Positions 1 through 64,000 of a stretch of DNA of 64,000 bases are shown here, piece after piece. Source of the DNA: Owenia fusiformis. Its lineage: Eukaryota; Annelida; Polychaeta; Sabellida; Oweniidae. The notes under the pieces are model-generated. The model saw only the letters and a program-made list of their open reading frames with translations. It was not told where the DNA came from and searched no databases. Each line of letters opens with the position of its first letter. Position 1 is the stretch's first letter. Location of the stretch: contig CAIIXF020000004.1 in NCBI GenBank assembly GCA_903813345.2, positions 12,110,196 to 12,174,195 on the forward strand, given 5' to 3'. A program made the translations under genes and the position numbers.

Positions 1-1014
1 ATAACAATATAGTATTGACATGAAATTCTTTTTACAGAAACTTGAGGATAGGCATATTTTACCATTCAAATACTTAAGCTAATACTGACTTCAAATTTTT
101 TTGTCAGATGTTTGAATATTAGTGGTAAATTGTTCATGTGTCCGAGATTTACCAATTTTCCTAAAAAATGTGATTTTCTATAATTTTTTGTGATCATCAA
201 TAGCACATTTATTATGTTCACTAAATCTGCTGCAATCTTTGTTAAATGGTGTATTGAGCAGCTATTCATTAGGACTAATAAATCAAGGGGTATTCTCCTC
301 CAGATATTCTGTACTGACTTTTGCCCTATGGCTGGGAGCGCTATCCTGCTGGAATAAGCCCTCATTCTCGACAATGTCACTTTTGAAGAATATTAGTCCA
401 GATGAATGGCCACCCAATACACCAGATGCCAACCCCTGTGACTATCGCACATGGGAGCACATTGAGCAATGTATTGTAGTTAATGGTTATACCCCACAAA
501 TTATTGATCAACTAAAAGAAGTTCTGAAGGAGACGTGAAGAGAATTACCACAAGAATCACTGGATCGCGCCATTAATCAGTTCCGCCCTCGTCTCCGCGC
601 GATAGTGAAGGTGAAAGGCGGATGCATAGAACATTTGTTCAATAAATAATTATTAGATACAGTATAACATAATACCATAGTGACTAGATACTTATATAAA
701 CCTATTATTGGTTAAGCAGTTATCAAAGATTGTAGCAAATTTGGTGAACATAATGAATGTGTTATTGTTGATCACATAAAATCATAGAAAGTCACATTTT
801 CTAGGAAAAAGGGTAAATCTCTGACACATGAACAATTTACCATTGATATTCAAAGATTCGACAAAAAAATTTGAAGTCAGTATTAGCTAAAATATTTGAA
901 TGGTAAAATATGCCTCTCCTAAAGTTTCTTTAAAAAAAAATTCATGTCAATACCTAATGTTAAGATACTTTTCTAGCCTTTTAAAAAAGTTGCAAAATTT
1001 TTTGGCCCACCCTG
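1..1014. mobile_element. Tc1/mariner-like element with long inverted repeats, cut by window edge
   Basis: About 240 bp at the left (1-240) is repeated in inverted orientation at about 725-965. Shared blocks include the stretch around TTTACCATT and the one around GTGATCA. The right end finishes GGCCCACCCTG followed by TA, the terminus and target typical of Tc1/mariner elements. The matching left terminus lies outside the window. A transposase C-terminal remnant sits between the arms. The arms are much longer than the short repeats of classical Tc1 elements. Confidence 0.75.
239..649 (+). pseudogene. Tc1/mariner transposase C-terminal remnant
   Basis: The frame encodes WPPNTPDANPCDYRTWEHIE, the end of the DDE/D catalytic core, where the Asp of CDY would be the third acidic residue. 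It goes on to the C-terminal signature with FRPRLRA and GGCIEHLFNK. A TGA at 536-538 interrupts the frame, which then continues to a TAA at 647-649. The first two catalytic Asp residues and the DNA-binding domain are missing. This is therefore an internally deleted, non-functional copy inside the inverted-repeat element. The family assignment rests on the PDxNPxDYxxW and GGxIEHL motifs; the exact clade cannot be told. Confidence 0.75.
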
Positions 1015-1724
1015 TATAAAATAAAATACATAATATTGTAAAATTCTTTGGTAAAATTCTCTAGTATTCCTGAAGTAAAGTCTGCACTTTATATTTTTAG
1101 AATAGAATGACAAGGATCTTGCTAGATTTGATTCTGCTGTAAACTTAATACTGTATATATGAAATACTTCTATAATGAATAATAGATTAACCTGGACTTA
1201 CCGAAGTCACTTTCCTCGCAACTCCCCAAGCTCAGAGGACTCTAGACTGCCTAACTTCAAAACCGTCAAATGTTCCATTCTGCTTGTACTGCTAGTTTGT
1301 CTGAAATATTTTAGAGACTTGTAGTATAAACATTTTATTAGTTGGTTATCTGAAAATGCACTTGATAGTGTAATCTTTCTTCCACCAGATCTGATCTTTG
1401 TCTCAGGAGACTTTTGGGACTACTCTGGGGTAAACAATCCCTATGCTCATCAGTTTAAAGATCCCTAGTAGCTTTTTGTACTATCCTTTTGTATTTCTAC
1501 AGTAGAATCATATAGCCAAAACATTCCTTCGTTGACTCTCATAATCTTCATCCAATGATCTAACTAGAGATCTATTTATTAAAATATTCTATTGGATAAT
1601 AATTTGAAATGTTGGAATGGTAGGAAAGTAGATACCTGGGAATGACTCTTAACTTTCTGAGATAAAATATGGCAGGTCAACTTCGGGTCAGTGTGACACC
1701 TCTAGAAATAATATAGGCCTACCT

Positions 1725-2365
1725 GATTAGCATAACACCACTCATCTCAACACAGCCAAAATCATCTCAGGGTTATCATGGGTGAAGGCTACAACAATCC
1801 TGAAAACAGAATAGGTAGATGGGAAAATAGAGGACAATAGTAGTACTTTAAAAGACTGTTACTTTATTTTATACTTTTATTTCAAATTGTATTGATTAAG
1901 ATAAGACCTTTAAATTGTGAATATGATGAGTAAATCTACTGAGATGTTTTTAACATTGTGTCAATCAGGATTAAGTTCAAACCTTTTAAAAGAACTTAAT
2001 TATATAGCGGTCATACTTTTAAAATTTGTACAGTGCGCCAAATTAAATAGCACCAAATTAAAGCAATTTACAGTATCTCATTTGTTGCGAAACTGTGAAA
2101 GTTAAATAATAACTGCATTAAATACAAATGAATACTTTCTGAAGCAAGGAGCCACAAATGATGCAAGTTAATTAAATCAAACGATGAAATAATATACCTG
2201 ATTAGTATGAAACACCATCATCTAAACACAACCAACAAGGTCTCGGGGTTATCATGGATGAAAGCTACAAAAATCTGGTTCATCTCCTACTTCTTAAAAC
2301 AGAGTAGAGAACTATTGTACACTAAGATGGAAAACAGATGACAATAGAAGTCTTTTTAAAGGCTG
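1725..2365. repeat. Diverged direct repeat pair, otherwise no gene
   Basis: A block at about 1725-1860 recurs diverged at about 2195-2365. Shared strings include GGTTATCATGG, AAGCTACAA and GACAATAG. No coding signal is seen in 1020-2840. Confidence 0.5.
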
Positions 2366-2850
2366 ATAAAAGTTAACTTAACTTAAAAGAAATTAACTTT
2401 CATTGAATTCGATCAATAAAAACAAAGCTTAATTTCAGATTTGCTGAAGATGAAATACACTTTTCAGTCTCTATCAATTGTTTAAAGGCGTGTGCTTATA
2501 ACAAACACCATTTCGATTAAAAAATATAAATATCAATAATCATACAGTTTCAAGGAAGGTTGAAGTTCACCTGTCAAAGGTGGTAAAGGGCGTATGCTTA
2601 ATATGCTTAATAACAGACACATTTCCACATCAAAAACTGTCAAAGGCGAACCTAAATCATAATGGATAATGTTTGATTTTAAATTAAATTCACAAAATTT
2701 TGCCAGGCATATGTTATATACATATTAATACTAGCCTAAATAAATTTTGGAACATAAATAAATGACATGTGAATTTGCTGAAGTGACGATTTCCCATGTT
2801 AAAAATAAGAGAATTTTAGAGAGACCATACATCATGCGATTTATCGCATT

Positions 2851-3002
2851 CTACCCCCACTTTAACAAAACCCGTATGGCCCAGTTATCTATGCCTGACG
2901 TTGTTGGTCTACGACGTTTCAGAATCAGGGAGTGGATAACAGGGCCAGACGAGTTTGGTTACCCCCACTTATGTTTTTTACAAATTTAAGTGGGGGTCGT
3001 AG
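2851..3002. mobile_element. Small TIR element, probable MITE
   Basis: CTACCCCCACTTT at 2851 is mirrored by AAGTGGGGGTCGTAG ending at 3002. This gives about 15-bp imperfect terminal inverted repeats around about 120 bp without a gene. Confidence 0.5.
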
Positions 3003-3385
3003 AGTATATGAGATTACAGTAAAATTTTGAATGTTTGGAACTTCTATGAATCAAAAAATAAGCAATTAAAGGACCATATTGAAACAGAATATGTAAAAAT
3101 AGAAACATTTATACATGTTCTTACTTTTGTTTATTTTAGTTTGTTTTGTAGTTTAGCTATCATATCTGTGGCCTCATATTTCAATGCTTCTCTGACATGT
3201 TATTTTCAAAAAAATTAAAGAACTCCCTAAATATAGTATGCTATCTATTCACTGGTGATCCGCTCGATTACGCTGGCTACCGAAACGGTTCGTTTTGGTA
3301 ACAAAATGTAGGAACGTCGAAGGTACGATTTTTCGTTTTTCCTTATTTCACGCATTGTAGTCAGAATCGCAACGACATTTTTTCT

Positions 3386-3655
3386 CACAAACATGTATCA
3401 GCATCATATGTTTTAGAAAATGGACATGTTTGCGAAAAACTAGGCCTAGCTCAGAAGACAACAGAATCATCGATTTAATTCCTCACTTAAGTTACACAAA
3501 CGGTTCGGGTTAAAAGTGCAGATCTTAACTGTTTTTCGAAAAACCGTTTATGTAACTTAAATGAGGAATTAAATCGACGATTCTATTGTCTTCTGAACTA
3601 TTTGTTCGCAAACATGTACATTTTCTAAAACATATGAAACTGATACATGTTTGTG
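3386..3655. repeat. 270-bp imperfect palindrome
   Basis: The left arm begins CACAAACATGTATCAG and the right arm ends CTGATACATGTTTGTG. The arms pair over most of their length through the TTTTAGAAAATG block, the CAGAAGACAA block and the AATTCCTCA block. The loop lies near 3520. It looks like a foldback MITE or inverted duplication. No gene is seen in 3660-4850; 4340-4450 has short GGGACTAAAA duplications. Confidence 0.7.
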
Positions 3656-4849
3656 TATTTCTGTATTTCTACCATCATGATTATCTATCAGGCTAAAGAA
3701 GGCAATCACTGACTCCCCGGGCAATGTCTATTCTTTGAAAGAAGTAGATCTAACAGAGATCACCATCAAGATTAAGATAACTGCATAAACCATTTGCCAT
3801 AAACACTTCACCATCCAATCCAGACCTCTGCGCCAGATCCCCGGGGCCGGATCTGACTTGAAAGTCGCTGGTTAATTGACCCCTGGACCTCTTGTAATTG
3901 ACCTAACGAAAGTTATGAACCGGGAATTATGATTGAAAATCGTGATGAAATTGAATATCAAAAACACCGATTCAAATATCAGAATATTCAAAAGTTAATT
4001 TCAACTGTCAAAAATTTTGAAAATATTGAAACGATCCCAACTTTCACATGAGATTATTTGTGTTCTCGCTGCAAGTACCGGAAATGGAATGATTTCATCT
4101 TAACCTTTGGTGATTGTGTAACATGCATGCCTCATTCTTACCTTCGAAAGCTGGCAGTACGGCTCCCAATTAGTTGCTTTTAAGCAGAAAAATCTTGAAC
4201 TTGGAACTGTCCTCCATGTTGATTTCGACGCTGGAATTCCTCTAATTTCCATTGGTTGATAGAACAGAATACGATAAAAAGCCGAACGAGAAATACATCA
4301 AATTTGCGAGCGATGTACTTTCCGTTTGTAACGCTCGCCCTTGTTGAAAGGGACTAAAACCGGGACTAAAATTTTTGTCCCGAGGTCTGACAAATCACCG
4401 GAAGAGTGGAGTTTTAGTCAATTTACCGATAATTCGCAAAATTTAGTCCCGGCAAGCTCCAGAGGAAGTCGACATGGACATCTATGAAGTTCAGAGGAAG
4501 AAAATATGAAATTTTATAACTCTGAGAGGAATAAAACATGGAAACTTCCAATTTTGAGAGGAAATTGACATGGAAAAAATGCTCAAAAAGGGGGTCTTTG
4601 GCGCGGCACATAGGTATTAAGAGGTATATTAAGTGAACCCCCCGGGACAGAACGTCAGACTTTTGTCAGCAATAACCCATGGCAAAATTACAACGTCGGA
4701 GAAACGTTTTCTCTACATCATATTTCCACTTTCACTCTCAATTACCACGTTAAGTTCATCTGTGTGAGCCAGCATATGCCTGTGTCTCCACCGATCAGTA
4801 TTTAAAGTTACCACAACTTGAGGCATACATGTATATTCGTTATATATTT

Positions 4850-6590
4850 AACATTTACTTCACGTCACAAATTAAACGAATTTGTTGAGACCACAACGTC
4901 TTTGTCACGTTCCTTTTCATATACACGTTTAAAACCCGTTTCGTCAACGTCAAAATTAACCGTTTCGACAACGTTGCAAATAAACCAATTTCGTGAGGAC
5001 ACAGCGTCGTTTTGTCACGTTTCCTGCACTTACAAATATTTTTTTTACATTTCAATTGAAAACACGTTTCGACAACGTTGAAATTAACCGTTTGCACTAC
5101 GTTGAAAATGAACCATTTTGGTCAGAAAATGACGTCTTTGTAACGTGTTTTACAATTACAAATATTTTTCACATTCAAACCATGTTTTGACAACGTTACA
5201 ATTAGCCATTTTCACTACGTTGCAAATGAACCAATTTGGTGGGAAAACAAGGACTTTGTAACGTTTCCTAGACTTACAATTATCTTTCACATTTAAAACA
5301 CGTTACGACAACGTCAAATTTTACTGTTTATATTACGTAGCAAATGAAACAATTCGGTGAGAAATGCAACGTCTTTGTAACGTTTTCTACACTTACAAAT
5401 ATCTTTCACATTTAAAACACGTTACGACAACGTCAAATTTTACCGTGTACATTACGTAGCAAATGTACCAAATTTGGTGAGAACACAACGTCTTTGTAAC
5501 GTTTTTTACACTTACAAATATCTTTCACATTTAGAACACGTTACGACAATATCAAATTTTACCGTTTATATAACGTAGCAAATGAAACAATTTGGTGAGA
5601 AGTGCAACGTCTTTGTAACGTTTTCTACACTTACAAATATCTTTCACATTTAAAACACGTTACGACAAAGTCAAATTTTACCGTTTACATTACGTAGCAA
5701 ATGTACCAAATTTGGTGAGAACACAACGTCTTTGTAACGTTTTTTACACTTACAAATATCTTTCACATTTAGAACACGTAACGACAACATCAAATTTTAC
5801 CGTTTATATTACGTAGCAAATGAAACAATTTGGTGAGAAGTGCAACGTCTTTGTAACGTTTTCTACACTTACAAATATCTTTCACATTTAAAACACGTTA
5901 CGACAACGTCAAATTTTACCGTTTACATTACGTAGCAAATGTACCAAATTTGGTGAGAACACAACGTCTTTGTAACGTTTTCTACACTTACAAATATCTT
6001 TCACATTTAAAACACGTTACGACAACGTCAAATTTTACCGTTTATATTACGTAGCAAATGAAACAATTTGGTGAGAACTGCAACGTCTTTGTTATGTTTC
6101 CTGCACTTATAAATATCTTTCACATTTAAAACACGTTACGACAACGTCAAATTTTACCGTTTATATTATGTAGCAAATGAAACAATTTGGTGTGAAGTGC
6201 AACGTCTTTGTAACGTTTTCTACACTTACAAATATCTTTCACATTTAAAACACGTTACGACAACGTCAAATTTTACCGTTTACATTACGTAGCAAATGTA
6301 CCAAATTAGGTGAGAACACAACGTCTTTGTAACGTTTTCTACACTTACAAATATCTTTCACATTTAAAACACGTTACGACAACGTTAAATTTTACCGTTT
6401 ATATTACGTTGCAAATGAACCAAACTGGTAAAAATTCAACGTCATTGTTACGTTTTTCACACCAGCACAAATTTCGAACTTTACGAACACATTACTACAA
6501 CGTCATTTTTTAACCATCCACCGACGTTTTGCTGAATGTCACAATTTTACGTTGCTTTGACGTTTATATAACGGAAATATACAACGTCTT
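4850..6590 (+). repeat. 119-bp tandem array at the 5' end of a LINE
   Basis: The block CTTACAAATATCTTTCACA recurs every 119 bp (near 5397, 5516, 5635, 5754, 5873, 5992, 6111, 6230 and 6349). Degenerate copies extend back to about 4850, giving about 14 units. Two subtypes alternate: one with AAATGAAACAATTTGGTGAG, one with AAATGTACCAAATTTGGTGA. This makes a 238-bp dimer, with one A-A step near 6055-6174. Units are rich in AACGT/ACGTC. The last degenerate unit ends about 10-20 bp before the ORF1 start at 6612. This invites comparison with the monomer arrays that act as promoters in mouse L1; the promoter role is inference. Confidence 0.9.
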
Positions 6591-6611
6591 CAGTGAACTT
6601 ATATACCACAT

Positions 6612-7190
6612 ATGAGAGACGTCACATGGACGTCACTGTTTGCTGGGCATTCCCCTCCACCAACTCAACCTAAAGAGCCCCGACTACAAGGCCACGGTAA
6701 ATATAACCCTTCGCAACAACGCCGGAAGACGGTTACCTTAAAGGGGATCCAAGAAGTCGAAGGTGCTTTCGTCTACGTCAGCAACATTCGTAAAGATGGA
6801 AATGTTAGCGATGAGGACCTCCGTTCCACTATACTTGCGTATGTTAAACAAAGAGGCATACGTGTCATGAAAGCAGATATCGTACATAACCGAGTTTGCG
6901 ATGATAAGGTTGGATGCAAAATTTATATTCCCAATGATCAAGTAACCCTAGTACTTGGCGAAAATTTCTGGCCAGACGCCGCTATAGGTTGCCGAAGATG
7001 GGAAAAACGAACAAGATATAATAATAAAAATTCTACTTACCAACGTGCAAATGCAATTCCTGTCTTCACAGGGCACACTTATTCTAATGCGCGTGGCTAT
7101 CATGCACAATATGATCCATACAAAACTGATGATGACTATGCATCAGACTGCTTCGCGTTTGACGAATCTGATCGACAACAGGCTGTTTAA
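6612..7190 (+). CDS. LINE ORF1-like protein, C-terminal module
   Basis: This 192-residue frame opens at an ATG just after the 119-bp array. Residues about 50-140 carry the pattern GAFVYVSNI, then NRVCDD-KVGCKIYIP, then FWPDAAIGCRRWEK. That pattern recurs in ORF1-type proteins of LINEs in lophotrochozoans and other marine invertebrates and is probably a nucleic-acid-binding fold. The N-terminal part is Pro/Arg/Gln rich and short. ORF2 starts in another frame near the ORF1 end, as expected for a bicistronic LINE. The frame is intact, but ORF2 is not, so the copy cannot move by itself. The alternative, a host gene, is unlikely given the neighbouring endonuclease frame. Confidence 0.65.
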   Translation: MRDVTWTSLFAGHSPPPTQPKEPRLQGHGKYNPSQQRRKTVTLKGIQEVEGAFVYVSNIRKDGNVSDEDLRSTILAYVKQRGIRVMKADIVHNRVCDDKVGCKIYIPNDQVTLVLGENFWPDAAIGCRRWEKRTRYNNKNSTYQRANAIPVFTGHTYSNARGYHAQYDPYKTDDDYASDCFAFDESDRQQAV

Positions 7191-7283
7191 TATGTGTGAA
7201 AATCTAAAACACTTGCTGTTTCTCATTTTTTCTGCTTTATTCAATAAACAGATCATAGTTTTTAACAATCAAGGTAATAGTGA

Positions 7284-8788
7284 GTTAAGACTAGCACAAT
7301 GGAATTGCCGAGGTTTCAATGTATCTACTCTATATATTAAACATTTATTGTCACAATGCGATATCTTGGCTCTCTCAGAGCACAAACTCTATCCCTGAAA
7401 CAGATTCAAGCTTGACTCCGTGCACTCGGACTTTCGGTGTTACAGCACAAGTAGCAAGAATCTAAACGATTTTAACTGTGGTAAAATATGGGGAAATGGT
7501 GGTGTTGCTATTTTCTGGCGTGATTCGTTGAGCAATTATGTTATTCCTGTTAAAAATATGTCAACAGACAGGATCGTTTGTCTAAAGGTATCAATAGTGC
7601 AAACTGCGCCTATTTACATATTTTCTGTTTACTTACCTCAACAAAATTGTGAAATTGACATTTACGACGATGTTTTATTCTCACTCGAACACTTTGTGCA
7701 AAAGGCTAGCACAGATGGCAGTGTTATAATTCTTGGCGATGTAAACAGTAATTTGGGTACGCTTACGGGTTGTAAGGGCCATGGTAATCCCTCATCTAAT
7801 GGTATCAAATTGTATGATTTTATGCAACGGAATCTTTTAACTGCAATCGATATGACAGATTTAGCATGTGGTCCAAGACACACATTTGAAATGACTCGAA
7901 ACAATGCTCTTCATGTTAGCTATATTGATCATGTCATTTTGTCTTACACTTTACGTGAATGTGTTTTATCGTGTACAGTCCTGGAAGATGAGCCTGACAA
8001 CACGTCAGATCATCTTCCAATTCAAACTATATTAAATTTAAATGCTCAAATAGAACGTTGCCCAGATATTGAAGCCCCAAAAGGATTTGCTTGGAACAAA
8101 CTCAACTGTAATGAAATAAAGGACTCGTACACTAATTCGGTTACATTGAAATGTAACGATATTTTACTTGAACTGCGTTCTATCTTGTCCAGTCGGACAC
8201 TAAACCCAGCAGAAATTGATCATTTCATCAATAGAATAGTAGAGAGTTTAATTTTATCATCAAATGCTCATATACCAAAGAGGAAATTCCTGAAATATGT
8301 TAAGCCCTTTTGGAACTCCACTTTGACGTCATTGGCTAAAGATAAAAAGGCAAAGTGGCATAAATGGGTGTCTCAGGGTAGATCACGTGACCCTTCAAAT
8401 GATGTTAGAAAACAATATAAAGAGTCAAAGAAAATATTTTCAAAAACCTATCAAGCTGCACAACTTGAGTATGAAAGAGAGGAATTAGAAAAATTGTATA
8501 CATCAGAACAGTCAGATCAACGTTTTTACTGGTATCTGGTCAATAAACATAGAAGATCATCAAAGAAATCTGTTAATCCAGTGCTTGCCGATGACGGCCA
8601 TTTAATTACAGATGCTAATGAAATCAGAGAACAGTGGAAGTGCCATTTCGAAAAACTAGCAATTTCAATCATTTATAATATTATACTTCAGTCAGTCTAC
8701 ATTCCATGTAACTTCTGTATCGGCACAATGATCCCTATTGTTAAAAACGGCAAAGATCCACTTGTAAAAGACAACTCAAGAGGTATTA
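7284..8788 (+). pseudogene. LINE ORF2, endonuclease and start of reverse transcriptase
   Basis: The frame reads through an apurinic-type endonuclease (EEP fold): QWNCRG at the start, LSEHKL (catalytic Glu), GGVAIFWR, YLPQ, ILGDVNS (catalytic Asp/Asn), YIDHVILS and the terminal SDHLPI. A linker with the usual basic helices follows (FWNSTLTSLAKDKKAKW), then the first reverse-transcriptase motif GTMIPIVKNGKDP and DNSRGI. A TGA stop at 7396-7398 interrupts the N-terminus. About 50-60 residues normally found between HFEKL and the IPIVK motif are missing near 8660. The frame ends where a TIR element enters at 8789 and resumes at 16169 in the same phase. Non-LTR retrotransposon identity is secure; the clade is not. 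Confidence 0.9.
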
Positions 8789-10053
8789 GCAAGGCCCCTA
8801 GTTTCAATTGTCTACGTTGTTTGGCATTAAAATGAGGTATTCTTCCGCGGAGAGAAAATAGATCGTTGATTGGATTTCTGTAAAAGTGACAGCCTGTTTC
8901 AAACTAAGTTTAAGGATATTAGGAAATTTTTTAAATGTATATTAATGCAATATTATGTGAGAGTGTAGTCTCATGCGTCGGTCTGATGTACTTTTGAACG
9001 AATATCTTATTCATGGGAGTTTCTGTGACGTATTTCCATATGGACCCAATACGATATATTTTTTAACCAAAATAACGCTCGAATCGCAAATTTTGCTGGG
9101 CCGTTTGATGATAACGTTTGTTATATTTTATCATATTCAGATATGTGATAGCCCTAATGACGCCGGTTCTTTTCCACCATGTGGCCTAATCAAAATCACA
9201 ATATGAGTTGGCAAGATCTGACTTTGAAATTGGGGTTCGCAATTCATACAATTTCATTTTTTATTTTGACATGAGTAGAAATAAAGGTTTTAAACTCTAC
9301 CAGAAACTAACAGAAAGTCTAGGAAAGCAATTTATTTTAAAAACATACATTCAAATGCATCTTTGCTGAAATTTCTAATGTTAGGTATTAAAGCTACTCA
9401 CTTTTATCTATGTTTCACTGCAGACGATGATTATTTGCCCTGTAGAAAAACTAAATAATTTTTGAGCCAAAAATAAGTCTGGGCCGTTTTATGATAACGA
9501 TAATTTCATTTTCTCAAATAAGTGTTTTTTTATAGTGCTGATTCCAAATGTTATTGCTGTCTCAATAATTAATTGAAAGACGCAAGAAAAATTGGGGAAT
9601 TTCAATCATGAAGATAGGTGTAAAATGACAGGTCCCCAATCAATTATATACGGCGCCATCTTTATCTGCACAGTTCAAGGTCACTGAAATATTGCTGAAA
9701 CGTACAGTCTTTTCTGTGATATTATGCGATAATATGGCTCAATTAGGTTAAGTTATGATCTTTCCTTGTTAGGAGGTGTCATACATTTATATAAGATGTC
9801 AACTAATTATCACGAAAAGGTATGTATAATTTCATTCTTACATTACGATAATTTTTTTTCAGTTCAAGAATTTGATTTTGGATTTTGTGAATTTGATCCT
9901 GATTTTTCTAAATGAGGTCTAACCGTTTTGCAGGTCCTTATCATATCGTACGCATTAGAATTTCAGAAGTAAGGCACTGTTCATGTATCTCCAACTAGAA
10001 ATGAAAGACTCGACTAGACTTCAATATGATGAAGGGAAGTCAGTCTTGGTTTA

Positions 10054-10466
10054 TTAGGCACTAAACAGCTTGAGAGATTTGAAAATTAATGTACCCAAGA
10101 TCTGGCTACAGCCTCTTTTGAGCTTACATAGATGAATACTAAAAATATGTACAGTATCGCTTCGAAGTACATTATTTATGCAGTCATGTACAGCAATGAT
10201 GTAACGTCCATGTTTGCGTGCTCTACTGTTGTGTATCTCGATTCCAGGACCATCACACACAGAGTGAGACCACATTTTATCTGAACAATCATGCAGTGAG
10301 TACACACGGTGACGAACTGCTGGGATGGACCACTGAGGATAAGGGGACATGATGCTATAATATTTTTGCTGTCCTTACTCATTGGATTGAGTACAAGAAT
10401 CTCTATACAATATGGAGCTCTGGGACATCTGTCAGTCAAATTGCTGTGTGCTGCATTGTATTTCAT
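10054..10466 (-). pseudogene. Possible transposase relic, uncertain
   Basis: Two overlapping minus-strand frames are open here (10350-10054 and 10466-10176), which suggests one frameshifted reading frame. The segment CDGPGIEIHNSRARKHGRY followed by IIAVHDCINNVL vaguely resembles the D-x-PG...YxxYxxxD pattern of Kolobok-type transposases. The match is from memory and weak, and no second catalytic block was found. It lies inside the 7.4-kb TIR element, so a transposon origin is the natural reading. Confidence 0.25.
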
Positions 10467-11584
10467 CTTAATATCTGTCCAAGAAGTTGGGAGTTAGTGT
10501 GTCTGTCTGCTGGATATCAGTTTTGGGATTAGCAAGAATATACAACATTCAGGTAATAATATTTGTGTATTTCCGTAGCACATAAATGTATGACATAGCT
10601 AGGGCCTGAATGACAGTAAAATTCAGATCATTGTTGACAATGTGCCTATGAAAAGTGATGTCATTGTCAGTTTATCGTAATCTTATATGAATATCAGTGA
10701 TACTTTTTGCACTTTCAATGATTCTGCAAAGTGTATTCCACTGACCCTTTAGGCTTTGGGTAAAACACTTTGCTAGAATCATTGGAAGATGAACAAGTAT
10801 TCTTAAATTAAACCGTACGAAATATTTGTATAATATCATACTTGTCAAATTACCATTCCTCATAGTACATTACATGTACTAGATTAGTATGTTTCAACTT
10901 TGTTGATTGAAAAATGTGCAATTAAATAGTTTAAGGATGACAATGTTATTCTGCTTATTTCAAATAGCCTAGTAGTCAAAATGTAGATATAAAATTTTTC
11001 TTCTATATATTTCCAGGCCAATGGGGTACTTGCTGACTGGACCCAATCAAGAGAGACATATTTCGAGGAATGCAGAGCAACAATGATTAATTTATAATTT
11101 ACCTAGGAAAATTAGGATTATGTATCCACATAATACACAAATCTAGATACCCTGTGCTGATTATTGGTGCATCAGAATATTCTGGATACTGTTATAAGTT
11201 TTGGAAAAATGAAGCTGTAAATAGTGTCATTGACAACAAATATCCAGATGTATTGAGAAACAATTAATGTTGAGAGGGGACACTGAAGAATATACATTTA
11301 AATTCAACTTAGCAAGAATTTGGTGAGTCTTTCATTGACCAAAAACACTAACACTGTTCTTTGTTAAAAGTGTCAAGGCATAAACTGTAAAGTCTGATGT
11401 CTCTCAAGTCTATTAATCAGAAAGGAGTGACTAAATTCAATTACTGGCAGATAGATGTTTATGGTAAACTCATTGAAACATGAATAGATCATTGAAATAT
11501 GAATAGAATATTCATTGAAATATGAATAGAATATTGGCAATCGCCATTATATTTAAATTAGTTGGGCATAAGATAGTTAAAGGA

Positions 11585-12390
11585 CCAGGTATAGTATGGC
11601 AAGTGATTTTAGACAATCATATTCTTATGAGTACTTTCACAATTTAGATATGACTTTTCTCATTACACAATATGTTATCTTTCAAGAATTTGTCAAGGAT
11701 AATAAAAATATCAATTGAACAATTCAAAAATTTATGAATAGCTACCCCATGTGAACATTTCTTTCAAAATATTGAAGCTATTTGCTCACAAAGAGCATCT
11801 TCGTTTTTATTCTAATTGCATGAAAAGATTAATCTAAACCTCTTCATATGTACACTGTAGAATGGTATTGAAAGTCTAGTTTTGAAGATTTTTGATGACC
11901 AGAATTATGCTGAAAAAACAATGGATAGAATGAGTTTTCCTTGCGGGAAAAAAACATTGAATATGTGGTTTTTAACTTACTCACATTTCAATTTCCATCC
12001 CCCTTTCAGAAGATATAGTGAACTTTTTGAACAAATTTCTCTTAAACCAGTCATCAAAAAATTCTGAAAATATTACGCATCATCAATTTAATGGTCATAT
12101 TATGGATGGTAACTCTATAATTTGAAAAATATGTATGTATATACATGTACTTTTCTCTATATTGTTTTGGAAAACACATAGACACTTCTTTTGTTCTTGG
12201 TATCATAATATGTTAGGAATGAAATGAAGTTAACAAAAACAGTTATATAAAATATATCAATATTTTTGCATTAAATTGTTGTCAATCAGTCAACATTACA
12301 TAAAGGACTGTGTTTTTACAGAATGTTTTCAGTAAATGGTTTAAGAAAAAAACATTGTTGAATTCATTTCACCATATTTAGAAAATTTAA
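11585..12390. repeat. Dispersed repeat shared with 20.8 kb and 32.7 kb
   Basis: Positions 11585-11880 align, diverged, with 20795-21060 (shared GTATGGCAAGTGATTT, GAGTACTTTC, AACAATATGTT, ACCCCATGT). Positions 12030-12390 align with 32660-33340 (shared ATTTAATGGTCAT, TGGATGGTAAC, GTCAATCAGTCAACATTACA). The copy here has both halves joined. Confidence 0.7.
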
Positions 12391-12834
12391 TTTTGATAAT
12401 TATTAGAAAATAAGCCTAACACTTTAAAAAAAGTGAGAGGGTGGGATGGTAATCCATAATTTTTCAGAGAGTTGATTGGTATTTTTAATAACATGGGGAC
12501 TTTACTTGACAGAAAACTTATTGTTTAATAAAAGAAAACATGGAAACCACTGTATTTATGGTCATAAAGTACTCACTCATGTTGAAAGATATGATTGTTT
12601 AAAATAACTTGCCCTACTGTACTTGATTCTTATTAGCCATCAGCCAGCAGCATGTCATGAATACCAATAGTTCTCTGTTTTTTTCTAAATTAACAAGTTA
12701 CAATTTTCATGTTTAATTAAACCAAAGAATATGTAGCTAGCTGCATAGACAAAGGACCAAACATGGTCCATGGATGTGCAGGAGCTAATACATTGTATTA
12801 AACACCTGTTCACTTATAACTTACTAGTGTGTTA

Positions 12835-13050
12835 CAGGCCCGTAGCCAGGATTTGCCAAGGGGGGGTTCAGTTTTCAAAAATTTCCAGGGGGGGTTCACA
12901 TTTGACAATTTTGGCCCAAATATGGCTAAAATCACTCGAGAAGTGCTCAAAATGGTGAAAAACTGCATGATTTTGAAAGAATTTTTGGCCAGGGGGGGGG
13001 GGGGTTCGCCCGAACCCTGCGAACCCCCCCCCCCCCTGGCTACGGGCCTG
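12835..13050. mobile_element. 216-bp MITE
   Basis: It begins CAGGCCCGTAGCCAGG and ends CCTGGCTACGGGCCTG, perfect 16-bp inverted termini. The 5-bp sequence TGTTA flanks both ends (12830-12834 and 13051-13055), a likely target-site duplication. The interior has long G and C runs and no credible gene. Confidence 0.85.
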
Positions 13051-13055
13051 TGTTA

Positions 13056-16000
13056 GATAAAAAAATAAATTACATTGACAATTTAATTTGGAATAATCTA
13101 GAGATTGAAATGAAATCTTGTAAACAGGCATGGAAAATAATGTTGAGTTTTTAAAAAAAAAAAATCTACCGACTATATTGCAATAGCATACTGGATGGAA
13201 TTTCCATTTCCTATTTTTGTAATATAATTTTTCTTAGTGGAGATGAAATGTTAAGTGAAAGGATGTGTCCGGGTATATGCCCTTTTGGTCCCTCAGTCAA
13301 ATGTATGTTAAATATGTTTTTTATTACTGTCCTAGTTATATTTGATAAGTATATTTACTTTTTCACGAGTTTTGATGCATAATTATTAACCCCCTGCCAA
13401 GAGTCAGAATCGCTTGGTCGCTAAGTATCTTAACAAAAAAAATAGTCATTATCATAGAAAAAAACATCAATGGCAACATGTATGACTTACAAAGAAGAAA
13501 TAACTTAAGACCCATGAAGAATTTAAAAGAAAATCATATTTTTGAAATATATTTAAGGATTAAAATTTTTTTCAAATTTTTGAGTTTCCCGCCAATTTAA
13601 TTTGAAGGGGGAAAAACAAGATGGCTGCCATTTGATGTAAGAAATATCAGAAAAAAAGTTGCTTCACTTTTAGTTTTCACAATGAGCACAGTTTTCCGGT
13701 TTAGGTTTTCTGACTGATTCTGACTCTTCATCACCAGGGTCATGTATAGAGATTATAAAATTGAAACCGGAATGTTGTGCTCAGCATGAATTTGACTGAA
13801 ATATGTGTAACTTCACCAACACAATTGAAGTCTCAAAACTGGATGCTCAGTAACTTTGAGTGACTATAATCCCTTGATTACCCAGATAAACACCAATTCA
13901 TTTATCCAGAAATGCCATTCAATGTCTATACAAAGAAAGTAAGCAATGTCTTGGAGGATATGTTTCAAACCTTTTGTATAAATAATTCATTTAATATTTG
14001 CCATTGATTTTTTTTCAATTCTGACAAAGTGATATGCACTGTCTTTGATGCCAATATTCTTCATTAATTGTGATACAAATTGATATTTTTGTACTCTCAG
14101 AAGAATGATAAGATATTGAAGTTTAATAATATTTGTGATTGAGTTGGTTTTTCAGACATTACAATTTTCAATATTTTCTAAGTCGATACCCAGACTCATT
14201 CCCAGACTCATCCTTTAATCAGGAATTGAGATAAAATATACCAAACCAAAATGCAAAAGTATCTACAATACAGCACCCAGGTGCTCTCACTGAAAGGAAG
14301 CAGTGCATTCTCCATTATGATCTCCCCATGAGGAAGTGTAGAGGTATAGATTCGGATTTCCAAACCAGGAAGTATTTTTGTGTCTGTCAAAATCCATTTG
14401 CATAGTACACATCCCTACATCTTATCCAAATATGTTATTAATTAATGAAACATAACAGTAAAATCTTTGGATTTATAAGTGTAATAAGTTGCTTTTGAAG
14501 CATTTTTCTATAGCCATTTTGTAGGAAAAAATGATGTAAAATGTATAAACTTTTAATTTGAAGTGTGACGTGAATCGATTGCAAACTTCATATTTGGACA
14601 TCTGATGTGATATACCATTTGTGTCATATTGTCAAATTATTTAATTTGCAATCAATTCAGGTCATAGTGTATTTTAGGTATTTTTGTGAAAATCAATAGA
14701 ATACTGAACTTAATGACCTCAACCTCAGCCCATGTGGGTCCAAATGCTTAAATATTTTCCAAAGTATTATGTGACATTGTATTCTTTATGTTACACCTAA
14801 AATGATTCATTTTGTTCTTGGGGAAATCATAAAGGAGAGTGCCCTAGACCCTTTGATGGTACACCTTAGAATGGGGTTTTATTAGTAACAACAACATAAA
14901 ATTCCTATTAGGTGGCTTTTAATAAAAAGGTGATTTTGAGACTGACCCCTCAAATATAATATTGCACCCCACTAGTGAGTGCCTTTGTCAGCCACATGTC
15001 AAAATGACCTAGGCAGTGATAAACTATAACAACATGTTATGTACAGTATATAGAAGTCCATGTACTCCTATAGACATGATATAGACTAAGGGGCTCTAAT
15101 AGACAACCCTTTCTGGCCGGCCAGTTATCTTCTCCCGGCCGGATATCCTCCTGGTATAGTAACAGTTCTTTGCCGGGATTGTGATTGACGGTAAATGCCA
15201 GAGAGAGTGGAGTTTGTCTAAAAACTTGACAGATAGAATGCATTCAGAATTCGATTTCATCTATAGATGTCATGCCGTCCGGTCAAAACATACAAAGGTC
15301 AAACTGAGTTCAGAGTTTTAATGGCGGTAGGTTTGGAATCGTTTTTAACCACTTGATCATGTCTGTTTTCTCAACTTATATTTAATCGAATGAGTTATTT
15401 TATATAAGGGACAGATGAAGAGATATATATGCTCCGTCGAGGGTAGTAATCAATAATGTATTTTACGTTTTTGCGTAGTAATTGCGACTTGAAACGGTGT
15501 TTTCAACAAAAAGTTGAAAATCTGACAAACTTCTGTTCGCCACGACAGATGTGCGTGATTGTTTCAATATTAGCAGCGTAGATCAGGTATCTTAAAGAGA
15601 GAATCAGAGATAGCGAGCAGGCTAAACAAAAAATTGTTTCAATTTTAGAATATTTTTGGCTCATGTCATTCCTTGTCATGTCTATTTTCTAAAAATCACA
15701 AAAGTGCATACTTTATTCAAGGAAAACAATAGATTTTTACAATAATGTATTATTTTTCTATAAGAATGGTTACCATTCTTATTATTTGGGAGAATTTAAA
15801 CATTTTCACCCATATTTGTACTTTGAATCTTTAATAACTTCACCAATTTATAACATATTGTGAATCTTTTGGGAGATATTGTATTTGATATTGTAAGGAA
15901 TAGATTGGTAGGTCAATTATGCATGTTGCTTGCAATTTTGTCACCCCCTATAGATCTGATTCTGCCTTTAAGCTCAACGATTCTGTGTGATTTCAGGAAT

Positions 16001-16110
16001 TATGATCATACATTTTGCGCGTTACAACCAATTCAATTTTCGAAATGAGAGATCTCAGAAATTTCTGACGAAGAAAATTTTTGTTGAACGTCAGCGGATT
16101 AATATATCGT
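13056..16110. other. Gene-free interior of the 7.4-kb element
   Basis: No coding frame, RNA gene or clear repeat was recognised. The right terminal inverted repeat begins near 16110 and contains TGACGTCA, a CRE-type octamer. Confidence 0.5.
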
Positions 16111-16168
16111 GACGTCACGGATTTTAATGCTAACAATGGACTTGAGGGGCCTTGCTGCCCGGCTGTTA

Positions 16169-17907
16169 CGCTCATGACAATGCTTCGTAAATTATTTGAC
16201 AACATTATTTTAACTCATGTAAAAGCACCCGTTCTAAATGCTATCCCTAAATTACAAGGGGCAGCTGTCGAGAAATGTTCATCAATCCATACATCATTAC
16301 TTGTACAAGAAACTATTTCTGAAAATGTAGCACAAGGTAAAATGGTAGTTTTAACAGTAACAGACATCCGAAAAGCTTTCGAATCTGTATGGATAGATGG
16401 CCTACTTTTTAAACTTCACAACTGTGGTATTGGCGGTAAGATATGGAAAATTTGGTATATGCTATATAAGCGGTATAGTTGCTCGGTTTTAGTAGGAGGA
16501 AAATGCTCTGACTTATTTCCAATATTACAGGGTGTCCATCAAGGCGGTGTCCTGTCCATGCTATTTTACCAACTTTATATGGCAGATATAGCTGACTCCA
16601 TGATTAAGCTAAACAAGGGATCAACCATAGGTTCGTTAAGTTGCGTTAGCCCTTCATATGCTGATGACATGTGCATCTTGTCGAATTCTTTTGAAAACAT
16701 GCAAGTGCTACTTGATCTACTTCATGCTCATAGTAATCAGTGGAGATATGAAGTTCATCCCGATAAGTGTTCGTTTCTCGTCTTTAATAGTAAAATCGAG
16801 CTAGGTGCAACTCAAAAACTTAATATCGGAGGTAAATCAATTGCAAAATCTGACAATGTGAAGCATGTCGGAATCCCAATTTCAACAAATAATGTTATTT
16901 CTGATTATGTACAGGATAAATGTAAGAAGGGCAAATCGCAGTACAATGCTCTGCTCGGTATAGGTAGTGGCTGCGGAGGCCTAATTCCAACATATGCATG
17001 TCAAATATACAAAACATATTCCATACCTACAATGACATACGGTGCCCATATTATCAACTATCAACAGAATGATATAGTTGTTCTAGAAAAGACACAACGA
17101 GAAATAGGACGGAGAATTCAATCTCTGCCTCACTCAGCTAGTATTCCCATCTCAACTTTGCCCCTGGGCCTAATGGACGTTGAATTTTATATTGACTTTT
17201 TAAGAATGATGTTTCTCTGGAGTTTATTGCAACTCCCGAGCGCAAATATATATAAATGTCTTTTCACAATGAGATTTGTAAAAATGCTGCATGTTAACAA
17301 TGAATGTAATACCTTCTCTCCAATAAAATGCATGTTACTGACATCAAAAAGGTATGATTTACATAACCATGTTCTAAATATGGTAGACTGTAAAATGTTC
17401 ATCCCCAAAAATAGGTGGAAGAATATTGTGTATAGAAAAATTGCAGCCGTTCAGATGCAAAGGACATTTTTCCAATCGCTAATGTACAAGGGCCTAAACT
17501 ATTTTAGAATGGGTAACCTTGAAATTCTGAGGCCATTTATATGGTGGAGAGTCGCAAAACTGTTCCCTTTTGCTTTAAGTAGTTGTAAAATAATGGTGAA
17601 ACTGCTAGCAGATGAACATGCTCTTAGATCAAAATATAGAGGTTCCGAAGATAAATCAGTTATATGCTCAATGTGCAGCACTTATGAAAAAGAAGACGTA
17701 GAGCATTTCTTACTTAAATGCCCAGCAAATATATATATTATTTATAGAGAACAACTTAGTAATCATTGCTGCGAATGGGGTATCCAAATGAACACTAAAA
17801 ACATTCTTGGCATAGGAATTGAAGAGTTGCACTTTACAAACGAACAGCTACTTGTATTTTTAAAAGATATGGCACATATAGTTATGCAACAATATTTGTG
17901 TCGTTAA
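16169..17907 (+). pseudogene. LINE ORF2, reverse transcriptase core and C-terminus
   Basis: The reverse-transcriptase domain continues directly after the right TTA. Motif A reads VTDIRKAFESVW, motif B GVHQGGVLSMLFYQLYM, and the catalytic motif C is PSYADDMCIL. After the thumb region there is a C-terminal CCHC-like knuckle, CSMCSTYEKEDVEHFLLKCP, typical of LINE ORF2 ends. About 580 codons are open without a stop. The absence of decay after 16169, with only one stop in the upstream half, suggests the LINE was fairly young when interrupted. It cannot be expressed as one protein because of the 7.4-kb insertion. Confidence 0.93.
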
Positions 17908-18779
17908 CGGTACTTGACAAGTTTACAAACTTAATGTAACTTTATCAGTGTGAAAGGGTGGCCCTCAAGGGAGGAACATGGGCCGACCAGGGATTTTCCC
18001 TTAATTAACGGTAATATGCAATATGTATTTATTCTGAGTGTACCGACCTTGGGGAAGGTACAATAATAAGCAATGCTTTATGGGGTTTTTCTATTTTTCT
18101 GTTTTTTTTTTCCTTGATTGGTAGTTGCAACGTCAACGCGGCAGCCTGACGTATTTGTAACAAACGATTATATCTCTTAAGCAGCCTATACATTTTAGTT
18201 TTACTCGCATATTTGTATTTATATTTATGTACATTTACTATACACTAGTTTAGAATTGCACCATAGGGCAACACCACCTTTCTTCAATTTACAAAAATTG
18301 TATATTTCTTTTACTAGCTTACAAGATATTGAAAGCATCTCATACTTTCATACAGTACTGCAGTACCGACCTTGGGGAAGGTACGATGATACGCTATGTC
18401 TTCCTTTTAATTTTTATAGAAAACGCAGATCCATAATGTCATTTTTTATTAATCTTAAGAGTGTTAGGTAACAGGTCTATCTAGGCCTACGGCGTGCGTC
18501 TACGCGGTAGCTAGGCGTCGTCGTCAGTACAAAAAGCAACAACAAAACAATGAATGTCTGTAAAATATAGTCATTTTTTAAAATTGCGTTACAATTAGGT
18601 GCTAGGCCAATCTTGGTCGGCGGCGTGCGTCTACGCGGTAGCTAGGCGTCGTCGTCAGTCAAAACAACAGCAATATTGTTTGTTTGTAAATAGTGATTAT
18701 ATTCAATTTAACATTTACATAATTTGTATACATGTATCTCCTTTATATAAAGGGCAATAAATATATACATACATACATT
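17908..18779 (+). other. LINE 3' untranslated tail with internal duplications
   Basis: TACCGACCTTGGGGAAGGTA occurs at 18041 and again at 18364; each copy can form an ACCTT-GGGG-AAGGT hairpin. A 38-bp GC-rich block starting GGCGTGCGTCTACGCGGTAG occurs at 18491 and 18622. The tail ends with CCTTTATATAAAGGG (hairpin), AATAAA and a short (ATAC)n run, a usual 3' end for CR1/L2-like LINEs. Confidence 0.7.
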
Positions 18780-18828
18780 ACAGATGGGTACAGCTAACAG
18801 CACGTTGCTCCATCTAAGTTCTCTCTCT

Positions 18829-19141
18829 TATCCTATGCCAAGTAGAGTTTTAGGGAGATAAGTTGGTAAGATATATCCTGTATCCCGATTTTAAGGTTTC
18901 CATATCCTGAACCTCCATATCTCCCGCCATATCTCCCGCTCCAGAGCATATATTCCCGCTTCGAAATTTTTTTTTAAAAATGTGAAAAATTGAAAAAAAG
19001 AAAAAAATGTGAAAAATTGAAAAAAATAAAAAATTGAAAAAAAGAAAAAATAGAAAAAAGAATTGAAAAAATTGAAAAATGTGACAAAATATTAAAAAAA
19101 AAATTGAAAGAAAATTAGAAAACTCTACTTGGTATGGGATA
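18829..19141. mobile_element. 313-bp MITE in TRIM fragment
   Basis: The left end TATCCTATGCCAAGTAGAGT is mirrored on the right by ACTCTACTTGGTATGGGATA. The interior has several GATATATC-type and CCATATCTCCCG strings and then an A-rich simple run of GAAAAATTGAAAAAAA type. Confidence 0.75.
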
Positions 19142-19146
19142 AAGCA

Positions 19147-19290
19147 GTTATGTATTGTACAGTCGGTTTGGATATTGGGTTCATCCCTCGTGAGATATGC
19201 ACATCTACCTTCGGTCCCTACGGTCCCTCAGGTAGATATGCATATCTCCCTCTGGATAAACCCCATATCCAAAACCTCCCAATACATAAC
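19147..19290. mobile_element. 144-bp hairpin MITE
   Basis: GTTATGTATTG at the left is mirrored by CAATACATAAC at the right. The arms pair almost end to end (TTGGATATGG, GGAGATATGCATATCTACC), with a loop near 19215. A relative lies at 46494-46606. Confidence 0.75.
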
Positions 19291-19791
19291 GCTTATATAT
19301 TGACATATCTCAAGGATTCGAGAATGGACCGACACAATGAATTAGACCCTGGATCCCTAAGTACACAGACATTTCAACGAGGACAATTTGATATGTCTAA
19401 AAATTAGGTTTTCAGTCAGAGGGTGCGATTGTGGCATAAACAAGCCCAAAAATTAAGAATTATCTTGAATTTTACAAAAATTAATGCAACTTCCTTCACC
19501 CATTGCACCCCCCCCCCCCGGCTACGCCTATGCCCTTGTGACCCCATCGTCACTACAACAAGTGTGATAAGCTGTAAAGTCAAGTAGAGGGGGGGGGTCA
19601 CAGAGGCTTGGAGATTCATTGCATATTTTGAACACTACACCGTTGCTTGTTATACATAAACAGTTGATTGAACACCTCACTGTAATAAAAGTAAATGAGA
19701 TAGAAGCCAATGCTGCAACGCATATACACTGTGTATGTATAGCGTTGCTTATGTTGATTGCGTCATATTGTATGGTTTGATGACGCAGTAA

Positions 19792-21394
19792 TGCCTTGGT
19801 CACATAGGCTCCGATTTTCACTACGGCGCCCGGCCGATTAGTATTTTGTTCGAAATCGGCAGGCGAGCCCGGGCATCGTACGGGCGCCGGGCGATGATCG
19901 CCACTCATCGGCCGATTTTTAGACATCGTACGGGCGCCGGCAGAGTTTTATCGCGGAGATAAAAGTTGCCGATGTCTTGGCGATTTTTTCTCAACCAAAC
20001 TCATCGGTACCTACCCGGCCGTGTCCCGCCCGGTCATCGTACGATTATCTTACGGCGCCCGGTGGCATCGCACGGTCATTTTGGGATTTTGCGTGCTGAT
20101 TTGTTTGATAAATCTTAATAATGTTTACTTATAAAGTGATACAAAGGTTTTAAAAAGAATGAGGTAAGGAATTATAATTACTACACACTGTCAGAGATTT
20201 TTTATAAAACATAAATGGAACGATTAGGCTTACTGTAAAACAATGACACACATTTGAATGGCTGGATGGGTGGGTTGATCTAGTCGTTCTTACACTGACA
20301 TTAATCGTGTATGTCTGTCATACACATTGAATAGAGTGATACATTTTTATGCGTATATTCACCCATGCATATACTACAAATCATTTATTTTCAAAATCTT
20401 CTGAATGTTTTTGTGAGTACAGTATTTTCAAGGGTCACAATTTTAATACCAATAATATATAAGGCCAATGGGCCATATATGAGGAAGGCCTTGGGAAGAC
20501 AGGTGGAAAAAAAAGACAATAACAATGCTAGTGAGCTGGTGGATGATGAATATTTAGATGTGTCTAGGGAAGAGGGTAATACTCCACTTGAAATAGAAGA
20601 AAAAATTGCCAATTTCTTTGAAGATAGGCCATATTTTTATGACCAAACAAATTCTCTTTACGAGAACAGACAAAAGAAAGATGCAGAAATAGGGAATTTT
20701 GCTAATAGCATCGGATGGACAGGGAGTAGACATAGTATTTGTTTATATGAAAGATCTAAAAATGAATTAAGGTCAGGGTGCACTTTGATGAAAAGACCAC
20801 GTGCAGTATGGCAAGTGATTTAATACGGTCATATCTTTCACCATGAGTACTTTCTGGGCATAAATACAGTGTTTTTATTTAAACAATATGTTTTCTTTCA
20901 ATTGAAGTACCCGTGATAGTAAAAATATCAATCAAACAATTTGAAAAATTATGAATAGGGACCCCATGTCAGCTTTTTTCTAAATATTGAACCTATTTAC
21001 TCAAAAGAGTATCTTCTTTTTCTGATTTTTATTGCATGAAAACATTATTATCCTGGAAGTCCTTTCTATCGAAATATTTCGTTTTCAAATCTTGCATTCA
21101 CGCCATGTGGAATAGTCATACTGGGTCATACAATAATTTAGTATAAATCTAGAGGCCTGTAGATCGACCGATGTCCTGGCGGGTGCCGTACGGCCATCGG
21201 CAGATAGCCTTGCGATACCCGTGCGATGTCTTTCAGATTCAATTGATTGCGGGCGCCGTACGATGCCTGTACTTATGTGACCATACTCACGATTAGATCA
21301 AGACATCGGTGGAAAGTCACCGGCGCCCGGTCGATTTAGAAATCGGCCGATGACCACTCATCGGCCGGCGCCCGGCGGCTATGTGACCTAGGCA
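19792..21394. mobile_element. 1.6-kb PIF/Harbinger-like element
   Basis: The ends are TGCCTTGGTCACATAGGCTC and, read in reverse, TGCCTAGGTCACATAGCCGC. Each is followed by GC-rich subterminal repeats (GGCGCCCGGCCGAT). Flanks are TAA on the left and TTA on the right, compatible with a diverged 3-bp TWA target site. It contains a MADF-like frame, the kind of DNA-binding second protein found in Harbinger elements. No DDE transposase frame is seen, so it is non-autonomous. Confidence 0.7.
20479..20823 (+). CDS. MADF-like protein of Harbinger element, probably truncated
   Basis: An ATG at 20479 opens a 114-residue frame; it is in frame with further upstream sequence, so the true start is uncertain. 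The segment IANFFEDRPYFYDQTNSLYE, followed by NRQKKDAEIGNFANSIGWT, matches the MADF (Myb/SANT-like) pattern of a bulky D-x-T..Y.NR..K...I......G. Harbinger-type transposons carry such a protein to bind transposon DNA together with the transposase. The frame ends soon after the first two helices, so the domain looks incomplete or the next exon was missed. The 3' end overlaps the dispersed repeat shared with 11.6 kb. Confidence 0.5.
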   Translation: MRKALGRQVEKKDNNNASELVDDEYLDVSREEGNTPLEIEEKIANFFEDRPYFYDQTNSLYENRQKKDAEIGNFANSIGWTGSRHSICLYERSKNELRSGCTLMKRPRAVWQVI

Positions 21395-21444
21395 TTAGAA
21401 ATACGTTTATAGGTAGCCTAGGCTACAATTAATCTAACTGTTAA

Positions 21445-21584
21445 TGCCTGGGTCACATTTGCTCCAAATCATCGACCGGCGCCCGGCCGATTGAGTGTTT
21501 TGTTCAATATTGTATTCAATTTTGAACAAAATACTCAATCGGCCGGGTGCCGTAATGAAAATTGGATCAAATGTGACCAAGGCA
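21445..21584. mobile_element. 140-bp MITE of the same TIR family
   Basis: It starts TGCCTGGGTCACATTTG and ends CAAATGTGACCAAGGCA. It is palindromic nearly throughout, with GGCGCCCGGCCGATTGAG and its complement around a centre near 21512. It shares termini with the elements at 19792 and 31955. Confidence 0.8.
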
Positions 21585-21589
21585 GAAAT

Positions 21590-23380
21590 AGCATTGACCA
21601 ACTGTTGATTCTACCCATCAATTGCATTATCACTACCTATTAATTGGTACTGTCCAATCATTGGTGCAACCCATTCATTAGCGCAATCGTTTAATTACAG
21701 TGTTTCATTTCATGTATTTTCTATATCTGATCATGAAACAGGATGCTAAAATAGTTAAATGAGCATTGTCAATGCCGTTGTTTTTTTGTGAAATAAAAAA
21801 AACTACATTGAATTATGTTTGATTTCTATCAAATCCTGATCAGGCGTTCACATCAATGTGTTTTTTACACACTATATACTGTATTATTAAGTTGAATCGA
21901 TGAATAGCTTGGTCAACACAAGGTTTTGACGTTTTTGTGTATTCAGGATTTGTTTAAATTGGATTTCAATGTTGCCAATTATCTTTATTTTAGCAGCAAT
22001 TTTAGGGAAGTTAAAAATAATCGTTGAATTCTTAGAAATGAATGGTTACCATTTATGGTGAATAAAAGTTTAACCTGAAAATCTACTTAAGGTGTTCTCG
22101 GAATTATATTCAAGATCAGCATGCATACACTTGAATTAAGAAAATAATTGGCACAATTTTTTAATGAATTCATCACGAATGACAATTGTCAAATGAACCA
22201 TTAGCGTGAATACATGGGTTTTGCCAAGTTGAACTTACTAAACTGAAGTATGGGTAGACAATGGATAATAAAACGCGTCAGTGTGTGTTTCTCCTAAGAT
22301 GTGCTTGGTCTTAAGGGATAGTGTATCTTCGTAGATAAAGTTACTGAAAATGTATTTATATGTTAACACTATAAATACAATTTATTTCATTACATCTAAT
22401 TGTTGTTCTTTTTGTAAAATGCATTTGTATAGAGTTTAAACCTCTAAAATGTAAAATGTATTTTCATAAATCAGGTAAGCAAGTCTGGCTGTTTAGATAG
22501 CTGTCTGATATGGATTAAAAGCTGACAGCAGAGACCGTGTCTGCTAAAATGATATAACCCAGGACAACATTGAAAAAAGCTAGATTATTTTCTCGATTCA
22601 CCGAATATGTTCTATTTGATTGTTAACTATAAGATTTACATCGGATTTAGTCCTAGCTTCTCCAGCTTCTTAATTCCTGCTAAGCTAAATGTTCTGAGAC
22701 ATGTTTACTATGGGTTTTTGCAGTATGGCTATTTTTGTAATCCAAAATTGCTTTCAGATTTTAGAATCAGTCAAATGTATATTTTGAATAAAGTATATAG
22801 CAGATTTGATCTTCATGATTTAAAGAAACAAAATGCGTTTCAATGTCGGCAAATTAACTAGCTTGCGAATCGAGGTATATTATATCTATTTACAATTGTC
22901 GATGAGGGGGAGAGGGCTTAACAGCTATATACAGTTTGAAAAAAATATCATATCCTAATTCCTTTGCATTCAATGTGACAGTATACAGACATTTTCTATT
23001 GAAAATGTTCGGTCACAACAAAGTAGATGCATGATGACGTAATAAACAAGTGCACTACATGAATTATGTATCAAAACTATATTGATCTTTGATATTGATC
23101 AAAACATCCCATACTCGTTTATTGTTATTTTAAAAACGTTAAATAGTTTTTTAATTTAATCGGGATTTAAGGATGAATACGCCATTCGTTATTTATTCTT
23201 AGTGGACTTCAATACACGCTACATTTTGCATCTCCCCGAATGACCAGTCGAATTATAGCTCATTGAATTAAAAGGACTTCAGACATTACCTGCCAAATTT
23301 TATTTAAATTAATATTAAATTACACAGGTAGATCATATTAAGCGTAAGAAAATCTTGACAAATTGAGAAAAACACACTGT
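21590..23380. other. No feature recognised
   Basis: AT-rich sequence with no convincing frame, RNA gene or repeat between the MITE and the proposed promoter of the EF-hand precursor gene. Confidence 0.4.
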
Positions 23381-23389
23381 TGTTATGGT

Positions 23390-23646
23390 AAATACTTCCT
23401 GGTCCGTCCGAAAAAGGAGAAATGTCACAACTCGATAGGCCAGGTGTAGTTACTTCCTGGTCAGCCCTATAAACTCGATTCTAGGTAACAAGTGGTCAGT
23501 ACTGGTCAAGCGGAAAACCTTCCTTGTCAAACCCTATAAATAACAATACATTTATTAAAGTCTGCATATCAAATCTGAAAAATCGGAAGAGACTTGGAGG
23601 AGCGAGAATCTTGGTTTGAGTTGCATTGTGCCTTGCGCTATAATTG
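23390..23646 (+). promoter_or_regulatory. Proposed promoter and 5'UTR exon of the EF-hand precursor gene
   Basis: TATAAATA at 23535-23542 would place transcription start near 23565. A 5'UTR exon would then end at 23646, just before a GTACGT donor. TACTTCCTGGTC occurs at about 23393 and 23451, two ETS-like sites in direct orientation about 58 bp apart. The acceptor would be the AG at 26570-26571, after a T-rich tract, 24 bp before the ATG. This is inferred; no transcript is available. Confidence 0.45.
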
Positions 23647-23883
23647 GTACGTTTTATTTATTATTTTCTTTTTATATTTTATACATGTCTATTATTTGAA
23701 ACATTTAACGTTCTTATCGTAATCATATTTTATGATAATATTGCATGCATATATTGAAAAAATAGTGTAATAGTAGGAAATGATAATTAGAATATCGAAT
23801 AGGTAAAAATAGGTTAACGTTTAAAGCGATATGGCACTCTTGTAAAAGTTTATATTGAAAACAGTAGGCATACTATCAACTAA

Positions 23884-24364
23884 CACCCCAGTCACATTTG
23901 TCGCACGGCGGCCGCAAGTCGACCGCAGATCAATTAAATCGGTGAATTTCTGCGGCGAGCGTAGAAAAACTACGCTCGCCTTGCGGCCTCCGTACGGCGT
24001 ATGCAGATTTTTACAGGCCGCATGGAAGGCGTAGAAATTATAACTCGGAGTTATAATATTTGTTCATTTCTGAGGTCCCCGTAGAAATCAACTGGCTCAA
24101 CAAGATTGGATCATTATTTGTCAATGTTTCACGATCACTTTTCATTTGATATTACATCCTAGCACTATGAATAACATTTATGAATGTAAATAAAATGAAA
24201 AAAGTATTATTTATCGACAGAAATTTAAAATTCACCGTGCGGCTGCCGTGGGAAATGTGACTGGAAAAGTATGAGAGCGCAGAAATTCCACGGCGAGCGT
24301 AGAAATGTTACTGGCCGCAGAAATGATAGACCGCAAGGTCGCCGTAGGAAATGTGACTGGGGTG
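23884..24364 (+). mobile_element. 481-bp MITE, copy 1
   Basis: The ends are CACCCCAGTCACATTTG and AAATGTGACTGGGGTG. Internal palindromes around CGTAG and CGCTCGCC are GC-rich in an AT-rich setting. Orientation is opposite to copies 2 and 3. Flanks are TAA and TTA. Confidence 0.85.
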
Positions 24365-36083: not shown

Positions 36084-36982
36084 TATATGAGTTCTAAACA
36101 TTAATTCAGTAGGCAACAGTGTAAACAAGTAATATGAGACATAATATTACAAATTCTGGACATGCTATTGTTACTGTTGAATTTTTGTTTATTGCTTAGC
36201 CTCTCCTACCAAGTCCTGATTATTATTAATTAGGATTAGTTTCAGATTCTTATTGTTAATTCGATCCATAATTAATGCGGCCATTTAACTTCCATTCATT
36301 GCCGCTCAGAAGGTATAGCTCCGCTCTTTCACTTGTATCGCTTTGGACTGCAGAGTATCACACGTTTACCATATCTTGGAAAATCAAATTTGGAATCACA
36401 ACATGTAAGTTCCTCGACTCGGCACCACATGCCAATTTTGGCACTTTTAGTGTCAATCGGTTTTAATTTTTAAATGGCCTCGTTTTTAATTTTGACTTTT
36501 AAAATTCATTCTGCAAACAACTCGCGGTCCTTTGTATGTACTCTCTGTATTCAAAGTGTCATATCTCAGTGATAATGGTATATTTATAATGTTAATCATT
36601 GAATCAATGTATTTTGAATTGAATAACATTTCTTATGGTATATCAATATCGTTTCTTACATTTCTTATCTTATATCAATATAGTTTCTTATACATGTAAT
36701 ATGTATGGTTTGTATGTACCTTATTTAAATAAATGCCTGCTCATTAGGCTACTACTAAAACTAAATTATGTGCTGTATTACATAATGAAAAATCTCAGTA
36801 TGCCTGCCTAACACAATGTCTGGCACCCTTTAATCGAATAGGCAAAAGAGGTAAGTATTTGCATTTGTAGAATCTCTCTTTGGATTAGACATGAAGTCTT
36901 AGCTAGTAGAACCTAAACAAATTAAACACTATTTTTACATTAAATTATTTTTCACGGTTTCTCTGTTATTTACAGGCTCAAA

Positions 36983-38904
36983 ATGGCGACAGGAAGAGAC
37001 AATGGGGATGAATATCACGAGCAGTTGAAATGTGGGATTTGTTTGGACATTGTCAAGACACCAAAGTCCTTACAGTGTACCCATACATTTTGTTTCACGT
37101 GTTTAGATGGATGGATTAAGGCCAATAGACGAAACAGGAATAGGAAATACCCTTGCCCGACTTGTAAAGATCCGCACGACATTCCACAAAATGGAGCGAA
37201 TGCGTATAAGACTAATGTGATGGTCCAAGGCATCGTGGACATTGTGGATAGAAAGCGAAAACTAAATGAGGGAGATACCATCGAATGCGATATATGTATT
37301 CAGGATAACCTACATTCCCCTGCACTCGCACGCTGTATGGAATGTGCTGAGAATATGTGCCAAGCATGTAAAAGAGCACATGGGCTTTCAAGGGGCACCA
37401 AGTCGCATGAACTGTATAAGTTAACGGGAAACGCTGACGAGGATTCAAAAACAGCTTTGGCACACTTATCGAGTCGGAATATCAATTGTTCAGAGCATCC
37501 CGATCAACCGTTGTTATTTTTCTGTAAGGAAGATAAAATACCAGTATGTCGAGACTGCTGCATCACTGAACACTCAAAACATGAAAGTGTGAAAATAGAG
37601 ACAATATCAGAACCAGAAAAAGAGCGCATCGCTGCCTTGGTCGAGTTAATAAAGGAGAAGAAGTAGAAGTACGAAAGGGCTATACAATACTCAGCATATA
37701 TACGTCAAACCCCAAAACAGCAAATGCAAACAACTTTAAATGAGATCAATGTATCTAGAGAAGAACAACTCAAGAGAATAAATGATTATTTTGATTCACT
37801 TGAAAGTAAAGTAAGAGAAGGCAGTGAAGCAAATGATGAAAAGATACAAGCACATCAAAATGAATTATCATTACAGATAGGTACTGCCGACAGCACGTTG
37901 CTCCACCTAAGTACTCTCCAGAAGCATGGCCATCCTGTAGATATATTACGTGCTAGTGGCGACATCTCTCATAGGCTTCGAGAATGGTCCGACGCGAATG
38001 ACTTAAACCTTGGATCACTGAGTAAACAAACCTTTGAACAAGGACATCTTGATACGTCCAAACTTGGTCACATATTGTCAAGTAGTATTATGGTACAAGC
38101 GCCTACACCATGTCAGCCTAAAGTGCTAAACAAAAAACACATCCCTGAAGGAACCCCAGGAAACATTGCTATATCTGATGCTGTTGTAGGTGCTGATTTA
38201 GTAATCTTACATGATAGGATGGAAGCACAAGCACAACTCGCAACATATGATAATGACACTTTAACACTGAAGCACCATACTGCGGGAAATTTCAACAGAG
38301 TATGTGCCTTGCCAGGGAATCAATATGCTGCAACTGATGCCAAAACAAGTGCGTTGCAATATTCAATGATAATCTCGTTCACCAAAGGAATATAGGTCAG
38401 TTTGAGAGTCCATGTGGCATATGTTGTAATGCTTTGAACGAACTGATTGTGAGTGATGCGATTACTAAGAAAGTGTACCACATTGACATAAATGATGGTT
38501 CTGAACTGGAAGCAACACCATATGAACTGTTTGAAGCTCCTCAGTATGTCACAACAAACAGTAAGGGAGATGTCATTGTTTCAGATACGAAAACACACTC
38601 CATCACGGGAATCACTAGAAATGGTGACAGAGTGTTCAGCTATGGTCAACGTGGGTCGGATGATGGTCAGTTCACTTGTCCATGCGGTTTATGTACAGAT
38701 GCACTTGATAACATCATTGTGGCTGATTTCAATAATAACAGAGTTCATTTACTTGACTATAATGGAAAGTTTATCAGATATCTATTAACTGCAGAAGACG
38801 GATTGCAAGATCCGTGCGCTGTTGCCATAGACAGGCATGGTGACCTTGTTATAGGCACTGATACTGGAGATGTATGGTTTGTGAAGTACATGAACTATGA
38901 ATAG
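36983..38904 (+). pseudogene. TRIM-NHL (RING/B-box/coiled-coil/NHL) gene, broken by a stop and a frameshift
   Basis: The ATG follows a good acceptor (TTATTTACAG, AG at 36974-36975), with a matching GTAAGT donor at 36405, so a 5'UTR intron is likely. Residues 17-61 form a C3HC4 RING (C17, C20, C32, H34, C37, C40, C58, C61). B-box 1 follows at about 101-145 and B-box 2 at about 168-205, then a coiled coil and NHL-type repeats (ELIVSDAITKKVYHID, NIIVADFNNNRVHLLD). The protein ends GDVWFVKYMNYE, as this family usually ends. A TAG at 37664-37666 stops the frame in the coiled coil; the same frame then continues to 38393. A frameshift near 38365-38380 moves the NHL part to another frame. The intact product would be a RING E3 ligase of about 640 residues. 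Either a young pseudogene or assembly errors could explain this. Confidence 0.85.
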
Positions 38905-41900
38905 ACAGCAGTAAAGATCGGTAAGGGTGATCCTGGTATATAAAACATAATCCAATTAGAACTAATGCTAGAGATGTATGGTTTGTGAAGTACATGAACT
39001 TTGAATAGACAGCAATAAAGATTGGTAGGGGTGATCCTGGTATACAAAACATAATCCAATTAGAACTAATGCTAGAGATGTATGGTTTGTGAAGTACATG
39101 AACTTTGAATAGACAGCAATAAAGATTGGTAGGGTGATCCTGGTATACAAAACATAATCCAATTAGAACTAATGCTAGAGATGTATGGTTTGTGAAGTAC
39201 ATGAACTTTGAATAGACAGCAATAAAGATTGGTAGGGGTGATCCTGGTATACAAAACATAATCCAATTAGAACTAATGCTAGAGATGTATGGTTTGTGAA
39301 GTACATGAACTATGAATAGACAGCAATAAAGATTGGTAGGGGTGATCCTGGTATATAAAACATAATCCAATTAGAACTAATGCTAGAGATGTATGGTTTG
39401 TGAAGTACATGAACTATGAATAGACAGCAATAAAGATTGGTAGGGGTGATCCTGGTATACAAAACATATTATTAATCCAATTAGAACTGATGCTAGAGAT
39501 GTATGGTTTGTGAAGTACATGAACTATGAATAGACAGCAATAAAGATTGGTAGGGTGATCCTGGTATACAAAACATAATCCAATTAGAACTAATGCTAGA
39601 GATGTATGGTTTGTGAAGTACATGAACTTTGAATAGACAGCAGTAAAGATCGGTAGGGGTGATCCTGGTATATAAAACATAATCCAATTAGAACTGATGC
39701 TAGAGATGTATGGTTTGTGAAGTACATGACCTATGAATAGACAGCAATAAAGATTGGTAGGGGTGATCCTGGTATATAAAACATAATCCAATTAGAACTA
39801 ATGCTAGAGATGTATGGTTTGTGAAGTACATGAACTATGAATAGACAGCAATAAAGATTGGTAGGGGTGATCCTGGTATATAAAACATAATCCAATTAGA
39901 ACTAATGCTAGAGATGTATGGTTTGTGAAGTACATGAACTATGAATAGACAGCAATAAAGATTGGTAGGGGTGATCCTGGTATACAAAACATAATCCAAT
40001 TAGAACTAATGCTAGAGATGTATGGTTTGTGAAGTACATGAACTATGAATAGACAGCAATAAAGATTGGTAGGGGTGATCCTGGTATACAAAACATAATC
40101 CAATTAGAACTAATGCTAGAGATGTATGGTTTGTGAAGTACATGAACTATGAATAGACAGCAATAAAGATTGGTAGGGGTGATCCTGGTATACAAAACAT
40201 AATCCAATTAGAACTAATGCTAGAGATGTATGGTTTGTGAAGTACATGAACTATGAATAGACAGCAATAAAGATTGGTAGGGGTGATCCTGGTATACAAA
40301 ACATAATCCAATTAGAACTAATGCTAGAGATGTATGGTTTGTGAAGTACATGAACTTTGAATAGACAGCAATAAAGATTGGTAGGGGTGATCCTGGTATA
40401 CAAAACATAATCCAATTAGAACTAATGCTAGAGATGTATGGTTTGTGAAGTACATGAACTATGAATAGACAGCAATAAAGATTGGTAGGGGTGATCCTGG
40501 TATACAAAACATAATCCAATTAGAACTAATGCTAGAGATGTATGGTTTGTGAAGTACATGAACTATGAATAGACAGCAATAAAGATTGGTAGGGGTGATC
40601 CTGGTATACAAAACATAATCCAATTAGAACTAATGCTAGAGATGTATGGTTTGTGAAGTACATGAACTTTGAATAGACAGCAGTAAAGATCGGTAGGGGT
40701 GATCCTGGTATACAAAACATAATCCAATTAGAACTAATGCTAGAGATGTATGGTTTGTGAAGTACATGAACTATGAATAGACAGCAATAAAGATCGGTAG
40801 GGGTGATCCTGGTATACAAAACATAATCCAATTAGAACTAATGCTAGAGATGTATGGTTTGTGAAGTACATGAACTTTGAATAGACAGCAGTAAAGATCG
40901 GTAGGGGTGATCCTGGTATACAAAACATAATCCAATTAGAACTAATGCTAGAGATGTATGGTTTGTGAAGTACATGAACTTTGAATAGACAGCAGTAAAG
41001 ATCGGTAGGGGTGATCCTGGTATATAAAACATAATCCAATTAGAACTGATGCTAGAGATGTATGGTTTGTGAAGTACATGACCTATGAATAGACAGCAAT
41101 AAAGATTGGTAGGGGTGATCCTGGTATATAAAACATAATCCAATTAGAACTAATGCTAGAGATGTATGGTTTGTGAAGTACATGAACTATGAATAGACAG
41201 CAATAAAGATTGGTAGGGGTGATCCTGGTATACAAAACATAATCCAATTAGAACTAATGCTAGAGATGTATGGTTTGTGAAGTACATGAACTATGAATAG
41301 ACAGCAATAAAGATCGGTAGGGGTGATCCTGGTATATAAAACATAATCCAATTAGAACTAATGCTAGAGATGTATGGTTTGTGAAGTACATGAACTTTGA
41401 ATAGACAGCAATAAAGATTGGTAGGGGTGATCCTGGTATATAAAACATAATCCAATTAGAACTAATGCTAGAGATGTATGGTTTGTGAAGTACATGAACT
41501 TTGAATAGACAGCAATAAAGATTGGTAGGGGTGATCCTGGTATACAAAACATAATCCAATTAGAACTAATGCTAGAGATGTATGGTTTGTGAAGTACATG
41601 AACTATGAATAGACAGCAATAAAGATTGGTAGGGGTGATCCTGGTATATAAAACATAATCCAATTAGAACTAATGCTAGAGATGTATGGTTTGTGAAGTA
41701 CATGAACTATGAATAGACAGCAATAAAGATTGGTAGGGGTGATCCTGGTATATAAAACATAATCCAATTAGAACTAATGCTAGAGATGTATGGTTTGTGA
41801 AGTACATGAACTATGAATAGACAGCAATAAAGATCGGTAGGGGTGATCCTGGTATACAAAACATATTATTAATCCAATTAGAACTGATGCTAGAGATGTA

Positions 41901-43040
41901 TGGTTTGTGAAGTACATGAACTATGAATAGACAGCAATAAAGATTGGTAGGGGTGATCCTGGTATACAAAACATAATCCAATTAGAACTAATGCTAGAGA
42001 TGTATGGTTTGTGAAGTACATGACCTATGAATAGACAGCAATAAAGATTGGTAGGGGTGATCCTGGTATACAAAACATAATCCAATTAGAACTAATGCTA
42101 GAGATGTATGGTTTGTGAAGTACATGAACTTTGAATAGACAGCAATAAAGATTGGTAGGGGTGATCCTGGTATACAAAACATAATCCAATTAGAACTAAT
42201 GCTAGAGATGTATGGTTTGTGAAGTACATGACCTATGAATAGACAGCAATAAAGATTGGTAGGGGTGATCCTGGTATACAAAACATAATCCAATTAGAAC
42301 TAATGCTAGAGATGTATGGTTTGTGAAGTACATGAACTTTGAATAGACAGCAATAAAGATTGGTAGGGGTGATCCTGGTATACAAAACATAATCCAATTA
42401 GAACTAATGCTAGAGATGTATGGTTTGTGAAGTACATGAACTTTGAATAGACAGCAATAAAGATTGGTAGGGGTGATCCTGGTATATAAAACATAATCCA
42501 ATTAGAACTAATGCTAGAGATGTATGGTTTGTGAAGTACATGAACTTTGAATAGACAGCAATAAAGATTGGTAGGGGTGATCCTGGTATACAAAACATAA
42601 TCCAATTAGAACTAATGCTAGAGATGTATGGTTTGTGAAGTACATGAACTATGAATAGACAGCAATAAAGATTGGTAGGGGCGATCCTGGTATACAAAAC
42701 ATATTTTTAATCCAATTAGAACTGATGCTAGGGATGTATGGTTTGTGAAGTACATGAACTATGAATAGACAGCAATAAAGATTGGTAGGGGTGATCCTGG
42801 TATACAAAACATAATCCAATTAGAACTGATGCTAGAGATGTATGGTTTGTGAAGTACATGACCTATGAATAGACAGCAATAAAGATTGGTAGGGGTGATC
42901 CTGGTATACAAAATATAATCCAATTAGAACTGATGCTAGAGATGTATGGTTTGTGAAGTACATGGCCCATGGGCTATAAACAGATGTCAGTAAAGGTTTG
43001 ATAGAGGAATCCTATACCTTGGTATACGTTTTTCATTAGT
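38867..43040 (+). repeat. 39-copy, 104-bp satellite derived from the TRIM gene 3' end
   Basis: Unit 1 starts at 38867 inside the last TRIM codons (GAGATGTATGGTTTGTGAAG) and includes the stop codon and 3' flank. Unit 2 starts at 38971, and 39 full units run to 42939. A decayed last unit reaches about 43040. Most units carry AATAAA in CAGCAATAAAG; some have AGTAAA. Three units carry a 6-bp insertion (near 39465, 41862, 42702). The length is 104 bp, so long minus-strand frames through it are artefacts of periodicity. Confidence 0.97.
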
Positions 43041-43984
43041 CCATTGCTTTTGTCCGATCTGTGTCAAAATGGTCAAGAATAAGAGCAAATTGATATTGGG
43101 AAAATTAATGACAAATAGATGTCAGTATAGAGTTAGGTGGTAGATAGTTAGGTAGAAAATATCGTAGTAAAAACTAGTATTATATGTTCTTTTAGACAAT
43201 TCTCTGACAAAATGCTTCGGAGCAAATTAACAGTAGCATGGTATAGCCCATTTTTGACAAGAATCCTTGCAAAGGACTTGAGAAATACTAGTAACATATC
43301 TATTGTAGTAACAAATATATTTCAATATAAAAAAAACGAAAACAAATATAAAAGGTAAACGAACTGTAATCTGTAATTTGTTGCAGTTCTTTTCATATAT
43401 TGCTTAATGGGGATTATATGGTGGAGTTTTTTGTACAGATCTCAATACCAAAATAAGATTTCATAAGCTTTCCGATGAAATGCACTTTTTTATTTCTGCC
43501 AATAAAAACTTCAAATTAATATACATGTACAATGTTTAGACAAACATTCTCACCCTGGCGACATCATGATATATGATAGCTAGAGCTGAACTGACAGATT
43601 TTCAATTAAACATCTATTTCTCTCAGACATCTTGGAAAAGGAGGTGTTAACTAAACTATATTTTATAAGACATCTTGTGAATAGAAGAACTCACAAAAAA
43701 CTTTGTTAGCGCTCTTAGTCAAGCCACCTTAAAATGCTGTGTCAAGTGTAAATACATATGTAGGCCTGTTGTTTTATTCAATATAAGCCACAAAAACAGC
43801 ACATTTTTGCATTATCTGATATTACCCTTTCAGTGTTTATTTTCAGCAGCTTTCTTATTACATATATGTGTATTTCAAACAACTTGAGACAATAATAATA
43901 TTGATCCACTTTTATTTAAACCGCATTTGATTATTTATTGAAGACAGAAAATTTACATAACCCATGTATACCTGATTAAGAAAC

Positions 43985-44383
43985 TGTACTTTTACTTAAT
44001 TTGGCGCTACTTATTTTGGCAGATTTGCTGTTTTGATCATTTGGCTGCTACTTATTTTGGCAGATTGGCAAAATGGCAATATTGAAAAATTTGGCAAACT
44101 TTAAAGGATTTACTTATGAGCCCAATTTTATTCTTGTTGCTATCCGCTGACTTTCGTTTGACTTGTAAATTGTAATTGGTTCTTTTAAAAGAGTTGAGAT
44201 TGGACATGTAGTTGTTGTTATCATGTGGTAGAGCCCATGTTGTTATTGTACAAAAGTGACAAAGAACAAATTTTGAAAGGAAATATTGCGGTGTACATCC
44301 CCTGGAATTCAGAAAGACGACAGCTTAATTTAGCGGACTTTAACAATTTGGCAGATCCGTCAAATTAAGTAGAAGTACAGTAT
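43985..44383. mobile_element. ~400-bp TIR MITE
   Basis: CTGTACTTTTACTTAATTTG on the left mirrors CAAATTAAGTAGAAGTACAG on the right. The inside repeats TACTTATTTTGGCAGATT twice. A looser relative with CTGTAAATCCGTTCAATTTA lies at 47142. The stretch 43040-43985 holds nothing recognised. Confidence 0.65.
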
Positions 44384-45308
44384 CTTGTAATATACAGGGC
44401 GAGACAAAAAGGTATAACACAAATAAATGTTAATGACCTTCAGCAAGTCATATTTGGCACTACTGAACCTTGTTAATGGTCAAGATTTTAAGGCTATTTT
44501 ACAAAACATACTCCAAATGCAGAAACATGCCAAACTCATACAATAGAAAACCCCAAACCTTTATATTAAGGGCTATTTCAAAGATAATATCTACACTAAC
44601 AACCTGGAACCTGGAAGTTGTAACAAGAAATTGGAAGGGAGATGAGCCGCATTACACAAGAAAACTGAAAAGGTGTAATCATAACAACTCCTGATCCATT
44701 CAAGTTAGCTTCAGAGACAACACAAGCATTTTGGGATTTGGAATAGACCAACGAAACTTAGTAGAATGAAAAAAATTAATTTTAATTGGGCCAAATATGA
44801 CCTTAACCCATGCTGAATGACCCAGATATCTACATTTGTTTGAGTTGACTTTTTAGGCTCACTCTGTATAAACACCATATTTCTCACACATTTTCAACAT
44901 CAATACCAAATGGGTTTCATCAACAAATAAAAACCTAAATAAATCAAATACTGGAATTTGACACATATTGCCCAGCTTAGTAATCGGATATCTATCAAGC
45001 ATTTCAAAATCATTTAACAAATATTCAATATACCAACCTAATGAATGGTATCACTTCGATTTCAAAAATTGTCCTCAATATCTTATGAGTGCCTCTGTAA
45101 ATATAGCACATAGTTTCCAACAATAAAAATATTTGAATGTGCCAGCTTTATAAGCATACAGATATTTATTAAGCATTTCTGGGATTGATAAAAGTTTGAC
45201 CCCTTTTCATTCCACTGTATATTCTATTTAAAACATGGCCAGAAGTCATGCCCAAGCCAAGTGATCACTATTTGCTATACCATTGTAACCATACATGTAC
45301 CTGGTACT

Positions 45309-45515
45309 TTGAATGAACTGCTTGATTTTCTACATTTCTATACAATTTAGAGTGATGACTACATGTCTGTTTATTTTATTCCCTGCTAATTCCACTTATT
45401 TCTCTCTAAAATTTGAATGAACTGCTTGATTTTCTACATTTCTATACAATTTAGAGTGATGACTATATGCCTATGCATTTTATTCCTTGCTAAATCCTCA
45501 TGTTTTCACTCTATT
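45309..45515. repeat. 103-bp tandem duplication
   Basis: TTTGAATGAACTGCTTGATT recurs at about 45412, and the copies are near identical for 70 bp. It lies just beyond the last ARHGEF7 exon. Confidence 0.8.
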
Positions 45516-45661
45516 TTACATTTCAAAACAATCATGCTGAAGCCAAGTGATCACTATTGCAATGTTTTTGTCAAACTGACATCTCCAATCAAGTTCCTCA
45601 CATTGCAGTCATGTGATCAATATTGCAGTGAAAATACCAAACTTCTCTCCCATCCAACTTT

Positions 45662-48600
45662 TCACATTGAGGCCATGTGAGCTCCTGCCCCATTGCTTTC
45701 CTCCCAAGCAGTTTCAACTAAACTACGAAGTGATTTACGAATCATAAGTTCAAGTCTCTTTCTCGCTTTTTTCTCATCATCTAATTCTTTGCGCATCTTT
45801 TTATGTTCCTGAAAAATATTCAAATATTTTGTGTGTCATCAATCAAAGATTATTTAACCTAAGCTTGGAGGAAATGTAGAATGTCACTCGACTTTTTGGT
45901 GATTTTGAAGATATATCTGCATTTCACGATTCAAAATCAATTTCTGTAGTAATCTGACACCACCTTCTAATTTGCCTCACTGACCTTTTATTGTTTCTCA
46001 ACCATAATCTTTCAAAATCAGATAATTAGGGTGATGAGCGGGGAAATTTTGTAGGGAATTTCAGTCACAAAAACCAACGAGTGACAACTTACACTTCCTC
46101 AGAGTGTAATTTATTAAGGCACTGCAGTTCAACAAGCAAATATTTTCAAGCAAATGTGATGAACATCATAGTCTTTACAAACATGTACATTGAAAATCAA
46201 TTTCAAAATTTTTTTTAAGTTAGTCTTGTTTTTGGTGAAATAAAAAGACGAAATGCTGAATTTCTGAATCAGAGAAAAATGTTCTACCATAGGCTGTATA
46301 AAATTGACAGAATTCGAGAATGAAGAATTGTATACATATGTCAAACTTATAAAAAAACATGTGGAAAGGGAGAAATTAAACACTCTGCTAATGTTCCAGG
46401 TTTTGAAGCTGATGTACTAACCTGTCGCAAGTCCTTTACTTGATCTTTCAAGGCATACACTGTATCTACAAGACTCCTGTAACACAAATGAGGGTTATTA
46501 AATGGGAGGTTTGGGATATAGGGTATATCTGCCTGAGGGACTGAGGGTAGATATATCATATTTCCCAAGGATTATACTCTGTATCCAAAACTGAGCATTA
46601 AATAACTAATTTATCCTATACTTGGAAGATTATGGGGATTAATTATTACAACACTGCTTAAATGATATGGGTCAATAATGAAAAATGATATTCTTTTATT
46701 TACCCATCAGTGTAAAAAGTAAAAAAGAGAAGTGTAAACTGTTTGGTAAAATGATGATGCTTTAGTAAAAAATAGACAGTAGCTATTTTTAAGGCCTAGA
46801 ATGAAAGATAAATATAAGATTATTTGTAAAGGATACGGACATTTATCTCTTTCATTTCCAGACATATTTTTCTCAAATCATCATGTCCCCATATTACTTC
46901 AATGTATAATAAACGTCATCTCAGAAAATGTTACTTGTCATGTTCAAAATGAGGTGTCACTTACTTCTCCTCAATAATTGTTTGATCCCCTCTGATATCC
47001 TCAAATATAATCTTCTCTTCCTCTGCAATAATAACTTGTGGGCAATCTAGAAGAGCTGAAAGAGAATCCAAAGCATGCAACAAAAGCTACAACATCAAAA
47101 ACAACAACTACAACAGATACATACATGTACTGTACTGTAAATCCGTTCAATTTAGCGTAATTCAATTTGGCAAGTCTACAACTTGGCATGTTTTGTAAAT
47201 ATGTTTGTTTTATTTTTGTGAATAAATATTTCAATAAAAATAAATAAAATAACAAAATTGGCAAGTCTACCATTTTCAAAACATTGGTGGCAATTTGATT
47301 TGGAAAATGCATCAAAAACATCAAAGGATAACAATATCACAACTTGACTGGAAATTGACAAGGGTTTATTGGCCATTTTGTCCCAAATTGCTGGATTCCC
47401 AGATAAAACTGGCGCAAAATAAATGATTTTTGTGATTATACTCCCTTATAATATGTTTTTCAAGCAGATTGTCCTAAAATGTGCATACAAGCAAAGTGAA
47501 ACAACACCGCCCACTCACCCACCCACTCATCCGCCCACTCATTCAGTCACTCATCCACCCACTCACCCGCCCACTCACCAGTTTCACTAATTCCACTCAT
47601 TTCCACACCTCTGAATCGTAAAAGATGTCCACTGATTTTTCTTATTTTTGTGAATCATTTTTCAACTGAAAACCAGGTTAATGAATAAAAGAATAAAATT
47701 GTGTTTTTTTCAATTTTTTAAAACTTATTTTTAACATTTTCACACAATGGCTTCCATGCCATTTTCAATACATGTCCTAGATACATGCAACCAATCCTCC
47801 ATAACATTGGCATCGCCAGGCATGGGGCGGGAGGCAACTAGGGTAGCTCAACAAAGTTTTACAAAAATACAGGGTGTCCAAAATATCTTTATAATTACAA
47901 TAAATTTGGGTACCCTGTATATTTCGAGTTGAATGTCTCCACTAAAATTTTTTAAAAAATGAAGTCAATAGGTAGTATTTGGAAACATTTAAGCTCCTTA
48001 AACCTAAATCTGTATCAACTTAGTTTTGATCCTTGCTTTGCAACTGTGCCAATCAAGCATGATATTGATAATAAAACACTATATATTTTTGGCAAAAAAT
48101 TGCAGTTCTCCGTAGTAATGCACATGAATCAATATTGTACTATATTCTTAAGGAGTAGTATGTTGGGCTTAGATAACAAGGAAAAGTATATAATTGGGAG
48201 TTTAAGCTAGCATATATAATTGAAGCGCCAACCTTTACGTATGACCAATCGCCCATACAAATGCATTGCTTAAACTGTTAAACATTTTTCGTTCACGTTT
48301 AGGTCGTGAAAAAGATTGCAAGCTTAAAATCCCCAATATTCAATCTGCAGCACATAAAATATATATTGCAGAAGACTTCTCAGAGCCAGGTGGCATTCTT
48401 ATTATTTATTAGATTGTCTTTAGTTTTACAGTTGATAATGATATTTTTTTCAGTTGAGGCTCGGGTGGCTTTTGTTCATTGAATTAGTCAGGAGTGTCAG
48501 TAGATCAGACAGTATGATTGTTAATTCATTTCATCAACATTTTTGTACTTTTTAAAACGTTAGGTAAAGCTAAAAAATACATATTTCATTGCATATTTAA

Positions 48601-51103
48601 ATGCATATAATATGGAAACAAATCAGCAAATTGCGTAAGAAATGGGAAAATAGGACAGGCTGTGGTCATGTGTCATGGTCCAAGTGAGGAATGGGAAAAT
48701 AGGACAGGCTGTGGTCATGTGTCATAGTCTTAGTAAGAAATGGGAACATAGGACAGGCTGTGGTCATGTGTCATGGTCTTAGTAAAAAAATAGGAAAATA
48801 GAACAGGCCACAGGTGTCATGTGTCGTGGTCTAAGTGAGGAATGGGAAAATAGGACAGGCTGTGGTCAGATCAGAATATAAGAATATCTGCAATTGTAAC
48901 ATCTCTATGAATAAATTTCAAGACAGGCAGAGTACAATAGGCTTATTACATTATATTGTCAGTAGAGCAGACTATGGAGATGCACTGGTGTCTATTCAAC
49001 CCTGATGTGTTTCGCTACTTAATTTTTTCAATGCTTATCAGTATACTAGAGTACAGGGAGGCAATGCCGTCCATGGAGCTAATTGTCGGAGACTCATTAT
49101 ATGCAGTCATTTTTCCAACAATTACTTACAAGGAGGACATTACCCCCTGTACTCTACTTGAAATATCATGAGAACTTGAAAACAGAGCTGAGAACAGAGC
49201 TTTATGTATACTGAAGTGAAATAAATTATCCGGTGTGTAAAAAAGGTTGCGTAAAGGTGAGTCCTTTAACTTGGTAAAATTATAATTACAATATCAATAA
49301 TACTATTATTCAAAGAATATCAATTATAAAGAATGAAAAACAGCATCATTTTCCTACAATATTCTAATATATTACATTATTATTAATATACATGTACAAC
49401 AAAACTGTACAATATATACAATAATTTTTACAATATTATGCTTTATAAGTATACAATAACTTACAATATTGCTTCTTGATTTACAATAAAGCTGACTAGA
49501 TTTCTCTGGATAGACACAAAGTTATGGGGAAGATGATTATAAGAGGGGTATAATATGGGGTAAAATATGATGTGAAACTATGGGTTAAATATTGACAAGT
49601 GACAAGTGTTATGTGTGACAAGCCTTTACATTGTCATTGTTATGTCGAAGAGGAGGGAAACCCCCCAAAGTTCAATGGATCTTTATGTAGAGATGGCCAT
49701 CATCTCTGATTGGTCAAATAACATATAGAGCTAACAGAAACGAAATAGCAGATTCAAAGATTTGTAAAAATATTTGAAATTATATAATGTTAATTTCCGG
49801 CGTATTTGAAAATATTATAGCTTGTTACATCGGTAACTTAAAACCTCATGGTATGAGAATTAGTAAGTATTTTGTTTGATAAATCTAGATCTTTAACAAT
49901 TTTAACAATATATATCAAAAGTTGAATATCATGAAAACAATCATTTCAAGAGCATGGTAGTGTCAAGAAAAAATCGAAGTTATCTCTATGGGCAATCAAC
50001 CTTTTGATTTTCAAACATTTCCAAAATGGTTCTCAAAAGGCCAGATATTGAAAAATTGTGGAATCGTGGTTAAATGCCTTTACAAATTAATTGCTTGTTT
50101 AGCAGTATCATATACTAGTAAATCATTCAGAAACCTCCCTGGTCAAATTTTGTTCTCATTTTTTGTCTTTCATTTTGACCTTGACTAATAAAAAATAGTA
50201 CCTTTTTGACATTATTTTCGGTATTTAAAAGCTATTGAAAAGCCACAAGTTCACTACACCCCTTTCCAAACATAGTTCCTGCTAAACAGATATTTAAACT
50301 CAAGAGGCCTAACCACCTCAATTCCCCCTGCACCATTAAAAATAGAGAGGCTACGATTCACAAATTTGGGAAATCTTGAACATAAACATATTATATTAAT
50401 GATCCATAGGAAATGTTGTCCACCTCTTAATTGGTTTAAATGAAGGCAAGTGAATGTTACAAGTTAAATGTACATATTCCTAAAATCAGTGCTAACTTAA
50501 CCTCCCTCATGACATTAGAATAACATCCCCTGTCAAATAGCTGAAATTTCAGTAATGCTATAATTTCTTCAGATTTTTCACAATGGCCCTTCCAATGGGG
50601 AAGCCAGCGCAGCAAAATCCAGCACCACTGCGTTGCATAGCTCTCAACTCGGCAAGGTCGTAATCAGGCGATATTAAACGTTCATTCGGATCATCGCTCA
50701 ATCCTGAGTCACTGCTAAAACGTAGCTTGGATAAGTCCACTGGTGGCCAGTCAGGAAATTGTATCCATATTAACATTTGTATTCATTTGTTGCAATCATA
50801 TCCGTGTTGTAAATTGTATTCCCAGATTGTATCCACATCAAATATTGTATCCGTATAAGTTTGGATCCACATCAGAATTTATATCCATGTTGTAAATTGT
50901 ATTCCCAAATTGTATCCACATCAAATATAGTATCCGTATAAGTTTGGATCCACATCAGAATTTATATCCATGTAATGATTCATCCAGAAATAGCATCCGG
51001 AGAAGATTTAGAAGCAGCATTAACAAAAATAGTCAGGTTCATTTTTTAATCATTAATTGATTTACAACAAAATATTTGATTGAATTACAACACTGAGCAT
51101 TCC

Positions 51104-51137
<34 letters not shown>

Positions 51138-54011
51138 CCCCATTGTGTGTGTGTACAATCTACAAACCTGTCTGAGAATTGTCATTCTACAAGTGGTTAC
51201 AAAGTGTAAAAATGTTACAGACAAAAAATCAGGTGTACTTGTACATTGTATTTTAAGGTTTCAACGTTTTTGAAGCAAAATTTCGTGTATTTTCACAACT
51301 GGCAAATTTTAGGCAAAAGTGGCAAACCTCCAGGCCATGTTCAGCAAGTAAACTTTGAGATGCTGTATCTCTTGTTTTAGATGACATCTTTAAATATCAT
51401 TGAGTACGATAGAAAAGTAGTGTTTATTCTGGAATTATCAATAGGAAGTTGTTCACAATTTTTGCAACATTGGTCATTTTAATACCTATTTTAATACCTA
51501 TTTATCTTAAAATCCAAAACAGAGCATTTCATTTGAGGCTAAAGATTCCATGAATTAGGGTTTGCCTAATGGACGTTTCTATTGTAAAATTCAATTTTCA
51601 TGGTTAAAAACCATTTGCATAAAATTAAATTCTATTGCACCAGGTGAATATCTAATTAAAAATCCACTTGCACCCAGTTCAGAAAATCCTGGGAAGACCT
51701 AGAACACCAACTCCCCATTCTCAGATAGGTATTATATAAACTAACAAAAGGTTGAACCACAAATCATCTAGTTTTATAAAAATGAAACTACAATAAAATC
51801 AAATTTTTTGCAATCCGTGATGTGATGGAAATAATTTATATGTGAGGAAATTACAACAAAGGCTACAACAACAACATTACAACATCAATGGTGATATCAA
51901 TATCAATACAGCTTGATGTGTATTTAATTTATTACAGTCTAAGTCTAAGAGGAACACCTTTGGTACCTCTAAAAAGTGTTCCACTTGGGAGGTGTTCCAC
52001 TTACAGAGGTTTATTTAACATTAAGTCAATGTTGGTTTTGGGACTCTGAAAAGTATTCCATTAACAATAGTGATCCATTTCTTTCTTTCTTTTTTTTGAC
52101 AAACCATTACAAGAGTACATGTGCTCATACATAATTTCTTCAAACAATAAGTATAAACTATAAAACGCTTACATTATTTTATCGATATTGACATATTAAA
52201 CATACAAATTGCTGATAACGTATCTCAAACATATGAACTCAAATAAAACTCATGGTTTCAATTCCAAGAACTGGTGATATCTAAAGCCGTGACATTTACG
52301 ACATAAGGAAGTTTGTATAGGTCAAAAAAAATTTCAAAACATATTTGTATTATTAGGTTACATTAACCTAAGCAGACTAACACCAGGACACTATTGTAGA
52401 CTATACAAGGGTGTAGGATCTGTTAAAGTAAATTTTTAAACTTGTTTTTCTATTGAAATGACAGATATCGAATACTGAATTCTGGCCACAAATGGTGGTT
52501 TACAAGGTGGAACCAAAAAGAGAGAACTAAAATAAAATAAACTGCACTAAAAAGGAGAGCCATGCTTTCTACATAGAGAACTGGTTTACTATATCTAAGA
52601 AATGTGCTTTTCTAGGCGTGTATTCTAATTACTAATTGCGATGCGATAATAATGTATACTAGTTTCTAAGAAGCTGAATAATCATAACATTATATTCACA
52701 TAAAAATGTAAAATATAAGTACATGTTATATTATAGCAAATACTATTGATATAAGGAGAATCCCAGATTTTCTATTTCAGTAAGTTTTTGGACAACCCTT
52801 GTATTATAGAGCATTTTATAATTTTACTGAATAAATTTACATTTCTGTCTCGAAATTATTGTACTTATCAATCATGAAACTTCAATTGTTTAACAGCAGA
52901 TAATCTTTGAGAGAATTTAGCATTTGTAATTCTAAAGCACCATTTAAAGGTTTGGATATGACCCCCCCCCCCCTTCCCCATGAAAGAAGGGGCTGGTGAT
53001 ATGATAAAATAAATATTAAATTCCAAACCCTGTGAACGACTTAACGAGTCAATTTTCACACCCTTTGAGCAATAATTTTGGTCAAATTCAGTGCATTCCA
53101 AAAGTCCCTCCTCCCAGGACAGAGTCAAATACCACACTCTTGGACAATATGTGTTGAATTCCCAACTTTCCTTACATGGGGGGTCAATTTTTACACCCTT
53201 TAAGCAATAATTTTGGTCAAATACAGTGCATTCCAAAAGTCCCTACTTCCAGAGTCAAATACCACACCCTTGGACAATATGATTTGTCAAATTCTCAACT
53301 TTCCTTACAAGGGGGGGGGGGGGTCTCAGGCAAATGTTTGAATGGTGCATAAAAAGTACTTTGTACCAATGAAACATCCTTTTGTCAGGGCAGCATTTCT
53401 CAATTTCTGGGACTCTCCTTATATATATTTATATAAATTATTATAGGTTTAAAGCATAAAGCTGGAGAAATGCAGTTATTTGCAAAGTAGATCGTTTTTA
53501 TTGTATATGGAACATTTTTTTAATGTCATGGTAGTTTCCAATGATATATGGGGGTTAAATTAAGGTAGTTTTACAAATCTTTTCCCAGTGTTTAACTAAC
53601 TACTTCAGAATAAAAATATATTTATTCATTCTCATATCTCATTCAATTTCAACCTGAAATCTCTAGATTTCCAAAAAAAGGAAACAAACATGGAGAAATC
53701 ATGAAAATTTTGAAATTTTTATCTTATTAAATTAAAAATTTATATAACAGTATAGCATGTAGTCATATGACAATAAAAGCATGGAGGATATATTGTTAAA
53801 CAGTCTCGAGCATGGAATGGAATTAAAATAGGTCCCCTTTCATTTCTTATGCCCCCTTTGACATCAGAAATACCACCATGACATTTTAAAAGTGATATTC
53901 ATATGCTAAGTGTGTACTTACATGAGTTAACTGTATGTCTCGTTTTAGCACTTGTACAATAAGCTTCTATTACTTTCAACACTAAGGCATCTTCACTGGC
54001 AATGATGTCCT
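45662..54011 (-). CDS. ARHGEF7: ARHGEF7 (beta-PIX/Cool-1) orthologue, C-terminal exons
   Basis: Four minus-strand exons with GT-AG sites and consistent phase: 54011-53922 (EDIIASEDALVLKVIEAYCT, then SAKTRHTVNS), 47055-46965 (LLDCPQVIIAEEEKIIFEDI), 46476-46422 (SLVDTVYALKDQVKDLRQ) and 45808-45662 (EHKKMRKELDDEKKARKRLE to a TGA). These match the conserved C-terminus of beta-PIX, a Rac/Cdc42 exchange factor that binds GIT and PAK. The segments are the VIEAYCTSA motif, the EEEKIIIE GIT-binding region, and the coiled coil used for oligomerisation. The SH3, DH and PH exons were not found and should lie at or beyond the right edge. The end reads AWEESN plus nine residues instead of the vertebrate PDZ-binding AWDETNL. 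Confidence 0.88.
46494..46606. mobile_element. 113-bp hairpin MITE next to an ARHGEF7 splice site
   Basis: GTTATTAAATGGGAGGTTTG is mirrored by the end at 46606 (TATCCAAAACTGAGCATTAA). It is related to the hairpin at 19147-19290 by the TAGATAT and GGTTTTGGATA strings. It ends 17 bp upstream of the acceptor of the SLVDTVYALK exon. Confidence 0.65.
47508..47582. repeat. (CCACTCAC)n-type microsatellite
   Basis: Irregular repeats of CCCACTCA and CCACTCAT in an ARHGEF7 intron. Confidence 0.8.
47873..47919. repeat. 47-bp remnant with CAGGGTGTCC and GTACCCTG ends
   Basis: CAGGGTGTCCAAAATA at the left and AATTTGGGTACCCTG at the right form imperfect short inverted ends with TA flanks. It may be a collapsed mariner-type MITE. 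Confidence 0.4.
48640..48870. repeat. ~50-bp minisatellite, about five copies
   Basis: AATAGGACAGGCTGTGGTCA recurs about every 50 bp with small changes. It is intronic to ARHGEF7. Confidence 0.85.
49047..49156. mobile_element. 110-bp MITE
   Basis: TAGAGTACAGGGAGG at the left mirrors CCCCCTGTACTCTA at the right. No gene inside. Confidence 0.6.
50558..50739 (-). CDS. ARHGEF7: Candidate alternative terminal exon of ARHGEF7
   Basis: A minus-strand frame after the acceptor GGCCACCAG encodes DLSKLRFSSDSGLSDDPNER, then LISPDYDLAELRAMQR and a Cys/Gly stretch, ending KNLKKL and TAG. It lies in the intron between the VIEAYCTSA exon and the GIT-binding exon. Joined to the donor at 53921, the split codon is completed in frame, the same phase the next constitutive exon uses. 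The composition (Ser/Asp-rich, non-repetitive) looks coding. Used as a last exon, it would give an isoform without the GIT-binding region and coiled coil. Vertebrate beta-PIX also has isoforms with different C-termini, but I do not recognise this sequence. It could instead belong to an unrelated nested gene. Confidence 0.5.
50805..50970. repeat. 83-bp tandem duplication
   Basis: TGTTGTAAATTGTATTCCCA recurs 83 bp later, and the copies are almost identical. Confidence 0.9.
51103..51137. repeat. (CAA)n microsatellite
   Basis: About 11 uninterrupted CAA units. Confidence 0.95.
53049..53320. repeat. 135-bp tandem duplication
   Basis: GCAATAATTTTGGTCAAAT and GTGCATTCCAAAAGTCCCT recur 135 bp apart. 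Poly-C/G runs of 10-13 border it. Confidence 0.85.
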
Positions 54012-54712
54012 CTGAAATATAAATTAGAATTTAGTATGAAATTAATTGTTTTAATTTTATACAGTAATTACCTTATATCACATACACTAGGAGTCTTCGC
54101 TAGCAATTTTCTTCTGAAATATTATTCGCAAAAATAAACCTGACAATTCAGATTATGCACTCATCACCCAATAATTTTGGGTAGCTGCACATCTAAATAT
54201 ATATATCCCAGGGGTTTCATTACCAGCAGGCAACAGGCGATTTATTTTCAATGATTGTGTTCACAAAATCGCCTGTTGTTTTCAGAGACATTTCAACTTT
54301 TTCATGTTAAATTAATGATTTCCATTAATTTTGCCTGTTGTTCTCATTTATTTAGACTGTTTAGAAATTCTAATGAAACCCCCGATATATCTGCAAAACC
54401 CTAGGTGTTTGTTTCCATAAGGAAATTGCCATGAAAATTTAAATTACCAAAATTTCAATTTTGCACCTTATGAGTTTCAATTGTACATCTTTATGTGTTG
54501 ATCTCATTTACATAATACATAAATTAAGTTTCATATAATATCAATGTAGGAATTTAAAAAATAAACTAGATTTGACTATACTTTTACAACAATAATAAAC
54601 TAATAAATTCACACCAAATTACCCCTTTAAATCAAAAAAAAAAAGTATAACTTATATACAATACATACAAAAACACTACCCTATATCGACAATACATTAA
54701 TATTACAGTAAG

Positions 54713-55330
54713 TAAGTAAGTAAGTAAGTAAGTAAGGTATTTATTAGAGTCTCACGCTGTACAATTTAAAATACATGTTGATACAATTGATTAAAACAAC
54801 AGCTCAGCCGGCTCCGGCTTATGAGAGACTTAAAGATCGAATAGTTCTATGAGTATAAAATGTCTAAAAATGTAAATCTAATATTGCACCTTGTATTATA
54901 TTACACTTCATAGCATCTTCGTGTTATCATGATTTTATTTATTGTTTTCGCTATTAGTCTTTGTACTGATATAGTGTTCATCATTGTGCAATATTTGCCC
55001 ATGCTCGATAAGTTGTTAAAGTCCGGTATTTGAAGAGCACATGCTTCTATAAGGGTTTGTCTATTGTCATCGTGTAGGGGGCAATCAATTAGGATATGGA
55101 TTTCGTCTTCAACACTTTGGTTGCATAAGCATACTCTGTCGTGTAATTCGACACCTGTGAATCGCCCGGTTTCAATTCTTATAGGGAGGGTTCCTGATCG
55201 AATTCGTGCCAAGTAACTACGTTCATATTTATGCATAGGTAATTGAACGTACGGCTCAGGGGTTGTCGCATGCGGTTTATGTAGTCTATATGTTCTTAGT
55301 TTATTGCCATGTTCTTGGTTTCTGCGATTT
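54713..55330 (-). pseudogene. LINE 3' end, ORF2 C-terminus fragment
   Basis: The minus-strand frame 55236-54901 has YLARIRSGTLPIRIETGRFT, then RVCLCNQSVEDEIHILIDCP and R, the C-terminal Cys/His knuckle of LINE ORF2. The 3' end is an (ACTT)n tail at 54713-54740. It is 5'-truncated, as LINE copies usually are. Confidence 0.8.
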
Positions 55331-55504
55331 TACATCCTAGCTTTATACATACATAACAAGATAGTTCTTTGTATAAGATGCTGAAATTGTCAAGGTCCTT
55401 TGTTAACAAAACATAGAATAACTAAATAGGTAGAATACCATTCCTCTTTTTACAAATACAAATGAAAAGAGCATGACTTTTATGTAAAAACCATGGCCAG
55501 CCAT

Positions 55505-57130
55505 ATTACATATGAAACTATAGCCATTTATATACAACATGTAATTTATATACAATATGTACAAAACCATAGACATTTATATACAATATATACAAAAAAT
55601 GTGTACAAAATGTCCCCACCAAGTGGTGATCCCGTGAAATGGTTATCCTGAAAATGAGTAGACAAGACTTTACCAACACAATTTGAGGACGGAAAATCCA
55701 AAGTGGCCACCTTAAAATTTACCCAGAATGCCAAACATTTAGTCAGTTCTAGATTTTCATACTAAGAACCACCCCTGAAAATTTGAAATTGATCCGTCAC
55801 ACAGTTAACCAGAAAACATGTAAACAAGACTTTACAGACAAGATTTCAGGATGGAAAATCCAAAATGGCTGCCTTGACATTTACCAAGAATGTCAAAAAA
55901 CTAATCTGTTTGTAGATTTTCATACTAAGAATCATCCCTGAAAATATGAAATTGATCTACCAAACGGTTCACCTGTAAACGGGTAGACAAGACTTTACAG
56001 GCAAGATTTTAAGACGGAAAATCCAAAATGGCTGCCTTGACATTTACCCAGAATGCAAAAAAACTAATCAGTTCTAGATTTTCATACAAAGAATCATCCC
56101 TGAAAATTTGAAATTGATCTACCAAACAGTTCACCTGAAAACGAGTAGACAAGACTTTACAGACAAGATTTTAGGACGGAAAATCCAAAATGGCTGCCTT
56201 GACATTTACCCAGAATGCCAAAAAACTAATGAGATCTAGATTTTTATACTAAGACTCATCCCTGAAAATTTGAAATTGATCCACCAAACGGTTCACCTGA
56301 AAACGCGCAGACAAGACTTCACAGACAAGATTTTAGGACCGAAAAATCCAAAATGGCAGACAATAAAAAAGTCCTTATGAGTTTTTGCTGATTTCTTTTT
56401 ACAAAATTATCACATATAACTACTGTTAACAATAAAGTAGGCTTTTACAGCAAAGTACATCTGAAATTATTTATAAAGCTACTATAGTTAAAGTATGAAA
56501 ACTCAAAAACACCATTCAATATGATACAAAGTATTATCGCACGCTAACTTTTCTTAAGACATTCAAAATGGCTGACATGACTGAGCTAGCAGGTCCAAAA
56601 CCTAATCAGATCTAGAATGAAGTGAGCTGAACAAGATGTTAAAGTTTTAAAAGCAACTGTGAAGCAGTTTTTCTTAAAGTTTGCAGACAAGGATTTTAGC
56701 ATTTGACTTCAAAATGGCCGACAAGAAGTAGGTTTCGAGTTAAATTTTTTTCATCCACATCTATAGGCACTCATAAGTTATTCCTGAAAATTAGAAGGTG
56801 ATACCTGTAGCGGTTTTGGAGAAAACTGCCGGACGTACGGACGGACAGACAGACAGACAACCAGACAGACGGACGGACGCGCCTAGGACGACAATATGGC
56901 CCCACACTATGTGGTGGGGACATAAAAACACTTCTATATATATACTTTATATATAAAACTATAGCTACTTGTGAACTTTTTGGAAAAAAACATAGACATA
57001 ACCATATCTATTTATATACAATATGTACACAACTATAGCCATTTATATTTTATATACAATATGTATATACCCATAGACATTTATATACAATATATACAAG
57101 ACCACAGACATTTCTACAATATGTACAATA
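55505..57130. repeat. AT-rich minisatellite split by a TIR element
   Basis: Units of ATTTATATACAATATGTACA plus AAACCATAGACA occur on both sides (55505-55610 and 56940-57130). The element at 55611-56922 appears to have inserted into this array. Confidence 0.65.
55611..56922. mobile_element. 1.3-kb TIR element with ~160-bp internal tandem repeats
   Basis: The ends TGTCCCCACCA and TGGTGGGGACA are inverted. About 4.5 internal units of roughly 160 bp carry GACAAGACTTTACAGACAAG and AAAATCCAAAATGGCTGCCT. The right end has a GGACGGACAGACAGACAGAC run. No transposase is seen. Confidence 0.7.
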
Positions 57131-59050
57131 TAAAATGAAGAGATATTAACCTGGCCTAATGTAGTATTCTCTTTCCAGAGATTTTGTTCTTGCTTTAAGT
57201 CCAGCATAAAAGTATTTAAAATATTAATATTTTGAGAAAAATAATACAGTGTACTGCCAAATGCAAGTAAAATAACAACTTATTATTCTCAAATGAAAGG
57301 CAATTTAAGGACAGTGTAACCAATTATGGGATGGATTTAAAATACATGTGAAACTGACATTTAATTTGGTACACACCCTGTGATATGGGTCTATATAAGC
57401 TCTTTTGGGAGAAATATTTTGGTTATTTAAATTATCATGTAAAGAATGAATGTATGACTTACCACTATAAGTAATAAAAAGATAAAAACATATGACTTTA
57501 TCTATGGACATCACAGTATAATTGGAATCTAACAGCACTGATATAAATATATAAACACAAAAAAAGAATGATTTTAAAGAATTTTATAATTGTAACTTAT
57601 GCCAAAAAAATTGTCAATGACAGTCACTGAAATGATAGCTACAACAATACGGTATAAACCCTGTATATCGGAACACCTCTCTTCTCTTATCTAAACACAT
57701 CAGTCCCATTTTTTCAAACTAGCAAATATAACTATGTTAAATAACTCAAAATGTGAACACATGCTAAAGTGAACCTTTATCACCATTGGTCCTCAGTAAT
57801 CAAAGGGTTAATAATATCATTTTTATTTTCATAATTGTTCATTATTTCTTATTGTCCAATTTTCTCATAGGAACACCTATAATAGTACAATAATGTCATT
57901 TCCAAGGGCAATATAGTGAAATATTGGACCAGGGAAATTGCCGGTGGTTAAATGCATTCTCGACTGGTCTGAGACCACCACTATGACGTCACATATTGCT
58001 CAGGTCGATATAGTAAAATGAACGGTTTCTAAACTAGCACTAAAACCCCTAGAACTGGCCCGGCAAGGTGGATATTGGTGCATATACCAAGAGAATCAAT
58101 TCGGATTAGGCTATACAAGTATTACAATCTTTTTTTAGTAATCCAATTCTTAGAAGATCTCACCTGTTCTAGGAATTAAATGTTTGTTCAAATTAAGATA
58201 CACCTAAGGTGAGTATATACATAATCTCAAGTGGTACATGTTGTCATCCAAACAAAATTTAGGATGTCAACATTTTCTTACTTCATATGAAAAATTAAAA
58301 ACCAATCCTATATAAGGCTAATGGTTTTTAGTGAAAGAGATTGTATTTTCATGTGATTATATGTGAAATAATGGCAACACAACCCAAACATTTCAGATTA
58401 ACGCGTCTCAAATAAATCAGTCAGTGTCTCTTTAAACCAAAGGTATGTCAAGTCAACATACTTAAAACTATACAAAGTCCAATTAACAATTCTAAGAACT
58501 GGCATAAAATGGAGGACATTTATGCCCATATTAGGAAAAATAAAGCTACGTATATTGATGAAACAAACTGAAAATCAAAGAGGCTAGAAACTGTCACTCG
58601 AAGTGGACGTCTTATTTAAACTGAATCGTTTAATAAACCGAGAAAGGCGAGTGTGATTTTATTTAAAATTTGGCATTGCATTTTTTAAATCGTAAAAAAA
58701 AACAGGAAAATGAATCATTATGTAAGGATAGATGAATTCATATGTTAAATGATAAAAAATAACATTTTTTTAAAAAGAACATTAATCATTGTTTTTCATG
58801 AAAAGTGAACAAAAATAACATTTTGGATGATAAATAAAGACAACAAACAAATTGATAAAAACATATTTTTCTTAATCTTTGAATTTTTGCTTATCAAGAA
58901 TTCAATTTTTTTAAAAAGAATGAACAAGAAAATCAACATGTACATATAAATTAATTTCAACAATATTAAATAGATAAGAAGACATTTACATGACATATTG
59001 TCGCCATTTTCTAAAATAAAATGAATATTCACACAGAAATAAATTAATTA
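57130..59050. other. No gene recognised
   Basis: AT-rich sequence. No ARHGEF7 exon could be identified here with confidence. Confidence 0.35.
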
Positions 59051-59071
59051 TCTACAGATAACACGATCATC

Positions 59072-59676
59072 ATGTCTGTGTATGTGTTCTACAATCCGAA
59101 AAACAACTGTTACAAGATCGGACAGAGTGAGAAGGTTGGAAGGAGACTACGCGAAATTAAAGAACAATATCCTGACACGTTTGAAGTCTTGAGAGAAGCT
59201 GTTGGATCGCCTCAATCAGCTGAATCTGCAGCCCAAACAAAGTAAGGATAAAATGTCTAAGTCTGAAAGAACCATGTGACATACTTGTACTAAATGATGC
59301 CATTATTATTATTTTTCATCATTTAATTACAGTATATGTCTATGCTTGAGAAATAACTTTTTAATAAATTTTTATGGTGCTTTTCAAATAAATTAAGTAC
59401 TTAAAAATATGAAATACAAAAATTAATGAACAATGCTATATTTTGGGGAAAATATAGTTAAAAAGCAAAACTCTTAAACTGTCTAATAAATGAAGCAACC
59501 TTTTAAAAATATCTAAAATAAAACAATTCTTAAATATTTCCAGAGTCATGAATGAACTGGGTATGCGACAAGTTAATGATGGTTCGAATAAATCTGATTG
59601 GTTCAAAACATCGCAAAATGTCTCAAGCAGCGATGTAAAAGAAACAGTCATGAATGCTATCTCAGCTTACAGATAG
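59072..59676 (+). CDS. Small GIY-YIG/T5orf172-like domain protein
   Basis: Two coding exons, 59072-59241 and 59544-59676, joined by GTAAGG...TTTCCAG, give 100 residues. The start begins MSVYVFYNPKNNCYKIGQSE, matching the YVY...KIGxS opening of the T5orf172 (phage T5 Orf172-type) branch of the GIY-YIG fold. RRLREI follows with the expected Arg (24/25), and Glu51 in SAES is the candidate catalytic Glu. An acceptor (ATCTACAG) 12 bases before the ATG implies a 5'UTR intron. A GTAAGT donor at 59702 and TTTTTTCAG at 60105-60113 suggest a 3'UTR intron. AATAAA is at 60411. Stand-alone animal members are poorly characterised, so DNA binding or nuclease activity is inference. It is convergent to the minus-strand ARHGEF7 exons. 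Confidence 0.7.
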
Positions 59677-60419
59677 ACAAGACAATGTTAGCAACTCATA
59701 TGTAAGTGTAGATCTAATAAGTTTTTTTTATTCAGTTGAATCAAAAAGGCAGTTTTAAGTAAAAACTTTATCTTGTTGAATTTGTAGAATATGTGAGACT
59801 TCATATAATATTCAACATAAATAAGTTATATCAATGTCTCTGATGGAAAATAAAATTGTTCACTTTACATAAAACGGCACCACAATATTAACAGATTTTA
59901 TTTTATTTTTTCATTTATTAAAATCAATGTAACATATTTACAGGTTTTAGTGGCTATGATGTATTGAGATTAAAACTCACAGCATTTTGTCACACTTACA
60001 ATCTACAATATTTTCCCAAGTAGCATTCCTCTAAATCCATATTTCCCACATAAAATATAAGAATTCTTATTTGATTTCATAAGAATAAATTTCATTTCTA
60101 TTCTTTTTTCAGGTTCACAGATAAACAACCAACAGCTATCACAAATAGAAGCATGACAAGATTATATTTATAAAAATTGGACATTGAATTATTCAATTTA
60201 TGAACATTCCATAATAATTATAGTTTAAATGAAAACAAAATCAATCGCAATACTGCAAGTTGCTTAAAGTATACATTTCCCTTTCAATTTCCAGTGTATA
60301 GGTGCTTGTATTTTATGTGTTTGGGGACTGTACATGATAATTCATATAATTCAATTATGTGCTGAATATGATGAAATTAAATGTTATCCAATATTGTCTG
60401 AATTACCAGAAATAAATAA

Positions 60420-62160
60420 TGTTACTATAGTAGTATGTAATTAAATATAGAACATTCTGAAATCATAATGAAGCAAAATATAACAAACAGATTCTTGAAT
60501 TAAAATCAGTAAAAAATAGTATTTGTTACAAAATGGGACCAAATGCCAGAATCATCAATTTATATCTGAATGAGTTATAGTTCTGTCACGTTTGTAAGGC
60601 AACAGTGTGGCGGCCATACCTTCCAAATTCGAGAGAAATACACAGCATATATATAGGGATTAAGCAGTACAATGTAGATTTTCTATGTGGATTTTGTTGA
60701 CACTACGACTGATGTTTGGCCACTGTTAAGAGCAAATGTGACTGAGGCTTTATGAATAGTGTCCAAATGTCAAAAAGGAAATGTCATTTTATGGACATCA
60801 ACATTTCTTGGCAATAAAAACATCATTTACATCACGACATCATCCTGAGAATATTAATTATTTTATTCCATAACTGTTGACACTTGGACACAATCCCTTA
60901 TTAGCCAAATATTGTCGTATAATTTACTTAAAATTTGACTTTGTACATATATTTACTCTACATGTAAAAATACAACTGTATCTTCAAAATAAAATAATTG
61001 TTTTCGTGTATAAATATACACAATTTTTGATTCGATTGATTTGGTTTATTTGTGAACCTGAAAAAAGAATAAAAATTTTAATTAAATTCACAATGAATGA
61101 CCATATAACTATTCAGTCTTTCCATTTAATAATGTTTTAGTCATTGTAATCGCAGTTCTACCACTGACTTCAATTAATGTTTTTTAAAGTCATCCTTATT
61201 TCCTGCTGAACTTCTTATATGTAATCTCAAAATCAGATTCATAATAGAAATAATAGAAATAATTGATTGTATGAATTTGTTTGTCTGTAATAAAACTTGA
61301 TTAATACTGTTGATTTATACAAAAATGATATACATAGACTCTACTCTTAATAAATTATTCAGCTTACTGAAATGTTATTTTTGTTAAATTTAGGCTATCC
61401 ATGTCCAGGTTCCACCATGGGCTTTTTAGCTTTTTTCAGATATATTATGGATTCTTATATGGCCTCCCTCAGTTATTTTTCATTATTAAATGTTCGACTA
61501 GAACAAGTTCAAAATTATCATATCATGGGTAAAACATAATTTAATTTAGTGATAGGCAAAGTTGCTAAACTATATATATACTGTATAAGGCCGGGCCTAT
61601 GTATAAATATAAGGATATTTTCATAAATTTTACTTATAATGAGGACACAAATTATCATTCTAGAAAATATAATCAATGAATGCATGTTGTGTGAATTGTA
61701 TGGTCATTGGCATGACAACACTTGGTTTGGCCAACAATAAGAATAGTGTTATAAAAAATGCTACCTTTATAATTGCATCCAAAGACAATTGACCCCTCCC
61801 CCACATACAAACACCCTTATAAGGACCAGTATACAAGTATAAGGATATTATTTCTAAGAAGTTAATGTTTTCAAAACTGAACTTCTAAGAATTAGAATTG
61901 TCTGATTTAGTATGACATTGACATTGATACTTAAATAAATGTCAAGTATGTTTATGTCATGAATTTTTTTATTTAACCATGTGCCGACTTCTTAGAAGTA
62001 CCCCATTTAGTAGAAACCCAATTCTTAGAATAACTGTTCTTTATTTGGTATGTTTTACAAAGCTTAAAAATACAATACACAATAGCAACAGATTCTATAT
62101 TAATTCATGTAATCTACAAAATAACATGGTTTTACGATAAATTCAAATTGTAGTATACAA
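60420..62160. other. No gene recognised
   Basis: AT-rich sequence without credible coding frames or clear repeats. Confidence 0.35.
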
Positions 62161-62480
62161 CTCAGAAGGCCCTGGCAAAATTTTGTACCCATCCCCCCCT
62201 GATGCCACAAGTTCTAATTGCATTTCATAGAACTCAGATCACTTGGCTGGGAATGTCTATTTATAAAAATTATGTACCCCCCCCCCCCCACCCTCCCTTG
62301 TCAATACCATAATTTAAGCTGCATTTCTTAGAACTCGGGTCACTTGTCTGGGAAGGTCAATTTATAGATTGCAAAAATACATCCCCTCCCAACACCTTCG
62401 GTCACTATCATAATTTCAGGCTGCATTTCTGGGAACTCAGATTACATGACTGGGAATGTCAATTTATAGATTGTCACATA
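62160..62480. repeat. ~101-bp tandem triplication
   Basis: CATTTCATAGAACTCAGATC and its variants occur at 62221, 62322 and 62424, each preceded by C-rich stretches (13 C in 62278-62290). Confidence 0.8.
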
Positions 62481-62742
62481 TTTCTACAGAGCTTTTATAG
62501 ATTTTTGATGTTAGTTTGCAGTTTGCATCCAGTTAAGGCACACAAGTACAAAAAATAAACTATCTCAATGCAATTTGTAACATTTATAAAAGTATTCTGA
62601 AATCGACAAAGTAAATTATTCTGAAATCAACAAATGTAAGTACATGTTTATATAAAAATATATACTTATTAAATTGAAATGCATTTTTAAATAAACCCAT
62701 ATAGGTACACAAGTTTTGGAATGACAGTATAGAAGAAGCTGA

Positions 62743-62910
62743 AGTCTTGCAAAATGATGAATGTTGATGTCTGATTTATTGATTTTTTAAAAAGTACTGT
62801 TCTTATTTGTTCTATGATATATTTGAAGTCTTGCAAAATGATGGATGTTGATGTCTGATAAATTGATTTTTTAAAGATTTATGTTCTTAAAGATTTTGTT
62901 CTATAGATCT
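62743..62910. repeat. ~81-bp tandem duplication
   Basis: GAAGTCTTGCAAAATGATG occurs at about 62743 and 62825, with TGTTGATGTCTGAT and TTGATTTTTTAAA in both. Confidence 0.85.
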
Positions 62911-63239
62911 ATGATATATTTGGAGGCAAGCTTAGTTATGATATTGACTGTATCAATAACAAAATACTTCTGCCATCTTGAATCTTAACAAACATGGTAT
63001 ATTCGCATGGGATCAAAGGGTTTTATAAACTAAAAAAATTACAATATAAAAAAAACAAATATACGGGTAAAAAGGCACCAAACTACTGCAAATTAAGCAT
63101 TTTGAATTTTTTTTGAATAACATTTAAAAGTTTAAGAATTGATATTTATGCCTTATGATTTGGAAATGACATTATTACTGTCTCAATCTTTTCTGACTTC
63201 ACAAGCTGTGATGTGAGATTTCACCTGCTTTTTCCAACT

Positions 63240-64000
63240 TATTGTATTGTATTGTATTGCATTGTATTGTATGTAATATATTTACTGCCTCATTTATTTA
63301 AGATATTATGATCATGTTTTATATATAAAATATACAAAACTTGAAAGATTGAATTATTTGATATATTATAAAATGTTAGTTTTGGGGGAAAATTATTATT
63401 ACAGTTTAGATGTCATGACCTGACATATTAGTCATTACAAAATGAATATATTGTACAAAACTACACTACACTACACTAAGTCTAAGCTATCATATTATAT
63501 ACAATTTATACAAAAAACTTGTTATTTACATATGTTATAATATGCTTTAAGTGTTATGCACACAAAATGTTAATCTCCAGGCAAGTTTAAGTTTTTGAAT
63601 GGTTTTGTAATAAAACTTCCAACTTGCTTTTGCACATATTTATCTTTTGAAGAATAAGTGATGCTGTCAAACATTATTTTTCTATTTTCTCTATGTATTT
63701 GGCATTTAATCATGAAATGAACTTCATTTTCTATTTCCCCACAAAACTTACATAATCTTTCATATTCGGGTTTTGGCCGTGGTTTCACATGTCTACCAAG
63801 TTGTATTTGTAACTTATGTGAACTTAATCTCAGTTGTGAAAATGATTGCCTGTGATTTTTGTTTTGATGGCTTAAATATTGTTCTCTTTCAAAAGTTGTT
63901 TTGAATTTAATGTATGTTCTTAAAACTGGGTATAATTGTAAATCACACTTCCATTTCTCCTTATAATTTTGGTGCAATGTTTTAGTTAGGTTCTTTTGGA
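63240..64000 (-). pseudogene. LINE 3' end, ORF2 C-terminus, running off the window
   Basis: The minus-strand frame is open from the right edge to a TAA before 63570. It contains LRLSSHKLQIQLGRHVKPRP and RLCKFCGEIENEVHFMIKCQ, the LINE ORF2 C-terminal signature with a CxxC-H-C knuckle. (ATTGT)n at 63241-63275 is the 3' microsatellite tail. It belongs to a different family from the LINE at 6.6-18.8 kb and the one at 54.7 kb. Confidence 0.82.

Follow-up and report, generated by a model that had tools for sequence, protein, structure and literature searches.

A mirage-like minisatellite, probably of local origin, at the 3' end of a broken TRIM-NHL gene in the annelid Owenia fusiformis

The 3' end of a TRIM-NHL gene in Owenia fusiformis runs directly into a tandem array of 104-bp units. 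We regard this array as very probably a locally born, 'mirage'-like minisatellite that arose at the gene end through tandem duplication on the spot together with unequal exchange, and as probably neutral. A segment reaching from the last TRIM-NHL codons to about 50 bp past the stop would first have been duplicated in tandem; the two copies would then have diverged, and the inner units would have been expanded and homogenised to about 39 by gene conversion or unequal exchange, with one copy at the far edge remaining strongly diverged. Such a scheme would require no function of the array. Duplication outward from the 3' end of an exon spares the upstream exon and the first stop (or splice donor), and would thus be tolerable.

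In the window (the whole stretch of 64,000 nucleotides that was analysed, to which all positions refer), TRF delimits the array at 38867-42964, with a period of 104, 39.2 copies and 97% matches; this and all features below lie on the forward strand. Unit splitting yields 39 full units in 18 variants, with lengths, in the assembly used, of 104 bp (34 units), 110 bp (three) and 103 bp (two). The 110-bp type, longer by 6 bp, is found at 39386-39495, 41783-41892 and 42621-42730. Cutting the array at GRGATGTATGGTTTGTG gives 40 starts, the 39 full units and a mostly diverged final one from 42939; when the latter is included, the far edge lies at about 43041 instead of 42964. All 39 occurrences of the string GAGATGTATGG in the window (0.01 expected) fall within the array. 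Unit 1 (38867-38970) continues from the gene without a break and contains its last codons, its terminal TAG (38902-38904) and its flank, as originally predicted; the array thus begins within an exon, and the authentic border is intact in the first unit. No GTRAGT splice donor was found on either strand of the consensus unit, and an Rfam scan of 36500-44500 returned nothing at the gathering score. The copy number comes from one assembly and might be an artefact of looping or collapse, but the 18 variants are irregularly ordered, identical units follow each other four times at most, and the longest recurring block of mixed variants spans two units. This argues against a looped misassembly, and we hold an artefact to be very improbable.

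The gene body (36983-38904, from Pfam and tblastn) comprises a RING, B-boxes, a linker and NHL repeats: zf-C3HC4, zf-B_box and NHL all score above the Pfam cut-off, which gives the TRIM-NHL domain set, and two open paralogs (L007 and L008, 642 and 645 amino acids as read) align to it by tblastn. This immune-type gene is broken. An in-frame TAG lies at the boundary between B-boxes and linker (37664-37666), where the paralog alignment continues across the stop without a gap, and a frameshift lies at the boundary between linker and NHL repeats, at approximately 38339-38344, where paralog alignments exit one frame near 38338 and re-enter another near 38344. The closest paralogs in the genome share 49-55% amino acid identity with it, and the genome search found no close one.

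What argues for the gene as the source of the array? The coding part common to gene and units (38855-38904) consists of the last codons (GDVWFVKYMNYE) and the TAG stop, and is homologous to the ends of paralogs: in most of the alignments, with 150 other genome matches counted, homology with paralog C-termini extends to residues 152-156, inside the unit. The 104-bp unit matches one 4.1-kb locus only, with 40 matches, in a heuristic search of the 498-Mb genome, where a missing match is no proof of absence. In the same genome, the 3' flank matches only itself, and the gene body matches itself and three partial places, with no full second copy found. Within the window, the best distant match to the unit scores 31 and the next ones 28-29, besides a segment reaching the gene end (score 73). 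The contrary reading is that a pre-existing satellite or repeat family was inserted at the 3' end and provided the gene's last codons. The genome is indeed rich in tandem repeats (8.6% of a sampled 150 kb), but the search found no second copy of the unit, and a coding part homologous to so many paralog C-termini designates the gene as the source. We consider insertion largely refuted and highly unlikely. The single locus makes birth in place from the 3' end of the gene well supported, in agreement with the original prediction, which had named occurrence of the unit at many unrelated loci as a refutation; no other locus came up. The prediction had, however, also taken GAGATGTATGG for a microhomology at the unit junctions. 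Homology between gene and units continues 10 bp further left ('ACTGATACTG' versus 'ACTGATGCTA', 30 nucleotides at 90%), so that this string lies inside the copied segment; the actual junction, judged by eye, shares a few bases at most.

A poly(A) signal is present in most units, as had been noticed: 34 of the 39 full units contain AATAAA, and the remaining five (u01, u08, u18, u20 and u21) carry AGTAAA instead. The unit adjoining the gene is, however, among these five, with AGTAAA at 38910, and the first AATAAA 3' of the stop appears in unit 2 (39014-39019). The array might be functional, with repeated poly(A) signals (or the stop and flank) tuning 3'-end formation of TRIM-NHL transcripts. Against the high proportion of units with the signal stand a host gene interrupted by a stop and a frameshift, a first unit devoid of AATAAA, and the ordinary frequency of this hexamer: it is present in 190 of 1149 window pieces of equal length outside the array, and in the first 104 nucleotides of only 14 of 80 paralog flanks. 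The recurrence of AATAAA across units is one event, copied many times. We judge a role in 3'-end formation very improbable, and the proposal that transcripts end at dozens of sites finds no support in a broken gene whose first unit reads AGTAAA.

The far edge bears on the age of the local duplication. In the partial unit at 42939-43041, the first 26 bp are identical to the other units, and the remainder probably represents a copy that has diverged and that carries a stop of its own (by eye, KYMAHGL followed by TAA). Past these 26 bp, 50 of 70 aligned positions are identical to the consensus and 20 differ. The homology is of only moderate significance, since 9 of 2000 shuffled sequences and 46 of 4997 segments of the genome reach as high a score, and is weaker when the copy is aligned with unit 1 (67 of 2000 shuffles) or with a 110-bp unit (120 of 2000). 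With a grouping picked post hoc, units u01 and u37-u39 differ from the consensus by 4.25 on average, and the other units by 1.66 (permutation gives values as high in 549 of 20000 cases); in the same post hoc spirit, an ACTGAT variant common to the gene appears in every one of u37-u39 (chance 0.004). The most deviant full units are, however, not confined to the edges: u06 and u29, two inner units of the 110-bp type, depart from the consensus at 7 and 8 columns, about as much as u37 (8 columns). A strongly diverged right-edge copy suggests that the first duplication is old, and that the array was homogenised and expanded later, instead of arising in one recent birth event as first thought.

Do other TRIM-NHL genes show the same behaviour? 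We sampled 80 loci out of the 150 other matches, omitting C10:19602061, which overlaps the neighbourhood of L011, and defined a stop-crossing copy by a score of at least 50, a limit chosen after the scores were known. Four of the 80 paralogs have their own last codons copied past the stop: L027 (118 bp, three copies), L020, L009 and L025; the stop of L075 scores 16. Counting the focal gene gives 5 of 81, but this gene was given beforehand and is not a fair draw. Random points reach the same score in 86 of 945 cases, spread over 12 of 15 loci; 65 of these 86 fall in three repeat-rich loci (L032, L039 and L042), without which the control becomes 21 of 756. For points in the window but off the array, the figure is 29 of 391. 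The paralog rate falls between both forms of the control, so that no enrichment at TRIM-NHL stops emerges, and we do not retain TRIM-NHL gene ends as special sites.

These copies could also be seen as silent cassettes, repeated gene ends that rewrite TRIM-NHL C-termini through gene conversion. The units do encode differing tails (KYMNYE, KYMNFE, KYMTYE and KYMAHGL, read by eye), and the flank copy at L020 is nearer to the tail of another paralog, L028 (92%), than to that of its own gene (82%). However, the focal array adjoins a broken gene, copies that cross a stop are in no visible excess over random points, and the flank copy at L009 displays no clear preference. A cassette system thus seems to us most unlikely, and we return to the mirage-like reading.

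Arrays built from an exon end plus a splice donor are present in the same genome, at a lectin gene (L012), an ankyrin-like gene (L014), a HECT gene (L024) and an exon without assigned identity (L034). The donor is GTAAGT or GTGAGT in L012, L014 and L034, and GTAGGT in L024. In 273,541 scanned bases, seven arrays combine 95% or more matches with 2.8 copies or more, thresholds that were chosen after listing. Setting aside the focal array and L027, both of which were sought, the remaining five comprise four that are placed on an exon end together with its donor, and L030, which is not. Three of the four donor arrays adjoin TRIM genes, and only L034 and L030 come from gene-independent loci. One may speculate that exon 3' ends, whether donor or stop, are preferred birthplaces of young arrays, and that mirages of the amphioxus type extend more widely among animals and also give rise to gene-end arrays; we rate this as unlikely, if less so than the alternatives above. 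A genome-wide excess of donor-containing arrays finds no support: the donor word triple has 1420 matches, versus 1503 for the reversed word, these counts being of matches that come mostly from large arrays, and the control word being partly of low complexity. By eye, among the matches listed on contig C1, there are at least about 9 donor arrays (to 58.8 Mb) and at least about 14 control arrays. Neither the word count nor the stop-codon control shows an excess, which speaks against preferred birthplaces.

In amphioxus, minisatellite-like tandem duplications of exon-intron boundaries, termed 'mirages', were described in Adh3, globins, TnC and PGBD5, with units of 10 to about 160 bp; in the globin BflGb6, inner units evolve in concert and the edges are excluded (PMC3087553, PMC3902484). 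As in mirages so described, the focal units start inside the end of an exon and extend into adjoining non-coding DNA, and the authentic border is kept. This anatomy is also that of the L012, L014, L024 and L034 arrays. Unlike mirages, the focal unit covers last codons, stop and 3' flank and does not cross the exon-intron border that defines them; the array also differs from the amphioxus cases in its 39 copies and annelid host.

Two reviews describe the birth of satellites by local tandem duplication followed by amplification through non-reciprocal exchange, from any sequence in theory, and name as sources transposons, rDNA spacers and tandem repeats of other kinds (PMC5615363, PMC12692304). 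The focal array likewise combines local tandem duplication and amplification, but its source is the end of a protein-coding gene. In plant LTR retrotransposons, tandem arrays in the 3' UTR give rise to satellites (PMC12692304). There too, the seed is a short array close to a coding unit's 3' end, but retrotransposons disperse their arrays, whereas here a cellular gene is the host and the search revealed no dispersal. Since the unit was found at one locus only, we describe a minisatellite-like local array and not an established satellite family, which would have many copies in long arrays at several loci or in heterochromatin. In the literature searched, which covered few subscription journals, we found no gene-derived satellite spanning a stop codon.

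The focal array clearly exemplifies a type of repeat growth already known, with the difference that it sits at a gene end rather than at an intron border. It makes the start of an array from a gene end readable in one place, with the source, the first unit, the putatively homogenised inner units and the diverged far edge side by side. Together with the donor arrays, it suggests that mirages occur outside cephalochordates; the two mirage papers that we found (PMC3087553, PMC3902484) concern amphioxus. Whether exon ends are hot spots for such arrays or merely sites where they are tolerated thereby becomes a testable question.

The tandem array at the 3' end of the TRIM-NHL gene (36983..38904, forward strand) is real, as the original prediction had held: tandem repeat detection places it at 38867-42964, with a period of 104 bp, 39.2 copies and 97% matches. 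Split at a conserved start, it yields 40 starts, comprising 34 units of 104 bp, three of 110 bp, two of 103 bp and a last, right-edge unit that begins at 42939, its first 26 bp being identical to the consensus and the rest diverged. Unit 1 runs on unbroken from the gene and contains its last codons and TAG, confirming that it belongs to the gene. Among the units we distinguished 18 variants, with runs of identical units reaching four and the largest recurring block of mixed variants spanning two; this order is unlike an assembly loop, an explanation we consider unlikely.

A heuristic search of the 498-Mb genome, by which absence elsewhere is unprovable, returned 40 matches to the 104-bp unit, every one at the focal locus. 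The presence of the unit at many unrelated loci, named beforehand as evidence against birth in place, was thus not found in this search, and the 3' flank matched only itself. For the gene body the search returned, apart from the gene, two partial matches close by on its chromosome and one weak match on a different chromosome. Short relics of the middle part of the gene, 80-88% identical, lie at 18776-18825 and 19302-19401, with a further relic of the gene at G000:C4:12104591-12104787. Elsewhere in the window are arrays at 5050-6456 (119 bp x 12), 24904-25848 (485 bp x 1.9) and 55647-56357 (162 bp x 4.4), and long open frames at 7420-8835 and 16081-17907 whose translations, judged by eye, resemble parts of non-LTR retrotransposons.

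The gene encodes RING, B-box and NHL domains above Pfam cut-offs. Two open paralogs, L007 and L008, align along it and across both of its lesions on the forward strand, an in-frame TAG (37664-37666) and a frame change near 38339-38344. The likeliest reading is hence that of a young pseudogene, or else of an allele or assembly carrying two lesions. Its closest paralogs share 49-55% identity in the NHL part, and their flanks were compared with the focal flank by looking at the sequences.

Where does the unit begin? The string GAGATGTATGG had been proposed as a junction microhomology, a reading we discarded since the string sits within the copied segment: a 30-nucleotide direct repeat of 90% identity begins 10 bp to its left (38857 versus 38961). 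The units most like the gene's ACTGATACTG are the G-variant units (ACTGATGCTA), namely u06, u08, u21, u29 and u37-u39. By eye, the true junction has at most a few bases in common.

The right-edge copy bears on the order of events. Past the shared 26 bp, 50 of 70 aligned positions agree with the consensus, gaps aside. Shuffles reached its local score 9 times in 2000 against the consensus, 67 times in 2000 against unit 1 and 120 times in 2000 against a 110-bp unit; 46 of 4997 genomic segments equalled its anchored score. It translates as KYMAHGL followed by a stop; where unit 1 has KYMNYE, paralogs L012, L013 and L014 have KYMAYQ or KYMAYE, and tails differ in other paralogs. Mean departure from the consensus is 4.25 in the edge units (u01, u37-u39) versus 1.66 in the rest (549 of 20000 permutations, with a post hoc grouping), but u06 and u29, which are inner units, deviate about as much as edge unit u37. 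The inferred order that fits is an old duplication of the gene end, after which the inner units would have been expanded and homogenised.

The claim that most units hold a poly(A) signal stands as a count, AATAAA being present in 34 of 39 full units, and fails at the unit adjoining the gene, from which it is missing. Both unit 1 and the right-edge copy carry AGTAAA, so AATAAA may be the derived state. The motif is common at this length, occurring in 190 of 1149 window pieces of like length outside the array, and within the first 104 nucleotides of the flank in 14 of 80 paralogs; its recurrence in the array is a single event, copied.

Are stop codons of this family prone to such duplication? 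We sought a copy of the last 150 nucleotides in the next 450 (score of at least 50) at 80 paralog loci, and found one crossing the stop at four: L027, L020, L009 and L025. Below the threshold were L047 (34, a 17-nucleotide copy) and L026 (30). Random points gave 86 of 945, of which 65 fell in three loci (21 of 756 with those loci excluded), and window points outside the focal array 29 of 391; no enrichment at TRIM stops is thus shown. Repeats of period at least 20 cover 8.6% of 150 kb sampled, and arrays of about 0.9 kb or more occur in 3 of 15 random loci. In this repeat-rich genome, stop codons and other sites seem about equally permissive. At L027 (C6:30067200-30070172), an otherwise open TRIM-NHL gene has its end, spanning the stop, in three tandem copies of 118 bp (2253-2605, minus strand). 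The flank copy at L020, 52-125 nucleotides past the stop, is 92% identical to the tail of paralog L028 versus 82% to that of its own gene.

Two other TRIM genes are followed by 88-bp arrays made of the exon end and splice donor of a different gene. That at L012 (G000:C5:1881900-1884884, 1004-2056; 12 copies) repeats a C-type lectin exon end (Lectin_C barely above cut-off) with a GTAAGT donor, matched exactly 11 times. That at L014 (G000:C6:37399783-37402750, 982-2648, in the opposite orientation to the TRIM gene; 18.9 copies) repeats an ankyrin-like exon end (Ank 20.4 bits, barely under the 21.1 cut-off) with 20 GTAAGT donors, the final one within a diverged edge copy. Similar arrays combine a HECT-domain exon end with CAG|GTAGGT (L024, C11:27828020-27831000, 1717-2163; 92 bp x 4.8, four donors) and an exon end that has no Pfam match with a GTGAGT donor (L034, C4:21000001-21010000, 2690-2830; 47 bp x 3, three donors). 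Exon structure is deduced here from open frames and acceptor-like and donor-like sequence. Four of the five young arrays that were not deliberately sought are of this type, L030 being the exception (at least 95% matches and 2.8 copies, limits set post hoc; 273,541 bases scanned; focal array and L027 left out); three of the four adjoin TRIM genes, only L034 and L030 coming from loci placed without regard to genes. Genome-wide we found no donor excess: the donor word three times at unit spacing gave 1420 matches versus 1503 for the reversed word, which counts against a general hot spot, these being match counts dominated by large arrays and the control word being partly low-complexity. Among the matches listed, big arrays with GGTAAGT in their units lie at G000:C1:2575189-2576699 and C1:58792816-58795266.

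Two reports describe 'mirages', tandem repeats across exon-intron boundaries in amphioxus Adh3, globins, TnC and PGBD5, which reportedly leave regular splicing undisturbed; in one globin gene the edges were excluded and the inner units homogenised (PMC3087553, PMC3902484). Reviews of satellite DNA outline a route to satellites through tandem duplication and then non-reciprocal exchange, with, in theory, any sequence as seed (PMC5615363, PMC12692304). Whereas a mirage crosses a splice border, the focal array crosses a stop codon. As to the host, the genome has three above-cut-off matches to PF16915, the linker domain of annelid erythrocruorin, against none in 14 control genomes, which points to an annelid. 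The predicted satellite birth in place thus holds as to its site, the gene's 3' end, and is recast as to its nature: we consider the array a mirage-like minisatellite that arose locally out of the 3' end of a TRIM-NHL gene which is now broken, with an inferred old first duplication and later expansion. Local tandem duplication and unequal exchange would be its engine, and it is most likely neutral. Its main value lies in the gene-end variant and in the occurrence of mirage-type arrays apparently outside cephalochordates.
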